NCBI RefSeq assembly: GCF_000613125.1
Contig: NZ_HG964497.1
Location: forward strand, 1,498,011 to 1,562,010
DNA length: 64,000 bases
Source of the DNA: Bacillus sp. EB01
GTDB taxonomy: Bacteria > Bacillota > Bacilli > Bacillales > Cytobacillaceae
Direction: 5' to 3'
Both the position numbers and the translations under genes were made by a program. A model generated the notes under the pieces. The model searched no databases. It was not told where the DNA came from and worked only from the letters and a program-made list of their open reading frames with translations. Below, in pieces: positions 1 through 64,000 of the stretch (its first letter is position 1; each line of letters begins with the position of its first letter).

Positions 1-175
1 CGTAGTAAGGCAGGTTAATATCCAGCAGGACAAGGTCGGGATTCACCCTGTCAAATGTTTCCTCTATTTTTGAAAAATGTTCCGGTAGATGCACTTCATA
101 GCCATACCGCTCCAGATTTTCCTTCATTAATTCGCACAGCTGAGGGTCATCCTCAATAAGCAAAATTTTGTACAC
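1..175 (-). CDS. OmpR-family response regulator, BceR-like (N-terminal part)
   Basis: The gene is transcribed leftwards and runs off the left edge, so only about 58 residues of the receiver domain are seen. They contain the acidic pocket (IEDD, residues 7-10) and the phospho-acceptor aspartate in LLDINLP (Asp52). The segment NPDLVLLDINLPYYDG-like resembles BceR/GraR regulators of bacitracin-type antibiotic sensing more than PhoB-type regulators; this subfamily call is inference because the DNA-binding domain lies outside. The start is GTG at 173-175, preceded by GGGAG at a normal distance. A sensor kinase and an ABC transporter would be expected beyond the edge. Confidence 0.8.
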   Translation of the reverse strand, partial: MYKILLIEDDPQLCELMKENLERYGYEVHLPEHFSKIEETFDRVNPDLVLLDINLPYY

Positions 176-213
176 AACCGTTCTCCCTTTTACATTAAAA
201 TCTGCTGTCTCGG

Positions 214-906
214 TCAACCAAGATATTCGGTTTCCAGTTCAGTCTCTTGGATTTCTTTGTCCATATACACTTTATATGCCTTAGCGTTAGGTCTTGAGCT
301 CACGATTTTATGGATTTCCTCGCCAATGTAATGGATTGCTACTCCATCATCTGCCGCGATCCCGGGCTTTAACATATGTCTTGATATAAACGATTGATAA
401 GCAGGCCTTCTATTCGATTCCCCATCATAATGTGGGCAATTGCTTCCCGGTAAAAATCCTAAAGCATCTAACGGTTCGAGTCCGTCTCCATATGAATCCG
501 TAACACCTTCTTCAAACCAGCAAATAGAACCTGCACTGACTCCGGATAGAATGATACCTTGTTCCCAAGCCTTTCTGAAAATATGATCGAGGCCCCATTC
601 TCTCCATAGCACCAATAAATTTTTCGTATTCCCGCCGCCGACAAAAATAATGTCTTTATCCAATACGAACCCCTCTAAATCCCTTGTTGGCGGATTGAAT
701 AACGATAAATGAGACGTTTCACATTCAAGATTTCCAAAATAACGATAGAACCGTGATGTATACCCATCTGCATCACCGCTGGCTGTAGGCACAAAACAAA
801 TTTTCGGCTTAATTTTATGAGATTGCTTTAAAATATATTGATCTAGTAATGGATTCTCCGGCTCCATAGAAAAGCCCCCACCACCAAGAGCGATAATTTG
901 CTTCAT
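214..906 (-). CDS. Peptidase S51 (peptidase E) family protein
   Basis: This 230-residue protein belongs to the class I glutamine amidotransferase-like fold of peptidase E, cytosolic serine peptidases that in characterised members cleave Asp-X dipeptides. The nucleophile elbow GVSAGS (Ser124) and the preceding FVGGGNT segment near residue 88 are visible, and a histidine in NCPHYDGE near residue 157 could complete the catalytic site. It is the same size as Bacillus YgaJ. The start ATG at 906 has AGGGATG upstream. It is followed by the response regulator on the same strand but 38 bases apart. True substrate is unknown. Confidence 0.85.
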   Translation of the reverse strand: MKQIIALGGGGFSMEPENPLLDQYILKQSHKIKPKICFVPTASGDADGYTSRFYRYFGNLECETSHLSLFNPPTRDLEGFVLDKDIIFVGGGNTKNLLVLWREWGLDHIFRKAWEQGIILSGVSAGSICWFEEGVTDSYGDGLEPLDALGFLPGSNCPHYDGESNRRPAYQSFISRHMLKPGIAADDGVAIHYIGEEIHKIVSSRPNAKAYKVYMDKEIQETELETEYLG

Positions 907-946
907 GTAATCATCCCTATCTTAAATTTAACTACACTGCATTCCT

Positions 947-1222
947 TCATTGCAGGAAGAAATTTAGAAACATTAAAGCCGATACAAAAAAGTGAGCAGC
1001 TATTGTTTTTCTCTGGTCTTTAACTAAATAACCTTCTATTCCACCGACTAAGAACATCATGCCGCCAAGCAAACATCCAGATTTTACAAAAAAGCCAAGT
1101 CCAAATTTAAATGCCAGAAGTGCTGTGATTATGAAAGAAAAAGTAATGAGCGTATGTATAATCTTAAAAGGTTTGCTGCTTTCTCTTGTTTGTTTTTCAA
1201 AGAAAAAATCTACTATTTTCAT
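947..1222 (-). CDS. Small membrane protein of unknown function
   Basis: This 91-residue protein has a short charged N-terminus (FFFEKQTRESSK) followed by about three hydrophobic stretches at residues 20-42, 45-62 and 74-91, so it is probably an integral membrane protein. The layout recalls small Bacillus DUF4181-type proteins, but I do not recognise a signature and do not assign it. Start ATG at 1222 is preceded by AGGTGGGA. It lies 40 bases upstream of the S51 peptidase gene on the same strand and may be cotranscribed with it. Confidence 0.6.
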   Translation of the reverse strand: MKIVDFFFEKQTRESSKPFKIIHTLITFSFIITALLAFKFGLGFFVKSGCLLGGMMFLVGGIEGYLVKDQRKTIAAHFFVSALMFLNFFLQ

Positions 1223-1354
1223 TTGAATCCCACCTGACAGTTATGGCTTAACTTCAACCCGCTTTTTTCAGACCAATGATAAAACTGATGGATATTCCTT
1301 CCTTTATAAGAATTTCAACAAAAACTGCGGTAATCCTTCATTAATTGATTCATC

Positions 1355-1389
1355 CTTCAAAAAAAGAAACCCGGCTGCAAGTGCCGGGT
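1355..1389 (-). terminator. Intrinsic terminator read leftwards
   Basis: A 7-bp perfect stem ACCCGGC/GCCGGGT (1369-1375 with 1383-1389) is followed on the minus strand by TTTCTTTTTTT. The nearest minus-strand gene upstream of it ends at 1920, so its transcript would include the whole 52-bp repeat array as 3' untranslated RNA. Confidence 0.75.
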
Positions 1390-1456
1390 CATTTGAAAAA
1401 TTAGGTTGTAATTTATAAGGTTCAGGTCTATGAATGCTATTAGAGAGGCTCTATTA

Positions 1457-1850
1457 GATTAATCTGCTTGCCCCAGACACCGATTAATCTATGAGACAGG
1501 TCCTCTTGGATTAATCTGCTTGCTCCAGGTGCCGATTAATCTATGAGACAGGTTCTCTTGGATTAATCTGCTTGCCCCAGACACCGATTAATCTATGAGA
1601 CAGGTCCTCTTGAATTAATCTGCTTGCTCCAGATAACGATTAATCTACGAGACGGGTTCTCTTGGATTAATCTGCTTGCCCCAGACTCCGATTAATCTAT
1701 GAGACCGGCTCTATTGGATTAATCTGCTTGCTCCAGACTCCGATTAATCTATGAGACTGGCTCTATTGGATTAATCCGACTCTCCCGAACCCTGATTAAT
1801 CAATCTATGAGACCGGCTCTATTGGATTCTCTAGCCTCTTTATAGCAGGA
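1457..1850. repeat. 52-bp tandem repeat array with GATTAATC palindromes
   Basis: Seven contiguous units begin at 1457, 1509, 1561, 1613, 1665, 1717 and 1769, exactly 52 bp apart, with a partial eighth at 1825 after a 4-bp insertion. Every unit carries two GATTAATC palindromes about 26 bp apart, separated by CTGCTTGCYCCAGAYNC and ending in TATGAGACNGG-YCTNTTG. Variation between units is mostly single substitutions. No open frame persists across it. A lone inverted piece of a unit occurs at 27604-27627. Function unknown. Confidence 0.95.
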
Positions 1851-1919
1851 TCACACAATTTTACCCCGGTTCATCTCTTAAGTTTTAGCAGGTGACCAAG
1901 TTGGATTACCCCTCACCGC

Positions 1920-2384
1920 CTATTGCTTATAATCCCAAACTATCTCATACTCCCCTTCAGCATTTTTCACCACATAAACATCCTGTACAAACGCAAACGT
2001 TCCGTACTTTCCCTTGTAGTCTTGAATAACCTCAAACTTATAAACTTTTTTAAACTTTGGTGTGTCCTTTGACATGCTCCATCCGCTAATCTTTTTGCCG
2101 CCCTCTATCGAATATTCAAAGGTCTCCGAACCAAAATGCCCCATAAATACATGTGACCTATCGGTAATATAGGTACTCTTTGGCCATTTTTCCTTCATAA
2201 AAGGATGCAGCAACTGCCAGGAATCACCGAAGTTTCCAAGCTGTTCATAAGAATAAAATTCATTTACAACCCGTTTAGCCATATGGCTTGGGGAAAATAC
2301 AATAAAAAGTAAACAACTAACAATCATCAAAAAAACCACGCCAATAGTTAGCAACAGTGCAGGACGACGTTTGGTCCGATACAT
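1920..2384 (-). CDS. Membrane-anchored hypothetical protein, possibly NTF2-like
   Basis: The 154-residue product has a basic N-terminus (MYRTKRRP), one membrane anchor at about residues 9-31, and an extracytoplasmic domain. The domain begins with a helix (MAKRVVNEFYSYEQLGNFG) and ends with strands such as EGEYEIVWDYKQ, a pattern like NTF2-fold proteins in which a helix and a curved sheet form a pocket. This fold is inference. Start ATG at 2384 has a strong AAAGGAGGG five bases upstream. Its transcript probably runs through the 52-bp repeat array to a terminator near 1369. Confidence 0.65.
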   Translation of the reverse strand: MYRTKRRPALLLTIGVVFLMIVSCLLFIVFSPSHMAKRVVNEFYSYEQLGNFGDSWQLLHPFMKEKWPKSTYITDRSHVFMGHFGSETFEYSIEGGKKISGWSMSKDTPKFKKVYKFEVIQDYKGKYGTFAFVQDVYVVKNAEGEYEIVWDYKQ

Positions 2385-2489
2385 ATGGCCCTCCTTTGAG
2401 ATAGGCTATATCAAAGGATATGTATCAAAATAAAAAATAGTAGTAACCAAGCCGCCCTGTTTGCAGAAGAATGGCAGACAGCCTCTTCT

Positions 2490-2546
2490 GTGGAACAACA
2501 CCTGGTGAAACAAGAAAAACCGGGGAGTGACAGGCACCTACCCCGG
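2490..2546. repeat. Dispersed GTGGAACA...GTGACAGGCACCT element; terminator of the phoX-like gene
   Basis: The segment has the modules TGTGGAACAAC, TGAAACAAGAAAAAC and GGGGAGTGACAGGCACCT that recur, diverged, near 27146, 41288, 48440, 48513 and 59866. Here it ends in a CCGGGG/CCCCGG hairpin (2520-2546) which on the minus strand is followed by TTTTT, so it can terminate the phosphatase gene ending at 2567. Confidence 0.65.
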
Positions 2547-2566
2547 ATTTCTATTTACCTACCTAT

Positions 2567-4012
2567 TTATCCAATATCCACCCCAGCGCGTTCGAATGCA
2601 GCTGCTTCGAGGATGGACATGCCTTGTGCTTCGGCTGCTTTAGCCACTTTTTCGGAAACTTGTGGTGCGAGTTTCGCAGGAGTTGCATAGGACATTTCCC
2701 TTGCGCGTGCCGAGTTTCTGCGCTGGAATGGTCCCCAGATTGCAAAGGTTTTGCCTGGATCCTGGATATTGAGGAAAAGTGTTTTTCCATCTGGCGAGAA
2801 GGTTGGGCCTGCCAATTCAGAATCACTTAAGCGGTTGGCGGCAAATACATAGACGTTTCCTTCTGGTGTAATTCCGAGTAGGCGGTCTTGGCCAGAGCCA
2901 TCTTCCGCAATCCAAAGGTCACCCCAAGGAGTCATGCTGATATTATCTGGATATTCCATATCTTTGGCGTCATTTCCCTCATAAAACAATTCCAATGTAT
3001 TTGTGTGAGGAATATAACGGTACACACGTCCAAGTTTTTTCTCGCCGGCTGATGTGTCATCAAACCAGAAGACTCCGCTTTGGAAGAACGCTCCCTCTAG
3101 TCTAGAGAATTCGATACAGTTTTGAGCCTTAGCTTCCTCGCGGCATAAGTGAGGATCAACTTCCTTCCAAACGATTTGGAATGTTTGCCCGGTTTTAAAC
3201 GTGCTTGCTTTTGGATCTGTTACTTTTTCAATTGCCGCCGCATAAAGCTTACCACCTTTATGTAAAGAGCCTACTGTTTGGCTGGTGTCATTCGGAATGA
3301 AACGGTAGAAGTAGCTTGGGCTGGCATCTTCAGTTAAGTATACATACCCGGTTGATGGATCAATTGCACATGCTTCGTGTGAGAAACGTCCCATTTCCTT
3401 GATCGGAGTTCTGGACAATTCGTTTTCCGGCTGTGTTGGGTCAACTTCAAATACATAACCATGTGTTGATGAACGTGTTTCTTCACACGTCAACCATGTA
3501 CCCCAAGGCGTCGCTCCGCCAGCACAATTTCGGATTGTTCCGGAAGATGTTACATATTCTTTGATAACCTCACGATTTGCACCTACAACTAGAGCAGTAG
3601 TTCCGCCTGCGGCCGCTGGATCGTATGGATTTTTTCCAACAACAGGATTTTCTGCGCTATTACTTAATTCATGGTTACGAACAAGAATCGTTGTATTATT
3701 TGGTCCTTCAAAAGCTGCCATTCCATCAAACGCTCCAGGAATTTTGCTTCCATCGGTCATCGCTTCGCCTTCTCTGGAAATGATTTTGTAGTGGAAGCCT
3801 TTTGGAAGATCAAGAATTCCATTTGGATCTGGAACCAGAGGGCCATATCCACCGAAGCCGCTTGTAGGATTATCATTCTTATCTGCTAAAACCTTTGAAC
3901 CAAGTGTAAGAACACCCGTTGATCCAAGTGTAAGAGCAAGTGTGCCCATTCCTCCAGCCTTCAAAAAAGCACGTCTGTCCAAGCCATTTTTGGAAGTTTC
4001 TTTAGTATCCAT
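2567..4012 (-). CDS. Tat-exported PhoX-type phosphatase (DUF839)
   Basis: This 481-residue protein begins with a twin-arginine signal (LDRRAFLKAGG, residues 11-21) and a hydrophobic stretch ending near Ala44, so it is exported folded through Tat. The body matches the PhoX/DUF839 family, calcium- and iron-dependent phosphatases that release phosphate from phosphoesters outside the cell; recognisable parts include LVRNHELS near residue 112, GAFDGMAAFEGPNNT, WGTWLTCEET near 171, RFSHEACAID near 207, and IAEDGSGQDRLLG near 392. The start ATG has AAGGAGA upstream. It is divergent from tatA-tatC, and a good candidate PhoP box precedes it, which fits induction by phosphate starvation. In B. subtilis the analogous neighbour of tatAd-tatCd is the unrelated phosphatase PhoD. 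Confidence 0.88.
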   Translation of the reverse strand: MDTKETSKNGLDRRAFLKAGGMGTLALTLGSTGVLTLGSKVLADKNDNPTSGFGGYGPLVPDPNGILDLPKGFHYKIISREGEAMTDGSKIPGAFDGMAAFEGPNNTTILVRNHELSNSAENPVVGKNPYDPAAAGGTTALVVGANREVIKEYVTSSGTIRNCAGGATPWGTWLTCEETRSSTHGYVFEVDPTQPENELSRTPIKEMGRFSHEACAIDPSTGYVYLTEDASPSYFYRFIPNDTSQTVGSLHKGGKLYAAAIEKVTDPKASTFKTGQTFQIVWKEVDPHLCREEAKAQNCIEFSRLEGAFFQSGVFWFDDTSAGEKKLGRVYRYIPHTNTLELFYEGNDAKDMEYPDNISMTPWGDLWIAEDGSGQDRLLGITPEGNVYVFAANRLSDSELAGPTFSPDGKTLFLNIQDPGKTFAIWGPFQRRNSARAREMSYATPAKLAPQVSEKVAKAAEAQGMSILEAAAFERAGVDIG

Positions 4013-4090
4013 AGAATATGTATCTCCTTCACCGGTATATTTTCGAACAAGTTTAGAATAATCTGCAATTTTGAATAATTGGTGTCCTTC

Positions 4091-4128
4091 CTGTAAGGGT
4101 TAAGTAAAAAATTATTAAGATATGTAAA
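4091..4128 (-). promoter_or_regulatory. Candidate PhoP box of the phoX-like gene
   Basis: Read on the minus strand there are four hexamers TTTACA (4128-4123), TTAATA (4118-4113), TTACTT (4107-4102) and TTACAG (4096-4091), spaced 10, 11 and 11 bp. This agrees with the B. subtilis PhoP consensus TT(A/C/T)ACA repeated every 11 bp. It lies about 80 bp upstream of the start codon. PhoP regulation is inferred, not shown. Confidence 0.55.
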
Positions 4129-4256
4129 GGAGGTTTGCAAACGTCATCAATGCGGATATACGTTAAGGTAGCTGCGGTATTTTTTCTAAGAATCTTTGCC
4201 TTATGGGGTAAATATCATAGAAAAACTAAAGTTTACACTATTCTGCTTTAACAATT

Positions 4257-4295
4257 TTAATACTATTTTTACTATTCTTTACACTCGTTTTATAA
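4257..4295 (+). promoter_or_regulatory. Weaker Pho-box-like repeats before tatA
   Basis: On the plus strand TTAATA (4257), TTTACT (4268), TTACAC (4279) and TTATAA (4290) are spaced exactly 11 bp, with further TTTACA (4232) and TTAACA (4248) upstream. The match to the PhoP consensus is looser than for the divergent gene and the region is AT-rich, so chance is possible. Confidence 0.35.
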
Positions 4296-4399
4296 ACATT
4301 TGCTCGTTTTATCACTATAATCAAGGTGTTTACATAACCAACTGCTTTTTGAAAAAAGGCACTCAAGACTTATTTACAACTAAATTGGAGGTGTAGTCC

Positions 4400-4600
4400 T
4401 TGCTACAAAATATCGGGATTCCTGGGTTAATTCTCGTTCTTGTAATTGCGTTAATTATTTTCGGTCCATCTAAATTGCCTGAATTAGGGCGAGCTGTTGG
4501 ATCAACATTAAAGGAATTTAAAAAATCTACTCGAGAGCTCGTAGCCGACGAAGATCAAACAAAAGAAAAGAAAGTACTTTCTGAAGAAAAAGGGATTTAG
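4400..4600 (+). CDS. tatA: Twin-arginine translocase subunit TatA (TatAd type)
   Basis: The 66-residue protein has the TatA layout: a short N-out segment (LQNIGIPG), one membrane helix (residues 7-22), the [14 protein letters not shown] hinge, an amphipathic helix and a charged tail. It matches B. subtilis TatAd (NIGIPGLIL..., [10 protein letters not shown]) closely. TatA oligomers form the passage for folded proteins recruited by TatC. The start is TTG at 4400, chosen because GGAGGTG lies seven bases upstream. The adjacent divergent gene encodes a clear Tat substrate, suggesting a dedicated pair as for PhoD-TatAdCd in B. subtilis. Confidence 0.95.
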
Positions 4601-4604
4601 CCAT

Positions 4605-4710
4605 CGGGTAGCCGGCCACAATTGTGGCTGCCCGGATCCGTAAGCGGGCGAAGCGGCTGTGTCCGAAACAAGAAGATGTAAGCCACAAGTTGTGCTTACA
4701 TCTTCTTTTA
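4605..4710 (+). terminator. Two hairpins between tatA and tatC, the second terminator-like
   Basis: A 9-bp stem (4605-4613 with 4626-4634, one G-U pair) lies just after tatA. A second, perfect 13-bp stem (4671-4683 with 4694-4706) is followed by TTTTA. Placed inside an operon, it would cut tatC transcription relative to tatA, which fits the known excess of TatA over TatC. Processing or mRNA stabilisation is an alternative. Confidence 0.6.
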
Positions 4711-4746
4711 GATTTACTGGCCAACATAAAGGGGGATGCTGTGCAA

Positions 4747-5481
4747 ATGCAAGACAAAGATATTCATCTCATTGGACATTTAGAGGAACTTCGCCGCCGT
4801 ATTATCATAACAATGTGCGGCTTTATCCTATTTTTAATTGTAAGTATGGTTTTTGTATCTGATTTGTATCGCTGGCTGATCAGGGATTATGACGGGAAGT
4901 TGGCAGTGCTCGGCCCAAGTGATATTTTATGGGTATATATGACGTTAGCATGTGTTTTTGCGATTGCAGGTACTATTCCGCTGGCAGCCTATCAAATATG
5001 GAAGTTTGTCGCACCTGCGTTAAATGAAGAAGAGAAAAAAGTGACGATTAGGTTTATTCCAGGTTTATTTTTGTTATTTATAGTGGGGATTTGTTTTGGA
5101 TATTTCGTGCTCTTTCCAATCGTGCTGGGCTTCCTTACAAGCCTGTCTGCCGGGGAATTTGAAACAATGTTCACAGCTGAAAAATATTTCGGGTTTATGA
5201 TTAACCTGACCCTCCCGTTTGGATTCATATTTGAAATGCCGCTCGTTGTTATGTTTTTTACAAGATTGGGAATCTTAAATCCTGCAAGGCTAAAGAAAGC
5301 ACGAAAAGTTTCCTACTTTGCTTTGGTTGTCGTGTCTATTCTAATAACGCCGCCGGACCTGGTTTCCGATATCTTGGTCATCGTTCCTTTACTGACGCTT
5401 TACGAAATCAGCGTCTCTCTTTCCAGCTTCATTTATAAAAAAAGAATTCCCGCTGAAACAGGAATCCAGGCTCAAGTATAA
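4747..5481 (+). CDS. tatC: Twin-arginine translocase subunit TatC (TatCd type)
   Basis: TatC is the six-helix membrane receptor that binds the twin-arginine signal. The protein contains the family hallmarks HLIGHLEELRRRII at the N-terminus, the FVAPALNEEEKK loop, FPIVLGFL, and the SILITPPD motif near residue 200, and it aligns along its whole length with B. subtilis TatCd. An open frame extends upstream to 4624, but it crosses the inter-gene hairpin. AAAGGGGGA at 4728-4736 supports ATG 4747 (MQDKDIHLIGH), or GTG 4741. ATG gives the length and N-terminus of TatCd. The product is about 244 residues. Confidence 0.95.
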   Translation: MQDKDIHLIGHLEELRRRIIITMCGFILFLIVSMVFVSDLYRWLIRDYDGKLAVLGPSDILWVYMTLACVFAIAGTIPLAAYQIWKFVAPALNEEEKKVTIRFIPGLFLLFIVGICFGYFVLFPIVLGFLTSLSAGEFETMFTAEKYFGFMINLTLPFGFIFEMPLVVMFFTRLGILNPARLKKARKVSYFALVVVSILITPPDLVSDILVIVPLLTLYEISVSLSSFIYKKRIPAETGIQAQV

Positions 5482-5582
5482 TCAGGTTAAATAAGTGAAA
5501 AAGATGGCATTATTCTCACTAACCATTCCTGAAACGTTCTAAAACTGAATGACAATAACATTGAATACTAAGGCAAAACAAA

Positions 5583-5617
5583 AGTGCAGGCCCATTTTAT
5601 CCTGCACTCTCTTTTTG
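5583..5617 (+). terminator. Terminator after tatC
   Basis: The stem AGTGCAGG (5583-5590)/CCTGCACT (5601-5608) is followed by CTCTTTTTG. An A-rich stretch precedes it, so it may also work leftwards. Confidence 0.8.
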
Positions 5618-5639
5618 ATTAAAGCTATGTTAAACAAGT

Positions 5640-5773
5640 GTGTTGATTTCCGCTACAGGCGCTTCGCTTTCCGTGGGGCGTGCGGTGAGCCTCCTCGTCG
5701 CTTTGCTCCTGCGGGGTCTCACCTGTCCCGCTGCTCCCACAGGAGTCTTCGCGCCTTCCGCTCCAATCAACAC
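5640..5773. repeat. GC-rich intergenic element with inverted ends (MITE-like)
   Basis: The ends are inverted copies of GTGTTGATT (5640-5648 and 5765-5773), each followed at the same distance by GGCGC, so the RNA would fold into a long branched hairpin. The interior is far richer in GC than the surroundings and holds the modules ACTCCTGTGGGAGCAGCGGG, GAGACCCCGCAGGAGC and GGAAAGCGAAGCGCCTG on the minus strand. A relative with a central insertion lies at 31557-31811. No coding capacity is apparent. From memory, similar sequences are common between genes in Bacillaceae. Confidence 0.8.
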
Positions 5774-5810
5774 TTAATAAAAATCAACAAAATCTGCTAA
5801 CACAGCCTTT

Positions 5811-5846
5811 ATTAATAAAACATCACTTATTAATAAAACATCACTT
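5811..5846. repeat. 18-bp tandem duplication across a stop codon
   Basis: ATTAATAAAACATCACTT occurs twice in a row (5811-5828 and 5829-5846). The right copy holds the stop codon of the minus-strand gene ending at 5841, so the duplication placed a second stop 18 bases further on. Confidence 0.9.
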
Positions 5847-6638
5847 CTTTACAATCTTCGATGGATTATTGATTTTATATCCAACAGGGACATCGAGCAA
5901 AAGTGATTCATCTTCTACATCCTTGCCTTTTGGCAGGCTCTTTTTAACGATTTTGCCGTCAAACTCCAATTCCATACCTGGTTCGAGTTCCAATTTTTTA
6001 AGGGTTTTGCTATGTGAACCCCATGCAAGCCCAATCTCAATCGGTTCCTCCTGTTCAATCCTAACATCTTCAAACACGACAACCTCATCATTTTCTTCAT
6101 TAAAATGGTTCCAGCTTAAAGCCAGCTGTTTCACTTTTCCAGTGAAATGAACTTTATCTTCCGGGAGGGTTATTTTCGGTGCCTTCTCCTTTTTCTTGGT
6201 TGCCTTTTTTGCAGCAGGTGTTGAGGCATTATCCTGCACAGGATTTTCAACTTTCTGGCTCTCCGCTTCTGCTTTTTCCGGCAAATGTTCTTCATCTGTT
6301 CTTGGCTCTTCTATTGCCTTGTTCTCCTTTTCAACAGCAATGTTTTCTGTTTGTTGGCTGCTCAATTCTTTTACAAAAGAAGAAGACTGCATTTCCTTCA
6401 GATAAGCGGGATGGATACAAGTTAAACGTCCATCGGCGAATTCAATAACAAGACTGTTGTACTCACCGTTTTTGCCATATACCTCGAAACCCTTTATTGT
6501 AACATTACTATGCTGGTCCTTGTCCTTGTACAAAAAAGTGTTTTTGCCTCTTAAGCCCCATTCCTTAAGCTTTTCCATGTAATGACTGTCATCTTTGAAT
6601 ACTTCATATTCTCCTTTAGGAGGGATATATTGTGTCAT
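5841..6638 (-). CDS. Two-domain hypothetical protein with charged linker
   Basis: I do not recognise this 265-residue protein. It appears to have an N-terminal domain (residues 1-85, with strands such as NSLVIEFADGRLTCIHPAYL), a long Glu/Lys/Ala-rich linker (about 90-155, including AAKKATKKKEK), and a compact C-terminal beta-rich domain (about 158-265) that could be OB-like. There is no signal peptide or membrane helix, so it is probably cytoplasmic. ATG at 6638 has AAGGAAG upstream. It stands alone between a repeat element and a remnant-containing spacer. Confidence 0.65.
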   Translation of the reverse strand: MTQYIPPKGEYEVFKDDSHYMEKLKEWGLRGKNTFLYKDKDQHSNVTIKGFEVYGKNGEYNSLVIEFADGRLTCIHPAYLKEMQSSSFVKELSSQQTENIAVEKENKAIEEPRTDEEHLPEKAEAESQKVENPVQDNASTPAAKKATKKKEKAPKITLPEDKVHFTGKVKQLALSWNHFNEENDEVVVFEDVRIEQEEPIEIGLAWGSHSKTLKKLELEPGMELEFDGKIVKKSLPKGKDVEDESLLLDVPVGYKINNPSKIVKK

Positions 6639-6937
6639 ATGGTGGAACTTCCTTTCGTGTATAACTTTTAGGTTTCATTGTATATTAGATTCTAGCCCCC
6701 GCATAGGAAATATGATACCCACAGCTCTTTAATTACAAAATAAGCCCATAAGTGCAGCAAAGAAAAAATTAGGAATCGGAGGCTTCTTCCTTCATTTCTT
6801 TTCATTGAAATAAGGGCCAGAGCCAAGGAGTGTACCCGGCTTTCACTTGCGTCTCTTCCATAAAACTCCATCCTATACATTCAAAATGCTACTTTTGAAA
6901 GAGCAGTCCCCTATGTGGCACCTGCGTTCTGGACCCC

Positions 6938-7177
6938 TTAGTTATTACAATAAATATCTGCTATCTCTCCTTCAGAAGTAACTGAGGCAGTATTACTCTC
7001 TTTAAGCAGGATGCTAAAAGTAATAACCTTTTCCTGCTTATACCGTACCCTGTCGGTAAATCCTAATTCAAGAAATTTTTTAGGATTTTCCTCAATTTCA
7101 CCCTTATAATCAATCGAATATGTTTCTAGCGAAATCCTCGTATTTTCGAGATTGGCTCTTTTAAAAATGATATTAAA
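6938..7177 (-). pseudogene. Remnant of an unrecognised gene
   Basis: The minus strand reads about 79 codons without a stop, with protein-like composition (e.g. ISLETYSIDYKGEIEENP, FLELGFTDRVRYKQEK, TSEGEIADIYCNN), and ends in TAA at 6938-6940. It is preceded in frame by TGA and has no ATG, GTG or TTG with a ribosome site near its beginning, so it looks like the C-terminal part of a decayed gene. No family is recognised. Confidence 0.45.
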
Positions 7178-7200
7178 TCATAAAATTAAATTAATTGCGT

Positions 7201-7237
7201 TTTAACTATTTACAATTTTATAACTCTATTGTTACTC
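7201..7237 (+). promoter_or_regulatory. Possible Pho boxes upstream of glpQ
   Basis: TTACAA (7210), TAACTC (7221) and TTACTC (7232) are spaced 11 bp, with TTTAAC at 7201. The fit to TT(A/C/T)ACA is partial. glpQ of B. subtilis is induced by phosphate starvation, which is the main reason to list it. Confidence 0.3.
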
Positions 7238-7304
7238 CTTCTTCATACTGAATTCATTTTCGTTTATTACTCTTTAAGAGACTAAATGAATGGAGGGATT
7301 TTAA

Positions 7305-8201
7305 ATGTTGATGAAAAGTATTTTCCGAAATGTCATGATGTCTGCAGCAATTGTCGGTATTGGGACTGGAGCAGTCAGCCAGGTACAGGCGGCGGAATTG
7401 ATTAAGCCTTCTCTTAATCCCAACAAAATACTGAATGTTGCGCATCGCGGTGCATCGGGCCATGCTCCTGAGCATACGATTCCTGGTTACAAGCTCGGTC
7501 AGCAAATGAAAGGTGACTACATAGAAATTGATCTTCAAATGACAAAAGATGGCGAACTCATTGCGATGCATGATGAAACGTTGGATCGCACAACGAACGG
7601 GACCGGCCTTGTAAAGGACTTTACACTCGCCGAGATCAAACAGCTTGATGCTGGTTCTTGGTTCAATGAGAAATATCCGCAGTATGCACAGCCTGAATAC
7701 GCTGGTCTTAAAGTGCCGACATTGCAGGAAGTCATTGAAACATTCGGTACCGGCGCCCGCTATTACATTGAAACAAAATCTCCTGAAGTTTACCCTGGCA
7801 TGGAAGAAAAACTAGTGGAAATCCTGAACGAGTATAAATTGACAGGGAAAAATGTACCTTCCAGCAAAGTAATCGTTCAATCATTCAGTGCGGACAGCCT
7901 GAAAATTGTCCACGAAATGGATTCAACCATTCCATTGGTCCAACTGCTTTGGTACGATCAGCCAGCAACTTTGACAGATGAAGAGTTAGAAGAGTACAAA
8001 TCTTACAGTATCGGACTTGGCATGAACTATGACACAATCGATGAAGCCTATGTGCAAAAGGTACGTCAAAGCGGTCTTCTGATTCATCCATACACAGTAA
8101 ACGAAACAGCTGATATGGAAAAACTGCTGGACTGGGGCGTAACAGGCATTTTCACCAACTTTCCTGACCGCCTTCAAGAAGTCCTGAAAAAACGGAACTG
8201 A
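7305..8201 (+). CDS. glpQ: Secreted glycerophosphodiester phosphodiesterase GlpQ
   Basis: GlpQ hydrolyses glycerophosphodiesters, including deacylated lipids and glycerol-teichoic acid fragments, to glycerol 3-phosphate. The 298-residue protein has a signal peptide cleaved near VQA-A (about residue 30), then the GDPD barrel with [13 protein letters not shown] (His47, Arg48), the metal ligands in [12 protein letters not shown] and [13 protein letters not shown], and a C-terminal [11 protein letters not shown]. It aligns along its length with B. subtilis GlpQ (AHRGASGYVPEHT, LDWGVTGVFTNYPD). GGAGGG precedes ATG 7305. Lying between tatAC/phoX and the yvnB-like gene, it fits a phosphate-scavenging neighbourhood. 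Confidence 0.95.
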
Positions 8202-8202
8202 T

Positions 8203-8250
8203 AAAAAAGCCTGTCCGCTCTACTTCTCGAGTAGAATGGGCAGGCTTTTA
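8203..8250 (+). terminator. Terminator after glpQ
   Basis: AAAGCCTGTCC (8207-8217) pairs with GGGCAGGCTTT (8238-8248), an inner CTCTACT/AGTAGA extends the stem, and Ts follow. The remaining ~300 bases to the next gene show no gene. Confidence 0.9.
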
Positions 8251-8459
8251 AAAATTAATCATTACGGCCTTATTTTTATACAGCAACATATTTATTTACG
8301 AAGGGCGAACCGCTTCTTTCCCGCCGTTTTTTAGCATGAGTAACAATTTAATCAAGATTGACACTGCTCCTTATTGCTCGATAGGGTGTCTTTGTCAAGA
8401 ACTAGGCAGTCACAGTTTTTTTCCCAAGTCAACGCAGAGGCTTTCTCCCTAAAAAAAGT

Positions 8460-8498
8460 TTGTAAATTCTTAACATTCACTCAATAATAAAATTATAC
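8460..8498 (+). promoter_or_regulatory. Weak Pho-box-like hexamers before the yvnB-like gene
   Basis: TTGTAA (8460), TTAACA (8470), TCAATA (8481) and TTATAC (8493) are spaced 10-12 bp; only TTAACA matches the PhoP consensus fully. Listed because the gene product is a phosphoesterase in a phosphate-related neighbourhood. Confidence 0.25.
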
Positions 8499-8564
8499 CT
8501 GTTCGCTACACTAGTATTGTTGTTTATTGCCATTCTATTATTCTTTTTAATTTAGGAGGAACCC

Positions 8565-11500
8565 ATGCGCATGCGTTCAAATTGGAAAAAAAGAATACTG
8601 CCCGTTACTCTCTCCTTTGCCCTCGCAGGAAGTATTATTTCGCCAAGCTTTACCTCTGCGCTCGGACCGTTCGATTTGCAGTCTGTTATCGCACCTGTCC
8701 CGATCAATCAGTACCAGGCAGACATTGCACCAGGTGTTAAGGAAAAGCATTATAGCTTTGAAGGAAAAGATGGCAAGAAGATTGAGAGTTTTGTAGTCGA
8801 TGTCGATATCCAAAACCCTACTGTCTCAATCGAGGCAGGAACACCGAATGACAGCAATACATACGGTCTGCAGCCAGTGAGGCAGCAGGCAAAAGCTGCG
8901 GATAGCGAGAATCATAAAGTTGTAGCTGCCGTGAATGCCGATTTTTATAATATGGCAACGGGTGAGCCGCATGGCGTTGTTTATAAAGATGGACAGGCCG
9001 TAAAGGGAACAAATAGCGGATCGCACAAATTCTTTGGAATTACCAAGTCAGGGGAAGCCGTGATCGGCGATGCAGCCCAATACCCCGCAATGAAGGACCA
9101 GCTCAAGGAAGCTCTTGGCGGCAATGCCATCCTTGTAAAGGACAGTAAAATTTATCAGACTCCGCAAACGGGACAAGATAAGGAACCCCGGACGGCAGTC
9201 GGTATCAAACAGGATGGCGATGTCTTTTTCGCCGTCATTGACGGTAGACAGGAGCCGTATTCAGCAGGTATTTCGATGGCTGATTTGGCACAATTGATGA
9301 TTGACCTTGGGGCGGTAAGTGCCCTGAATCTGGATGGCGGCGGCTCGTCAACATTCACAACGCGTACACTTGGCGGGGATACTCTTGAACTCGACAATAA
9401 ACCGTCCGACCGCAATGAACGAAGTGTAGCCAATACCTGGCTCGTTGTTACAAAAGAACCTTCCGACCATATTTTCGCGTCGGCACATATCGAGCCTTAT
9501 GATAAATCCTTTACAACGGGTTCAACTATCCAGTTTTCCGCAAAAGGAAGGGACAAATCGATGGCGTCCGCTCCCCTTCCCCAAACAGGGTTAAGCTGGT
9601 CACTATCCGACCCATCCTTCGGCACAATTGATGAAACCGGAACGTTCATCTCAAACGGAAAGGCCGGCCAATTCGAGATTCTCTTAAGCCACCAGGGGCA
9701 GCAGGTCGGCAGGAGTATCATCGAAATTGCCAAGCCGGATGAACTGAGTTTTGGTTCCACTGAACTGACAGTCGCCAGAAACAGTGAAGTCGACCTCAAC
9801 CTGATTGCAAAGTTCCAAAAAAGGGTTGTCGACTGGAACCTCCAGGACATCGAATTCTCAATCCCTGAAGGAATGGGAACAATCGATGAAGCAGGAATCC
9901 TTCATACCGGGGATAAAAATGTATCGGGTACAATTACCGCAACACTAAAGGGCACCAGCCTCACCGCCCCGATGAAGGTCTCGGTTGGAAAAATGCCTGA
10001 GGTGATCTTTGATTATGAAAAAGGCATGACTGGCTGGAGAACGTCAACTGCCGGACGCGGTGAAAAAGGAATACTCACCCTTTCCAACTATCCTGACCAG
10101 GTAAGGTTCGGCAACCAAAGCTTAAAATTAGACTTTGATTTTACAAATGCACAGACCGGTACAACGCTTGGCGTCTATGCAGGGCCTGGTGTCCATACGC
10201 CAATCAATGACAACCCGACCGGCATCGGCATGTGGGTGTATGCAACTCCTGAAGCGCAGGGCTATTGGCTGAGGATGATGGTTGTCGATGGAAACGGCAA
10301 GAACCAATCGATCGATCTGACAAAAGAAAAACCTGGCGTCGACTGGACAGGCTGGAAGTACATCGAAGCCCAAATTCCGGCATCGTTCACTGGACCATTC
10401 AAATTGCACTCCACCCAAACATTCAGGATGATGTCGACCAAGTCCGGGATTACAGGTCCGATGTCAAATGGGACAGTCTACATCGACAATATCCGTGCCG
10501 TATACGGTGAAAAGATGGATGATTTGAATCCTCCAGTCATTGAATCCATCAATGTTGACGGGAAAAATTTTGACACAAACACAGTAGGTATCAAGGCGAA
10601 TGTCAGCGAATATGAAGATGACCCGTTCAAAAAAGGCATCGACTGGGAGAAAATCAGCATCTATGTCGATGGCGTGAATTACACGAACAAGGAAGGCCAT
10701 TACTCGTATGATATGGATGGCTCCGTTTCTCTCAGCAGCCTGAAATGGGCAGATGGAACCCACAAAATCACTTTGATGGTACCGGACAAATTCGGTAACC
10801 AGGCCATTAAGACCGTTTACTTTACCGTAAACACTGGGGCTGCAAAAATGGAAGTTGTCAATCAGCAGGAGCAGCCGCTACTCGGTGATCTATTCAACCT
10901 AACTGTAAAGGCAACAAATCCAGAGGGTCTATCAGGTTCAACCATCAAGCTGAAGGTTGATAAAAACTTCCCTGTGGAGGCAGTCCAGTTCGGAAATGGG
11001 TTCAAAGAAAGTACGTATGATTATGACAAAGAAACCGGAACCCTTACATTAAATCTCATTAACAACGGTACATCTGCTTCAGTTGATGCCGCTACCATTG
11101 GGGTCCGCATACCTGCCGACACAAAAGAAGGCAGCAAGCTGACCTATGAGATATCAGAAGCAACGCTGAATTTCCAAAATAACACTGGTAGCAACTTTGT
11201 TCCGACGTTTTCAATGGCACAAGTAAGCAAGGAAGTACAAGGCGCCTTTACGATTACAGCCGATCCTATTTTAATCGGCAAGCCAACCGCCATGACAGTG
11301 AAAGATACAAAAAATCAGCCAGCTGCCGGCGCGGAAATTTTTGCCGAGATTGAAGGCAGCAGCGAACCGATTTCACTCGGCACAACGGATGAAAATGGCA
11401 GACTGATTTCTGGCCCAATTACAGATGAAGTCAAAAAAGTCGCTTTGTATGCGGTTAAGGACGGCAAGTACTCGTTCAAGATGAACACACAGACATACCC

Positions 11501-12683
11501 TGCCCTTGCTGCGGAAAATGAAATCAAGAACATCCTTTCCAATCCGACAGGAGACCCTTATAAGACGAAATCGTTCACCTGGATGTCGAGCCCGCTGACT
11601 GAGGCTGAAGCGATGGTAAAGTTTGCGCGCAAACAGGATTACGAGCGCAAAGGCGAGGATGCATTAGAAACAGCAACTGGTACGTCAAGCAGCCAGGTTT
11701 TCTCAGGCGAGCTTGATATTAAAAAGAACGGGATTGTAAGGGTCAATGAAGTAAACCTGAGTAAACTTCAGCAGGATACAACCTATGTTTACCAGGTTGG
11801 GGACGGGGAGAACTGGTCACCAATCGAGGAATTTACGACTGAGAAGCGGAAGCAGAATTTCGAGTTTGCCGTTTTCGGTGATACGCAATCCCCTTCCGAT
11901 TTAAGTGATTATAGCAAAATTCTTGAGAACCAAAGCAAAAACGATCTATCATTCATGATCCATGTCGGTGACCTGATTGATGAATCGGCCAAGTTCAAAC
12001 AATGGAACGACGCACTCGGCCTGATGAGCAGCTATAGCTCCATCCGCTCCACCGACCTTGTTGCAGCGCTCGGCAACCATGAATACATGGGCGACCCGAA
12101 TGGCAGCCTGGCAAAGGCGATTTTCAACAATCCGGAAAACGGGCCTGACGCGGACAAGGGCGGAACATATTCGGTCGAATACAACAACATGCACATAAGC
12201 GTTCTCGGTTATACAGACAGCGCTGAAGTGCTTGATAAACAGCTCGAGTGGCTCAAGCAGGATGTACAGAATAGCGACAAACCATGGAAAATTCTTGTCA
12301 CCCACAAGCCGCCATATTTTACGAATCCGTTCGGAGGCAATGCCGTCATGAAGCAGAAGCTACCACCGGTTGTCGATGAACTCGGCATCGATATCGTATT
12401 CTCCGGCCATGACCATTCCTACGGCAGGACAAAGAAAATCAAGGATGGCCAGGAAGACTCAAACGGCACTGTCTACATCGTAGCCGGCACGACGGGTAAA
12501 AAACACTATGACGCAGTCGCTGATGAAAAATTCGACTATGTTAACATGGACCCAATCGCGGTCTCGATGCACGCAAAAGTCGAAAAGGACACAATCACAT
12601 TTACAACCATCAGCTCAGATGGTGAAACAATCGATCAATTCACAGTAAAAAACGAAGAGTATTTTGACGAGGACGAAGAGTAG
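8565..12683 (+). CDS. Giant secreted phosphodiester glycosidase / metallophosphoesterase (YvnB-like)
   Basis: The 1372-residue exported protein has a signal peptide (residues 1-32), then a phosphodiester glycosidase domain of the NAGPA family (about 75-300, with AAVNADFYN and ALNLDGGGSS near 253). The middle holds bacterial Ig-like segments (about 305-465), a jelly-roll carbohydrate-binding-like segment (about 475-640), and a cohesin-like segment (about 760-900). A purple-acid-phosphatase-type N-domain leads into a calcineurin-like phosphoesterase (about 1098-1345) with the full metal set: VFGDTQ, HVGDLID, ALGNHE, VTHKPP and FSGHDHSYGR. Architecture and size recall B. subtilis YvnB. It probably removes sugar-phosphate groups from extracellular polymers and then releases phosphate; the substrate is inference. 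TAGGAGGA precedes ATG 8565. Confidence 0.88.
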   Translation: MRMRSNWKKRILPVTLSFALAGSIISPSFTSALGPFDLQSVIAPVPINQYQADIAPGVKEKHYSFEGKDGKKIESFVVDVDIQNPTVSIEAGTPNDSNTYGLQPVRQQAKAADSENHKVVAAVNADFYNMATGEPHGVVYKDGQAVKGTNSGSHKFFGITKSGEAVIGDAAQYPAMKDQLKEALGGNAILVKDSKIYQTPQTGQDKEPRTAVGIKQDGDVFFAVIDGRQEPYSAGISMADLAQLMIDLGAVSALNLDGGGSSTFTTRTLGGDTLELDNKPSDRNERSVANTWLVVTKEPSDHIFASAHIEPYDKSFTTGSTIQFSAKGRDKSMASAPLPQTGLSWSLSDPSFGTIDETGTFISNGKAGQFEILLSHQGQQVGRSIIEIAKPDELSFGSTELTVARNSEVDLNLIAKFQKRVVDWNLQDIEFSIPEGMGTIDEAGILHTGDKNVSGTITATLKGTSLTAPMKVSVGKMPEVIFDYEKGMTGWRTSTAGRGEKGILTLSNYPDQVRFGNQSLKLDFDFTNAQTGTTLGVYAGPGVHTPINDNPTGIGMWVYATPEAQGYWLRMMVVDGNGKNQSIDLTKEKPGVDWTGWKYIEAQIPASFTGPFKLHSTQTFRMMSTKSGITGPMSNGTVYIDNIRAVYGEKMDDLNPPVIESINVDGKNFDTNTVGIKANVSEYEDDPFKKGIDWEKISIYVDGVNYTNKEGHYSYDMDGSVSLSSLKWADGTHKITLMVPDKFGNQAIKTVYFTVNTGAAKMEVVNQQEQPLLGDLFNLTVKATNPEGLSGSTIKLKVDKNFPVEAVQFGNGFKESTYDYDKETGTLTLNLINNGTSASVDAATIGVRIPADTKEGSKLTYEISEATLNFQNNTGSNFVPTFSMAQVSKEVQGAFTITADPILIGKPTAMTVKDTKNQPAAGAEIFAEIEGSSEPISLGTTDENGRLISGPITDEVKKVALYAVKDGKYSFKMNTQTYPALAAENEIKNILSNPTGDPYKTKSFTWMSSPLTEAEAMVKFARKQDYERKGEDALETATGTSSSQVFSGELDIKKNGIVRVNEVNLSKLQQDTTYVYQVGDGENWSPIEEFTTEKRKQNFEFAVFGDTQSPSDLSDYSKILENQSKNDLSFMIHVGDLIDESAKFKQWNDALGLMSSYSSIRSTDLVAALGNHEYMGDPNGSLAKAIFNNPENGPDADKGGTYSVEYNNMHISVLGYTDSAEVLDKQLEWLKQDVQNSDKPWKILVTHKPPYFTNPFGGNAVMKQKLPPVVDELGIDIVFSGHDHSYGRTKKIKDGQEDSNGTVYIVAGTTGKKHYDAVADEKFDYVNMDPIAVSMHAKVEKDTITFTTISSDGETIDQFTVKNEEYFDEDEE

Positions 12684-12692
12684 AATCACAGG

Positions 12693-12730
12693 AAAAGAGG
12701 GTGTCCCTATGCTTGGGACACCCTCTTTTT
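12693..12730 (+). terminator. Terminator after the yvnB-like gene
   Basis: A perfect 12-bp stem AGAGGGTGTCCC/GGGACACCCTCT with a 7-base loop is followed by TTTTT. Confidence 0.95.
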
Positions 12731-12797
12731 GACTCTATGATTTCCGCTCCGATAAGGTAATCCTGAGAAAAAACGAGTGAGAATTGTATAGAAAAGG

Positions 12798-13015
12798 ATT
12801 TACTAGACGGAACTAGGGCAAGCGGAGTGAGATTCGTCGAGAAAAAGGCATTTACTAGACGGAACTAGGACCGGCTGAGTGAGATTTGTCGAGAAAATGG
12901 ATTTACTAGACGGAACTAGGGCCGGCTGAGTGAGATTCGTCGAGTAAATGGATTTACTAGACGGAACTAAGGGCGGCTGAGTGAGATTCGTCGAGTAAAA
13001 GGCATTTACTAGACC
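12798..13015. repeat. 51/52-bp tandem repeat array
   Basis: Units starting ATTTACTAGACGGAACTA begin at 12798, 12850, 12901, 12952 and 13004 (the last truncated), i.e. every 51-52 bp. Each continues with GGNCGGCTGAGTGAGATTCG and TCGAGNAAANGG. The sequence is unrelated to the array at 1457 but has the same period. It lies between the terminators of two convergent genes, so it is probably not transcribed at high level. Confidence 0.93.
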
Positions 13016-13634
13016 ACCATTATTTTGAGAAGTATGCGCTAATGAAAACATTGGAGTGGCTGCTTAGACAATTTCGCCTGGAATCACGATAGAGCTGTCC
13101 GTCATCCTTCCCTACCAGATTTCTATTTACTTGTTTAAACAAAAATTCATATTCTATTAAAACTTCCTTAATATTTAAATCCTATACTTATAAATGCAGA
13201 CAGCGTTGTTCGAGCAATACACTCTCTGGTTTCAGCATTACACGGAGTTAATGTTGGGGCTACGAAATTTGTTCGGACAATAACCATTTCTTTTCTCAAA
13301 GACTTTTTCCAAGAAAAAATGGCGGCCTCCCCGCCGCCGCCCCCCAATACTATAATGAACAAACTCTCTCCCAGTTTGTTAAAAAATGCCCTTTGTACAG
13401 TGTACGAAGGGCATTTTTTCATGAACTCTTTAATGAATCTGATACCTACCTTTTAGACATGGCCGGGCAAATTCGAATTGTCTCCTACTAATAGGCGTCG
13501 TAGGTCTAGAAGTCAAACCTGACCACGCGAAGCTTCCAGAAAACTTTACCCTACCAAAGTAGAATAAGGACGCCAAACTTGAGCCGTCCCCTGTGATAAC
13601 CGACGAGGTCAGACCCCGTTACTGCCCTCCCCTG
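13016..13634. other. Intergenic spacer with bidirectional terminator
   Basis: About 600 bases between the repeat array and hisJ. Apart from the terminator at 13381-13419 I see no gene. The minus-strand frame at 13168-13422 would start inside the terminator stem and crosses a poly-C/G run, so it is not accepted. Confidence 0.6.
13381..13419. terminator. Bidirectional terminator
   Basis: AAAAAATGCCCTT (13381-13393) pairs perfectly with AAGGGCATTTTTT (13407-13419). It would end leftward transcripts from hisJ and rightward ones from the repeat side. Confidence 0.92.
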
Positions 13635-14462
13635 TTACAGCGGCACAGCTACCCTCTTCTTCTCTTTAAAATAAACCCACTCGGTAAAGCCAATTTCTTT
13701 GAGGCGTTCCCGGACGAATTCGAAGTCGTCGGCCACTCTTTCGGGATCGTGGGCGTCAGAGCCAAATGTGACTGCTACTCCGTAATGTTTGGCGACTTCC
13801 AATATTTTGTCGGAAGGATACCAGCCACCTGAGTCCTTTGTTTTGCCAGAAGTGTTAATTTCAATGGCAACATCATTTTCACCAATGATTTTGAGAGTTT
13901 TTTCAATGGCATCGGTCTCTATTGAAGAGAAAGAAGGATAGAATCCCTTCATGCCATCGATGTGGCCAAGAATTTGGAACAGTCCGCTTTTTGCCGACTG
14001 TTCAATCAAGGAGTAATAGGCTTCCTTTACACGTACTTTTTCGCTTTTTGAAAGTCCATCCCAGCGGCCCTTTTTAAAAATGCTGACATCCTCCACAAAA
14101 TGGACGGAGCCGATAATATAATCAAACGGATATTTGTCTAAAAAGCCCCGGTATATTTCCACATGTTGGGGGAAAAAGTCTGATTCTACTCCCAATAACA
14201 CATCAATTTTCCCGGCGTACTTCTCTTTTAACTGCAGAACTTCCCGCACGTAACCCTCAAATTCACTCTTCGCCATCGTGATTCCGGGAAATGGCCGATC
14301 CTCTTCTTCGGCAAAATAAGGAGAGTGGTCCGAAATCCCAACAGCTGTCATTCCTTTTCTAATCGCAGCTTCAATATAGTTCTCAATGTTCCCCCGCGCA
14401 TGGCCACAGCGGTCATGGTGTGTATGTAAATCGAATATTACAGAAGGTGTCACTTCATTCAC
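13635..14462 (-). CDS. hisJ: Histidinol-phosphatase, PHP family (HisJ type)
   Basis: HisJ removes phosphate from L-histidinol phosphate in histidine synthesis. The 275-residue protein shows the PHP metal motifs in order: DLHTHHDRCGHA (residues 11-22), GISDHSPY near 43, GVESDFFP near 91, IIGSVHFVED near 116, ILGHIDGMK near 164, EINTSGKTKD near 200 and FGSDAHDPERV near 233. Length matches Bacillus HisJ (about 268). Start is GTG 14462 with AGGAGGAG upstream. It is monocistronic and away from other his genes, as in B. subtilis. Confidence 0.88.
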   Translation of the reverse strand: MNEVTPSVIFDLHTHHDRCGHARGNIENYIEAAIRKGMTAVGISDHSPYFAEEEDRPFPGITMAKSEFEGYVREVLQLKEKYAGKIDVLLGVESDFFPQHVEIYRGFLDKYPFDYIIGSVHFVEDVSIFKKGRWDGLSKSEKVRVKEAYYSLIEQSAKSGLFQILGHIDGMKGFYPSFSSIETDAIEKTLKIIGENDVAIEINTSGKTKDSGGWYPSDKILEVAKHYGVAVTFGSDAHDPERVADDFEFVRERLKEIGFTEWVYFKEKKRVAVPL

Positions 14463-14465
14463 GTC

Positions 14466-15158
14466 AATTCTCCTCCTAACTTCTTACAATGGTGACGGTT
14501 CTAGTTTTGCCTAAAGGAAGGCTTAGGAAATTCTATACAGAAGTAAGAAAAAAACGTCCCACCCAAAACACTAGGACCGCCATTTCATCATTTAGTGTCG
14601 ACTCGGTGTTAGTATCCTATTCTAAGGGCTCACTTTTACAAACCCGTCGATTATTACATATATCGTATCCTAAGTCCCTTCATTTTTGGAGCCAATTCCG
14701 TAATTTTCAAGGCATCATTGGACAATAAGTGTTCACTACATCCTTCCTTTTACAGGCTACTTTTAGGCATTATCACCTTGCTGAATTCTCAATTTGTATG
14801 ACGTCATTGGAAGATCTCTATGTGGCAAACCCCTTTAATTAGATTAGCCTTAGTTTCAAGGACTGGGCTATATAGGTCTCCTTAGAGATATTTTTATTAA
14901 AGGATATGTATGTAATGAAGAAAAGTAGTACTCGCTTAACCAAAGCTTTAACTCTTCCTTTGATCTCGGGGTGATCTCCGGGTGATTCCTCCCTTTGCAG
15001 ATTAGGTTACCTCAGATTCTGTACTCCTACTAATTGATTGGGAAGGAATATCGAGGAGTGAACGCAACAGAACCATCCTCCTTTGTGCTAATTTTTTTAA
15101 ATTCAAAACCTTTGTTATATAATTAGTATAGCCAGAAAATAACAGAGGTGAGAAAAAT
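14466..15158. other. Long intergenic region, nothing convincing
   Basis: About 690 bases between divergent genes. A 79-codon plus-strand frame at 14489-14728 has no ribosome site and odd composition. No terminator, operator or repeat stands out except a TATAAT at about 15115-15120, which may be the -10 of the following oxygenase gene. Confidence 0.5.
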
Positions 15159-15803
15159 ATGTCGAGCGTAGATAAAGAACAAACGATTTTCAATCACGAA
15201 AAAAGTACTATCAATACAGAAGATAAAGTTATAAAGATCGTGGCAAAAATAGAAGAACCCTTGGTAGTGGTTCTTGATAATGTGTTGGATAGTGAAGAAT
15301 GTGATGAGTTGATTCGATTGGCCAAAGATCGTATGAAGCGTTCTAAAATTAGTGAGAATCATCTGGAAAATGAGATTCGAACAAGCAGTGGCATGTTTTT
15401 TGATAAGATGGAAAACCAACTGGTCGCAAAAATCGAAAAAAGAGTTTCAGAGATTATGTGTATTCCGATTGAACATGGTGAGGAAATTCAAGTTCTGCAT
15501 TATCTCCCTGGGCAAGAATACAAAGCTCATTTTGATTATTTTTCATTAAAGAGCAGAGCAGCGGAAAATAACCGCATCAGCACCCTCGTCATGTATTTGA
15601 ACGATGTCGAAGAAGGCGGCGAAACAGTCTTTCCACGACTGAACTTCTCCGTTACACCAAAAAAAGGAATGGCCGTTTACTTTGAATATTTTTATGAAGT
15701 CCAGGCGTTAAACGAGTTGACTTTCCATAGCGGGATGCCTGTCATAACCGGAGAAAAATGGGTCGCCACACAGTGGGTGAGGAGGAAAAAATTAGTTCTC
15801 TAA
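15159..15803 (+). CDS. Prolyl 4-hydroxylase-like Fe(II)/2-oxoglutarate oxygenase
   Basis: The 214-residue protein is a close match to the B. anthracis prolyl 4-hydroxylase (shared ISTLVMYLNDVEEGGET and KGMAVYFEYFY). These enzymes use iron, oxygen and 2-oxoglutarate to hydroxylate proline in peptides. The iron triad is visible: His and Asp in KAHFDYF (about residues 124-126) and the distal His in LTFHSGMP (about 189); the 2-oxoglutarate lysine lies in GEKWVATQWVRR. GAGGTGAG precedes ATG 15159. The substrate in the cell is not known; collagen-like spore proteins or EF-Tu are candidates from studied relatives. Confidence 0.93.
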   Translation: MSSVDKEQTIFNHEKSTINTEDKVIKIVAKIEEPLVVVLDNVLDSEECDELIRLAKDRMKRSKISENHLENEIRTSSGMFFDKMENQLVAKIEKRVSEIMCIPIEHGEEIQVLHYLPGQEYKAHFDYFSLKSRAAENNRISTLVMYLNDVEEGGETVFPRLNFSVTPKKGMAVYFEYFYEVQALNELTFHSGMPVITGEKWVATQWVRRKKLVL

Positions 15804-15869
15804 GGTAGAAAAAGATAAAGGTTAGGAATGACAGAAGAAGAAATGAAAATATTGATTTTAATAAAAAGC

Positions 15870-15921
15870 AAGGCTGCCCAAAAGGTCGTGAATGGCGACA
15901 ATTTTGGAGCAGCCTTTTTGT
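15870..15921 (+). terminator. Terminator after the prolyl hydroxylase gene
   Basis: AAGGCTGC...GCAGCCTT with inner CCAAAA/TTTTGG, followed by TTTTTG. Confidence 0.85.
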
Positions 15922-16116
15922 TTCAGGCTTTCACCTCTAAAAATACTGCAAAGCAAACAGAAATGGTTCTTATTCGCCATGTAAGATGGGCATCTTCCCT
16001 CCTTCGCCTTCCTTCAATATTCGTAAGTTTCTGCCAACTTCCCCTTTATTCTTTTAGCCTCTTTTCAAAAGTGGTATTATATGAATATTGTTGTTTGATG
16101 TATAGGAGGAACTCGA

Positions 16117-16620
16117 ATGAAGTTGTCCGATCAGGAGTTAGAGGTTTTATCAATTTTGGAAGAGAATCATCGGATCCCGACTGCTGATATCGCGAAGATG
16201 TTGAATCAGAGTGTGGATCAGGTGAAAGAAACAATAAAGAAATTAGAAGATGAAAAGGTGATTGTGAGCTATCCCGCGCTTATTGACTGGACTAAAGTCG
16301 AAGGTAAGGAACCAGTTGTCGCAATGATTGATGTGAAGGTTACCCCGAAGCGTGGTGTTGGATTCAATGAGGTGGCGGAGAGGATTTATCGATTCCCCGA
16401 GGTCACTTCCCTTTACTTAATGTCCGGCGCGTACGACCTGTCTATCACAATTGAAGGAAAAACGATGACCGAAATTGCCAAATTCGTTTCCGAAAAGCTG
16501 TCAACAATTGATAATGTCATGTCAACAACCACACACTTTATGCTGAAAAAATATAAACATGATGGCGTCATTTTCGGCGAAGACAAGGACAGTGATCGGA
16601 GAATGGTGGTTTCTCCATGA
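16117..16620 (+). CDS. alaR: Lrp/AsnC-family regulator AlaR
   Basis: The 167-residue regulator has an N-terminal winged helix (residues 5-60, with IPTADIAKMLNQSVDQVKE) and a C-terminal RAM ligand-binding domain (about 68-150, with VTPKRGVGFNEVAERIYRFPEV and LMSGAYDLSITIEG). It is translationally coupled to the downstream aminotransferase (ATGA overlap at 16617), the arrangement of alaR-alaT (yugG-yugH) in B. subtilis, where the regulator controls alanine synthesis. ATG 16117 has AGGAGG upstream. Confidence 0.88.
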   Translation: MKLSDQELEVLSILEENHRIPTADIAKMLNQSVDQVKETIKKLEDEKVIVSYPALIDWTKVEGKEPVVAMIDVKVTPKRGVGFNEVAERIYRFPEVTSLYLMSGAYDLSITIEGKTMTEIAKFVSEKLSTIDNVMSTTTHFMLKKYKHDGVIFGEDKDSDRRMVVSP

Positions 16621-17834
16621 TGAACGAGTATCAGCATTATCTTTCCGAAACTGTAAAAGATTTAAAACCATCAGGAATCAGAAGGTTTTTCGACCTTGCT
16701 TCCACGATGAAAGGTGTTATCTCATTAGGGGTCGGCGAACCGGACTTTGTCACACCCTGGGGCATTCGCGAAGCGGCCATTTCTTCACTGGAAGAAGGCT
16801 ACACTTCCTACACAGCTAATCCCGGACTCCTTGAGCTAAGAGAGGAAATTTCTTTTTATCTTAAAAATAGATTCCAAGTAAATTACGATCCCGTAAATCA
16901 GATCATTGTCACGATCGGAGCGAGCCAGGGAATCGATTTGGCCTTCCGCACGATACTCAATCAGGGTGATGAAGTGTTAATTGTCGAACCAGCCTTTGTA
17001 TCGTACTCTCCTTTGGTTGCGCTGGCGGGTGGAATACCGGTGCCTGTCTCAACTCATGCCGAAAACGGATTTAAGCTTACACCTGAACTGCTCGAATCGG
17101 CGATTACAGACAAAACAAAAGCAATTCTGCTCTGTTCACCGAATAATCCAACCGGAGCATGTCTTACAAAACAAGAGCTTCAGGAACTGGCACAGGTTAT
17201 TGAAAAACATGACCTCCTCGTCGTTTCTGATGAAATTTATGCAGAACTAACGTATGACGAACAGTACACTAGTTTTGCAAGCATTGACGGAATGTATGAG
17301 CGAACGATTTTACTGAACGGTTTTTCGAAAGGTTTTGCAATGACAGGCTGGCGACTCGGATGGATTGCCGCGCCTAAGTGGCTTACCGAAGTCATGATTA
17401 AAATCTTTCAATATACGACGATGTGCGCACCGCACATGCTTCAGCACGGAGCGATTGAGGCGTTACGAAATAACTATGACCAGGTAGAAGCAATGAGAAG
17501 AAGCTACCGGAGGCGAAGAAATTACATCGTTCAAGCCTTTAATAACATCGGACTCGATTGCCACAACCCAGGCGGAGCCTTTTACGTCTTTCCTTCTATT
17601 AAAAGTACCGGACTTTCATCGGAGGAATTTGCGGAAAAGCTGCTGCTGGCTGAAAAAGTCGCAGTCGTACCGGGCGGCGCCTTTGGGGAAAGCGGTGAAG
17701 GCTATATACGATGTTCCTATGCGACAAGCATGGAACAAATTCAGGAAGCGATCACACGAATTGGGCGGTTTTTGGATACATTGGAAAAGCCGGAGAAGGA
17801 CTCTTCCCGGAATTTTGTGGAACAGCATCAGTAA
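16617..17834 (+). CDS. alaT: Alanine-type aminotransferase AlaT
   Basis: A fold type I PLP aminotransferase of 405 residues. It contains SGIRRFFDLASTMKGVISLG at the N-terminus, the substrate loop CSPNNPTGA, the SDEIYAELTYD segment, the PLP lysine in NGFSKGFAMTGWRLG (about residue 239) and the carboxylate-binding arginine in EGYIRCSYATS. The match to B. subtilis YugH/AlaT (SGIRRFFDLASTMEGVISLG) is very close. It makes alanine from pyruvate. The first codons are ATGATG overlapping the alaR stop; either ATG could be used. The C-terminal tail (KPEKDSSRNFVEQHQ) is slightly longer than in AlaT. Confidence 0.9.
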   Translation: MMNEYQHYLSETVKDLKPSGIRRFFDLASTMKGVISLGVGEPDFVTPWGIREAAISSLEEGYTSYTANPGLLELREEISFYLKNRFQVNYDPVNQIIVTIGASQGIDLAFRTILNQGDEVLIVEPAFVSYSPLVALAGGIPVPVSTHAENGFKLTPELLESAITDKTKAILLCSPNNPTGACLTKQELQELAQVIEKHDLLVVSDEIYAELTYDEQYTSFASIDGMYERTILLNGFSKGFAMTGWRLGWIAAPKWLTEVMIKIFQYTTMCAPHMLQHGAIEALRNNYDQVEAMRRSYRRRRNYIVQAFNNIGLDCHNPGGAFYVFPSIKSTGLSSEEFAEKLLLAEKVAVVPGGAFGESGEGYIRCSYATSMEQIQEAITRIGRFLDTLEKPEKDSSRNFVEQHQ

Positions 17835-17856
17835 AAGGTGAAACACCTACCTTACA

Positions 17857-17896
17857 AAAAACCAAATCCCCAAAATGATGGGATTTGGTTTTTTTG
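17857..17896 (+). terminator. Terminator after alaRT
   Basis: AACCAAATCCC (17860-17870)/GGGATTTGGTT (17880-17890) followed by TTTTTT. Confidence 0.93.
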
Positions 17897-17996
17897 CGTA
17901 ATTAAATAATTCTCCCTAATCCAAGAAAGTTGAGAAACCTCCCCCTTATGTTACAATCCAGATAAGATGACGAATGGGAATGGAGGCGTACTAAGG

Positions 17997-18410
17997 GTGA
18001 CAATCGTAGCCTATTTTATTACTCTAATCTGTATTGCAGTATCCATACTTGTTACTCTGTTTTTCAAGACTGAACTGGAGCGGATGTTTAGTGGCGGCAG
18101 GCAGGAATTCATCTTTCATGTTTGTAATTTCATCATCATCATGATGGTGGGATTTACATCGCAAGCCGTTATGACAATCTATCTCCTGGGACAAGAATTT
18201 CACTATTTACAGCAAACGGCCGCTCTATTTTTCATCGTCTTGGCACTTTACATCCCAGGGCACTTGGCCTTCGAAAAATACAAATTAATTTACAGAAAAT
18301 ATGAGACGGCAGAGGATGGCAAAGTCCTTGTACTGAACGAAAAATACTTGAAAAAGAAAAAGAGATTTCAAAAGTTGAAGCACTACAATGCCTGGGCCGA
18401 AGAGGAATAA
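17997..18410 (+). CDS. Hypothetical integral membrane protein
   Basis: About 137 residues with three hydrophobic segments (ITLICIAVSILVTLFF, the FIIIMMVGF region, and LFFIVLALYIPGH) and a basic cytoplasmic tail (KYLKKKKRFQKLKH). I do not recognise a family. An upstream ATG at 17967 exists but lacks a ribosome site. GTG at 17997 has GGAGG ten bases upstream and begins directly with the first membrane helix, so it is preferred. The gene stands alone between two terminators. Confidence 0.65.
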   Translation: MTIVAYFITLICIAVSILVTLFFKTELERMFSGGRQEFIFHVCNFIIIMMVGFTSQAVMTIYLLGQEFHYLQQTAALFFIVLALYIPGHLAFEKYKLIYRKYETAEDGKVLVLNEKYLKKKKRFQKLKHYNAWAEEE

Positions 18411-18433
18411 TGTTCCGGCGCTGCTCACCAAAT

Positions 18434-18480
18434 AAAGCTTGGAGACCAAATTATACGGCTCCAAGCTTTCTGCTTTTTTT
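18434..18480 (+). terminator. Terminator after the membrane protein gene
   Basis: AAAGCTTGGAG (18434-18444) pairs with CTCCAAGCTTT (18459-18469), followed by CTGCTTTTTTT. Confidence 0.9.
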
Positions 18481-18599
18481 AGAAGGTTTCAAAAGGATGA
18501 ATTCCTATGTTGATACACCACTCTATTCACCTACCTGCCCTTTAACAAATTAAAGACTTGGGGTTAAAACCCTAGTTAAGACTAGTTCATTCAACAAAA

Positions 18600-18681
18600 T
18601 TACTCTATAAAGCAATAAAAATTAGTTTATAAAGTAATTTATATTGCATTCAAACGTAATTTAATTTACTATATAAAGTAA
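18600..18681 (+). promoter_or_regulatory. Three phased operator-like repeats before the HTH-F1beta gene
   Basis: TTACTCTATAAAGCAA (18600-18615), TTAGTTTATAAAGTAA (18622-18637) and TTACTATATAAAGTAA (18666-18681) share TTANTNTATAAAGNAA, a near-palindrome (TTACT/AGTAA). Their starts are 22 and 44 bp apart, which keeps them on one face of the helix. The last one overlaps the ribosome site region of the next gene. Autoregulation by that gene's helix-turn-helix is inferred. Confidence 0.6.
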
Positions 18682-18694
18682 AGGAGGGTAGTCT

Positions 18695-19747
18695 ATGGAA
18701 AAACTGGATGACTTAAGGTTAAATGTAAGCTTATTACGAAGAAAAGTACCGAATCTAACAAGTGCAGCCAGGCAAGTTGGCTTGCGGCCTGCTACCGTTT
18801 CGAACCTGTGCACCGGAAAAATACCTGTTGGCAGAGCTGAGGTTCGAACGTTGGTTGCACTAGCATCATTGGCAGATTGCAGTTTGGATGATCTGATTAT
18901 CAGAGGGGAGAAAATCGAAATGATCGAAACCAAAATTAAAACGTTGGATTTATTTGCTCCTTTAGCAAAAGGAGGAACTGTCGGTTTGGTTGCACGTCCT
19001 GGAATGGGGCAGCTCGTGGTATTGTCAGAGTTACTTTTTCGATTGAAAAATGAAGGATTTAAGACAATTCTGTTAATGCCTGAAGGTGAACACCAGGGAG
19101 TTGATGAACTCACTGAAAATGTAGAAATCATTACGAACACCATCGAAGAAACCTATGAGACCATTGCAGGTATCGGCGTGGACAAAGATATTATGTTCGT
19201 TGCCGACAGATCCCATGTGATAACAGGAAGTATCCAGCAACTCCAGGAGAAGCTCCAAGGAATCGGAATCCATTCTGTCACAACTTTCCTGCTTGATTTA
19301 ACAGGCGAGGTTGTTGATGAAGATTTACCTTATGGGCCACTGGAAACCTTATGGCAATTCGACGCTGATCTTGCAGCACGGCACCGCTATCCAGCCGTCA
19401 ATCCTCTAAGTTCAACCTCCTCTGTGCTCGAAGGCGCCCATCTAGATCAGGAACACTTCACAATTCAACAAAAAGCACTAAAGCTTCTCCGCCGCTACCG
19501 GGAACTCCGTTCTTTAGTGAATGTTCGCGGGATTGAACGGATTCCGGCATCTGAATTACAAACCTATCAAAGAGGCGAGCGGCTTGAAGCCTATTTAACC
19601 CAGCCATTTTATGTTGCCGAACCCTTTACCAAACAAGCAGGCCTGTCAGTAACCCTTCATGAAACTTTGAACGATATAAAAGAAATTTTGAACGGTGCGG
19701 CAGATTCTAAAAATGTGTCAGAACTAGAATTTATCGGGAAACTGTAA
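18695..19747 (+). CDS. Helix-turn-helix fused to a degenerate F1-ATPase beta-like domain
   Basis: Residues 1-70 form a small HTH (SAARQVGLRPATVSNLCTGK with a following helix). Residues about 84-350 align with the nucleotide-binding and C-terminal domains of the ATP synthase beta subunit: IKTLDLFAPLAKGGTVGL for IKVVDLLAPYAKGGKIGL, RYPAVNPLSSTSSVL for IYPAVDPLDSTSRIL, LLRRYREL for LQRYKEL, and LTQPFYVAEPFT for LSQPFHVAEVFT. In the P-loop the lysine is Gln106 and the next Thr is Leu107, so nucleotide hydrolysis is unlikely; Glu132 (equivalent of catalytic Glu188) and a Walker B Asp171 remain. The N-terminal beta-barrel and DELSEED motif are missing. It is far from any atp operon. It is probably a DNA-binding regulator with a pseudo-ATPase sensor domain; that role is inference. 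AAAGGAGGG precedes ATG 18695. Confidence 0.82.
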   Translation: MEKLDDLRLNVSLLRRKVPNLTSAARQVGLRPATVSNLCTGKIPVGRAEVRTLVALASLADCSLDDLIIRGEKIEMIETKIKTLDLFAPLAKGGTVGLVARPGMGQLVVLSELLFRLKNEGFKTILLMPEGEHQGVDELTENVEIITNTIEETYETIAGIGVDKDIMFVADRSHVITGSIQQLQEKLQGIGIHSVTTFLLDLTGEVVDEDLPYGPLETLWQFDADLAARHRYPAVNPLSSTSSVLEGAHLDQEHFTIQQKALKLLRRYRELRSLVNVRGIERIPASELQTYQRGERLEAYLTQPFYVAEPFTKQAGLSVTLHETLNDIKEILNGAADSKNVSELEFIGKL

Positions 19748-19754
19748 AAGAGCA

Positions 19755-19806
19755 AACAGGGACGGATCTCCTCTGCCAGTTGGCTAACGAGACCGTCCCC
19801 TTTTTC
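19755..19806 (+). terminator. GGGACGG-type hairpin terminator
   Basis: ACAGGGACGG...CTC pairs with GAGACCGTCCCC, followed by TTTTT. It belongs to the dispersed GGGACGGTTC hairpin family also seen at 28481, 41230, 49512 and 59948. Confidence 0.85.
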
Positions 19807-19890
19807 ATCATACCGCATACAACTTTACCTTTGTATAGCCCATCTTCAGAAAGTTCCAGTCCAAATCAATTCCCACAAAATCATTATCCA

Positions 19891-19993
19891 AATGAAGGAT
19901 GATTACGCATGATTTTTTGTCTGTTCCCGCCTTCATAAGCCGAATGAAGGATGGTTACGCACGATTTTTGGGTCTGTTCCAGTCTTCATAAGC
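19891..19993. repeat. Two-unit 52-bp tandem repeat
   Basis: AATGAAGGATGRTTACGCAY followed by a GATTTTT run, GTCTGTTCC and CTTCATAAGC occurs at 19891-19940 and again from 19943, 52 bp later. The two units differ at several positions. The period equals that of the arrays at 1457 and 12798 although the sequence differs. The rest of 19807-20107 shows only the ribosome site of the next gene. Confidence 0.85.
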
Positions 19994-20107
19994 TCGCAAA
20001 ACCACTCCCTTCCCTCCCTCTCTCCAATCCAACGCTTAACTCTCCTGCAACAAGGGTAAATCTTATAAGTAAGCAGCTATGATTGGAAAGGAGCGTGTTT
20101 AAAGAAC

Positions 20108-21808
20108 ATGACTTCAATGGACAACTCCAGCCAACAAACCCCAATGGGGCAAAAAACGGTTGGCGAGTATTTATTTGATTGCCTAAAACAAGAGGGCATT
20201 ACCGAAATTTTCGGTGTCCCGGGAGATTATAATTTCACCTTGCTTGATGCGCTTCAAGAATGTAATGGCATCCGCTTTTACAACGGGCGGAACGAACTGA
20301 ATGCTGGATATGCCGCGGATGGGTATGCGAGAATCAAGGGCCTGTCCGCTCTAATTACGACATTCGGGGTCGGAGAATTGAGCGCAACCAATGCAATAGC
20401 CGGCGCTAATAGCGAGCATGTGCCAATTATTCATATTGTCGGTTCCCCTCCCGAGAAGGCTCAAAAAGAGCACAAGCTGATGCACCACACACTTATGGAC
20501 GGTAATTTCGATGTGTTCCGGAAGGTGTATGAGCCATTAACGGCGTATACAACAATCGTTACAGCGGATAACGCCAGGATGGAAATTCCTGCAGCGATCC
20601 GGATTGCCAAGGAAAGAAGAAAGCCCGTATACCTTGTGGTAGCTGATGATGTTGTGGCAAAGCCCATCACAGGACGGGAGGGACCATCATCTCCGGTGCC
20701 AGCTTCGAACCAGGATAAACTTCTCGCTGCGGTGGAACATGTCCGCAAGTTGCTGGAACCTGCCCGGCGGCCGGTCATCCTCGTCGATGTAAAAGCGATG
20801 CGGTTCGGACTTCAAACAGCGGTCCGGGAGCTTGCAGATACATTGAATGTTCCCGTTGCGACCATGATGTACGGCAAAGGAACCATTCACGAAACCCATC
20901 CGAATTATATCGGAGTGTATGCTGGCTCCTTCGGCAGTTCCGAAGTCCAAAGCATCGTTGAAAACTCCGATTGTGTCATCGCGGTAGGACTGTTGTGGTC
21001 CGACACCAACACAGCGAACTTCACCGCAAAACTGAATCCGGATACCACAATTGAAATTCAGCCTACCAAGGTCAATATTGCTGAATCCCAATACCGGGAT
21101 GTACGCGCTGCCGACATGCTGCAAGAGATGCAAAAGCTTGGATATATAAGCCAGTCAAAGCCCGAAAAAATCTCCTTCCCGTACGAGGAAATCAGCGGCA
21201 GTTCCGATGAGCCGCTTAGAGCAGAAAACTATTTTCCGCGTTTTCAGCACATGCTAAAAGAAAACGATATTGTGATTGCCGAAACCGGGACCTTCTACTA
21301 CGGAATGTCCCAGGTGAAACTGCCTGCCAATACAACCTATATTATGCAGGGAGGCTGGCAGTCAATCGGGTACGCCACACCCGCTGCCTACGGTGCGAGT
21401 ATCGCCGCACCGGACCGCCGGGTGCTGCTTTTCACAGGAGAAGGCTCGATGCAGTTGACTGCCCAGGAAATAAGCTCGATGCTCTATTATGGATGCAAGC
21501 CGATCATCTTCGTCTTGAACAATGACGGCTACACGATTGAAAAATATTTAAATGTCGAAACCAGCCCCGAGGAGCAGCAGTACAACAAAATTCCGAGCTG
21601 GTCATACACCAAACTCGCCGAAGCCTTTGGAGGCGAACTATTTACAAAAACAGTCCGAACAAATGGAGAGCTAGACCAGGCAATAACCCAGGCAGAACAG
21701 GAATGTGCCGAAAAACTCTGTTTGATTGAGATGATCGCTGCTGACCCGATGGATGCTCCTGAATACATGCACCGGATACGAAATCACAAGCAGGAACAGA
21801 AGACGTAG
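20108..21808 (+). CDS. ThDP-dependent 2-keto acid decarboxylase (indolepyruvate/keto-acid type)
   Basis: The 566-residue enzyme has the pyruvate decarboxylase architecture: PYR domain (about 15-190) with FGVPGDYNF, the catalytic Glu in GRNELNAGYAADGYAR (about residue 64) and the HH pair in LMHHTL (about 126-127); a central domain; and the PP domain (about 375-560) with GEGSMQLTAQEIS and 25 residues later NNDGYTIE, the Mg-ThDP motif. It decarboxylates a 2-keto acid to an aldehyde; relatives act on indolepyruvate, phenylpyruvate or branched-chain keto acids. The usual GDGS is GEGS here. AAAGGAG lies about 15 bases before ATG 20108, a rather long gap. Confidence 0.88.
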   Translation: MTSMDNSSQQTPMGQKTVGEYLFDCLKQEGITEIFGVPGDYNFTLLDALQECNGIRFYNGRNELNAGYAADGYARIKGLSALITTFGVGELSATNAIAGANSEHVPIIHIVGSPPEKAQKEHKLMHHTLMDGNFDVFRKVYEPLTAYTTIVTADNARMEIPAAIRIAKERRKPVYLVVADDVVAKPITGREGPSSPVPASNQDKLLAAVEHVRKLLEPARRPVILVDVKAMRFGLQTAVRELADTLNVPVATMMYGKGTIHETHPNYIGVYAGSFGSSEVQSIVENSDCVIAVGLLWSDTNTANFTAKLNPDTTIEIQPTKVNIAESQYRDVRAADMLQEMQKLGYISQSKPEKISFPYEEISGSSDEPLRAENYFPRFQHMLKENDIVIAETGTFYYGMSQVKLPANTTYIMQGGWQSIGYATPAAYGASIAAPDRRVLLFTGEGSMQLTAQEISSMLYYGCKPIIFVLNNDGYTIEKYLNVETSPEEQQYNKIPSWSYTKLAEAFGGELFTKTVRTNGELDQAITQAEQECAEKLCLIEMIAADPMDAPEYMHRIRNHKQEQKT

Positions 21809-21809
21809 T

Positions 21810-21851
21810 AGAAATGGAGGCCTCGTCCTCCATTTCTTTTTCTTTTTTTTG
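21810..21851 (+). terminator. Terminator after the decarboxylase gene
   Basis: A perfect 11-bp stem AGAAATGGAGG/CCTCCATTTCT with a 6-base loop is followed by TTTTCTTTTTTTT. Confidence 0.96.
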
Positions 21852-21973
21852 AAAAAATGGGTCGATGCCCTAAATAAAATGCATACATGCCTACACGCCA
21901 AGTCTCGAAGAAATCCAGACGTCATTACTTCAAAAAAATCAGGTGTTGCCGGGCACTTTATCAGGAAGCCAAA

Positions 21974-22014
21974 GAAGACTGTTCCAAAAGCAAGCTTTTG
22001 GGACAGTCCTCTTT
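21974..22014. terminator. Hairpin between convergent genes
   Basis: GACTGTTCCAAAAGC pairs with GCTTTTGGGACAGTC; the flanking T runs are short on either strand. It lies just downstream of the minus-strand GH3 gene and may end it. Confidence 0.6.
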
Positions 22015-22059
22015 AGTGTTCTAAATTAATTTTTATGGCCGAAAAACCCTGTTAAATAA

Positions 22060-24252
22060 TTATTTCCCCGCATGATCAGGTTTCCCAGTTTCCCCACCAT
22101 GGTCTGGCTTGCCGACTGCTTTACCCTGGTTGTAGGAAAGGCCAAAGCCATATTCGTATTTGTCACGAGATTTATTAACATATGAATACTGTTGATATTC
22201 TTCTGGCGCAAAGCTTGGAACATCACCAACTTCCTTATCCACCGCGTCAGCATTTGCAGGTATAGCAAAAGGCAGCTGTCCAGTCGGATTGAATTCGCCG
22301 CGGATTACGTCAATAACTGCCTCCGTCTTCGTTCCAAATGTTCCAAGTACCGCGGCTGCATTTGGTTCAATTTTGTCGATTAGCCATGGGCTGATAAAAT
22401 TAATTGCCGTAACGGTTGGAACTGTTTTTTGAATCTCAACAATCCGGTCGACATTAGCAATTCCAGTTTCAGGTCCTACTGAAATCCGCGGGTTGTTGTC
22501 CCAGTTCGACTGTGCCGGCTTCACCCAAACAAAGGCATGAGTTGCGTCTGCAAGCGAATCGACAATCACAACTTTGCTGTCATGCTGTTTAATTTGTTTC
22601 TTCAAGTTCGCAGTAGCAGCTGAAGAATCTCCTCCAGTGAACAACTCGACGTACAGCTTAACTCCCTTAAGCTTTGCATCCTTCAGAGGAAGAATGTTTT
22701 TATCGTTACGTAACAGAACGATGGACTTCAGGTGGGCCTCATCAGCCAGTTGCTGTGATTTGGCATCTTCCACAACCTTTAGCGCAACTTGCGGATCGAC
22801 ATACGGGTCTTCAAACAAGCCTAAATTCATCATTTCTGTCAGCAGCAGGGTTACAGATTCATTCACCTCAGCTTCTGAAAGTAAACCTGAATTCGCTGCA
22901 TTGATAATCAGCTGTGGATCTGAGGAACCGGAAATAATATCTGTTCCCGCTTTTATCGCTTTGGCCACTTTCCCTTCAGGGGTTAAGTTCTCTGCACCCC
23001 AGGCATTGTTTCCAACCGCGCCTGTATCTGAGTTAACGTATCCTTTAAAGCCAAGTCCGTTACGCAGGAAATCGAGAATTCCTTTGTTTAATGCAAAGCC
23101 AACTTCCTCAAATTGCTGGTTTTCGCTATACCACGGAAGTCCCTGGTCAGCACTCGTATTGCTCGGATACGCATAATAAGGCATAACGGATGTGACACCA
23201 GCTTTAATAGCAGCCTTGAATGGCGGAATATGATACTTCAAAAGACTGCCTTCAGTTGGGTACGGATTGAATTTACCCTCAACAAAATGCGGGTCCAGTC
23301 CATTATCACGTGCGCCGCCGCCAGGGAAATGCTTAACTGTAATCGACACACTGTCACTGCCAAGCTTATCCCCCTGGAAACCATTAATAACGTTATAAAC
23401 CATCTCGGAAGCCAGTTCAGGATCCTCGCCAAACGTATCCTCAATCCTTGCCCATAGCGGATCTGTTGCAATATCGGCTGTATAGCCATAAACCTTGCGA
23501 ATACCTGCCGATCTCCATTCCTTCGCAGCGATTTGGCCAAATTCATTTACGGCTTCGGCATCACGTGCAGCCGCAAAACCAAGCGGTCCAGGCCAAAACG
23601 TATGCATGCCCGCACCTTCACTATTGTTGGTATAATCAGTTGAAGCATGATTCCGTGGGTTCGACGTCACCACCACCGGAATCCCCAATCTTGATGTCTC
23701 CCCCAATGCTTGAAGCTGGTTTGTATACTTTGCAATCACATCGACCGAAGGAGTTTGCCGGAAGATGACGTAGCGCATGTTTTTCCCGACAATCATCGGA
23801 TCATCATCTTTTACATATTTTCCATCTGCCGGGTTTGCAAGCGGAGTATGTGTGTTGATCAGCATCAATCCTGCTTTTTCAGCCAGCGTCATCCTTGATA
23901 CAAGATCAGCAACCCGCTGGTCAACTGGCTTTCTCCAGTCCTCAAACGTATCAAGTACTTTATCACCATCAAGATCCCTGAACTGGTAACCGCCATCCTT
24001 CAGGACACCTTTTCTGGATGCTTCAATTTCAGGCTGGCCAGTGGCAGGATTAGCTGGGACACGATATGTAACCGTCTCTGCGCCGGAGCCTCCAGGGGTG
24101 TTAGGTTGAGCAGGATTTACATACCCTAAATCTTCATTCCCATTACCATATGCCACTGCAGGTACTAACAAAGATAAAGCTAACGTACTGGTTAACACAG
24201 TCTTTCTGAATCTTGAATGTTTCTTTCGGACTAACGTGGATTTTGAAGACAC
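22060..24252 (-). CDS. Secreted glycoside hydrolase family 3 protein (beta-glucosidase-like)
   Basis: The 730-residue exported enzyme has a basic signal peptide (residues 1-36, cleavage near AYG-N). The GH3 barrel shows TLAEKAGLMLI near 121, WARIEDTFGEDPELAS near 268, the KHFPGGG motif near 307 and the nucleophile aspartate in VNSDTGAV (about residue 407). The second alpha/beta domain with SIVLLRND follows and the protein ends in a GKPDHGGETGKPDHAGK tail. It would release glucose or other sugars from beta-linked oligosaccharides outside the cell; exact specificity cannot be told. A cre-like site upstream suggests CcpA control. Confidence 0.9.
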   Translation of the reverse strand: MSSKSTLVRKKHSRFRKTVLTSTLALSLLVPAVAYGNGNEDLGYVNPAQPNTPGGSGAETVTYRVPANPATGQPEIEASRKGVLKDGGYQFRDLDGDKVLDTFEDWRKPVDQRVADLVSRMTLAEKAGLMLINTHTPLANPADGKYVKDDDPMIVGKNMRYVIFRQTPSVDVIAKYTNQLQALGETSRLGIPVVVTSNPRNHASTDYTNNSEGAGMHTFWPGPLGFAAARDAEAVNEFGQIAAKEWRSAGIRKVYGYTADIATDPLWARIEDTFGEDPELASEMVYNVINGFQGDKLGSDSVSITVKHFPGGGARDNGLDPHFVEGKFNPYPTEGSLLKYHIPPFKAAIKAGVTSVMPYYAYPSNTSADQGLPWYSENQQFEEVGFALNKGILDFLRNGLGFKGYVNSDTGAVGNNAWGAENLTPEGKVAKAIKAGTDIISGSSDPQLIINAANSGLLSEAEVNESVTLLLTEMMNLGLFEDPYVDPQVALKVVEDAKSQQLADEAHLKSIVLLRNDKNILPLKDAKLKGVKLYVELFTGGDSSAATANLKKQIKQHDSKVVIVDSLADATHAFVWVKPAQSNWDNNPRISVGPETGIANVDRIVEIQKTVPTVTAINFISPWLIDKIEPNAAAVLGTFGTKTEAVIDVIRGEFNPTGQLPFAIPANADAVDKEVGDVPSFAPEEYQQYSYVNKSRDKYEYGFGLSYNQGKAVGKPDHGGETGKPDHAGK

Positions 24253-24364
24253 TTGAACTCCCCCTATACATAATTGGCGCTTTTAATAGGTAAAAAGTAC
24301 GATAAAATAGGCCCTCCTTTCAATCCAATAGTGCAAAAGTAATAAATTTGAATATTCCAAATAT

Positions 24365-24378
24365 TAAAAGCGCTTACA
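24365..24378. promoter_or_regulatory. Candidate CcpA site (cre) upstream of the GH3 gene
   Basis: On the minus strand TGTAAGCGCTTTTA matches TGWAARCGYTWNCW at 13 of 14 positions. It lies about 115 bp upstream of the GH3 start codon and would bring carbon catabolite control. It also lies about 200 bp upstream of the divergent PH-domain gene. Confidence 0.55.
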
Positions 24379-24579
24379 ATTATTATCTGTCCAAGCCTGA
24401 CCTACTTACTATTTGATTTTTTTAGGTAAATTTGTGATTTTTTTAGAAAAAGCAAGAGGACGAATAGTAACAGGATTAGTTACACTCAACATTTAGATTT
24501 TTCCATAAAAAGGGTTATTCTCAAAAGGTTCGTATGGTAAAATTAAGTTGTTTGATAACTTGGAAAAGGGGAGAAGAAA

Positions 24580-25194
24580 ATGTTTAAAAAGCTGGCTTCC
24601 GAAGCTCTTGGTTTGTCCGATATCGGAAAAATTATCGAGCCTCAAGACTTTGACAAAACAGATGCCGATGACTATGTCCGCCATGAGGATAATGAAAAAA
24701 TTTACTTCCTGATCAAGACAAAGGCGGATGAATATTGCTTCACCAACTTGGCGTTCATTCATGTTGACGGGGAAAATGCCATTTCTTCCAAGCGTACTCT
24801 GAAACGCTATCCATATTCCCAGCACAAAATCACAGACGTCACCCTTGAAACAGCGGGAAGAGTCGACCTCGATATCGAGATTAAATTTACTTTGGGTAAC
24901 CAGCAGTACAGCATCGATGTGGACAAAAAGCAAATCAACAAGCTGAACGACCTCTACAAAGCCCTTCTCTACATATCCGAAGTGACAATCGAAAACAATA
25001 TTATGCTCCAAATGGCCAGCGCAAGCCTTGATAAAGCTACAACCATCCTGCAAACCTCAAGGCCTGTTGATATACCGCTCGCCGACCAGTACAAGCAGCT
25101 GACCGAATTTGGCTTCGAGTGGCTGAAATCAACCCGCGAACAATACCACCAAAAAGATTTCGGGCCAGTTTTTGAAAAATATATTAACAACTAA
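24580..25194 (+). CDS. PH-domain protein (YvbH-like)
   Basis: The 204-residue protein has an N-terminal bacterial PH domain (about 8-125: beta strands around KIYFLIKTKADEYCFTNLAFIHVDG and KRTLKRYPYSQHKITDV) and a helical C-terminus (about 128-200) like the oligomerisation region of Bacillus YvbH. Function of the family is not established. There is no signal peptide. AAGGGGAG precedes ATG 24580. Confidence 0.8.
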   Translation: MFKKLASEALGLSDIGKIIEPQDFDKTDADDYVRHEDNEKIYFLIKTKADEYCFTNLAFIHVDGENAISSKRTLKRYPYSQHKITDVTLETAGRVDLDIEIKFTLGNQQYSIDVDKKQINKLNDLYKALLYISEVTIENNIMLQMASASLDKATTILQTSRPVDIPLADQYKQLTEFGFEWLKSTREQYHQKDFGPVFEKYINN

Positions 25195-25247
25195 TATAGA
25201 AAAAAAGCACACATTTTACACAGTTGAATAAGATGATAAACATAGAA

Positions 25248-25290
25248 AGGCATTGTAAACCCTTGAACAGTACAATGTCTTTTTATTTTC
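25248..25290 (+). terminator. Terminator after the PH-domain gene
   Basis: GCATTGTA/TACAATGT stem followed by CTTTTTATTTT. Confidence 0.75.
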
Positions 25291-25464
25291 CCCAATTTCC
25301 CAAAGTCATTGCTTGTCCAGATGAATGCGTTCCCCTGGTCTGTCATTAAAAGGTTTAAACACTAATAAAATAGGGTAAAGCAAAAACTCTAAGGGACAAT
25401 CCCTTAAATTTGGTTGTGTTCCACTTATCTTATGGCCAAAAAAAATGCAAAGGAGGAACAGTTG

Positions 25465-25599
25465 ATGATACAATCTGATCCAAATGAATGCATTTATTGT
25501 GGGGACCAGCTGACGAAATGGGAAAGCACCAGAAGCTATTGTTGGGATTGCAGTGAAACTACTTCCCCTGAAGCCTATCACGATGAAGATGAAACTTAA
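25465..25599 (+). CDS. Small zinc-ribbon protein
   Basis: A 44-residue acidic protein with CIYCGDQLTKWESTRSYCWDC, i.e. two CxxC pairs fit to bind one zinc ion. The open frame extends upstream to 25414, but AAAGGAGG at 25450-25456 places the start at ATG 25465. A strong terminator follows. Role unknown. Confidence 0.7.
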   Translation: MIQSDPNECIYCGDQLTKWESTRSYCWDCSETTSPEAYHDEDET

Positions 25600-25625
25600 A
25601 ATGACAAATAACATTGGTACTTAAT

Positions 25626-25663
25626 TAAAAGAGGCAGGGGAAATTCCCTGCCTCCTTTTTTTT
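25626..25663 (+). terminator. Terminator after the zinc-ribbon gene
   Basis: GAGGCAGGG/CCCTGCCTC stem followed by CTTTTTTTTT. Confidence 0.93.
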
Positions 25664-25915
25664 ATCTTCCTTAACTCACTGATGAAAAGCGGTTAATCTG
25701 TTTTTTGTATGAGGCGTTTCCAAAGAATGCCCTGATACTCAGAGAAGCCCCCCTCCGTTTACCCTTTTTAAAAAATACAATTCTTTTATCCCTACCAGCT
25801 TGTACCAAAAGAGACAGCCGCTTTTATTCCCATCCTTATTAATGGAATTTTTTATAAATCATGGTAATAATAAGGTGTATATAGTGAAAACAAAGAAAAA
25901 TGCTGAGGTGAGGTC

Positions 25916-26713
25916 ATGTTTTGTACTAGTTGTGGTGCAAAAATTAAAGAAGACGGAAGATTTTGTTCTTCATGCGGTAAACCAGTAGACTCTCAAGCTA
26001 CTGAAATTTCTCCTAACACTTCCGAGTCAGTGTCGGGCACTCATGAACTACGGACTTTTGTTGGAAACAAGTCGGATTATTACTTGCGAAAATGGAGCAA
26101 TCCTAAGAGGAATGGTTTAATGGGTTGGAACTGGGCAGCGTTTTTTGCCGGTATGTTCTGGCTAGGCTACCGAAAAATGTACAAGATTGTATTGATCATT
26201 TTAGGCGCTTTCTTGGCTTTTGATATTATTTCGCTTATTATTAACAATCCTATCTTAGACGAGATGAACTACTCGATAGGCATTGTCACTTCTGTCATAT
26301 TAGGCATGTCTGGAAACTATTATTATTACAAAAATGCTCAAGACAAGATAAAGAATGTTAAAAATCTACTCCCCCATAACCCGACAGGCCAAGAGGATGC
26401 ACTGCGTAAACAAGGTGGCTCCAGCTGGGGAGGAGTATTTATCGTTCTGGGGTTATTTGTAGTTTATTTATCAATTAATATAGCCATGGCCTTTGTTTTC
26501 GACAGTACCGCTCAAGACTCTATAAGCAAGGACAAACCGGGGGCAGCAGTTGCCAACTACAACACAGACACAAGTGATACGGATACTACAGATGATACAA
26601 CCGAAGGAACTGATAAAGGAACGGATAACACCGAAACTGATACTACGACCTCCAATTCAGCAGAAGACGAAACATCACTTACGACAGAACAAGACCTTTT
26701 CAATCTTACATGA
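25916..26713 (+). CDS. Zinc-ribbon membrane protein with DUF2628-like region (frameshifted 3' end)
   Basis: The readable 265 residues hold an N-terminal zinc ribbon (CTSCGAKIKEDGRFCSSCG, residues 3-21), a DUF2628-like membrane part (about 55-145, WNWAAFFAGMFWLGYRKMYK and two following helices), a further membrane helix (about 175-195) and a Thr/Asp-rich linker (about 205-260). The frame stops at 26713 in the linker. The next 350 bases continue a protein in shifted frames (see the pseudogene entry), so an intact ancestor would have been about 380 residues with an extracytoplasmic domain. AGGTGAGG precedes ATG 25916. Confidence 0.7.
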   Translation: MFCTSCGAKIKEDGRFCSSCGKPVDSQATEISPNTSESVSGTHELRTFVGNKSDYYLRKWSNPKRNGLMGWNWAAFFAGMFWLGYRKMYKIVLIILGAFLAFDIISLIINNPILDEMNYSIGIVTSVILGMSGNYYYYKNAQDKIKNVKNLLPHNPTGQEDALRKQGGSSWGGVFIVLGLFVVYLSINIAMAFVFDSTAQDSISKDKPGAAVANYNTDTSDTDTTDDTTEGTDKGTDNTETDTTTSNSAEDETSLTTEQDLFNLT

Positions 26714-27064
26714 AAGAACACGGCCTGACCGTGCAAGCTATAGATGTCCAATATGATATGGCAAATCAACTAGATCAAGAGTTTGCGATTATAGGAAATG
26801 CCTCGCTGTCAGATACTATAATTATGGATTTAGTGAGTTAGAAAAGGAATTTTTTGCAGTAAAGATCTACCCAATAAAGATTCCACTAGCATCAAAGATG
26901 TCTGGACCCTCTATTTCAGTAGAACTGATTTTGCGGAGTTATTCAATACTTTGAAGGTAAAAGGCGAAACCCTGCTGGTGGGTACCGGCTTCATTCCAAG
27001 TGAGCTGTATCAGGATTCACAAGGAAACCTCGCCGTCGTAAGTCAAGCCTCTTGGGAAGAATAA
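26697..27064 (+). pseudogene. Frameshifted C-terminal domain of the preceding gene
   Basis: Three frame changes connect QSYMKEHGLTVQAIDVQYD, then GFSELEKEFFAVKIYP, then STSIKDVWTLYFSRTDFAEL up to SQASWEE and TAA at 27062-27064. Each is repaired by adding one base: in the T run at 26698-26700, after GAT near 26815, and in the A run near 26876. All three being one-base losses within 180 bp could mean a decaying gene or sequencing deletions in short homopolymers. The restored domain is not recognised. Confidence 0.6.
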
Positions 27065-27145
27065 AATCATAGGAAAGTAATCAGGCGGTCATGAAAGGGG
27101 CCGCCTTAAAATTACCCACGGTCTTCTCCGCCACCTACAACCCAA

Positions 27146-27194
27146 TGAAACAAAATCTCGTGAAACAAGGAAAGTCAGAAGTGACAGGCATCTA
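27146..27194. repeat. Diverged copy of the GTGACAGGCATCT element
   Basis: TGAAACAAAATCTCGTGAAACAAGGAAAG then GTGACAGGCATCT resembles the element at 2490. It lies just before the terminator of the small minus-strand gene. Confidence 0.5.
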
Positions 27195-27199
27195 AACAA

Positions 27200-27248
27200 A
27201 AAAAACCGATTAATGAAATATCTCATTCATTAATCGGGTTAAAAAAAG
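27200..27248 (-). terminator. Terminator of the 31-residue minus-strand gene
   Basis: ACCGATTAATGA pairs with TCATTAATCGGGT; on the minus strand the stem is followed by TTTTTTTT, on the plus strand it is not. Confidence 0.8.
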
Positions 27249-27249
27249 G

Positions 27250-27345
27250 TTAGCTAGGGCGTTTTTTACCACACCTTACGCATTGGTCCGTATAGTAGCT
27301 GTACTTGTGATTCCGACGAAGGAAACAAATAATGGATTTAAACAT
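27250..27345 (-). CDS. 31-residue zinc-binding-like protein
   Basis: The minus strand encodes MFKSIICFLRRNHKYSYYTD followed by QCVRCGKKRPS and TAA. It resembles the tiny DUF1660-type proteins of phages and Bacilli, which begin with a basic helix and contain a CxxCG pair. AGGGAG lies nine bases before the ATG at 27345, and a terminator directly follows, which argues that it is real despite its size. Confidence 0.6.
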   Translation of the reverse strand: MFKSIICFLRRNHKYSYYTDQCVRCGKKRPS

Positions 27346-27423
27346 TTAGATGAACTCCCTGTTGAATATTACCCGGCAGTCCAGCCATCTTAGTATATAC
27401 CTTAGATCTGCGACTTTGCGCCC

Positions 27424-27558
27424 CTATTTTTCAATAGGTTTGCCTTTATCAAGTTGATAGGTCAATTGTACTATATTATTTATCCTCCAAAAAGGAATCC
27501 ACATCGGTAAAGTCTGCCAAGATTCAATATACTCTAGTAAAAATATTTTTTCTTTAAT
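27424..27558 (-). pseudogene. Short gene remnant
   Basis: A 44-codon open frame without start codon (ending LTYQLDKGKPIEK, with ESWQTLPMWIPFWRINN before it) is preceded in frame by TGA. Composition is protein-like; no family is recognised. It lies upstream of the 31-residue gene on the same strand. Confidence 0.35.
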
Positions 27559-27603
27559 TCAATGAGAAATAAACTTTGTTGCCAAGTTGGCTTCTGGAGA
27601 GGC

Positions 27604-27627
27604 TGATTAATCCAATAGAGCCAGTCT
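27604..27627. repeat. Single inverted fragment of the 52-bp repeat
   Basis: On the minus strand AGACTGGCTCTATTGGATTA and the next bases match exactly 23 bp of the array at 1755-1777. It shows that unit fragments occur outside the array. Confidence 0.75.
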
Positions 27628-27716
27628 AAAAAAATTTATCAGCATTCAGAAGATACGAAAATACACTGCATTCAGCAAAACAATAAATTCAACATAGTCT
27701 ACTAACACAGACTTAA

Positions 27717-27746
27717 ATAAAAAAACAGCCCGGCAACTCTGCCGGA
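27717..27746 (-). terminator. Terminator of the acetate-transporter-like gene
   Basis: CCGGCA/TGCCGG stem (27730-27745) followed on the minus strand by TGTTTTTTT. Confidence 0.85.
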
Positions 27747-27763
27747 CCATTTAGCTACCAAAC

Positions 27764-28381
27764 TTATTTTTTAAAAACCCCAAACGGCTTCCCAATCGGC
27801 AGGAAGACTCGTCCAAAGTGTGTGTTCAGTACGATGGCTGCTGATCCGTAGAACGATAGCAGCGCAATCAGCATTTCTGATACTGCTGCGATCATGTGGG
27901 TGGCTTCATACATGATGCCGAACGAACTTAGAGTTAAACCGATAAACAGGAAGTCGATCATGACAAAGATGGAAAACAGAACTTTATGAGTTTCCGCAGC
28001 GCCGATCGTCATAAAGATGCTGAAGATTAAATAGCCGAGAAATGCGAAGCCAAGCTGCTTCGGATCAGCATTAGCAGCAAGCTTTTCGCCGAATGCTCCC
28101 AGCTGGATCAGCCAGGTCATGCCGACGCCGAACCAGAAGAGTCCAAATGCGCCAAACGCCGTTGTCCCGAAAATGTTATTATGCTTAGAATCCTGTACAG
28201 CCGCGAACAGCTGTGCAATGCCCCCGAGAAAGAAAGCCCATGGCAGGATTAAGGAAAGCCCTTCAGTTAAGCCTAATTTTTGTGATGATGCCACAAACGT
28301 GACCATTCCGAGTCCGAATAGGCCAAGCGCAGATGGATCTGCCGCTGTGATTTTTACTTGTGTTGATTTCTGAGTATCCAT
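27764..28381 (-). CDS. GPR1/FUN34/YaaH-family acetate or succinate transporter
   Basis: The 205-residue protein has six membrane helices and the family signature near the N-terminus, here DPSALGLFGLGMVTF (usual form NPAPLGLMGFG). Members such as SatP carry acetate or succinate with protons. FWFGVGMTWL and the following helices fit the family. Start ATG 28381 has TAGGAGGA upstream. It is a single-gene unit with its own terminator. Confidence 0.87.
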   Translation of the reverse strand: MDTQKSTQVKITAADPSALGLFGLGMVTFVASSQKLGLTEGLSLILPWAFFLGGIAQLFAAVQDSKHNNIFGTTAFGAFGLFWFGVGMTWLIQLGAFGEKLAANADPKQLGFAFLGYLIFSIFMTIGAAETHKVLFSIFVMIDFLFIGLTLSSFGIMYEATHMIAAVSEMLIALLSFYGSAAIVLNTHFGRVFLPIGKPFGVFKK

Positions 28382-28475
28382 GAGTTCCTCCTAAAAAATT
28401 CATACTTACTAAAGGTATAGAAGTTTAGGAGAGGAGTCAATGGAATTCAGGTGGCAAAATTGTGAAATCGCTAAC

Positions 28476-28515
28476 GAAAGGGGACGGTTCCGACAAACCG
28501 GAACCGTCCCTCCTT
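28476..28515. terminator. GGGACGGTTCC hairpin
   Basis: GGGACGGTTCCG (28481-28492) pairs perfectly with CGGAACCGTCCC (28499-28510). It lies directly downstream of the minus-strand lipoprotein gene and belongs to the dispersed GGGACGGTTC hairpin family. Confidence 0.85.
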
Positions 28516-28529
28516 GTTCATTAAATTCT

Positions 28530-29291
28530 TTAACTCTCTAAATCCATCTCTATCACATTATCAGTGACCTCTGCCGGAATGGAGAAATCCTTGACCGAGT
28601 TGATATTTTTGTAGTCTGCATCTGCTTTTATGCTGATTTGCGTTGTCTGGCCGTCCATAACGATTTCCAGGTCAGCCTCGGTCAACACATTTTTCAAGTT
28701 ATAGTCTTTATCGATTGTGTAGGAATAATTGAACTTGTTTACCTTTGATACCTTGATGGATTGATTTTGCAATTCCTCCGTCAGTACGCTCGTGACAAGT
28801 TCCTTTTCTTTGTCGGAAGAATTTTCGTCAAGCTTGACGTCCAGGACATAGCCGCCGTCTTTTTGTTCAAAAGAAAAGAGCTCACTAAACTCGTTTATTT
28901 TTTCAAGGTCTTTCTTAATTGAATCTCCGCTGGCCATTTCCTCAAACTCGGGGATACTGCCAGTCGGAGCCTGGATCCAGCCTTCTTCCCCAGGCATCTT
29001 CATATAGGCTGATTCCTTATCTATGTATAACTCGATTTCCCCTTCAATCATACTCATTTTCATATGCGTTATAAAAGGGTCATCCTTGTAAACCAAGGCA
29101 ATATCTGTCGTTGAACTGATGTCCTGTCCATTGGAGCTAATCTTAAATTCCGTCTTCATATCGGTTTCAAAGCTGTTCAACGACTTTTTGACTGCCCCCG
29201 AAACGACTTCTTCCTTGGTCACCTTCGTACCGCAACCGCTAATGATAAGCATAAGAATCAGACTAGCTATCACAACCGTAATTTTTTTCAT
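28530..29291 (-). CDS. Lipoprotein, DUF6612-like
   Basis: The 253-residue product has a lipoprotein signal with lipobox ISGC (Cys20). The mature part is a beta-rich fold (SLNSFETDMKTEFKISSNG, YIDKESAYMKMPGEEGWIQ, FNYSYTIDKDYNLKNV) like the LppX/LolA-type proteins grouped as DUF6612, which have a hydrophobic cavity. It would sit on the outer face of the membrane. GGAGGAG precedes ATG 29291. Ligand unknown. Confidence 0.75.
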   Translation of the reverse strand: MKKITVVIASLILMLIISGCGTKVTKEEVVSGAVKKSLNSFETDMKTEFKISSNGQDISSTTDIALVYKDDPFITHMKMSMIEGEIELYIDKESAYMKMPGEEGWIQAPTGSIPEFEEMASGDSIKKDLEKINEFSELFSFEQKDGGYVLDVKLDENSSDKEKELVTSVLTEELQNQSIKVSKVNKFNYSYTIDKDYNLKNVLTEADLEIVMDGQTTQISIKADADYKNINSVKDFSIPAEVTDNVIEMDLES

Positions 29292-29446
29292 TTTCTCCTC
29301 CTTGATTACGCCTTGCTTCCATCTTACCAGTTAATGGATATCAATATCACAAAAAATTTTGCATTTTTCAAAAAAAGAACAGGAATGTGTTTCATATCAT
29401 CCTGTAAAAACAAGCCGGGGCCTGTACCTAAAAAAGTGGTATAACG

Positions 29447-29477
29447 TAAAAAATCCCCAACCAAAGGGGATTTTTTT
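29447..29477. terminator. Bidirectional terminator
   Basis: AAAAAATCCCC/GGGGATTTTTTT with a 7-base loop; serves the minus-strand gene ending at 29479 and any transcript from the left. Confidence 0.9.
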
Positions 29478-29478
29478 A

Positions 29479-30570
29479 CTATTCGTGCCTCAACAGTCTG
29501 TTGATCTGGTTTATGTCGAACTTTCGATACCCTTGCGACCTGCCCCAGCTAACCATATGATCATAGTCAGGATCATTGGGGTCAGAGGTAATTCTCAGAT
29601 ACTCGGCATAGCCGCCTTCCCCGCCGACATCCTCCGGCGGTGTGTTTCCCTCACCAGCCAGGCAAACTGGATGCGCCTTATCATACTCCTCAATCACCGC
29701 TTCCACCTCAATGTCATGCCGCCAATCATCACCAAAGTCATACACATACTGCAACAGCTTGCAGTCCGGGAGATACTCAGCCAACCTGGTGGCATCTTCC
29801 AGATGGGCTACCAACCCTTCAACTGGATGCGATAAAATCAACTCGGGACCCGCAACATGAAGAAACGGCTTTTCATCCGCACTTTTATATAGATAGAACT
29901 CATGTAAATGGGAATCTTCCCATCCAAAAGCCGTCTGGATAATAGTATGAAGATCAGCAAATGTCCGGTTCAGCGGCACGATCACCCTCCGCCACACCTT
30001 ATGCTGCTCATCCATAAACGAAAGCGAAATTTTCAGCTGTACAGCAGGCATACCAATCACAGGCCCACCCGAAAACTCCTCAAGATCCCGGTACATCACC
30101 TCATTCGGGTAGAGATAACTGTTTTTTCCATCCCCGACAAGAATACGGTTTATCCTTTTTCCCAAGGCCAACTGGAACATCTCATTTTCTAAAACCTCAT
30201 CGCTAAAATACTCAATTTCCATGCACTGCCGGTTTAAACGTGCAACAAGCTTCCGGTCACTTGTTTTTGAAAAAACAACCTTGCCCATCGCTTCCAAATA
30301 AGCATCTATAACCTCTTTTTTAATCCCCTCAGACGTTAACGCTTCCCGGATACCCTGTACAGCAAGCTCGTCCAGCTTCTTAAAATCCTTCGCTTTCAAA
30401 CCATACAATACAACCACAAAACGGCTGCTGTCATTCACCAGGACAACCGCCTGCCTCCGATTCATCGTCAGCAAATTCGCATGCCACGAGAACAAAGGCT
30501 TTTCCTCAGTCCCATCATCAAGCACAACATCCAGCTTACCCAACAGCTTCTTCGTACAATGTAGTTTCAT
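29479..30570 (-). CDS. DUF6933 plus pRiA4b ORF-3-like protein
   Basis: The 363-residue protein joins two parts. Residues 1-165 (KLHCTKKLLGKLDVVL, then RRQAVVLVNDSSRFVVVLYG) match the DUF6933 type. Residues about 175-355 match the plasmid pRiA4b ORF-3 family (VWRRVIVPLNRTFADLHTII near 195, WEDSHLHEFYL, QYVYDFGDDWRHDIEVE near 270, CLAGEGNTPPEDVGG near 297). The biochemical role of both is unknown; the ORF-3 family is often seen near mobile elements. It is cytoplasmic. ATG 30570 has GGGAG upstream. Confidence 0.85.
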   Translation of the reverse strand: MKLHCTKKLLGKLDVVLDDGTEEKPLFSWHANLLTMNRRQAVVLVNDSSRFVVVLYGLKAKDFKKLDELAVQGIREALTSEGIKKEVIDAYLEAMGKVVFSKTSDRKLVARLNRQCMEIEYFSDEVLENEMFQLALGKRINRILVGDGKNSYLYPNEVMYRDLEEFSGGPVIGMPAVQLKISLSFMDEQHKVWRRVIVPLNRTFADLHTIIQTAFGWEDSHLHEFYLYKSADEKPFLHVAGPELILSHPVEGLVAHLEDATRLAEYLPDCKLLQYVYDFGDDWRHDIEVEAVIEEYDKAHPVCLAGEGNTPPEDVGGEGGYAEYLRITSDPNDPDYDHMVSWGRSQGYRKFDINQINRLLRHE

Positions 30571-30598
30571 TTAAAAACTCCCAATTTCTGACCGTTTA

Positions 30599-30870
30599 TA
30601 TACTAAAATCTTACCATTAATAAAAAAACAAATCATCCTATACACAAACCAGAACCCTTTTATCATCGAACATAACATTTAACCATCGCAAAATTACAAA
30701 TTTATCCATTAATTCAGTGTACCAGAACCAATTGGAAGTATTTTACCATTAGTTCTTTGTTCTCGAAAAATAATTCAGCGATTTTTTATTTAATTCAGCG
30801 GTTTTTATCATTAATTCAGCGATTTTGAAATTAATTCTTAAAGTGCGGAATATTCAAAATATTCCCCTTA
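30599..30870. repeat. ~270-bp non-coding repeat, left copy
   Basis: It begins TATACTAAAATCTTA, continues with an A-rich segment, has the block GAACCAATTGGAAG, then CTCGAAAAATAATTC followed by several AATTCAGCGATTTT modules about 20 bp apart, and ends TTAAAGTGCGGAATATT. The same order and orientation occurs at 35696-35970. The two copies flank the glycan cassette. Confidence 0.85.
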
Positions 30871-30956
30871 CCTTCTAATCCCTAAGTACCGAATTAATAT
30901 AAAAAAATACCTGTAGATAAGACTCTGTTTTTCAAGCGCCCTAACTACAAGTATTT

Positions 30957-31484
30957 TTATAAGTGGTTCTTCATTTTCAAGTAAATCTTGTCTTCCTTTT
31001 TCAGTTTTTCATATATCTCTTTATTTCTATACTTTAAAATTTTTGCTGGATTCCCTCCTACTACCGCACAAGGAGGAACGTTTTTAGTTACGACTGCTCC
31101 CATTCCGATAACCGCACCTTCTCCAATTGTAACACCTGGTACAATTAAGACATTGGAACCAATCCAAACGTTTGATTCTATCACAACCGGCTTATATATA
31201 TATTTGGTATCATATGGTATTGAAAGAAGATCCTCGCTATCATAATTATGGTTTCTGGTCATAATTTCACAATTATGAGCGATTATTGTTCCACTTCCAA
31301 TCGTAATACCACCATACCCCAGAAATTGATTATCAGGCCCAATATAAACATGATCATCAATAGAAATGTCACCTGGGCTAAGAAATTTATTACTTCTGTG
31401 GATTTCCACATTCTCGCCTAAATGCTTGAAATTCACCTTTTTATCTTTCTTACCTGTTAGTCTCTTTATTATTTTAATTATCAT
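30957..31484 (-). CDS. Hexapeptide-repeat O-acyltransferase
   Basis: The 175-residue protein is a left-handed beta-helix acetyltransferase of the maltose/galactoside acetyltransferase type. Hexapeptide repeats run from about residue 35 to 150 (ISIDDHVYIGPD, ITIGSGTIIAHN, VIESNVWIGSNVLIVPGVTIGEGAVIGMG) and the catalytic histidine is in NHNYD (about residue 78). AVVGGNPAKILKYR ends the fold. It would acetylate a sugar of the surface glycan made by the upstream genes. It is separated from the flippase gene by a GC-rich repeat element. GGGAG precedes ATG 31484. Confidence 0.88.
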   Translation of the reverse strand: MIIKIIKRLTGKKDKKVNFKHLGENVEIHRSNKFLSPGDISIDDHVYIGPDNQFLGYGGITIGSGTIIAHNCEIMTRNHNYDSEDLLSIPYDTKYIYKPVVIESNVWIGSNVLIVPGVTIGEGAVIGMGAVVTKNVPPCAVVGGNPAKILKYRNKEIYEKLKKEDKIYLKMKNHL

Positions 31485-31556
31485 AGTAGCAAGGCTCCCT
31501 ATTTACTTAGAGAATAATTCTAGAAGGTGTTAAATCAACAATGTATTATTAAGCAA

Positions 31557-31811
31557 GTTGATTGTAGCGGAGGATGCGAGACTCCTGCGGGAATAGCTGG
31601 CCAGGGGAGACCCCACAGGCGCTCGCGCCGAGGAGTAAGAAAAGCGAAGCGACTGCCCAGCTCCGACAAGCGCTGGAGGGCCTGAAGCAGAAGTCGTTCT
31701 TTGACTTCAGCTGAAGGACCGAAGCGACTCGAGGAGCTAGGAGCTGCAGCTAGACAAGCTCCCATACCGCCCGCGGAAAGCGAATTGCCTGAAGCGAAAA
31801 TCCAGCATTCT
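31557..31811. repeat. GC-rich intergenic element with central insertion
   Basis: The ends carry the same modules as the element at 5640 but in opposite orientation: GTTGATTGTAGCGGAGG, GAGACTCCTGCGGGAA, GGAGACCCCACAGG and, after about 110 bp of extra sequence, CCGCCCGCGGAAAGCGAA and GCCTGAAGCG. The extra segment has GAAGTCGTTCTTTGACTTC hairpin-like sequence and GGAGCTAGGAGCTGCAGC. It interrupts the glycan operon between flippase and acetyltransferase. Confidence 0.75.
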
Positions 31812-31854
31812 CCTTTTGTTGGGTATGTTAATAAATCACATTTAACAATGCCTT

Positions 31855-33378
31855 TTAATTTTGCCGCAATCTATTCTTCATACCTATTAAAAGATTGACC
31901 AAAACTTTGAATTCTTCTTTTTTTCTAAAATATAAAAACAAGACTAGATTGGAAACAATTAAACACACCATCACTTGATATAAAAATGAGAACAGCGTCC
32001 CATTTTGATAAATAGAGCACAAGAAATGAATGATGACTCCGCTGAGTGCCATGACCAATATAAACAAGAAATACTTATAAAAATATTCTTTAGAGGAGCG
32101 TTTAAAGCTTTCTCTAAAAATAATCATCGGGTCATACCAAAAGAAAGTGGCTAATCTGCTTATAATGGTTCCGAATAGAACTCCTGCTACTCCTAAATAC
32201 TTTGCCAGGATAATAGAAACCACAATATTAATGATGGCTGCATAGATCGGCCTGTATTTCCCTAGTTGATACAGCCCTGCCCCATCTCTAAAAATAACAT
32301 TGACATTGTGCATTCCATTAATGAAAAAATTCAACACAATAGCGAAAAGAGCAAGTTTATCTAAAAGATACTCTTCACCTATCCAAAGTGTTATGAAGGG
32401 GTCAGTTAACTGCCACAAGGATACTAATGATACACCATAAAGCCAAAAGGCTACTAAAAGCACCGTATTGAAAATACTGTATTTTTTTTCTTGTGTTTCG
32501 TTAACATTTAAGTCACCTACACTGGCAGTAAGTGAATTAAATATTTGATTCATAATCCTGTTAAGAGAGGTCGTTATCATTAGGTAATTAGAGTAAAGCC
32601 CCACATACGAAATGCCGATAAAGGCAGATATAACTATAGAATCTGTACCATTAATGACTGTTGAAGCAATTCTATATAAAAAAGCAGAATACGTATTTTT
32701 GAATATAGTCTTTTTCTCATCACCGTCTAATTCCTCATCGATAGGTTCCTTCAAGAAAGGATATAACTTATCCACCTTTTTAGAAATATATAGATTTTGC
32801 AACACTGTACTTAATATCGATATAACTGTATATAAAATAAAGTTCTCAAATACTAAAAGCGTTAATATTTGTACGATACTAGTGACAAGAGTAAAAAATG
32901 TTGTGATTGAAGAAACTATATAATTCTTTTGATCAGCTACCAAAAAGATTCTTTTATAAACCAGAAGATAGGATACAACAGAGTTCAATACAAAGAGAAT
33001 ATAAATGGTATTTAAATAAGGAATCGAATCAGAGTCTTTAATGATATACGGCAAAAAAGGTAAAATGACTAAGCCTATAATTAAAACACTTGCAGAAACC
33101 TTTCTGAAAAACCTTTTATAAAAAGTCATCAGGATTTTTAGCTTTACTTCGTCATTCTCTTTAATAGGTTTATAGAGACTAAAAGTCATAGCTCCGATTA
33201 TGCCTAGGTCTGCAAGTGATAATATCGTTATTATATTTGTAAAAAGTCCATTTATCCCTAAATACTCAACACCTAATGTGGTTAAAAAGACTGTTCTTAC
33301 AGCAAAATTTAAAAGAAGAAATATAATTTGATTAAGCAGCCCAAACGCAATATTTTTCACTGAATTTTTTGTTCTCAT
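31855..33378 (-). CDS. Oligosaccharide flippase (Wzx-like, MOP superfamily)
   Basis: The 507-residue membrane protein has about twelve to fourteen hydrophobic segments and the N-terminal FGLLNQIIFLLLNFAVRTVF typical of polysaccharide-export flippases. It would move a lipid-linked oligosaccharide across the membrane. The genes for glycosyl and pyruvyl transfer lie just upstream in the same direction with an 18-bp gap. AT-rich codon use matches its neighbours and differs from the flanking genes, suggesting acquisition. Confidence 0.87.
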   Translation of the reverse strand: MRTKNSVKNIAFGLLNQIIFLLLNFAVRTVFLTTLGVEYLGINGLFTNIITILSLADLGIIGAMTFSLYKPIKENDEVKLKILMTFYKRFFRKVSASVLIIGLVILPFLPYIIKDSDSIPYLNTIYILFVLNSVVSYLLVYKRIFLVADQKNYIVSSITTFFTLVTSIVQILTLLVFENFILYTVISILSTVLQNLYISKKVDKLYPFLKEPIDEELDGDEKKTIFKNTYSAFLYRIASTVINGTDSIVISAFIGISYVGLYSNYLMITTSLNRIMNQIFNSLTASVGDLNVNETQEKKYSIFNTVLLVAFWLYGVSLVSLWQLTDPFITLWIGEEYLLDKLALFAIVLNFFINGMHNVNVIFRDGAGLYQLGKYRPIYAAIINIVVSIILAKYLGVAGVLFGTIISRLATFFWYDPMIIFRESFKRSSKEYFYKYFLFILVMALSGVIIHFLCSIYQNGTLFSFLYQVMVCLIVSNLVLFLYFRKKEEFKVLVNLLIGMKNRLRQN

Positions 33379-33396
33379 TTTTAAAAAATTCCTATC

Positions 33397-34482
33397 TTAT
33401 TCTCTGAGTAATAGTTTATCTAATTCCTTAAATTGTTTTTTCGACTCCTCCATATAATCATCGATACTGTCTGGTAAGTTAATAGTCGAATTCAGTTTTT
33501 CAATATCAAACTTTTTCAACTCATTAAGTTTTATAATCTCACCCTGGAATCCCATATCGTCCAGAACAGTAAGCATTTTATCGCTGTATATTATCGGAAA
33601 TACATTTTTCTTTAATCTAATCCCCAGGATCATCGCATGGAAACGGGTAGCAACGATGGTTTCCATATCACTTAACAGTTCAATAGCCTCATTCAGGTCC
33701 CCGTTATACAAATAAGAATTCACCGACTTCCTGGCATCCGAATCCAATAAACGCAACACTTCATTTAAAGCCGTTTCATCCCCTTCTTTTTTACAGAAAG
33801 AGAATAGCGTTACCTTTTTTCCTTGGGAAACAAGATAATCGACCATTTTTTTGATCGTATCAAGATAGTCCTTTTTATACTCTTTAAGGCCATCTCTTTC
33901 ACTCAAATCAATAAGGGATATACCTACTTTCCCCTTATCATTCATCGCAGACGTATCAACGTCCAGGTTAAAAACAACATCGGGTGCATATCTGACATGA
34001 TTCAATTCTTTAAATAGGTTGTAAGATTTCATATCCCGAAAACAAATATCCGTATAATGTGAAAAAGCCTTTTTATAGGCCATATAAAATTCTTGATCAG
34101 TCCAAGGCCCAAAATTACTTCCTATTAAGAAATTTGGTTTGTTTTTCAAAAGTAAATGCTTGTGTTTTGCCCATTTTGATTTCCAGCTATCATTTTGTAT
34201 AAATAAGGATCCCCCTATATAAACGTGGGCATCCATAAGTCTATTTGTAATTCTCCTTATTAAAGAAAAATTATTTACCTTATAAGAGACTTTATCGATC
34301 AGAGAATAAATCTTGTTTTGACTAATATAAGTGAGATTCTTTATTTCTTTAAAATTATCTTTGTATCTTGGGCTGCCATGCATATAAAAATTTACATCTT
34401 TATAGCGGTCGCAAAGGATTTTTATAAACAAATCATCCCCCAAGTTGCTATTTAAATAGGCTGTAATCATTACTTTTTTCAT
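33397..34482 (-). CDS. Polysaccharide pyruvyl transferase family protein
   Basis: The 361-residue protein matches the CsaB/WcaK family, which adds ketal pyruvate to glycans from phosphoenolpyruvate. Signs are the N-terminal TAYLNSNLGDDLFIKILCDRY, IGSNFGPWTDQEFYMAYKKAF near 145, CFRDMKSYNLFKEL, the VGISLIDLSER block near 195 and ATRFHAMILGIRLKKNVFPI near 280 (conserved RxH). Its ATG overlaps the stop of the glycosyltransferase gene (ATGA), so the two are coupled. Confidence 0.88.
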   Translation of the reverse strand: MKKVMITAYLNSNLGDDLFIKILCDRYKDVNFYMHGSPRYKDNFKEIKNLTYISQNKIYSLIDKVSYKVNNFSLIRRITNRLMDAHVYIGGSLFIQNDSWKSKWAKHKHLLLKNKPNFLIGSNFGPWTDQEFYMAYKKAFSHYTDICFRDMKSYNLFKELNHVRYAPDVVFNLDVDTSAMNDKGKVGISLIDLSERDGLKEYKKDYLDTIKKMVDYLVSQGKKVTLFSFCKKEGDETALNEVLRLLDSDARKSVNSYLYNGDLNEAIELLSDMETIVATRFHAMILGIRLKKNVFPIIYSDKMLTVLDDMGFQGEIIKLNELKKFDIEKLNSTINLPDSIDDYMEESKKQFKELDKLLLRE

Positions 34483-35495
34483 TGAGTCACCACTGAGTTG
34501 ATTTTTTTCTTTAAGTTCAGTAATTGCAAAGTCAATGAAACAAAATTACTCTGCAATAAAAAAATAAATAGTTTATATTTGAGGTTTAATTTAGCTAGTT
34601 TTAAAGAATCGTTAAATTGCTTTGTGTTAACGATATTTTTAATGGTACGTCTCTTTTCTTCCTTAGCCATCTTATCGTTTAGAAGAAACGATATCATTGC
34701 GTCTGTAATAGCCTTAATATATTTGCTTTCCAGAATAATTTTATTCCTGCTTTGATAAACTCCGTATTTGGCCATAAACTTTCGTAATTCCTGATAAATA
34801 AATTCTTGAGCTTCCAGTCTCTTGCTATTATATTTCAATGTCAAAGATTGATTGTTGACCCGATAATATGAATAGAAAGACTGGTCAATAAGAGATATAG
34901 AATCAATCGTTTCCATATACTTCAGATTAAATAATAAATCTTCTCCCAGTGAAAAATCCTTAGGGAACAGGATATTGTTATCTACTATGATTTTTTTTAC
35001 ATACATTTTATTGCATGGCGAATTTAATAATCCTTTTTTTTCGAAAAATTCACCGAAAAGGTTGAAAAACTCACTTTTATCAATACATCCACCGTGTCCT
35101 ATACGAATCTCTTCAATTAAGTTATCGTCAAGATCCATAATCTTATACCCAGAGATCGCCAATTCACTTTGGTCATATTGAATCTCCGCAACTAATGCTT
35201 CAGTCATGTCATTACTTATAGAATCGTCACAATCAACAAATTGAATATACTCTCCGCTGGATACACTAATCCCAAAATTCCTAGTGTCACTAACTCCAGA
35301 GTTTGGCCGATCAAAAACTCTTATTCTTTTGTCCATTTTCTGATAGCTCTCACAAATAGTGATACTATTATCAGTTGAGCCGTCATTAATTAAGATAATC
35401 TCTATATCGTCATACGTTTGGTTCATAACCGATTCTATGCATTTGGCTAAAAATAACTCGCCATTGTAAATTGGTATAATGATACTAACCGTCAT
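34479..35495 (-). CDS. Family 2 glycosyltransferase
   Basis: A GT-A enzyme of about 338 residues. The N-terminal VSIIIPIYNGELFLAKCIESV, ILINDGSTDNS (nucleotide-sugar binding) and QFVDCDDSIS (DxD metal motif) are clear; the C-terminal part has hydrophobic stretches. The open frame reaches TTG 35516, but AGGGGA precedes ATG 35495, whose product starts MTVSIIIPIYNG as usual for the family. It is the first gene of the glycan cassette; donor and acceptor sugars are unknown. Confidence 0.9.
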   Translation of the reverse strand: MTVSIIIPIYNGELFLAKCIESVMNQTYDDIEIILINDGSTDNSITICESYQKMDKRIRVFDRPNSGVSDTRNFGISVSSGEYIQFVDCDDSISNDMTEALVAEIQYDQSELAISGYKIMDLDDNLIEEIRIGHGGCIDKSEFFNLFGEFFEKKGLLNSPCNKMYVKKIIVDNNILFPKDFSLGEDLLFNLKYMETIDSISLIDQSFYSYYRVNNQSLTLKYNSKRLEAQEFIYQELRKFMAKYGVYQSRNKIILESKYIKAITDAMISFLLNDKMAKEEKRRTIKNIVNTKQFNDSLKLAKLNLKYKLFIFLLQSNFVSLTLQLLNLKKKINSVVTQ

Positions 35496-35695
35496 TGAAA
35501 GAGTTCCCCTTGCCAAATTTGTATTTTATTGATTGGAAAAATTTCTTTCAGTACAATTTTAATCCCTTTTCTGCGGATAACGACACGCGGAAGATAGAAC
35601 AATCTTTTAGAATCATATCAGTAGTTTGTAAATTTTTAATATCAAGCGGGTTAAAGTTATATGAATAACAAGATTTTGCCGGAAAACCATTTTTA

Positions 35696-35970
35696 TACTA
35701 AAATCTTATTTATTATAAAAAAACAGATCATCCCCTGCTCAAACTTAAACCAAATTATCATTGAATTAAGCATTTAATAACCATATTTACATATTTAACC
35801 ATTAATTCGGTGTGTTACGAACCAATTGGAAGTCTTTTTCCACTAGCTCTTTGCCCTCGAAAAATAATTCGGCGGTTTTGAGCATTAATTCAGCGATTTT
35901 TTAATTAATTCGGCGATTTTAAAATTAATTCAGCGATTTTGAAATTAATTATTAAAGTGCAGAATATTGA
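35696..35970. repeat. ~270-bp non-coding repeat, right copy
   Basis: Same modules and orientation as 30599-30870: ATACTAAAATCTTA, an A-rich part, CATTAATTCGGTG, GAACCAATTGGAAGTC, CTCGAAAAATAATTCGGCGG, three further AATTCRGCGATTTT modules, then TTAAAGTGCAGAATATTG. Identity is clear but imperfect, so the copies are not recent. Confidence 0.85.
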
Positions 35971-36002
35971 GAAAATATTATAGGTGTTTGTAGTTCAACC
36001 AT

Positions 36003-36029
36003 GTTTCACATATCCATATAAAAGGGAAC
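36003..36029 (+). promoter_or_regulatory. Possible sigma-B-type promoter
   Basis: GTTTCA (36003-36008), 15 bp, then GGGAAC (36024-36029) is near the sigma-B consensus GTTTAA / GGGWAW. It lies 39 bp before the DUF2188 gene; general-stress control would fit such small hydrophilic proteins. Confidence 0.4.
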
Positions 36030-36067
36030 ATTTATGCTAAAACACACCAATAGCGAGGTGAACCCTT

Positions 36068-36301
36068 ATGGCAGAAAGGAAAACGGCTGTCCATACAGTC
36101 CCGAACAAAGACGGCGGCTGGGATAATAAACAAGACGGCAAGACAATCAGCCACCATCAAACTAAAGCGGCAGCGGAAGAAAGCGGCCGACGTGCAGCAA
36201 AGCAGGACCAGACTGAACACCGCATTCATAATAAAGATGGAAAAATTTCAAATGCCAATAGCTATGGCAACGACCCCAATCCACCAAAGGATAAAAATTA
36301 G
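36068..36301 (+). CDS. DUF2188 family small protein
   Basis: The 77-residue, very hydrophilic protein contains the DUF2188 pattern (KTAVHTVPNKDGGWDNKQDG, SHHQTKAAAEESGRRAAKQ, EHRIHNKDGKI). Such proteins occur widely and have no assigned biochemical role. GCGAGGTGA precedes ATG 36068, and a hairpin follows the stop. Confidence 0.85.
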   Translation: MAERKTAVHTVPNKDGGWDNKQDGKTISHHQTKAAAEESGRRAAKQDQTEHRIHNKDGKISNANSYGNDPNPPKDKN

Positions 36302-36306
36302 CATCA

Positions 36307-36340
36307 AAAATGGCCGGGTAATGGTAACCCGGCCATTCTA
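36307..36340. terminator. Hairpin between convergent genes
   Basis: AATGGCCGGGT/ACCCGGCCATT with an 8-base loop; a short T run follows on the minus strand. Confidence 0.75.
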
Positions 36341-36397
36341 ATCAATTGAAAATTATCAAGGAACTCGGATGATTGAAAGAGGAAATTCTGAAGAATA

Positions 36398-36709
36398 TCA
36401 TATGAGGTTCAATCTTCTTTTAAGTACTTCAATTTCACGTTCATTTCGGGCAGTTTTTTCCCAAATATAATCCTGGTCTATTTCCATACTCTTAAGCCTG
36501 CCGACAATCTCGTCATGCCGATCCGCATTTTTTTGCTTTTCAGTTTCGAAATCCGCCCTCATAACCTTCATATCGCTCTGCATTGCTTTCATGTCACCCT
36601 GCATTTCTCTCATGTCACGTTGCATCTCTAGCTGCAAATTGGTTGTTTTAGCGACCATCCCTACTAATTGGCTTATCATATGTTCCATTCGCGCAAGCCT
36701 TTCTTCCAT
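36398..36709 (-). CDS. Coiled-coil hypothetical protein
   Basis: The 103-residue protein is a continuous amphipathic coiled coil with an 11/7-residue rhythm (MQRDMREMQGDMKAMQSDM), rich in Met, Glu and Arg. It has no membrane segment. Such proteins are common in Bacilli next to restriction, phage or stress genes, but no role is known. AAGGAGGTG precedes the ATG at 36709. Confidence 0.65.
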   Translation of the reverse strand: MEERLARMEHMISQLVGMVAKTTNLQLEMQRDMREMQGDMKAMQSDMKVMRADFETEKQKNADRHDEIVGRLKSMEIDQDYIWEKTARNEREIEVLKRRLNLI

Positions 36710-36830
36710 AGCATTTTCACCTCCTTTTACTTATCATTATACAACAGAATTCCCTTATTCAAAATTGGTAGATTTACTAAATGATAAGGTATAGTAAAAA
36801 CAATCCACCTATAGAAAAGAGGTCCGTAAT

Positions 36831-37169
36831 ATGACGCGTCCAGAGGAATTGGCACAGCAGCAATTAGACGCATATAACAAGCAGGATTTAGATGCATTTG
36901 TTTCTGTTTACAGTGAGGATGTGGTGGTTCGGGATTTCCCATCCAACCAGGTCACCCTCTCCGGCATTGAACAATTCAGGGAAAGGTATGCTAATTTATT
37001 TCAGGCAAATCCCAATCAGCATGCCGAACTTAAGTCGAGAACCGTGAAAGGCAATATTGTCATCGACCACGAATATGTAACAGGAAGGGCAAACGGTGAA
37101 GCAGTCGAGGCCATTGCTATCTATGAAGTTTCCAAAGATCAAATCATTAACGTTTGGTTCGTAAAATAA
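36831..37169 (+). CDS. SnoaL/NTF2-like small protein
   Basis: The 112-residue protein has the NTF2-like fold pattern of steroid-isomerase or SnoaL-type proteins: helix (EELAQQQLDAYNKQDLDAFVSVYSEDV), FPSNQVTLSGIEQFRERYANLF, then strands ending AIAIYEVSKDQIINVWFVK. The pocket could bind a small hydrophobic molecule; activity is unknown. AAGAGGT precedes ATG 36831. A perfect terminator follows. Confidence 0.8.
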   Translation: MTRPEELAQQQLDAYNKQDLDAFVSVYSEDVVVRDFPSNQVTLSGIEQFRERYANLFQANPNQHAELKSRTVKGNIVIDHEYVTGRANGEAVEAIAIYEVSKDQIINVWFVK

Positions 37170-37193
37170 CGCATTTTTTCTCATGCATAAAGT

Positions 37194-37223
37194 AAAGGCC
37201 TGCAGTTCAAACTGCAGGCCTTT
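37194..37223. terminator. Bidirectional terminator
   Basis: AAAGGCCTGCAGTT pairs perfectly with AACTGCAGGCCTTT around a 2-base centre. It separates the SnoaL-like gene from the convergent four-gene operon. Confidence 0.85.
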
Positions 37224-37240
37224 CCATATAATCAAATAAC

Positions 37241-37504
37241 TCACTTCACATTTAAAGCCAGGGCTTCTTTTGCAAATTCCAGTTCTTCTTCATCCTGGAA
37301 GCCGATAAAAAAGACCTTCTCGATTTGATCATGATTAAATAGGTACATATAGTCCTCGCTTAAGTTTCCTTCAGGATAAAGGCAGGCAATATAGTCCCAA
37401 ACCTTATCGGATTGCAACTCCTTTTGCTGCCTTCCATAAATCATAATTCTTTTTGTGCCGCCTTTTAGGAGAACGATTGAACCAATAGGTAAGTATTTTT
37501 TCAC
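37241..37504 (-). CDS. DUF4176 family protein (type VII-associated)
   Basis: The 87-residue protein begins with KYLPIGSIVLLKGGTKRIMIYGR and has YIACLYPEGN and FNHDQIEKVFFIGFQDEEE, the DUF4176 pattern found in type VII (ESX/Yuk-Ess) secretion loci of Firmicutes. GTG 37504 overlaps the stop of the preceding gene (GTGA) and has GGAGG upstream. Last gene of the toxin/immunity-like operon; role unknown. Confidence 0.83.
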   Translation of the reverse strand: MKKYLPIGSIVLLKGGTKRIMIYGRQQKELQSDKVWDYIACLYPEGNLSEDYMYLFNHDQIEKVFFIGFQDEEELEFAKEALALNVK

Positions 37505-38160
37505 TTCTTAGAACCTCCACGTTTCATACTAGTTCCTAAAACTGTCGATGGGAAGAGTGTCAGCACTGACGCCATAAAGAACTGATAAGCAGTGGCAACA
37601 GTATCTGGATTTGTAAATACAGCCCCTTTTACCTTATTCAAAATAACAAATACAATAGCGATGACCACCACGGCGGAAATAGAGCCTATCACATATGCTT
37701 TTTGACTATTTACTTTTCTCAACTGGGGTGAAGATATAAAAAGAGACAGGATAAAAAATACGACCGCGGCAGCTAGATATAGAAGAAAGGTAAACTGCAG
37801 AAAGTTTGCCTGCTCATTTATTACATTTTCCTTAACTCCAGCAATAAACATTGCATTCGATGTTAGCAGTAATTGAATACTAAGGATTACAAGGAAAAGT
37901 AAAATAAATCTTCCATATTTCACCCAGTTATCAAATTTAAATTGCTTTATAAGTGTAAATCCGTAAACAAAAAGGCCCACGTATCCGATAAGAATAAAAA
38001 TAATACTTATTTTCAGCCACAAGGGCAGGATTGAGAATGACTGTAAACTTAGCAACGAAACAAACAGACCGAGAATGAAAAAGGCCACCGTTATAAAGCG
38101 GAAATTCTTTTTCATGTCTGTAGACTTTGGATACAGAGGCTGAGTTTTACCTGTTTTCAT
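37501..38160 (-). CDS. Multi-pass membrane protein, possible immunity protein
   Basis: About 219 residues with five to six hydrophobic segments (from FITVAFFILGLFVSLLSL to SISAVVVIAIVFVILNKV). No family is recognised. AAAGGGGA supports ATG 38160, which overlaps the preceding stop (TGATG). Its place behind a toxin-like gene whose C-terminus resembles a membrane-inserting domain suggests that it protects the producer's membrane, as TsaI does for the S. aureus toxin TspA; this is inference. Confidence 0.65.
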   Translation of the reverse strand: MKTGKTQPLYPKSTDMKKNFRFITVAFFILGLFVSLLSLQSFSILPLWLKISIIFILIGYVGLFVYGFTLIKQFKFDNWVKYGRFILLFLVILSIQLLLTSNAMFIAGVKENVINEQANFLQFTFLLYLAAAVVFFILSLFISSPQLRKVNSQKAYVIGSISAVVVIAIVFVILNKVKGAVFTNPDTVATAYQFFMASVLTLFPSTVLGTSMKRGGSKK

Positions 38161-38927
38161 CACACTTCCCCTTTCACTTTTTCCACGTCTATTAGTAACA
38201 GTTGAGGCAGCCTTTCTACCTTAGCCTCTCTGAGAATGGCTCTATCACCTTTGCCTGAATAAACAGAAGTTACAAGTTTGATAGTCCCTGCTTCATTAAA
38301 AACAATCGTCATCGCAGTTTCTCTGTGGCGAAGGCTTTCTGTTAGAAAAACAGTACAATCTGGGGAGTTAACTGCCTTAATAATTGATAGAATGGAACGT
38401 GAAGGCAAGTTCAACTTCTCACATTGTTGAAACAGGCCCTCAGCCCCTTCATCATAAAATACTTCTACTAAACGATCAAATTCCGAAAGAACCATATCAA
38501 AATGGAATTCATTCACTTGGGAGTTTTCAGTCGAAACGCTGCCAAGCAATTCTTTTAAAAATTCGCGGCGGCCAAAAAGGGATAATGAATAGTGATTTTC
38601 AAAAATGTCTATCACGATATTTTTTTCCGTTCCTTCGCCAATATAAAGCACCTTGCTCACTTCGTCATTCTCTACAACTGAAATCACTTGCTCTGCTGTA
38701 AGAATGACAGCCAGCTGATCCATTAATTCATCTGCTATGTATGGATTTCCCTCTTCATTCAGCTTCAAGAATCCCTTTAAAAAGGAGGAACCGCAAAAAA
38801 ACTTCCATTCTTCCTCCAGTTTTTCAGCAGTAACATCAGCAAAAGGGTCATCAATAAATAGCGGCAAAGGCTGTTCGAGGATCACATATAAAAAGCCAAT
38901 TTCCTTTGCTGTTAATTCATATGTCAT
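38160..38927 (-). CDS. DUF5081-like type VII-associated protein
   Basis: About 255 residues, cytoplasmic, mixed alpha/beta (MTYELTAKEIGFLYVILEQP, FYDEGAEGLFQQCEKLNLP, AMTIVFNEAGTIKLVTSV). The size and N-terminus recall DUF5081/EspG-like proteins, which act as chaperone-like partners of type VII substrates. The frame is open to GTG 38945, but AAGGAGA seven bases before ATG 38927 fixes the start. It follows the toxin-like gene by about 20 bases. Confidence 0.6.
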   Translation of the reverse strand: MTYELTAKEIGFLYVILEQPLPLFIDDPFADVTAEKLEEEWKFFCGSSFLKGFLKLNEEGNPYIADELMDQLAVILTAEQVISVVENDEVSKVLYIGEGTEKNIVIDIFENHYSLSLFGRREFLKELLGSVSTENSQVNEFHFDMVLSEFDRLVEVFYDEGAEGLFQQCEKLNLPSRSILSIIKAVNSPDCTVFLTESLRHRETAMTIVFNEAGTIKLVTSVYSGKGDRAILREAKVERLPQLLLIDVEKVKGEV

Positions 38928-38947
38928 GATCGGTCTCCTTTTCACGT

Positions 38948-40024
38948 CTAACCAGTACTAGCCCCGGTGTTGGGCTTTGAACCAAACAGACTGCCAACCC
39001 ATTGTGCCGCCCCTTTTACAGCACCTCCGACCGCCTCAACACCATCACCTACAACATCCTGCACAACACTTAATGTAGATTTCTTATTATTTCCGCTGCC
39101 CCAAACTTCAGCCTTAAGGAGCTTATCGCCAACATATGCCGATAAGACACCCACACCCGCACCGATAACTGCACCTGCAACCGTCCCAACGCCCGGTGCA
39201 ATCATGGTGCCGACCGCCGCTCCAATCTTTGCTCCTGCAATCCCCACACCAACAGATGCCCCGCCAGCAATAACCGCATTACTAACCTTTCTTTCTGTCG
39301 ATATGTTTTTATCAGTCGTGAGTTCTTTATAACTCTCCGCAGCTCCGGAAACCCATGGGGCCACTCTTGAAACAAAGTTAACACCTTTCACCCATTTAGA
39401 GACTCTGTAAAGCCTTGTCGCATGGGGGTACTTATTATTTTTTATGTTTTCAATTGTATATCTTCTTGCCAGCCCCTGGCCGCCATGGTATGTCTCACTG
39501 TTAAAAACCTTTAGGTATTTACCATCAACAACAAAGCGCGGAAGATGGTAATATGCCGGGAGCCCAACCAGCGGCAACTCCACTAATAAATCACGAATCA
39601 AGTTGATTTCATTGTGAGTAAGAAACTCAGCTAACCCTAAATCCCACCGGGCAGTAAGTTGGGATTTTTCCCCGCCCGAGTTTGTTGCCTTCTCAAGAAC
39701 TGTACTTCCGCTCTTTCCTGGTGCTCCTTCACTCCCGATCCTCATAACGGTTAAGGCGCGGTTCGCAATATGCTTTTCTGCACGTTCATATTTTTGTGCA
39801 GCCATTTCCAGAAAAGACGTAAGAGCCTTGATTTGAGTCTCCAAATCCCTAACGTTATTTACTGTGGATGAAAGCGAGGCTCCAATACCCAGGCGAGCCT
39901 GAATCCTGGGATCAAGCCCGCTTTTTATGGAAACAAGCTGTGATTCGATTTGATTTAACTTAGAGGAAATTGATTGAACACGGGCAATATCACTCTTCAC
40001 ATTACCGATATTGATTCTAATCAT
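38948..40024 (-). CDS. WXG100-like type VII effector with glycine-zipper C-terminus
   Basis: The 358-residue protein starts with a helical hairpin typical of type VII substrates (INIGNVKSDIARVQSISSKL, then VNNVRDLETQIKALTSFLEM, residues 1-95). The middle (about 130-235) is unassigned. Residues about 250-305 are a Gly/Ala/Val-rich segment (GGASVGVGIAGAKIGAAVG, APGVGTVAGAVIGAGVG) as in pore-forming or membrane-inserting proteins. It has no cleavable signal. Together with the downstream chaperone-like, membrane and DUF4176 genes it looks like a contact-dependent toxin operon. A non-toxic membrane-associated role is possible. Confidence 0.7.
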   Translation of the reverse strand: MIRINIGNVKSDIARVQSISSKLNQIESQLVSIKSGLDPRIQARLGIGASLSSTVNNVRDLETQIKALTSFLEMAAQKYERAEKHIANRALTVMRIGSEGAPGKSGSTVLEKATNSGGEKSQLTARWDLGLAEFLTHNEINLIRDLLVELPLVGLPAYYHLPRFVVDGKYLKVFNSETYHGGQGLARRYTIENIKNNKYPHATRLYRVSKWVKGVNFVSRVAPWVSGAAESYKELTTDKNISTERKVSNAVIAGGASVGVGIAGAKIGAAVGTMIAPGVGTVAGAVIGAGVGVLSAYVGDKLLKAEVWGSGNNKKSTLSVVQDVVGDGVEAVGGAVKGAAQWVGSLFGSKPNTGASTG

Positions 40025-40262
40025 TCAGGCAATCCTCACTTCCCATTTGCATACCAAAATTTAAATTATATGTACAAAGTTCCATCAAAGTTATTTTATA
40101 ACAAAATTTAACTTTTTACTATTTTCATAGTGAAAAATTACAACTTCTATTTTGTCCCTTCTCTGCCCTGACACACCGAGAGTATCTTCCAGTATCCAAA
40201 TTGTAATCCAGGAGAATTACACAATGGAAATTTTATTATTTTCGAACCTCTGTATTGACTCC

Positions 40263-40313
40263 TATATCATTAAACGATATATTATATTTAATGATATATC
40301 ATTAAACGATATA
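40263..40313 (+). promoter_or_regulatory. Duplicated operator before the PadR gene
   Basis: TATATCATTAAACGATATA occurs at 40263-40281 and identically at 40295-40313, 32 bp apart (three helical turns). Each is a dyad (ATATC/GATAT), and TTTAATGATATA between them is a further inverted half. The second copy ends 14 bases before the PadR start codon, so binding would block its own expression. Confidence 0.7.
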
Positions 40314-40327
40314 AATGAGGGGATACA

Positions 40328-40666
40328 ATGGCAAGAAATGATGTACTGGAAACCGGTGAACTGACAGATACTTCTTTTTATATTCTGCTTTCACTGGTTG
40401 AAGCCAGACATGGATATTTAATTATGAAAAACATTGAAGAACTGACGAAAAATGAATTTACCATTGGTCCAGCTTCCATGTATACAACAATAAAAAAGCT
40501 CCTGGCAGCGGGAATGATTGAGCAATTGGGGGATGAAGTTGACAAGCGAAAGACCTATATCGCAACGGAAAAGGGTTTGGAGTTGCTGAAAAAAGATATA
40601 CATCGCCGGGAAATGATGATCCAGCACGCAAAAAACATTCTAATGAAGAAGGAGGCTTCAAAATAA
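40328..40666 (+). CDS. PadR-family transcriptional regulator
   Basis: The 112-residue protein is a PadR winged helix: LTDTSFYILLSLVEARHGYLIMKNIEELT, FTIGPASMYTTIKKLLAAGMIE (recognition helix), KRKTYIATEKGLELLKKD and a C-terminal dimerisation helix. PadR proteins usually repress their own operon and respond to envelope stress or phenolics. GAGGGGA precedes ATG 40328. It overlaps the next gene by one base (TAATG). Confidence 0.92.
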   Translation: MARNDVLETGELTDTSFYILLSLVEARHGYLIMKNIEELTKNEFTIGPASMYTTIKKLLAAGMIEQLGDEVDKRKTYIATEKGLELLKKDIHRREMMIQHAKNILMKKEASK

Positions 40667-41223
40667 TGGCACGAACGAAGTATATCGCGAGTGGCGGTTT
40701 GGCTTTTGATGAAGAGAAGGACATGGAAAAACTCGGGGAACTGGCACAGGAAGGCTGGCTCTTTGATAAGTTTTACTTTTTGGGATATAAGCTGAAAAAA
40801 TCATCTCCGCAGGACCTTCAATATGCAATTGACTACCGTAAAGGAGCGGACCAGGATTACTTCGCTTATTTTGAGGAAGCGGGCTGGAAGCATGAAGGAA
40901 GCAGCGGCGACTATATTCACTTGTTCAGCGCACCCAAAGGGGTTGCCCCTATCTATACCGATAAACCTTCCATCCTTGAAAAATATGAAAATGAAAAAAA
41001 GTCCATGGGAAAAGCCGCTTTAATTACTCTCCTCATTAATATCTGTATTGTTGTTGCTTATAATTTTGTTGCATCCCTTGAGATTTTTAATTCAAATGAA
41101 TTGATAATAAAATCCCTATTTGCCCTTCTGCAGTTAGTTGGGGTAATCTGCTTAGTATTCACCGGACTCCCGTACCTTGGATATATGTACAAAGTAAGCA
41201 AATGGCGACGGTCAGGTTTATAA
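40666..41223 (+). CDS. DUF2812 membrane protein
   Basis: The 185-residue protein has the DUF2812 region (about 1-105, with DMEKLGELAQEGWLFDKF and YFAYFEEAGWKHEGSSGDYIHLF) followed by two membrane helices (about 119-138 and 148-171). DUF2812 proteins regularly pair with PadR regulators, and the role is unknown. GGAGG precedes ATG 40666. Confidence 0.88.
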   Translation: MARTKYIASGGLAFDEEKDMEKLGELAQEGWLFDKFYFLGYKLKKSSPQDLQYAIDYRKGADQDYFAYFEEAGWKHEGSSGDYIHLFSAPKGVAPIYTDKPSILEKYENEKKSMGKAALITLLINICIVVAYNFVASLEIFNSNELIIKSLFALLQLVGVICLVFTGLPYLGYMYKVSKWRRSGL

Positions 41224-41229
41224 AAAAGT

Positions 41230-41320
41230 AACAGGGACGGTTCTGCTTCCCATTGGCTAGCCAAACCGTCCCTGTTGCCCGCTCTTCCCATGTGGAATAA
41301 ACTGGTGGTGCCAGGCATCT
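41230..41320 (+). terminator. GGGACGGTTC hairpin plus dispersed-repeat fragment
   Basis: AACAGGGACGGTT (41230-41242) pairs with AACCGTCCCTGTT (41264-41276). It is followed by GTGGAATAAACTGGTGGTGCC and AGGCATCTGCCCCTA, a piece of the element at 2490. No T run follows, so termination efficiency is uncertain. Confidence 0.6.
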
Positions 41321-41324
41321 GCCC

Positions 41325-41954
41325 CTACCCCATATACTTCGCAACCAACGCATAACATCTCTCCCTAGTTAGAATCGCCTGCGTGGCCACATATTCTAAT
41401 GCTTCATGTGAACCGCCTTTATATTTCAGCGATGATTCCTTCGCAGCTTCATCCCTTTGTTTAACCCAGCTCCGTTGTTCTTCCCTCACCTTTTCCATCT
41501 GCTCCGGGCTAAGCTGTTCCTCCAGCACACGATAAATCTTGTTCAATACCTTATCCCACTTCTCATACCGCTCCGCCTCTTGTTCCTCCAGTTCAGCAGT
41601 GGTTGTCCCGACGGCCGAACGCCTGTCCTCTTCTTCCATCTCATTCAGTTTCTTTAGATACTCATCCTTTAGGCTTCCCGTCCCCTGACTACCGAACTCC
41701 TCGCCGTCTGAACTAGCAGAAATGCTATTGTCCTCGCTATATATTTCGGTGGACCCATCTTCATTTACAACGGTTACCTGCTCTGTTAAGACTAACTCCT
41801 GCTCCCCTAAGCCATCACCCTCCAGCTCGCTGGAACTTGGTGCAGCACCGTTGACCTGTTGACTACTTGACTCATCAGCCGGCTTCCCACAAGCAGTCAA
41901 TAACCCAAATGCCGCCGTAAGCACTCCTACTACTACCAATCTTTTACTTTTCAT
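41325..41954 (-). CDS. Lipoprotein with LprI-like (DUF1311) domain
   Basis: About 209 residues. A lipobox ends in LLTAC, then an acidic Ser/Glu-rich linker (about 25-95), then a C-terminal helical LprI/DUF1311 domain (EEQEAERYEKWDKVLNKIYRVL, EKVREEQRSWVKQRDEAA). Mycobacterial LprI inhibits lysozyme, but most members are uncharacterised. The frame opens at GTG 41969, whose first codons are the ribosome site AGGAGG itself; ATG 41954 is therefore chosen. Confidence 0.8.
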   Translation of the reverse strand: MKSKRLVVVGVLTAAFGLLTACGKPADESSSQQVNGAAPSSSELEGDGLGEQELVLTEQVTVVNEDGSTEIYSEDNSISASSDGEEFGSQGTGSLKDEYLKKLNEMEEEDRRSAVGTTTAELEEQEAERYEKWDKVLNKIYRVLEEQLSPEQMEKVREEQRSWVKQRDEAAKESSLKYKGGSHEALEYVATQAILTRERCYALVAKYMG

Positions 41955-41989
41955 CCCAAACCTCCTCACTAGTAATAGTTTATCATAAC

Positions 41990-42340
41990 AATTCCACTAT
42001 TTTCCTCCAAAAGCGTTAGGGCCAACTTCCCTTTCTTTTTTGTGAAAAATTGGTCGACGCCCTCAAGTCCCTATAACCTAATAAGTTCCTGCACGCTCCC
42101 CGTCTTCCTCTCTTACAACTTCACTTCGAAATGCATCAGTATCCTAAAAAATCAATACCCACTCACCACAAACACCTTTACAAAATACTTACCTTAAGCA
42201 AATAACCCAGCAGTTCCACCACCTTTCTGCCACAAAGTTTGTTTGTGACCTTACAAAAAAAAACCAGGGAGGTGTCTCCCTGGTTTCTTACATTATGAAA
42301 TAAATTTACCTTGTTATGTGCGGAGTACCAGTGACAGGTA
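41990..42340. other. Intergenic region with one terminator
   Basis: Between two minus-strand genes. It contains the terminator of the RCC1 gene at 42255-42286 and otherwise nothing that I can support. Confidence 0.5.
42255..42286 (-). terminator. Terminator of the RCC1-repeat gene
   Basis: AAACCAGGGAG/CTCCCTGGTTT with a 4-base loop, followed on the minus strand by TTTTTTT. Confidence 0.92.
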
Positions 42341-42350
42341 GCCCATCCCC

Positions 42351-45300
42351 CTACAACCGCGCACTTTTAATTACAGTCCAGCCGCTGTAGATTTTCGTTT
42401 TGCCTACTAACCGGTATGCCCGGACTTTGTAGTAGTATGTTTTTCCTTTAGCCAAACCGGTATTGATAAAGGAAGCCGAGCTTGTCGTTTTAATGGTTTT
42501 ATAGGTTCCGCTTTTAGTAGTGGACCGGGAGATTTCATATCCAGTCGCACCGGCTACCTTGCCCCATGTAAGTTTGATGCTTGATGAGGTGTACCTCGCA
42601 GCTGTGAAACCCGCAGGGACAGAAGGCAATGGCTTAGTTGAAACCGCTGCGGAATATCCACTATATACGTTAATCTTTCCAACTGTCCGGTATGCCCTGA
42701 TTTTATAATAATAAAGCTTATTGGTTGTCAGGGCTGAGTTCGTGAAGCTGGTTGCTTTCGTTGTCCCAACATAGGAATAGGTGCCTGTACTGGAGGTAGC
42801 TCTGTACACGGCGTATCCTGTTGCTCCGCTTACTGCTCCCCAGCTGACCTTGATGCTGTTATAGGACGCGGAAGCTGCTTTTACGGATGCCGGGACTGAC
42901 GGAACCGGCTTGGCGGTGACCGTACTTGAATATCCGCTGTATACTTTAACTGTGCCAACCAGGCGATAGGCCCTGACTTTGTAATAATAAGGACTGTTTG
43001 TTGCTAATCCTGTATTGGTGAAGCTTGCGTACTTGGTTGTGCCAACATAAGTATACTTTCCTGTGCTGGACGCTGCCCGGTACACATCGTACCCCGTTGC
43101 CCCGCTCACTGCTCCCCAGCTGATTTTGATGCTGTTATAGGATGCAGAAGCTGCTTTGACGAAACCTGGAACGGATGGAACAGGTTTTGCGGAACCCGCA
43201 GCTGAGTAATCACTGTAAACTTTGGACCCGCCCACCGTCTGATATGCACGTATTTTGAAATAGTACGTGGCATTGGTTGCCAGGCTTCCTTTTGTAAAAC
43301 TTGTCGTTGAAGTTGAGCCTGCATACGAGTAGGTTCCCGACGGCGAAGTTGCCATGTACACTTCATATCCAGTCGCTCCGCTCACTGCACCCCAGCTGAT
43401 TTTGATACTGTTGTAGGAAGCAGAAGCTGCCTTCACCTGAATAGGCGCTGCCGGTTTCACGGTTATTTTCCGCACAGCGGCCGCCTTGTTTCCGGATGAA
43501 TCAGTAACAGTGTACGTCACTGAGTACGTACCTGCAACCTTCAAATTCACCAACCCGTCCATCACAATGCTTGATGTCAAATCCCCATCAACATTGTCTG
43601 TTGCTTTCACTCCATCGAGAGGATTGAAACTCGCATTCACAAAGACTGTTTTGTCTGCCACACCTGAGAAAACTGGCTGTTGGTCATCGATAACTGTCAC
43701 AGTCCGCGTGGCCTTAGCTGTGTTGCCTGCATTATCGGAAACAGAGTACTCTAGCAGATAATTTCCCGGTTTGCCTGTATTAACAATTCCGGTCACTTTG
43801 ATACTGCCCGTCAGGTCGCCATCGATGGTGTCAACAGCCGTAATTCCTGCAAGCGAATCGAATTTGCTTCCAGCCTTAATGCTGGGATCTGTGATTCCTT
43901 TAAAAATCGGCTTGTCCGTGTCAACAGCTTTAATTGTCAACTTGTATTCCTTTACCGTGCCATTCTTCGAAGTAACCTTAATAACATGAACATTGTTGCC
44001 AAATACCAAGTTGACTGGAGTTATCCCTGTTACAACTGCACTCGGGTCTTCCGGTTCTGCGTTTACCATGACGGTGCCAGCAGAAATCGGTACAATTGCT
44101 TCATACTCTGTTACATCAGGCGAAAATGGTATGTTCAACTGGTACCCGCCAACAGAAATGCCAGCCAAATTCGCGTTGGCTCCATTGCTGATATAGAACA
44201 GTCCTGGTCTGGATATGGAAACGGTATTACCAGCCATATCTTCAATAGAAGTAAATTGAGCGTGGACTTGCCCAAAAGAGCTTTCGTTTAGTTCAAGGTA
44301 GACCTCAAACCTCCTGCCCTCGCTGCCTGCCACTTCCGACATTGCAAATTCCTTATTAACCGCGCCTGACAGTTTGATTTTCACACCAGGCTTGAGGGGC
44401 TCACTGAATTCACCAACGACATGAACAAAGTCGCCTCGTCCATATACCTTTTCATCTGTGGTCACCGATACAAGTTCAGGTTTTTTCCCATCAGCAAAAA
44501 ATAAATCGTGAGTTGAATTGGTGCTTGAATTTCCAAAGTCGTCCTGGAAATCATGGAAAAGCCCCTGTATCATTCCTTGATCCTGGCTTGTAACAGTGTA
44601 TTCGTAGCTGTACTGAAGTCCATTGCTGCCTGGGACCACAGACATGTCCACATTTTGATGCGGCGTTCCCCCAAGCAGAATCATCTTGACGCCGGGGTTG
44701 ACAGGTTCTGTTAATGTCATGGTAACCAGCACCTTATCCCCGAGCTTCGCCTTGTCCGTTGAAGATTCAACCTTTTCAACGATTGGCGGGAGACCATCCG
44801 TTATAAATAAATTGTCTTTTTTATATTCGTCGTAAAAATTGCCGGCGTAATCAACCATGTCAGTTAATGAGGCACGTACTTGGCCCGAAGCTCCCCATGG
44901 CACTGAATAGCCATAGACAAATTCCTTCCCAGCGCTGCCCTCAACCTCTGACATCACAACTTCTTGGAGCTCTGCTCCGCCTTCAAGCGACAGCTTTACG
45001 CCGGCTTTCATTTTTTCAGAAAAACTGGCCCTAATTATCACCAAATCCCAGAGCTTTGCTTTTTCATGGGAAACGGTCAGAGACGTAACCGGAGCGGTCC
45101 TGCCAATCTTAGTAAATATGTTAGCCTCCAGATACGGATCAAAACGGGTTCCATCGGTCAAAACAATATCCTTCACTTCCGCATGGACAGAACCTTTAGA
45201 GTAATCGGCCGGAACTGTATATTGGTACATATACTTCAATCCATTACTTCCCGATACTTCTGTCATCGACACTCCAGTCTGCTTGACAGCCCCGGTAAGC

Positions 45301-47339
45301 GCAAGCCTGAAACCAGGCTTTACAGGCTGGTAAAATTCTGCTGTGAACGTCACTTTTTCTCCAGGCTTTGCCTCACTTTTTGACACAGTGAGCGACTTTA
45401 ACGGAACAACCTGGAATAACTCGGATTTTGCAAATGGGTTTCCGAAAAAGTCAGTCGTACCAGGCATCGAAATTGATACCCGCCCAACATCACCTTTGTC
45501 CACCAAGTATGATGCTACTCCCTGTTCATCAAATTCACCAGTGAAGGCAACAGAGCCACTCAGGGTAAATGCATTGCTTTGTTTCGTAAAAAAGCGGTTA
45601 TTCTTCGATATGATATGAACCGTATCGCCCGGCTTGGCAACCCTTTTGTCGACTGATACTGCGGATGAAGCGGCGTTCACATCCCAGCTAGTTGAAACCA
45701 CAGTTCCATCACTCTTCAAGCCGACCGTGTAATCCTTTCCAGCGGAAATAGCAACAATGTCTTTCCACTCTTCAACATTTAGCTGTCCAAACGAATTCAG
45801 GCCAGTGGCAACAACTGTTCCGTCCTGTTTCAGGCCAACTGCATGCCGCCATCCTAAAGCAATCGACTTGATATCTTTCCATCCATCAAAGTTCATGATG
45901 TCACTTCTAAGACCGGTTCCAACAACGGTTCCATCATGCTTGAGTCCAACCGTATATGTCGAGCCAGCTGCGACCTGCTTTATATTGGTCCAGCTGCCAA
46001 CGTCACCTTGCCCGTATTCATTTTGACCTGCAGCAATTACTGTCCCATCAGACTTTACTCCGATTGTGTGGAACTCCCCTGCGGATACTTGGACAATATC
46101 ACGCCAGTCTTCTACCTTTGTTTGACCACTATAATTATAGCCAGTAGCTACAACCGTTCCGTCACGCTTTAACCCGACAGTATGGGAATCTCCAGCAGAC
46201 ACCTGGATGATGTCCGTCCAGCCCTCCACTTTTCGTTCCCCATTGCCGGTATTCCCGGCAGATACGACCGTGCCATCCTTTTTAACGCCAAAGCTAGTGG
46301 CACGTCCCGCCGAAATTTGGACAATATCATTCCAATTCCCAACAAATGCCTGCCCATAGCCCGTACCGCCCTGGGCAACAACCGTTCCATCCTTTTTCAA
46401 GCCTAAAATATGCTTTTCCCCAGCGGAAATGGCGGTAATATCCGTCCAGCTGCCCACCTGCTTTTGCCCGCCAAACGAATCACCCACAACAAGGAGCGTA
46501 CCATCACTTTTTAGCGCAGCGGTAAAATAATTTGTTGCTTGAACGGCAACGATATTTTTCCAATCGGAAAAATTCAATTGCCCTTCATGACTCCTGCCAG
46601 CACCGACAAGCGTGCCATCACTCCTCAAACCAACAAGATGCTCGTCCCCTGAAGAAATGGCAACAATATTTGTCCAGCTGCTTACCTGGTCTTTTAATAA
46701 GCCGGATGCCACGACGGTTCCATCCGATTTCAATCCGGCTATATGGGTATTTCCAGCCGTAACAGCGACAATATTCTTCCACTGTTCCACCTCAGCAGGT
46801 GGAGCATTACGCCCTGTTACAACAACAGTCCCATCCCGCTTCAACCCCGCATACATCTCATCAGCCGCAGAAATCGAGGCTATATCCTTCCAACCGCTAA
46901 CATCATATCCGTATCTTCCTGCAAAAAGGACAGTTCCGTCTTCCTTAAGCCCCAGAAGAGAGGCCCAGTTACTAGAAATTTCTTTAATACCCTTCCAGTC
47001 CGCTACCTGCTGGGTTAACTCTGGTTGATAATCTTCTGTAACTACAACCGTGCCGTCTTTCTTCAAACCAACGGTACTACCATCCATGGAAGATAGGAAC
47101 CTAATATCCTTCCACTCACTAATTTCCGATTTCTCGTCGGTAAAAGCTGTTTCCAGAACTGTGCCGTCCTCCTGGAGAACAGAAATTCTATGCTCCTCGG
47201 AAGCAATAAACCCTTTATATTTTGAGGCAGCTTCAATTGTCAGCAAACCCTCCGCTTTTCCCTCGAGCACCAAGTTTTGCGGCAGCAAGCCAACCAGCAG
47301 CACCATAACCAAAAACAGCGGAATAACCTTCTTGCTCAT
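42351..47339 (-). CDS. Giant secreted RCC1-repeat / Ig-like / FN3 protein
   Basis: The 1662-residue exported protein has a signal peptide (residues 1-29). Residues about 40-560 hold 14 RCC1-like repeats of about 38 residues with the core GLKxDGTVVA and ending WxDI. Then come about five Ig-like segments beginning like SLTVSKSEAKPGEKVTFTAEF (about 590-1090), a cadherin-like beta-sandwich (about 1100-1180), two DUF5011-type segments (about 1190-1340) and four fibronectin-type-III-like repeats (about 1345-1660; NSIKISWGAVSGATGY). No enzyme domain or sortase motif is seen. It is probably an adhesin-like or matrix protein. The frame extends to 47606, but a signal peptide and GGGGGAAAGG place the start at ATG 47339. 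Confidence 0.88.
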   Translation of the reverse strand: MSKKVIPLFLVMVLLVGLLPQNLVLEGKAEGLLTIEAASKYKGFIASEEHRISVLQEDGTVLETAFTDEKSEISEWKDIRFLSSMDGSTVGLKKDGTVVVTEDYQPELTQQVADWKGIKEISSNWASLLGLKEDGTVLFAGRYGYDVSGWKDIASISAADEMYAGLKRDGTVVVTGRNAPPAEVEQWKNIVAVTAGNTHIAGLKSDGTVVASGLLKDQVSSWTNIVAISSGDEHLVGLRSDGTLVGAGRSHEGQLNFSDWKNIVAVQATNYFTAALKSDGTLLVVGDSFGGQKQVGSWTDITAISAGEKHILGLKKDGTVVAQGGTGYGQAFVGNWNDIVQISAGRATSFGVKKDGTVVSAGNTGNGERKVEGWTDIIQVSAGDSHTVGLKRDGTVVATGYNYSGQTKVEDWRDIVQVSAGEFHTIGVKSDGTVIAAGQNEYGQGDVGSWTNIKQVAAGSTYTVGLKHDGTVVGTGLRSDIMNFDGWKDIKSIALGWRHAVGLKQDGTVVATGLNSFGQLNVEEWKDIVAISAGKDYTVGLKSDGTVVSTSWDVNAASSAVSVDKRVAKPGDTVHIISKNNRFFTKQSNAFTLSGSVAFTGEFDEQGVASYLVDKGDVGRVSISMPGTTDFFGNPFAKSELFQVVPLKSLTVSKSEAKPGEKVTFTAEFYQPVKPGFRLALTGAVKQTGVSMTEVSGSNGLKYMYQYTVPADYSKGSVHAEVKDIVLTDGTRFDPYLEANIFTKIGRTAPVTSLTVSHEKAKLWDLVIIRASFSEKMKAGVKLSLEGGAELQEVVMSEVEGSAGKEFVYGYSVPWGASGQVRASLTDMVDYAGNFYDEYKKDNLFITDGLPPIVEKVESSTDKAKLGDKVLVTMTLTEPVNPGVKMILLGGTPHQNVDMSVVPGSNGLQYSYEYTVTSQDQGMIQGLFHDFQDDFGNSSTNSTHDLFFADGKKPELVSVTTDEKVYGRGDFVHVVGEFSEPLKPGVKIKLSGAVNKEFAMSEVAGSEGRRFEVYLELNESSFGQVHAQFTSIEDMAGNTVSISRPGLFYISNGANANLAGISVGGYQLNIPFSPDVTEYEAIVPISAGTVMVNAEPEDPSAVVTGITPVNLVFGNNVHVIKVTSKNGTVKEYKLTIKAVDTDKPIFKGITDPSIKAGSKFDSLAGITAVDTIDGDLTGSIKVTGIVNTGKPGNYLLEYSVSDNAGNTAKATRTVTVIDDQQPVFSGVADKTVFVNASFNPLDGVKATDNVDGDLTSSIVMDGLVNLKVAGTYSVTYTVTDSSGNKAAAVRKITVKPAAPIQVKAASASYNSIKISWGAVSGATGYEVYMATSPSGTYSYAGSTSTTSFTKGSLATNATYYFKIRAYQTVGGSKVYSDYSAAGSAKPVPSVPGFVKAASASYNSIKISWGAVSGATGYDVYRAASSTGKYTYVGTTKYASFTNTGLATNSPYYYKVRAYRLVGTVKVYSGYSSTVTAKPVPSVPASVKAASASYNSIKVSWGAVSGATGYAVYRATSSTGTYSYVGTTKATSFTNSALTTNKLYYYKIRAYRTVGKINVYSGYSAAVSTKPLPSVPAGFTAARYTSSSIKLTWGKVAGATGYEISRSTTKSGTYKTIKTTSSASFINTGLAKGKTYYYKVRAYRLVGKTKIYSGWTVIKSARL

Positions 47340-47624
47340 TAACCTTTCCCCCTGTGTAACCAGCATTTTTACTAGATATTGACTTTTATAGTGTAGCTGA
47401 TTACAAGGAAATAGTTTAGCACCTTTTGGAAAATAATTTATGGAAAAAATGGAATATCCTTGACGAGCAGAGACCCGTTTGAAATCGAAAAAAATCGTAA
47501 AGTTGAGGCAGGGGACGAAGTGCTGGCCTTGGTTATTCACCAACCGGAGTAGGACAGGTACCTGAGTGGGGGTATGAGAAGGGATGTAAGCACCGCTGTG
47601 GAACAACTTCCAATAAGAAAAAAC

Positions 47625-47682
47625 TAATTAAAAGGCATAAATTAAAAGGCATAAAAAAGACCCCGTTAAAAACGGGGCCTAA
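47625..47682 (-). terminator. Terminator of the lipoprotein gene, with a 14-bp duplication
   Basis: CCCCGTT (47661-47667)/AACGGGG (47671-47677), followed on the minus strand by TCTTTTTT. Next to it AATTAAAAGGCATA is present twice in tandem. Confidence 0.8.
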
Positions 47683-47687
47683 ATCTA

Positions 47688-48197
47688 TTAATTCACTTCT
47701 TTGCTCAAATCCGGTTGCCTTAATCCAACGGCTTCAAAAACTTTTCCAAGCTTTTCTTGGCCAGCCGCAAAAGTAGCGTCACTTGCCTCAAAGGCAGGTG
47801 CGGGCTTTTTCAGTTCCTCTGCTTTTTGCTCATACGATGAGCTAAAGTCTTTAAGCGCAGCTTCAAGATCCGCTTTTTGATCCTTCAACTCTTCCGGAAT
47901 TTCTAGACCGGATACCGCTTTAGCAACATTGCTTGCAGACTCTGCTGCAGCAGTTTTCTCTTCAGCTGTCGGTTTTTCCGCACCCATGTAGGCACCTAAA
48001 CCAGCGTCCTGCGCATTAATTTCACTTACGAGATTATTATAGAATTGGACAAGAGCTTTTTTCGGATTCGCTTTTTCCTCCGTAGATGCCGCAGAATCTT
48101 TTGACTCCTTATCATCTGCCTTCTGGTCACTGTTTGAACAAGCTGCCAATGCAAGAGCAAGTGCCAGTGTCATTACTGCTAACCATTTCTTTTTCAT
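47688..48197 (-). CDS. Small helical lipoprotein
   Basis: The 169-residue product has a lipoprotein signal (LALAAC, Cys20), a charged linker, and a helical domain (KKALVQFYNNLVSEINAQDAGLG, AASNVAKAVSG, KADLEAALKDFSSSYEQKAEEL). No family is recognised with certainty. It stands alone between terminators. Confidence 0.7.
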   Translation of the reverse strand: MKKKWLAVMTLALALALAACSNSDQKADDKESKDSAASTEEKANPKKALVQFYNNLVSEINAQDAGLGAYMGAEKPTAEEKTAAAESASNVAKAVSGLEIPEELKDQKADLEAALKDFSSSYEQKAEELKKPAPAFEASDATFAAGQEKLGKVFEAVGLRQPDLSKEVN

Positions 48198-48439
48198 CGA
48201 TTACTTCCCCCTTATTTTTTGATATGTTCTTTTCATACACAATCAAAATGTGTACAAAGACAACATTTTTTATTATAACAACATTTCCTAATATTTCAAC
48301 AAATATGGTACTTTAGTCATACTTATTTTTCCTTTTCAGCAAAAACAACCCAAATCCACCTGCTTAACCACGCAAAAAAGGAGCGCAGGCCTATACTGCC
48401 CAGCACTCTCACACCAAACTGGCAAAGCCATCCTAACCT

Positions 48440-48567
48440 GCGTGGAACACCTACTCATGAAACAAAAAAATTCGGGTGGTGCCAGGCATCTCAACGAACT
48501 CCCGCAGCAACATCTCGTGGAACAATCCGCCTGAAACAAGAAAAAACAGGGAGTGACAGCCCCCTAC
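48440..48567. repeat. Two diverged copies of the GTGGAACA...GTGACAGGCA element
   Basis: CGTGGAACACCTACTCATGAAACA with GGTGGTGCCAGGCATCT (48440-48490) is followed by CGTGGAACAATCCGCCTGAAACA with GGGAGTGACAGCC (48513-48560). The right copy lies directly behind the minus-strand gene ending at 48564. Confidence 0.6.
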
Positions 48568-49028
48568 CTCTTAGTCCTATCGCTCACGATATCCTTCAGC
48601 GTTCGATTTATAACCGGATAGTCTTTCTTAGAAATGCAATAATAGGTATAAATGAAAATCTGTTCCCTATCATGGGTATTTAAGATAAAGGCCGGCGTCT
48701 TGATTCCTAAAAACCCGGTCGGGATCTCGTTCTCTACTTCCACTTTCCGAATTTTGTTCAAGTTGAGCTTCCGATTCTTCACAATAATCGATTCCTGATC
48801 ATAGCGAAACATCTCCTTATCACTGAACAGCAGAATCAGAACCATCAGCCCCATCCTTCCGAAAAAGATTATGCCAAGGACCCCCGCTATAATCGAAAAG
48901 AATTTACGAATAAAGCTTGCTTCCAAATATATACTTGCCAGAATCAAGGATATCCCGGTAATAACAAAACCAATACATACAGCCAAACGTCCTAAAATCG
49001 TAGATGTTTTATAGTTTACTACTTTCAT
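48564..49028 (-). CDS. Membrane protein with PH-like tail
   Basis: The 154-residue protein has two membrane segments (about 12-32 and 40-65) and a cytoplasmic beta-rich part (RYDQESIIVKNRKLNLNKI, FLGIKTPAFILNTHDREQ) that resembles the PH-like proteins of the STM3941/YdbS type. Function unknown. GGGGGA precedes ATG 49028. Confidence 0.65.
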   Translation of the reverse strand: MKVVNYKTSTILGRLAVCIGFVITGISLILASIYLEASFIRKFFSIIAGVLGIIFFGRMGLMVLILLFSDKEMFRYDQESIIVKNRKLNLNKIRKVEVENEIPTGFLGIKTPAFILNTHDREQIFIYTYYCISKKDYPVINRTLKDIVSDRTKR

Positions 49029-49120
49029 AGTTCCCCCTATGGTTCCCTAAGTAATCGATTTACGTTCTCCAAATATGCGGCAAAAGTGCTAGCAAGTTCT
49101 GCTATGATGCTTGAATTCTT

Positions 49121-49228
49121 TTACTCCTCTAAATCATAAAGTCGTTTTATTAGCCGGGTTTTTCCAGCCCCCTCCAAGCCGGTTATCGCAACAATCGACT
49201 TGCTGTTGGTCAGGTTTAAAAGTGTCAG
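49121..49228 (-). pseudogene. Remnant with a P-loop motif
   Basis: The minus strand reads SIVAITGLEGAGKTRLIKRL within a 36-codon frame bounded by TAG upstream and TAA at 49121-49123. GLEGAGKT is a Walker A motif, but nothing else of an NTPase is present, so this is a fragment of a lost gene or, less likely, chance. Confidence 0.4.
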
Positions 49229-49231
49229 CTA

Positions 49232-49477
49232 ATGCAGTTAAACAACCAATCAATCGCCCAGACAGAATTAATTCAGTCTATACTGAATCTTCTCCAACAA
49301 CACCAGCTACACAGTGAAGAAACACGAAACACCCTAAGTACAAAGCTCAGTGAAGAACAGGCTGCATTAAAAAGCGATCTAGAACTTCAAAAGAAGCAGC
49401 AAATCAAATTGGGAGTACTCCTAGGAACTGTCCAAATCGTTCTCTCTATCAGCATTCTGGCTACTGTCTTGTTATAA
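49232..49477 (+). CDS. Small coiled-coil protein with C-terminal membrane anchor
   Basis: The 81-residue frame encodes a polar helix (ELIQSILNLLQQHQLHSEE, STKLSEEQAALKSDLELQKK) and a hydrophobic C-terminus (IKLGVLLGTVQIVLSISILA) that could anchor it. AGGT lies 16 bases upstream, too far for a good ribosome site, so expression is uncertain. No family is recognised. Confidence 0.5.
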   Translation: MQLNNQSIAQTELIQSILNLLQQHQLHSEETRNTLSTKLSEEQAALKSDLELQKKQQIKLGVLLGTVQIVLSISILATVLL

Positions 49478-49511
49478 TTTAAAGCTATGAATTTAGTAAC
49501 CTAAGGGAATA

Positions 49512-49552
49512 GGGATGGTTCTGATTCCATTAGGGAATTCTGAGCCATCCCA
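49512..49552. terminator. GGGATGGTTC hairpin between convergent genes
   Basis: GGGATGGTTC...ATTCC pairs with GGAAT...GAGCCATCCC. It is a diverged member of the GGGACGGTTC family. Confidence 0.55.
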
Positions 49553-49580
49553 TAGTAGTGGTAATGATAATTTTCTTCAA

Positions 49581-50855
49581 CTATTTGTTAAGTATTTTTA
49601 TTTCAATAGCTTCTTTCGATTCTCTTTGTTTCCTTTGATCATAAGAGTTAATAATATAATAGCTAACTTTACAATCCACTCTAATTTTTTGATTCTTTAT
49701 ATTTCTCACCTGAAAATATATATCCTCTCCATCATCCGATGTTATAAACCCTGCATGCCCTTTAGGAAATAAACTTTTTACTATTCCTTTTCCCTTAGGT
49801 AGCGAGTTAAGTTTTAAGTCCTTCCAAAAACTAAGCAGCTCACGCTTACTATTAACAGGATTGCATTCTACTTGCTTTAGAACTGCAATCCTCTCAACAA
49901 GACGTTGATTAGCTGGCCAATTATTTTCCAATCGTATTTCTGATACAAAATTGTAATGCTGCAGCGCTTCTTTTAAATGTCCCATTTTTTCAAGGATATC
50001 GCCCATATATATTAGAAGCTTAATCTTATGCTTATATTCACCGCTTCGTTCTAATAAGGCAAACGCACCCATTTCTAAGGCTTTTTCAACCTCGTCTTTT
50101 TGTTTATACAAATGAAATAGTTCTTGATAAACAGTCCAGTGCTGGTTTTCTTTTGTAATCTCATGCAATCGCTTAATAGCCTCATCAGTATTACCAAGAT
50201 GGGAAATCGAAACTGCTTCTTTAATTCGGAACCATATATCGTTGTTATAATGAAATGACTTTATAGAGGATAATGCCTCTCTTGCTGTTAGAATACACCC
50301 TTCATATTGTTTCGTTTCAAATAATGCCTTAATCCTGTATTGATACCAGGATTCTAAGGGAGATGCCAATTCTCTTCTCTTACCGTTTTGATCGGTGAAT
50401 GAATACGTTTCCCGGGATAACAGCTTGGGATCCAGCAAATCCGACCAATACAATAGTTGATTATAGTTTGTTGCTGGTTTACTTTTAATAAATTTGATTA
50501 CATCTAGTACAGTCCGTTCATATGCAGAATATTGCTCTTGCTTTGTATTATTCACTATAAAATTTGCTGCAGAGTAAAGTTGATTCTCATCCTCGGTATT
50601 CTTGATTACCTTCTTATATAAATGCCAGCTGTAAAGATTTGTATTTGTACGAAAATCAGGATTTTTCTTATAAAGAAAGTGATTTACTTTCAGAGCATAA
50701 TCTAATTTACCTACTTTACCTAAAGTACTGCTATAAAAATACCAGGACCATTCATTAAACGATTCACGCTCAGTCTCGTAGGCTTTCTCAAAGTAAGGCA
50801 AAGCTTCTTGAAAGCTTTTATTTTTAGCTAGTTCTAGCGCCTTTTCCAAATACAT
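49581..50855 (-). CDS. TPR protein with C-terminal cold-shock-like domain
   Basis: About 424 residues of tetratricopeptide-like helix pairs (ALPYFEKAYETERESFNEWSW; RLHEITKENQHWTVYQELFHL; EALQHYNFVSEIRLENNWPA), then a C-terminal OB fold (about 350-422) with GIVKSLFPKGHAGFITSDDG and EDIYFQVRNI. These correspond to the KGFGFI and VFVHF nucleic-acid-binding strands of cold-shock proteins, although the aromatic positions are only partly kept. It probably links RNA or ssDNA to protein partners. AAGGGTG favours ATG 50855 over GTG 50864. It follows the HIRAN-TPR gene by about 70 bases in the same direction. Confidence 0.75.
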   Translation of the reverse strand: MYLEKALELAKNKSFQEALPYFEKAYETERESFNEWSWYFYSSTLGKVGKLDYALKVNHFLYKKNPDFRTNTNLYSWHLYKKVIKNTEDENQLYSAANFIVNNTKQEQYSAYERTVLDVIKFIKSKPATNYNQLLYWSDLLDPKLLSRETYSFTDQNGKRRELASPLESWYQYRIKALFETKQYEGCILTAREALSSIKSFHYNNDIWFRIKEAVSISHLGNTDEAIKRLHEITKENQHWTVYQELFHLYKQKDEVEKALEMGAFALLERSGEYKHKIKLLIYMGDILEKMGHLKEALQHYNFVSEIRLENNWPANQRLVERIAVLKQVECNPVNSKRELLSFWKDLKLNSLPKGKGIVKSLFPKGHAGFITSDDGEDIYFQVRNIKNQKIRVDCKVSYYIINSYDQRKQRESKEAIEIKILNK

Positions 50856-50925
50856 ATCATACACCCTTTTTTAATGGCTAATTACCCTCTTTTTAACCGT
50901 ATCCCTACTTAAAAAAAGCCTGCTG

Positions 50926-52134
50926 TTATTTGAATAATGTCAAAATTGCTTTTCTCAACCCTTCTTGGTCTTCCCTGCATAAACGAAGGGCAAGATGCGC
51001 CTCATTGGAAGCCTGCTCAATGACGCTATCTATTTCCTCTTCCTTAATTAGGTTCAGCAAAAAAACAGCCTGAAGAAAGTGCCATCGTGGATTTTCTCCA
51101 TCCAGTTCAATCGCCTTCATAATGTACCTTGAACATGAAATAGGATGCCTCTTATCCCTGTTCATTACCTGGGCCGTATACCCCCAATATAAAGCTTTAT
51201 TAGAATTCAACTCGATTGCTTTTCTATAATGGATAAGAGTTTCATTATATTGCTCTTGCAGGAAAAATAACTCACCTAAACAAAAGTGTGCTTGAGCCTT
51301 AATCTCATTGTTGAAAGATTTTGTTTCACTAAATAACTCTTCTATTAAGGACTCCATATTCCCACTTTTTATCGCCTCTTGTACTCTCGTTAATTCAGGA
51401 TAACTTTCATTGGCTGATTCCATACTTTGTGGATGCGAGCCATGCTGCGTCTCGGGAATGGCAACATAAAAACCCAGGGAGTTGAAAATCTGCAGATTAT
51501 CCCTACAGTAGTTTGCTAGCTCATCCTCTTCATATAAATCAGCCATATACTCTAAAGTTAGCAAACATCTAAAGGCTTTCTCAAATTGGCCACTAGAAAA
51601 TAAATGTTCCGCGAAGGACCTAATAGAGTCAAGGGCCAGCCAATGGTTATTAATCATGGGCAGCAGTCGCTCAAAGTTACCTTCTAAAATATACTCTTCG
51701 GTTGATTCTGCAACAATCGTATTGAAACTATCAAAAGCAGCCTGGGATTCCTCTTCTGAATAATTATTGATTCCTTGTGCAACAGCGTCCAACATTCGTT
51801 TCTTTTCAGGATCGACATTATCATTAATATAAGAAATCTCTGTCCTAACAACGGCTATCTCCAAACCGAAATAAAAAGAGCCTCCACCAAGGATATTATG
51901 TACGTACGCGCTAAAGATTTCTCCCCTATCCATTATAGGGGCAAGGTTTCGTGCGATATCCCTTGGTACCCAGCCTACACTTTGGCCAACTTCATTCAAA
52001 ACAGCAATAGCGTTGCCATCATATTTGTTGTGATAATCCCTTTCCAACGAAAGAGTGTCAGATAACGATAATCTGGAAATAACATTTTGGCGCCCATCGT
52101 AAGTTACACCGGCAAGCTTTATGATGTGTCTCAT
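50926..52134 (-). CDS. HIRAN-TPR protein
   Basis: About 402 residues. Residues 1-105 form a HIRAN domain (IIKLAGVTYDGRQNVISRL, LERDYHNKYDGNAIAVLN, VGWVPRDIARNLAPIMDRGE). HIRAN domains bind DNA ends or damaged DNA (HLTF is the studied case) and in bacteria occur alone or with nucleases. The rest is helical with TPR repeats (about 240-390, ALYWGYTAQVMNRDKRHP). The frame opens at 52152, but AGAAAGGGA before ATG 52134 fits better and gives the HIRAN start directly. Likely first gene of an operon with the TPR/cold-shock gene. Confidence 0.83.
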   Translation of the reverse strand: MRHIIKLAGVTYDGRQNVISRLSLSDTLSLERDYHNKYDGNAIAVLNEVGQSVGWVPRDIARNLAPIMDRGEIFSAYVHNILGGGSFYFGLEIAVVRTEISYINDNVDPEKKRMLDAVAQGINNYSEEESQAAFDSFNTIVAESTEEYILEGNFERLLPMINNHWLALDSIRSFAEHLFSSGQFEKAFRCLLTLEYMADLYEEDELANYCRDNLQIFNSLGFYVAIPETQHGSHPQSMESANESYPELTRVQEAIKSGNMESLIEELFSETKSFNNEIKAQAHFCLGELFFLQEQYNETLIHYRKAIELNSNKALYWGYTAQVMNRDKRHPISCSRYIMKAIELDGENPRWHFLQAVFLLNLIKEEEIDSVIEQASNEAHLALRLCREDQEGLRKAILTLFK

Positions 52135-52291
52135 AAAATCCCTTTCTATCATTTAGTTATCTATATTTTAATAAGAAACTGCTTTTCAGTATAGGCAAAT
52201 TCAACAAAAACTTACATTTTCTGTATTCACCTGTACTTAATTCGACTATAATTAACTTGTAATCTTATCATCTTAGAAAGAAGGAGATTCC

Positions 52292-53020
52292 TTGTTTAAA
52301 AAGAAAAATGACCGGCCATTGACTGAATTTGATATGCAAAACCTCTTAGACAAAATAGCCGAAGTAATGGGGGCAGTGCTTACATTAAAGCAACGGGTTT
52401 TTGAACAATTAAAACCCCATGATCTCCTGATTACGTGTCTGCCGACTGATGATGGATATATTGAAGGTTATGTCTATCAACAATCGAAATGCCGTTTTAC
52501 AAATGGCCGTCCAACTGATTTTCCTCAGCCACTTTATCTTTTTAAAAGAAACTTGAATGATAAGCAAGATGTCGAGGAATTTATAGATGAAAATGCTGTT
52601 GACTATCTGAGCGAATCAACAATTCAAGCCTTGATGATGGTACGGGCCCTTGTCATGAATTATCATTTACGACCTACTCTTTCCGAAAAGGATGAAGAGG
52701 AAATTAAAGAATCCCTGAAACTTTGCCTTGGAAATACACAAATGACAGGAAACATGAATTCCGCCAAACTTTCAAGCCTAGATACAGTCATTATGACTTC
52801 AATGGAGGAAACTGGAATTAGCACCTTCCTATTTAAACTATCGGAATGCAACTTCATATACGATACCCCGGTTGAATTATCATCACCATTTTATGTTGGT
52901 ACACTCAATTTCCGGGAAGGTTTACAATCCAATGCTAGTCCCGATGTTGCAAATACAATTTATCAGTCAATACTTGAATATGTGAATTGGTGTTTAGGTA
53001 CTGTGGTTAAGACCCGATAA
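52292..53020 (+). CDS. Hypothetical protein beside the HIRAN genes
   Basis: The 242-residue protein is not recognised. It has no signal or membrane helix and alternates helices and strands (TEFDMQNLLDKIAEVMGAVLT, DLLITCLPTDDGYIEGYVYQ, YDTPVELSSPFYVGTLNFRE). TTG 52292 is the start because AAGGAGA lies five bases upstream. It is divergent from the HIRAN-TPR gene and followed, after 320 bases, by the zinc ribbon-HIRAN gene. Confidence 0.65.
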   Translation: MFKKKNDRPLTEFDMQNLLDKIAEVMGAVLTLKQRVFEQLKPHDLLITCLPTDDGYIEGYVYQQSKCRFTNGRPTDFPQPLYLFKRNLNDKQDVEEFIDENAVDYLSESTIQALMMVRALVMNYHLRPTLSEKDEEEIKESLKLCLGNTQMTGNMNSAKLSSLDTVIMTSMEETGISTFLFKLSECNFIYDTPVELSSPFYVGTLNFREGLQSNASPDVANTIYQSILEYVNWCLGTVVKTR

Positions 53021-53342
53021 GAAAATATTAAAAGATAAGACCTGGATTTCTTTAGCAACATTCGGCAAAAAGCCTACCGCTATTGAACTAGAGAATCCTT
53101 CTATAATCTTCGCTTCTATAAGTACACAGATGGTGAATATCGAAAATCTGTCTGTATAGCTACAATCAAAAACTAAATTCAATGTATATCAATTTTGGGA
53201 ACAAGACACTTACATGAACCGCCGAAGAGTTTTGTTATAAAAATGGCCCTTTTAGTGCTTGAAGGGGCAATTAATTTCCCATTGTAGTTTTTTTAAGTAA
53301 TCAATCATTTTTCTAGAGAATTAACACCATAAGGAGCAAATC
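53021..53342. other. Intergenic region with a hairpin
   Basis: It contains GGCCCTT (53245-53251)/AAGGGGC (53262-53268), a possible terminator with a better T run on the minus strand. I see no gene here. Confidence 0.45.
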
Positions 53343-54770
53343 ATGTTTACAATCTTAATCATTATTGGCATCATCTGGTTCTTTGCTTCAGCGGGAAGCA
53401 GCAGCAGTAGTACTACCAGTAATAGTAGTAATAGTAATAGTTATAGTAGTGGTAATAACAATAGAAACAGTTACACCACCAGAAACAGCTACACCAACAC
53501 TAGCAGTACAAGTACCTCACCTCAACCAAAAAATGTGCCGGCGTCGACAACTTATACATACGCCACCAAAGAGCAGAATACCAAGTGCTCGAAGTGTCAA
53601 CATACTTTCGCGGGTAAGCCCACCCGGTGCCCGAATTGCGGATGGGAATTGTCCGTAAAGCATGTTAACTTTTCTACAAATCTTGCAGGAGTTACATTTG
53701 AAGGGCGGCAGGGCATTATTGCAAGGACTAATCCGACTGAGCAAATTACATTACGCCGGGACAAGAATAACGCCCATGACCGCAATGCAGTTGGGTTATA
53801 CAATTCAAAGGGAATGAGTCTGGGGTGGGTTCCAAAAGGCTATGCAGCCAACATAGCACCACTCATGGATAAGGGAATAACGTTTTATGCTAAAATTAAT
53901 AAAATCGTAGGCGGTAATGGATACAATTACGGGGTTGAAGTGAAAATCACCAATGATTTTTCAAAAGTCGCCGCTTCAGTCCAGGGTTCCAAACCCCAAC
54001 CTGTATCCAATCCAAAGCGTACGTCAGGTTATAAGGATTTTATCCAGCAAGTTGAGAAAAAGAAAAGTCCTGCTCCTACTCCTGTTGCATCATCTGTTGT
54101 GACAAAAGTGTCTTCGGGACCTTATGTGCCTGCTTCAGTTAACCAGATTGTAGAGAAAAAGAAAAGTCCTGTTCATGCTGCCAGTCAGGAAAAGAGTTCG
54201 GTTGCAACTGTTCTTAGGAACACCACAAGTATTCCGGATACGATTTATCTTGATACAGTGCTTTTAAGCCGCGCGGACAAGGAGTCACGTGAAGAAACCA
54301 TTCAAGTACTGGCGGATTTTTCGAAGTTTAAAAAGGCTGCATTGCCATACATGAACCGGCAAAAAATTACCGAATTGAAGGTAATTGATTTAGAAGGCGC
54401 TTTTGATAATACAATTATGCTGGCTGGAGGTAGCGAATCCAACTTCGTTCATCGTCATTATAAGGCTATATTGGTACAATTGGCTTTCCAATTAGGTTAC
54501 CTGATTCATCGTTTATTGCCTGGAAGTTCTTATGCTCAATATGCACAAAATAAGATGAATTGGTTGAGCACCATGGATGTGAGGCTCGAAACCAAGTTAC
54601 TTCAGGGCTTTTTTGATCAAAACGTAATTATTGGAGGACAATCGCCAATAGTCTATGATTCCTATCAGGGCGACCAAGTACAGTTATGGGACATAGATGA
54701 AATCACCTATGTGCTTAAGAACCTGACAGAGATTGGGGATAAATTCAAAAGATATATAGATGGGTACTAA
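53343..54770 (+). CDS. Membrane-anchored zinc ribbon-HIRAN protein
   Basis: The 475-residue protein begins with an N-terminal membrane helix (FTILIIIGIIWFFASAG) and a Ser/Asn/Thr low-complexity stretch (about 18-60). A zinc ribbon (CSKC...CPNC, about 81-101) and a HIRAN domain follow (about 112-215; STNLAGVTFEGRQGIIART, LGWVPKGYAANIAPLMDKG). A duplicated VEKKKSPA/VEKKKSPV linker leads to an unassigned C-terminal domain (about 310-475). A DNA-end-binding domain tethered to the membrane is unusual. AAGGAG precedes ATG 53343. Confidence 0.82.
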   Translation: MFTILIIIGIIWFFASAGSSSSSTTSNSSNSNSYSSGNNNRNSYTTRNSYTNTSSTSTSPQPKNVPASTTYTYATKEQNTKCSKCQHTFAGKPTRCPNCGWELSVKHVNFSTNLAGVTFEGRQGIIARTNPTEQITLRRDKNNAHDRNAVGLYNSKGMSLGWVPKGYAANIAPLMDKGITFYAKINKIVGGNGYNYGVEVKITNDFSKVAASVQGSKPQPVSNPKRTSGYKDFIQQVEKKKSPAPTPVASSVVTKVSSGPYVPASVNQIVEKKKSPVHAASQEKSSVATVLRNTTSIPDTIYLDTVLLSRADKESREETIQVLADFSKFKKAALPYMNRQKITELKVIDLEGAFDNTIMLAGGSESNFVHRHYKAILVQLAFQLGYLIHRLLPGSSYAQYAQNKMNWLSTMDVRLETKLLQGFFDQNVIIGGQSPIVYDSYQGDQVQLWDIDEITYVLKNLTEIGDKFKRYIDGY

Positions 54771-54865
54771 TAACTTGGCCATACATCCCATAACGCCATG
54801 CTTATTATGCTGAAGGACTATTATTATCATTAACTCTTGCACTTGTAATATGTTTAGGTATAAAA

Positions 54866-54968
54866 AGACCGCTTGGTTTTGGACCAGGTGGTCTCTTCGT
54901 GTTTAATGAATAGACAGCATTACCACATAAAAACTAACCACCTGGCGAATTTTAGCCAAGCGGTTAGT
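54866..54968. terminator. Pair of related, oppositely oriented hairpins
   Basis: AGACCGCTTGG/CCAGGTGGTCT (54866-54894) folds on the plus-strand RNA. ACTAACCACCTGGC/GCCAAGCGGTTAGT (54933-54968) is its inverted relative and folds best on the minus strand. Together they may insulate both directions. The remaining sequence to 55178 shows no gene. Confidence 0.6.
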
Positions 54969-55178
54969 CAATGTAACTTTGCAAAATTATTATCATCCAA
55001 AAACCTTGTAACCTCACTAACATAAAATGAAGTAAAATGGGGACTTATAGTATTATTTTTTCCCCGTATTGCTTAAAAAACTGTCAAAAGAATACAAAAA
55101 AATTATGGTAATAAAATTCTAATTTAATTATAATTAAAGAACATTCCAGTTTTTACTATAAGTGAGGGGTTGAACGAT

Positions 55179-55793
55179 TTGAGTTATGCTGTTGATCAAT
55201 TATTGGATAAGGGTGTAGCCCTTAAGCGTGCTGGCGATTTAGAAGGTGCAAAAAAATGTTATATAGATGCTTTGGATATTGACCCTAATAATCATATGAC
55301 TTTTATTAGCCTAGGAAAAACAGCTCATCTATTAAAAAATCAAAATTTGGCGGTAAAAAGCTATTTAGCGGCAACCCATATTCAACTTTCTCCAATAGAG
55401 AAAGGAATTAAGGAAAATAATTTACCGTTACATCTTCAGATTCAATACGATACGTTCCCTAAAGAGATGTTAAATTCTCTACCAAGGAAATCAGCCTTTA
55501 CTATCTTTATCGATCCCAACACGCCAAGACATATAGCCCATTCACTGATTGATTTAACGCCTGATGTTCTTAGGCAAAATCCGGAATTAAAACCGTATGC
55601 AGAAATCTATCATGCTCATATACTAGGGAATGGGACACATGACCGGGTTTTACAAAAATATGGTTTAACTTCAAGCAAGCAAGTTGCACAAGATGAAAAC
55701 GTATATATTCCATATGGGAGAAAATTCGTTCTAGAAGAATTACAGTGGAATAAACTATCGAATACAAATGTATTGGACATTTATTTTAATTAA
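55179..55793 (+). CDS. TPR-containing hypothetical protein
   Basis: About 204 residues. The N-terminus holds two TPR units (AVDQLLDKGVALKRAGDLEG, then AKKCYIDALDIDPNNHMTF and QNLAVKSYLAAT); the C-terminal half is unassigned (AFTIFIDPNTPRHIAHSLI). GTGAGGGG seven bases before TTG 55179 makes it a better start than TTG 55170. Relation to the nearby TPR and HIRAN genes is suggested only by position. Confidence 0.65.
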   Translation: MSYAVDQLLDKGVALKRAGDLEGAKKCYIDALDIDPNNHMTFISLGKTAHLLKNQNLAVKSYLAATHIQLSPIEKGIKENNLPLHLQIQYDTFPKEMLNSLPRKSAFTIFIDPNTPRHIAHSLIDLTPDVLRQNPELKPYAEIYHAHILGNGTHDRVLQKYGLTSSKQVAQDENVYIPYGRKFVLEELQWNKLSNTNVLDIYFN

Positions 55794-55890
55794 TAGAAAT
55801 GTGTTATATTCGAGAAAATACAATATATTTATCGAAAAAATAATTCATGAACATACTCTTGACTGTGTAATGTTAACTTCTTGTATATAG

Positions 55891-55935
55891 ACAAACCAGC
55901 TGTTCAAAAAAGGGCAGCTGGTTTGTGTTCTTTTA
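55891..55935 (+). terminator. Terminator after the TPR gene
   Basis: ACAAACCAGCTG (55891-55902)/CAGCTGGTTTGT (55915-55926) followed by GTTCTTTT. The following 250 bases hold nothing that I can support. Confidence 0.85.
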
Positions 55936-56194
55936 AAAGAGAGGCTGACTGGAGTGAATTCACTTCGTAGGTTTAAATAAATAAAAAAGGCTATTTGATA
56001 ATTGGTGTTGGTGGCAAATTCTGTTGTCGAATACAAACAACCGCAGCTATGACAAGTAGGGAAATAGAAACTCCTCCACATTGAATGGGAGGAGTTTTGT
56101 ACTGATGGGGTATATTGCCGTTTATTTTCTCTCAACAAGTTTGTACAGGCTTAAACAGTAATGTATTTGGCCCTATTAGCGGTAAGAGTTCAAA

Positions 56195-56968
56195 TCATCT
56201 CTCCAAAAAGCCTGCTATCGCCTTTATAATTTTCTTATTGCCTGCCAGGATGTTTTGTTCCATCCCAATGTTAAATACGTTACCAGACCAATCCGCCACT
56301 TGCCCCCTGGCCTCTTTAATGAGGAGGATACCAGCTGCTATGTCCCAAATTTTCAAATCTGGCTCAAAATAGGCATCGAGTCGTCCCGCCGCCACATAGG
56401 CAAGATCGATTGAAGCGGGTCCTTTTCTTTTCAAATCCTGACAATGAGGATAAATTTTTTGGGCACATTCGAGGACAAAAGCGCCCTTTTGCCTGTCGTA
56501 TGGCAAGCCGAATCCAATGAGGCTGTTTTCAAGGGCAGCCTCCTCGGATACCTTAATTCTCCGTCCATTTAAGAAAGCGCCTCTTCCAAGCTGTGCAATA
56601 AACCATTCATCAATGACAGGATCTAGAATGATAGAAAACTGTGCGGTACCTTCCGAGAAATAAGCGAGTGAAATAGCGAAGTGCGGGTAGTGATGCAAAT
56701 AATTTGTCGTACCATCCAATGGGTCAATAATCCAAGTATCCGAGAGGTCGAATTCATTCACTGGCATCTCCTCACTGATTATCTTTGAGTCTGGATACCT
56801 GGCAGAGATTGTCTTAGTAAGGAATTCATTTATAGTTAGATCCATTGAAGTTACATAGTTATATTTTTCTTTTTCTATCTTTTCGGGGGACCCGGTTGAA
56901 TTTGCTTTAAGTATATTTTGGGCTTCTTTAATAATACTAATGGCAAAATCAAAGCGAGTTTGCAACAT
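56195..56968 (-). CDS. Inositol-monophosphatase-family phosphatase
   Basis: The 257-residue protein has the metal motifs of the IMPase/CysQ superfamily: ISEEMP near residue 65, WIIDPLDGTTNYLHH near 80 and the distal LKIWDIAAGILLIKEARG near 210. It may act on inositol phosphate or 3'-phosphoadenosine 5'-phosphate. Its start lies inside the end of the NUDIX-fusion gene (20-base overlap), with AAAGGAGATG upstream, so the two are coupled. Such coupling suggests a shared nucleotide or sugar-phosphate substrate; that is inference. Confidence 0.88.
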   Translation of the reverse strand: MLQTRFDFAISIIKEAQNILKANSTGSPEKIEKEKYNYVTSMDLTINEFLTKTISARYPDSKIISEEMPVNEFDLSDTWIIDPLDGTTNYLHHYPHFAISLAYFSEGTAQFSIILDPVIDEWFIAQLGRGAFLNGRRIKVSEEAALENSLIGFGLPYDRQKGAFVLECAQKIYPHCQDLKRKGPASIDLAYVAAGRLDAYFEPDLKIWDIAAGILLIKEARGQVADWSGNVFNIGMEQNILAGNKKIIKAIAGFLER

Positions 56969-58133
56969 AAGGCATCTCCTTTTCTAGTTTAGAAGCTGCT
57001 CTGGTAAAACAACTAATCGTAAAACTATCATTTATTATTCCTTCTTCAATCATTTGATATAGCTCAGCAGAGGTTACAACTCCATATCCCGCAATCTTTT
57101 CTTCTTTCTGCAGCTTAATTTCTTCAAAGCTATCTACTTGGGCCATGAATAAGTGAATGGAGCTATTCGTAAGGCCTGAATCAGGGTAAACCTTTCCCAA
57201 ACTTTGCAGCTTGACTGCAGAAAGGCCAGTCTCTTCAAGTAGTTCCCTTTTTGCTCCAACATACGGTAACTCATCTTTCTCCATGAAACCCCTTGGAAAC
57301 TCAAGGACAGACTTTCCAATTTTTCTTCTATGTACATTAAGCAGCAAGATTTCACCATTAGGAGTATAAGGCAAAATGACAACTCCATGGTTTTTATTCA
57401 AAACAGTGACATCATGTTCTGATACTTCCACAGAAAAATACTTATTATCAAAAGCAGTAGGAGGCTCAACTTCTGTTATACCTCTGCCTATCTCCCTTTC
57501 CTGTGTAAAAAGGTTTATTACCCACGAAGGGCAATTATCAGGATTTACAGGTGTCTCAAATGTATCTTTTAATGTTTGCAAGGCCTTATAGTTCATATAA
57601 ACAATATAGACAATTGCACAAATAACTGCAGCAGCAAGTAAAACGAGTTTATTGTAATTGTGTTTATTTAAAAGAAGACTTGCGTAGATAAAAAAGTTCG
57701 AAGCACTTAACAGGATGTAGATGTTGAATATTCGGGATTCCGTTTTCTTTATGTAATGGTGAAAATTCATTTTAACTTGATTCATTGTTTGATAATAGAT
57801 TTTATTTACAAGTGGCTGCGAAATGTTCTTTTGCTTAAAGAACATAAGATTTTGTAAGGTAATGGCCGAATAATTATAGACACTGTGCCATTTCATGTAA
57901 TTAACCAAGACGTATGCCAGCATAATTCCAATAAAAACAAATGGAATATAGAGAAACTCGATAAAATCTACTTTTGCCAATTTATCAATATTTGCAATGA
58001 CCAATCCAATAATGGTGCCATAGAAGGCCAGCAGCTGATCCCGCTTTTTATCCTGCTCCCTCAAGTGTTCATTACATTGCTCATAAATCACTTCTAAACT
58101 AATATTTTCATCCAGGTATTTTAAATGATCCAT
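56949..58133 (-). CDS. Membrane domain fused to a NUDIX hydrolase
   Basis: Residues 1-190 hold a charged N-terminal helix (EQCNEHLREQDKKRDQLLAF) and about four membrane segments (near 38-55, 60-80, 140-160 and 165-183), like RipA-type octameric membrane proteins or the SLATT effectors. Residues about 235-380 are a NUDIX domain with the box GFMEKDELPYVGAKRELLEE-TGL (about 281-303) and EFPRGF before it, as in ADP-ribose pyrophosphatases. NUDIX enzymes cleave nucleoside diphosphates linked to another group. A membrane-tethered NUDIX coupled to an IMPase-like gene is not an arrangement I know. GGGAGGGG precedes ATG 58133. Confidence 0.8.
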   Translation of the reverse strand: MDHLKYLDENISLEVIYEQCNEHLREQDKKRDQLLAFYGTIIGLVIANIDKLAKVDFIEFLYIPFVFIGIMLAYVLVNYMKWHSVYNYSAITLQNLMFFKQKNISQPLVNKIYYQTMNQVKMNFHHYIKKTESRIFNIYILLSASNFFIYASLLLNKHNYNKLVLLAAAVICAIVYIVYMNYKALQTLKDTFETPVNPDNCPSWVINLFTQEREIGRGITEVEPPTAFDNKYFSVEVSEHDVTVLNKNHGVVILPYTPNGEILLLNVHRRKIGKSVLEFPRGFMEKDELPYVGAKRELLEETGLSAVKLQSLGKVYPDSGLTNSSIHLFMAQVDSFEEIKLQKEEKIAGYGVVTSAELYQMIEEGIINDSFTISCFTRAASKLEKEMPYVANSL

Positions 58134-58251
58134 TTTGGCCCCTCCCTACTTTACTATAATAGCATGTGTCTGTTCTCTATGAGAGACAATTTTTCTTGTT
58201 TTAAAGAAGGGTATGGGAGTAATAAAACCAAGTTGTTAACCATCAAAGCAA

Positions 58252-59541
58252 TTAACTATTTCGTTCTAGCTGATACACAGCTTTAACATTGTCATTATCA
58301 TCATACTCAACAGTTAGGTCAAAGTGATTACCAGAGTATGGACTTTGAGGAGTCTTAAACTGAGTAACTTTTTCTCCCACATCATCCATTTGAACCCGCA
58401 CTTCTTTTTTATGAAAATCTAGTTGTTTTTCAATTTTCTCTCGTCTTTTATTAATTGCTTTTTCTACCCACAATTTAACATCTATGTCATCCCTTTTATC
58501 TGTCAAAGATTGAATAAATTCATTATAATGTCCCAGTAATTTATTATAATCCTCTTCTAAATCAGCCAATCTAGTTACATTCGCTTCAGAGCCATTATCT
58601 AAATCTGTTCTCATTTTCAAACAAATTGACATAACCTCAATATTACCGAAAGCAACGAAAAGCTTCTGCTGGAAATCAATAGACAGTTCTTCAATTTCGC
58701 TTATTATTTTATCTATTCCCCAAAATATTTTCTTTTCTTTTATACTATTCATTTGTTTTAAAATTTTTGGCAAGTCAAATAGTACTGCCTGAATATCTTG
58801 GTAACATTGCAAAGTTATATCTTCAATTTTTATGAAATAAATATTTTCCTTGTCTTTACCTATGTTATCTCCAATTTCAGGTAAAAGTGATTTTAGGTAA
58901 CGGATATTCCCTTGAACCTTACCAAGCATTTCATAATGATAATTATTTAAAAGCTTGTCAATTTTCCTGTCAATTGTAATTAGTTGTTTATTTATTCTAT
59001 CTAAATGTTCTTGAGCAGTAATTACTGTTAATGCCCCAAATGCTACATTTGCTAATTGCATAGGGTTAATTTTTTTAGATTCTTGAAGCCCCACCCATCC
59101 ATGTTCTCGAATTCTATTTTTTTGATCGACAACAATAGACCTCAATTCACTCGGGGATCCTTTTTTCTTCATTATTTTATATTCACCTGATTTAATTTTT
59201 TCAAATACTTCGTCACTAAATTTAACAACGACTCTTTTTTCGCTTTTCACTATATCCTTTGCATTTGGGGATAATTTAACAATTCTATCGATATGCGTTC
59301 TTAAATTGTCGTTTAGTACCAAAGGTTTTTCTGATTTATATAATTCAATAGCATTGGGTGAATAACTACTTATCTCCCAGAATTTTTGTGTAGAGACAGC
59401 AGCTGCGTTTTCTGTACTAGTTAATTCCAGGTTGTCATCATGTCCTAAATAGGGTTTTTTCTTCTTAAAAAGAATCACAAATAATAATAGAAGAATTAAG
59501 GCGATAAAGAAAAGTGTAATAACTCCAAAGGATACTTCCAA
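58252..59541 (-). CDS. Membrane-anchored coiled-coil protein of unknown function
   Basis: About 429 residues: an N-terminal membrane helix (FGVITLFFIALILLLLFVIL) and a large, mainly helical cytoplasmic part (AFGALTVITAQEHLDRINKQ; LADLEEDYNKLLGHYNEFI; WVEKAINKRREKIEKQ). No family is recognised; a helical bundle like those of toxin or phage-defence effectors is possible. The frame opens at ATG 59571, but AAGGAGG lies inside it and points to TTG 59541, which starts the product directly at the membrane helix. Confidence 0.6.
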   Translation of the reverse strand: MEVSFGVITLFFIALILLLLFVILFKKKKPYLGHDDNLELTSTENAAAVSTQKFWEISSYSPNAIELYKSEKPLVLNDNLRTHIDRIVKLSPNAKDIVKSEKRVVVKFSDEVFEKIKSGEYKIMKKKGSPSELRSIVVDQKNRIREHGWVGLQESKKINPMQLANVAFGALTVITAQEHLDRINKQLITIDRKIDKLLNNYHYEMLGKVQGNIRYLKSLLPEIGDNIGKDKENIYFIKIEDITLQCYQDIQAVLFDLPKILKQMNSIKEKKIFWGIDKIISEIEELSIDFQQKLFVAFGNIEVMSICLKMRTDLDNGSEANVTRLADLEEDYNKLLGHYNEFIQSLTDKRDDIDVKLWVEKAINKRREKIEKQLDFHKKEVRVQMDDVGEKVTQFKTPQSPYSGNHFDLTVEYDDNDNVKAVYQLERNS

Positions 59542-59639
59542 TCTTGAATTCCTCCTTAATTTAAACTCCATTTAAATTATACCCTTTACCTGTATTTAAC
59601 AGATATACTTATTCTATTAATAAAAGTTGTAATTTGTTA

Positions 59640-60146
59640 CCAGTAATCACTAGTGTTTAAGCTTTCAGCTCCTCGTGAAGGTACATGTTCAAAAAATAAA
59701 AGAGTGGCCCTCATCTGCTTTAGGCAAACTAGGATCACTCAAATAAAAATGCATTTCGATAAGCTAGTCTTTGTTCCGCCAGTTGCTCTATCTTTGCTTA
59801 GCCGCAACCCTAATCAATAGACTTTGCTAAGGAGCTATTATTCCACAAAGGGATAGCCACTGCCGTAGAACATCCATCTGTTAAACAAGAAAAACCGGGG
59901 AGTGGCAGCGCACCGGAACCTAAAAAATTTTATTATCTGAGCGCACAGGGACGGTTCTACTGGCACACTCGTTTCAACCGGAAGCGTCCCCCGTAGTTCC
60001 CCCGTTGTTCAACAAGGGTAAGAGCTTGGTAAAAGCGGTATTATGGTTCGGTCATCAATTAACAGTTGGACAAAACTTGCGAAAATCATGTCAAGGTAAC
60101 AATTCCTTTGAAACATGAAAATTCAGGTAGTAATAGTGTCCTGAAC
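59640..60146. other. Intergenic region with dispersed repeat fragments
   Basis: No gene is seen. A diverged GTGGAACA-type element (about 59866-59915, with AAACAAGAAAAACCGGGGAG) is followed by a GGGACGGTTC...GGAAGCGTCCC hairpin (59948-59991). TTTGAAACATGAAAATTCAG near 60110 is a further worn fragment. Confidence 0.55.
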
Positions 60147-61415
60147 TTATTCTTCCTCCAACAAAATTAAAAACAAATTGAAATGCCTTGTTGGATCTTC
60201 TTGATTTACAATATCAATGTACTTAATACCCTCGTGAATCACGGTTGGTTCATCTTTGGCTTGTTTATATTCTTCTGTTAACTCTTTAAATATTTGTTCG
60301 ACATCTTGGTTTGTTGTAGCTTCACTGATTGATAATATTAAGGCTTTTTGAGCTAGTATATGTTGAGCACTGACAAGTAGCAATTCTTCATTTTTATCCA
60401 AGGAGATCTTTTCGGGCAATTCCTTCAGTAATCCAATTGACGAGATGGTACCATTAGGGTTAATCAATCCAGTTATCCCTAAATCTTGGTTAAAGTAATA
60501 TGTAAAAGAATTATCATTCCATTCATACTCCTCTATGAGAGTTTGGGGAATTCTAGTTTCTTTCCCCACCGTTTTTTGTAAGGTTGGAGTGAGGTCCTGA
60601 TAAACCTTTTTATAAATTTTATTAAAAATACCTGCAAACTCTTCCGGTTCTATGTTCATAAAAATAGTTTGATTACTTGAGCCACCCAAATTCTCCTTGG
60701 CACTTACTTCTGAAACCTCTTTATCGGATTCATCAGATTCCACAGCTGCATCCTCGTCCTCAAGTACATAATCTTCTTCCGAAGCGTACTCAGTTCTTTC
60801 TATTATTTTGCCATTTTGATTCACCAGGTTTTTACCGTTGAAAGAAAACTCTACCCCGGTGTCTAAAAGGACCTTACCATTTTCAACAGACATGATTTCT
60901 CCAATTAATGAATCTGCAACCAATATAATATCTTCACCGTTATAAGTATAAATATCAGAAGAGGAAGGCGTCCTATAACTATCACTGGTTACAAACTCAT
61001 AATTACCATCTTTGTTCATGTCCATGGCATATACATGGGGTGAGCCACTTTCAGAAAGATGAGGTAAAACAACACTCTTATCTTCATCAATTATTTTTAT
61101 GTAGAAATCTTGCGGAACAGTAGAATCCCCTTCCGGCTTTCCGCCCCAAATTTCAAGCGTCTCAACAAATTCATCTTTATCAAGATTGATATTTTCTTTA
61201 ACTGTAAATCCAATATCATAGTCTCCCTGCCAATGATAGACACCTTCCTGAATAGTAATACTTTCTTCTACATCATCTTCTTCGGTTTCTACAGTCTCAG
61301 TTACGCTGATTGGTTCAGGATCTACCTTGTTACCTTCACCTTTATCCGTAACCTTCCCGTTTTCACTGCAGCCTTGTAAGAAAAGGGCAATTAAGATAAG
61401 CAAATACTTTTTCAA
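60147..61415 (-). CDS. Hypothetical lipoprotein
   Basis: The 422-residue product has a short lipoprotein signal (FLQGC, Cys16), an acidic linker, a beta-rich part with FG-GAP-like wording (HVYAMDMNKDGNYEFVTSD near 130) and a helical C-terminal half (EFAGIFNKIYKKVYQDLTP, LLLVSAQHILAQKALILS). No family is recognised. TTG 61415 is the start, with TAGGAGGA upstream. Confidence 0.7.
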   Translation of the reverse strand: MKKYLLILIALFLQGCSENGKVTDKGEGNKVDPEPISVTETVETEEDDVEESITIQEGVYHWQGDYDIGFTVKENINLDKDEFVETLEIWGGKPEGDSTVPQDFYIKIIDEDKSVVLPHLSESGSPHVYAMDMNKDGNYEFVTSDSYRTPSSSDIYTYNGEDIILVADSLIGEIMSVENGKVLLDTGVEFSFNGKNLVNQNGKIIERTEYASEEDYVLEDEDAAVESDESDKEVSEVSAKENLGGSSNQTIFMNIEPEEFAGIFNKIYKKVYQDLTPTLQKTVGKETRIPQTLIEEYEWNDNSFTYYFNQDLGITGLINPNGTISSIGLLKELPEKISLDKNEELLLVSAQHILAQKALILSISEATTNQDVEQIFKELTEEYKQAKDEPTVIHEGIKYIDIVNQEDPTRHFNLFLILLEEE

Positions 61416-61469
61416 ATGAATCCTCCTACCCTAATTAATTTTGTATATCTACCATGTTGGGTACTTCCT

Positions 61470-62546
61470 TTATCCCCTCACCACCCACTTGAGTTCCGGG
61501 TTTGCTTCCTTAAGCTCCTTCAGTTCTTCCAATTTCCCCACCAAATAATTTTGAATGCTCTCAATGTGGTCCTCTTCAGACAAGAACTCTACAATGCTTT
61601 TAGTTGTATATCCAAAGGCTGTTGCATTATTGTCTGAAGGTGCCTGGTATTTCCAATCTTCGTTGTTCTCACAAAAATGTTTAATAGCTTCGAGGGTTTC
61701 CTTTTTATGTTTGCAATTTGCCTGAACCTCTATAAAAACTGTCACTTCGGGATATTCTTCTCCATAATCAAAATCGAAGCCACAGCCAACAAATTTCCAG
61801 TCAGACTGGTCATTTATGATGACATATAGATTATTATTACGCAATTGCGTGGTCCGGTGAGACCATTGCTTCGGCTTTCCAAAAGCCTCTGTGAATTTCC
61901 CTGTTACCTTCCCATCCAATACTTCATCCAGCATCGTCTGCAGCCTTTGTGCATTTTGAATAGCATAGACATCAATTAACGAAAATTTCCGGCTCTTGTT
62001 CAAGTTTAATTCCTCCATATAAGTTAGTACTTGCTTGCAATACATATCCGTTCCAAACTGAGATAGCCATTTGTACACTTCATACCATCTCTTTTGGTAA
62101 AAACAATTTTCTAAATTGAGACCCATAATTGAAATGTCACTTTTTTGCTCGTAAAGTTTGGTTATATACATCAAATGTGGGAAATATCCTTGTTGTTTGT
62201 GCCACATCAATTGATCCGCATATCTTTGTAACTGTCCGCTTCCTTCTCGGCTGTCGACTTTGTTTTCCAGGAATAAAAGATGTTGTTGCTTCCCAACATT
62301 AAACGTAATCACCAAATCCGGTCGGCTATCCATGTCATGATGACCCAGTTTACTATACGTCTTCTGGGTGTACACCTCTACATTTGAAACACTAGGAAAA
62401 TCCAGACCTGCCATTTCACAAAGGAATGAGAGCAATTTACCTTTCTCCTCTAAGATTGGACTGATAATTTCTGTTAAATAATCTTCTATCCTATGTCTCT
62501 CTGAGTTCCTTACTAAATCATATAATCTCGTAAAAAATGGTCTCAT
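61470..62546 (-). CDS. PD-(D/E)XK nuclease-family protein
   Basis: The 358-residue protein shows the PD-(D/E)XK core in its N-terminal half: SRPDLVITFN (Asp near residue 79), LLFLENKVDSREGSGQLQRYADQL (the E-x-K near 92-94) and QLQRYA, the pattern of the PDDEXK_4 group often found near restriction and defence genes. The C-terminal part (about 215-358) is unassigned. It is monocistronic, without a methylase or helicase partner, so a classical restriction role is not supported. ATG 62546 has GGAAAGAG upstream. Confidence 0.82.
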   Translation of the reverse strand: MRPFFTRLYDLVRNSERHRIEDYLTEIISPILEEKGKLLSFLCEMAGLDFPSVSNVEVYTQKTYSKLGHHDMDSRPDLVITFNVGKQQHLLFLENKVDSREGSGQLQRYADQLMWHKQQGYFPHLMYITKLYEQKSDISIMGLNLENCFYQKRWYEVYKWLSQFGTDMYCKQVLTYMEELNLNKSRKFSLIDVYAIQNAQRLQTMLDEVLDGKVTGKFTEAFGKPKQWSHRTTQLRNNNLYVIINDQSDWKFVGCGFDFDYGEEYPEVTVFIEVQANCKHKKETLEAIKHFCENNEDWKYQAPSDNNATAFGYTTKSIVEFLSEEDHIESIQNYLVGKLEELKELKEANPELKWVVRG

Positions 62547-62846
62547 AATTACACTCTTTCCTGTTTTATTCTCTTTGGACTTGCTTCTTTCTCTATTAAT
62601 CTCAACTTCAATAAAGAACCCTAAATCGATCCTTATCCCTCCCCTATAAAAGTGCTTTGTTTAATTATATTTAACCATATTTTTACATAAAATAGTATGA
62701 ATTTAGGTAAGAATACCCACTTCTACTTATTATTTTTGAGGAGGAGCAATAGTAGGAAACTAAGTAAATTTTGAAAAGGTATTAGTTATGCTCCCATGCC
62801 AGAAAGTAATGATTGAAATTGTGGGTACGACAATTAGATCTTGAAT
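62547..62846. other. AT-rich spacer, nothing seen
   Basis: Between two minus-strand genes. I see no coding frame, repeat or RNA gene apart from the promoter region that the nuclease gene must have. Confidence 0.45.
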
Positions 62847-62876
62847 GAAAAAAAGTGCTGGCCAATTGACCAGCAC
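62847..62876 (-). terminator. Terminator of the subtilisin-endonuclease operon
   Basis: GTGCTGG (62855-62861)/CCAGCAC (62870-62876), followed on the minus strand by TTTTTTT. Confidence 0.88.
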
Positions 62877-62894
62877 CCTGTAGCTCTTAAACTT

Positions 62895-63671
62895 TTAAAT
62901 CAGCTTCTCCGCCCATTCAGGATAATCGATAAACGGGTTCCTATTGCCCTGAATCTCAAATATAGCCGCATTTCTGTGTTTTTCATACGTCGTCACTGGA
63001 TACTGGTTATGCCATGTTAGTAATAGTGACAAATTAACTTTGTCATGGATGTCCACATGCTTATATCTAAGTATGAAATACAGCGTTGCTCTTGAAACGA
63101 TGCCTCTTCCGTACTCTGGCTCAAACTTTTCCTCCTCTGCCATTCCGCAGCCTTCCCGTATTCGCTGTATGGAAGCTTCAGGCTCGTATGTGGCGAAATT
63201 ATGATATGGAAAGTTGCTTCTCATTGAGTTGCACGAAGGCTCGCAGGCAAAAAGGTGATGAAGATCGCCGCGCATCGGCTCTTGTTCATCAAACCAGGAT
63301 TGCGGGACGACATGCTCACAATTAAACAGTTGATTTCCAGACATAATACTGGGTTCACCCTTTTCCAGGCGTTCCAGCAGCATCATGTCATGGACAATCG
63401 TCTCCGAAACATCCATTCTTTTTCCAGAATAAAGGCTCTTGAGCTCGCCGTTTTCCTGCAAGTCTACCCATGGATACACATATCGATGGGGAGAGTACGA
63501 TGGCCTGTTCGTATGTGTGCTTTCAATCAGGCGTTGGACACTGCTTTTTAAATCCGAAAAATCGATATCCTTATAAAACTGAATCTTGGCTTGTTGATCC
63601 GTGAATTCATCGTAATAAGGTTTGTCCGTTTTATTTTCCAACAACCTTCCAACCTCGGCAGCAAACATCAT
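62895..63671 (-). CDS. Endonuclease I-family nuclease without signal peptide
   Basis: The 258-residue protein has the endonuclease I (His-Me finger) signature: FNCEHVVPQSWF near residue 116, MRGDLHHLFACEPSCNSMRSN near 134, and LYFILRYKHVD near 195. Relatives such as Bacillus YurI are secreted non-specific nucleases; here the N-terminus (MMFAAEVGRLLENKTDK) is not a signal peptide, so the enzyme appears intracellular. Its ATG overlaps the TGA of the subtilisin gene (ATGA), so the two are translated together. It cleaves double-stranded DNA if active. Confidence 0.87.
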   Translation of the reverse strand: MMFAAEVGRLLENKTDKPYYDEFTDQQAKIQFYKDIDFSDLKSSVQRLIESTHTNRPSYSPHRYVYPWVDLQENGELKSLYSGKRMDVSETIVHDMMLLERLEKGEPSIMSGNQLFNCEHVVPQSWFDEQEPMRGDLHHLFACEPSCNSMRSNFPYHNFATYEPEASIQRIREGCGMAEEEKFEPEYGRGIVSRATLYFILRYKHVDIHDKVNLSLLLTWHNQYPVTTYEKHRNAAIFEIQGNRNPFIDYPEWAEKLI

Positions 63672-64000
63672 AATGCCTGCAAAACCGAAGCCTGGAATTC
63701 ATTGCCAAAAATCCTCGATAGGTGTTCAGGTACGGTTAAATAAACCAGTCCGTTCCCTTCAAGCCGCTGGGAATTTCCGAGTGGGACTGTTCGTTTAATT
63801 AGCTGTGCAAAGAGCTCTGACTCCGAAAGCTTCCTGTCAAAGCTTCTAGTTGCCAGAACCTTGATCAGTGCCAATGCTCCTGACACATGGGGAGCAGCCA
63901 TTGATGTTCCAGATAAGGCAGCATATCTACCATTAAGGTAGGTGGACATTATTTTTTCGCCGGGCGCCACCAGGTCAATTTCATTATTGGAATTTGAAAA
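63668..64000 (-). CDS. Intracellular subtilisin-like serine protease (C-terminal part)
   Basis: The gene enters from the right edge; 110 C-terminal residues are seen. They include NEIDLVAPGEKIMSTY, the catalytic serine in LSGTSMAAPHVSGALALI, and KLSESELFAQLIKRTVPLG. The wording matches B. subtilis IspA (GTSMAAPHVSGALALIKS, RKLSESEVFAQLIRRT), the major intracellular protease of stationary phase. The frame is open to the window edge, and the GTG at 63970 is an internal valine. Coupling to a nuclease gene suggests joint turnover of protein and DNA. Confidence 0.92.
   Translation of the reverse strand, partial: FSNSNNEIDLVAPGEKIMSTYLNGRYAALSGTSMAAPHVSGALALIKVLATRSFDRKLSESELFAQLIKRTVPLGNSQRLEGNGLVYLTVPEHLSRIFGNEFQASVLQAL

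Follow-up and report, generated by a model that had tools for sequence, protein, structure and literature searches.

A putative DNA-binding regulator with a catalytically dead F1-ATPase beta-like body and four phased operators in Bacillus sp. EB01

A helix-turn-helix joined to a degenerate F1-beta body

The window, the whole 64,000-nucleotide stretch of Bacillus sp. EB01 DNA analysed here, carries at 18695..19747 of its forward strand (the strand also of the operators and gene parts located below) a gene for a 350-residue protein, hereafter the regulator, in which a helix-turn-helix (HTH) is joined to a catalytically dead body resembling the beta subunit of F1-ATPase (F1-beta). A preliminary description of this DNA had proposed that architecture, and its open reading frame, product length and motifs all hold. 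The Cro/C1-type HTH spans residues 8-69 (18716..18901; HTH_26, 23.6 bits against a cut-off of 22), and nucleotide-binding and C-terminal domains of F1-beta type fill residues 72-350 (18908..19744). Judging by sequence, a ribosome-binding site AGGAGGG lies at 18682..18688, immediately 3' of the last of four putative operators, while the gene is followed by a probable intrinsic terminator picked out by eye (GGGACGG...CCGTCCCC TTTTT, 19759..19805) and so looks monocistronic in the window; a terminator consensus scan found none, the loop at 19759..19805 exceeding the limit of that scan.

The homology to F1-beta is far beyond chance. Against NCBIfam the best model is atpD (TIGR01039; E 3.6e-33), at 115.1 bits and so under its curated cut-off of 462.85, F1-beta chains in the PDB match from E 1.1e-29, and an hhalign comparison of the regulator family (47 sequences) with 12 F1-beta sequences gave a probability of 99.9 and E 3.7e-31 over residues 72-350. 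The profile search by which the preliminary description proposed to check the homology came out divided: atpD and the C-terminal Pfam profile PF22919 match (the latter at 27.7 bits, over a cut-off of 24.7), whereas PF00006 stops just short of its own (29.1 versus 29.5 bits). In comparison with the regulator, the beta subunit of the same genome scores 154 bits and a paralogue there with an alpha-type P-loop 16. Comparison of the predicted structure with known folds was also proposed, and it returned the F1-beta fold over residues 66-347, with no fold from outside the rotary ATPases among the best 50 rows in each of two comparisons. With a mean pLDDT of 67 the AlphaFold model is of middling quality, and it falls below 50 in the old catalytic pocket (residues 99-105, 205-250 and 304-317), so that retention of this pocket is argued from the sequence.

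The beta-barrel had been described as missing, and the alignment confirms its absence, the F1-beta match beginning only at column 147 of 490 with the HTH in the place of what precedes it; about 50 further residues have been lost from within the nucleotide-binding domain. The DELSEED part had likewise been reported missing. Here the motif itself is indeed lost, but in hhalign the segment still aligns at residues ~280-287.

The former catalytic site and the retained pocket

The former P-loop reads VARPGMGQLV (residues 99-108; 18989..19018), with Gln106 at the position of the Walker-A Lys and Leu107 at that of the following Thr, just as first described. Among 130 full-length rows (48-100% identical to the window sequence, which is included twice) the Lys position is Gln in all 130, leaving no Walker A pattern GxxxxGK[ST], and the Thr position is Leu in 116. 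The Gly before the former Lys is retained in 130/130, and the first Gly-Gly positions of the loop are occupied instead by Ala and Arg (129/130 rows each). Also diverged are the positions aligned with the catalytic Glu-Arg pair E190 and R191, where the alignment may be off by one, and with R256. The Walker-B Asp171 is kept in 127/130 rows, and residues 232 (Tyr or Phe, 130/130), 305 (Phe, 124/130) and 311 (Phe or Tyr, 124/130) remain aromatic, these being the positions that we take to contact adenine in F1-beta. The mean share of the commonest residue is 0.85 in the former P-loop stretch and 0.81 in the former switch/adenine region, as compared with 0.54 for residues 113-193 and 0.70 for residues 246-350. 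With phosphate handling gone and the ring pocket retained, these patterns suggest that the body binds a ligand rather than catalyses a reaction.

One candidate for such a ligand is an ordinary nucleotide of the cell, acting as energy signal or second messenger (ADP, AMP, c-di-AMP, ppGpp or similar) and seated in the old adenine site, by which hydrolases would be coupled to starvation. The retained aromatics and Walker-B Asp speak for it, but the phosphate site has been replaced (Lys to Gln, Thr to Leu, with E190, R191 and R256 lost), so that a triphosphate would be poorly held, and on balance we regard this identity as unlikely.

A phased operator array at the inferred promoter

Upstream of the gene lie four putative operators, which follow TTAC-N8-GTAA apart from a single departure in 3/4 of them and whose starts at 18600, 18622, 18644 and 18666 are spaced by exactly 22 bp: operator 1, TTACTCTATAAAGCAA (18600..18615; matrix score 17.9, read on the reverse strand at locus L005), operator 2, TTAGTTTATAAAGTAA (18622..18637), 22 bp past operator 1, operator 3, TTGCATTCAAACGTAA (18644..18659), and operator 4, TTACTATATAAAGTAA (18666..18681). 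Tandem Repeats Finder reports the same array as a period of 22 in 3.9 copies (18597-18681). Three repeats had been noted originally; the 22-bp phase stands, and the count is raised to four consecutive sites. The first six bases of operator 3 (TTGCAT, 18644-18649) are the inferred -35 element, an overlap judged by eye, and operator 4 holds the inferred -10 element TACTAT at 18667-18672, which gives a 17-bp spacer. TAnnnT is seen by eye at the -10 position in many relatives, and the inferred promoter (7/12 matches by our own count) is absent from the output of a promoter consensus scan.

A spacing of 22 bp is about two turns of the helix and would set all four operators on one face of the DNA, where the HTH, presumably as a dimer, would bind the palindromes, cover both the -35 and the -10 and shut off its own promoter. 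Since XRE proteins commonly regulate themselves through palindromes, the array by itself singles out no mechanism, and activation instead of repression is conceivable. Four equally phased sites also call for cooperativity, and beta subunits form rings with alpha, both of which would suit a ligand-free body that merely joins protomers for the cooperative filling of the operators. Such a scaffold is nonetheless very unlikely in our estimation, given that the barrel holding the F1 crown together is gone and that the highest conservation of the body falls at the former P-loop and the switch/adenine region (shares of 0.85 and 0.81), which points to the pocket.

Operators across genomes

A matrix of the operators was derived from relatives and permits spacings of 21-23. 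All 58 upstream regions (from 59 loci, one being too short) score 10.0-61.6, while none of 870 letter shuffles exceeds 3.9, although these are the same regions on which the matrix was trained, which makes a genome-wide pattern search the better test; in many of the 58 not all four sites are good. In that search 51 of 397 genomes of the order match, and of the 27 new loci retrieved 19 have a regulator adjoining the match and 8 are without any relative. These 8 and 7 further candidate loci are taken as chance because their site interiors, by eye, depart from the consensus. Another 13 pattern rows, chosen by eye, lie at a regulator in 10 cases and once each at an M3 peptidase, at an HTH-less copy of the body and at none of these.

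A promoter-pair pattern, applied to 78 regulator genomes, matched in 45, and its reversed-pattern controls matched in 0. All but five rows are directly upstream of the genome's own regulator. The five are the M3 peptidases of G616 and G656, the alpha/beta-hydrolase of G618, an FmdA-regulator operon in G689, and G764, in which the gene concerned is again the regulator itself behind a longer leader; at L254 and L268 (G764 and G613) the array lies ~346 bp upstream of the regulator start, which makes the leader longer than in the other cases.

In the own genome a scan with two mismatches allowed returned 43 matches, 6 of them in the regulator's own array, against 128 for a reversed control, and matches beyond the array are accordingly at chance level. 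No second operator array was found in this genome. Its atp genes (485-490 kb) were considered as targets and rejected, the nearest operator match being at 544.6 kb. This bears on the possibility that ATP-synthase assembly is what the body reads, by competing for alpha or gamma and thereby reporting free F1 subunits. Descent from beta is what recommends it (atpD as best NCBIfam model; 154 versus 16 bits in the own-genome comparison), but with the DELSEED motif lost, the catalytic residues diverged and no operator match at the own genome's atp genes we hold it to be highly improbable. The preliminary reading, that a dead beta has become the body of a DNA-binding regulator which has phased operators, is upheld, whereas its further suggestion that nucleotide level or the state of ATP synthase is read gains no such support. 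The retained adenine-site aromatics do fit a nucleotide-like ligand, but the operator sites lie instead upstream of the regulator gene and, in certain other genomes, upstream of hydrolases.

Partner hydrolases

Three hydrolase families recur with the operators or the gene. An FmdA-type amidase stands in an operon with the regulator (same strand, within about 60 bp) in six cases (L038, L040, L076, G458, G689 and G569) and behind unlinked sites in two genomes, with four sites spaced 21, 28 and 22 in G591 and one strong and one weak site in G628. An alpha/beta-hydrolase is in an operon with the regulator in six more (G033, G601, G627, G577, G459 and G517) and behind unlinked sites in one genome (G618), while an oligoendopeptidase follows operator sites in four genomes (G023, G039, G616 and G656), its NCBIfam name M3_not_pepF having been tested for the first three and the G656 protein being 69% identical to that of G039. 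The hydrolase-regulator operons of G689 and G033 are each preceded by two sites; there, as at G616 and G618, no more than two sites are clear, and at G569 no site scored with the operator matrix. Pfam assignments cover 7/12 operon partners (L038, L255, L264, L238, L154, L208 and L235) as well as the G618 hydrolase; the remaining partners were assigned by similarity (L040 and L076, 86% to L038; G577, 84%, and G627, 92%, to G601), and the alpha/beta-hydrolase of G517 is only 33-37% identical to those of G618, G601, G577 and G459.

Where each flank extends to at least 1 kb, 18/124 regulators have a same-strand open reading frame within about 60 bp, and 12 of these 18 neighbours, which were called mechanically and are perhaps in part spurious, are an FmdA or an alpha/beta-hydrolase. 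In a quick tree of 132 regulators, for which unlinked targets were sought in part of the genomes, at least 19 have a hydrolase partner and the partners need at least 16 changes (FmdA 7, alpha/beta-hydrolase 5, M3 4). The preliminary description had suggested a survey of co-occurring genes, and these 19 of 132 are its yield; there is no fixed neighbourhood. L283 and L292 (G458 and G632) have the same flanking genes with and without FmdA behind the regulator, a difference that by eye is gain or loss of the FmdA partner alone. At L085 an amidase-signature gene 103 bp downstream of the regulator may belong among the partners.

Only particular members of these enzyme families are tied in. Sites were found at 2/20 unlinked FmdA genes examined (out of 32, from 35 regulator-positive genomes with FmdA minus 3 operonic), so that general control of FmdA is rejected, as is that of M3 enzymes, with arrays at only 2/29 M3 loci from 17 regulator genomes; 18/20 FmdA and 27/29 M3 genes are thus without sites. 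The two site-bearing FmdA are also the most like the operonic ones (69-70%, against 47-61% for the 18 site-less). FmdA occurs in 35/86 regulator genomes versus 44/305 others (Fisher p 5e-7, kinship not corrected for), the 35 being hand-counted from differing genome draws (394 and 391) and 2/86 holding broken remnants of the regulator. In the own genome a search for FmdA at E 1e-40 came back empty, and the single M3 relative reaching E 1e-30 is without an array.

The repeated joining of one switch to unrelated hydrolases of amides, esters or peptides suggests that a substrate of such enzymes is the ligand or accompanies it. The products of FmdA and M3 enzymes (ammonia, carboxylic acids, or peptides and amino acids) suit scavenging and to that extent the energy signal considered above. 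The recurrent linkage to three unrelated hydrolase families also agrees with a different proposal, the boldest of those considered, namely that the body is a target mimic and decoy, copying F1-beta in order to catch a compound that attacks F1-ATPase. On binding, the operators would be released, so that further decoy is made along with, in genomes that have one, a hydrolase able to destroy the compound. Consistent with this, the autoregulated gene has no tight operon partner in 106/124 cases, and natural products that bind F1 exist (ammocidin and aurovertin, by the titles of PDB entries 7md2 and 1cow). One genome, G465, further encodes besides a full-length regulator an HTH-less copy of the body (L222 3086-3928; G465:C5:138421-139227) that reads ARSGMGQ where the P-loop was and stands behind four operator sites of its own, reminiscent of TipAS, the HTH-less drug-binding form of TipA; for a decoy it would be an extra sponge. 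If true, a dead copy of F1-beta joined to an HTH would sense an ATP-synthase-directed compound, raise its own level as a sponge and, in several lineages, switch on a recruited hydrolase (amidase, esterase-type or peptidase) that degrades the compound. We nevertheless think this quite unlikely: no resistance model is among the NCBIfam matches, PADLOC gave no match, no compound is known to induce the regulator, and its main rival is a simple nucleotide signal. The aurovertin site, moreover, is lost, with bovine Q411 and R412 aligned by eye to Glu298 (Glu in 130/130) and Ala299 (Ala in 126/130). Aurovertin is rejected as the ligand on the loss of these two main contacts and on the natural insensitivity of Bacillus F1 to it that is described in excerpts of PMC9615146.

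Proposed mode of action

Taken together, we consider the protein to be probably, though with appreciable room for doubt, a one-component regulator that controls its own gene, most likely by repression, and whose dead F1-beta body responds to a ligand. The domain make-up, the loss of the catalytic Lys, the conserved operators and their linkage to regulator and hydrolase genes are read directly from the sequences; repression, dimers, ligand binding and de-repression are what we infer from them. The body, an F1-beta that has shed its barrel and phosphate-handling residues while retaining the aromatic adenine site, would most likely bind a small ligand, whether nucleotide-like or another molecule fitting the old beta cleft, whereupon the HTH would release the operators. 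The output would be more regulator and in some genomes also a hydrolase (FmdA-type amidase, alpha/beta-hydrolase or M3 oligoendopeptidase). The energy-signal and decoy proposals are narrower versions of this ligand-responsive repressor that name the ligand.

Relation to known systems

On sequence grounds we file the protein as a one-component regulator with a co-opted enzyme body and not as a catalytic F1-beta (atpD, TIGR01039; PF00006 plus the C-terminal domain). It is homologous to F1-beta, has the same predicted fold over residues 66-347 and retains the adenine-site aromatics and Walker-B Asp; unlike F1-beta it lacks the barrel, the DELSEED motif and the Walker-A Lys (an invariant Gln instead), and it has an HTH replacing the N-terminal domain as well as palindromic operators of its own. 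The HTH of TipA is of MerR type and its body is TipAS, whereas the regulator combines HTH_26 with F1-beta domains, none of the 6 Pfam families listed for it being a MerR-type HTH or TipAS-type. TipA-class proteins are minimal autoregulated resistance systems according to excerpts of PMC7762955. The regulator resembles TipA in being a single, putatively autoregulated gene with a possible HTH-less ligand-binding form, and here too ligand could be bound and mopped up. The MocR/GabR regulators, as excerpts of PMC4944035 and PMC6917764 present them, pair an HTH with an enzyme homologue (of aminotransferase fold) in one protein, and the regulator is built on the same plan; however, their winged HTH and body are both unrelated to its own, and GabR binds PLP whereas the regulator has lost its catalytic Lys. 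XRE regulators with palindromic autoregulatory sites feature in excerpts of PMC12565409, and with these Cro/C1 proteins the regulator shares the HTH type, palindromes at its inferred own promoter and putative autoregulation, but not the body domain or the four-fold 22-bp array.

Among the matches listed in an open-access literature search, whose scope left subscription papers mostly outside, there was no description of an HTH-F1-beta fusion regulator, in agreement with the preliminary view that the architecture is undescribed, and nothing on point for the link to partner enzymes or for sensors that mimic a target. Enzymes are known as sensor bodies of regulators, but no match listed in that search describes a rotary-ATPase subunit in such a role. 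The sharp operator code and the small recurring set of partners make the signal directly testable, and the identity of the ligand would reveal a new route of reading nucleotides or a means of detecting attack on ATP synthase.

Distribution and mobility

A scan of one genome per species found 60 loci, 59 with essentially the whole protein and with best segments 64-93% identical, in Bacillus-type genera and a few Paenibacillus-type genera. The regulator is present in 17/61 relatives (the own genome counted) and in 86/394 genomes of the order, of which 84 have it at full length and two have broken remnants only, a patchiness that would be odd for a core energy signal. Full-length copies were found in 3 of 398 genomes within the phylum, and the regulator in 3/154 of another class. 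Identity reaches 87% to copies in Lysinibacillus and Pseudogracilibacillus, as against 70-73% in two congeners, which suggests horizontal transfer of the gene. Immediate neighbours vary between genera and no neighbour cluster occurs in more than 19 of 60 clustered loci, so a conserved gene neighbourhood is rejected. In some lineages the gene seems to be decaying: G657:C43:76203-76649 and G672:C11:51205-51612 are C-terminal-only matches, each with an in-frame stop.

Mobile-element origins were considered and set aside, since at 80% coverage none of 50,697 phage records matched and a single one of 72,556 plasmid records did (Paenibacillus NZ_CP045296, 58.5% identity), as was a role as anti-phage defence protein (0 PADLOC families at E 0.01). 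Nineteen phage records (H21-H39) match 30-48% of the query, in the F1-beta part only; two are annotated atpD and two ATP synthase F1 beta, and all 19 are probably host DNA. The window also holds a tandem repeat of a 51-bp unit in 4.7 copies (12775-13014) and, between the regulator and a downstream decarboxylase-like gene named by eye, two copies of a 52-bp unit (19891-19993).
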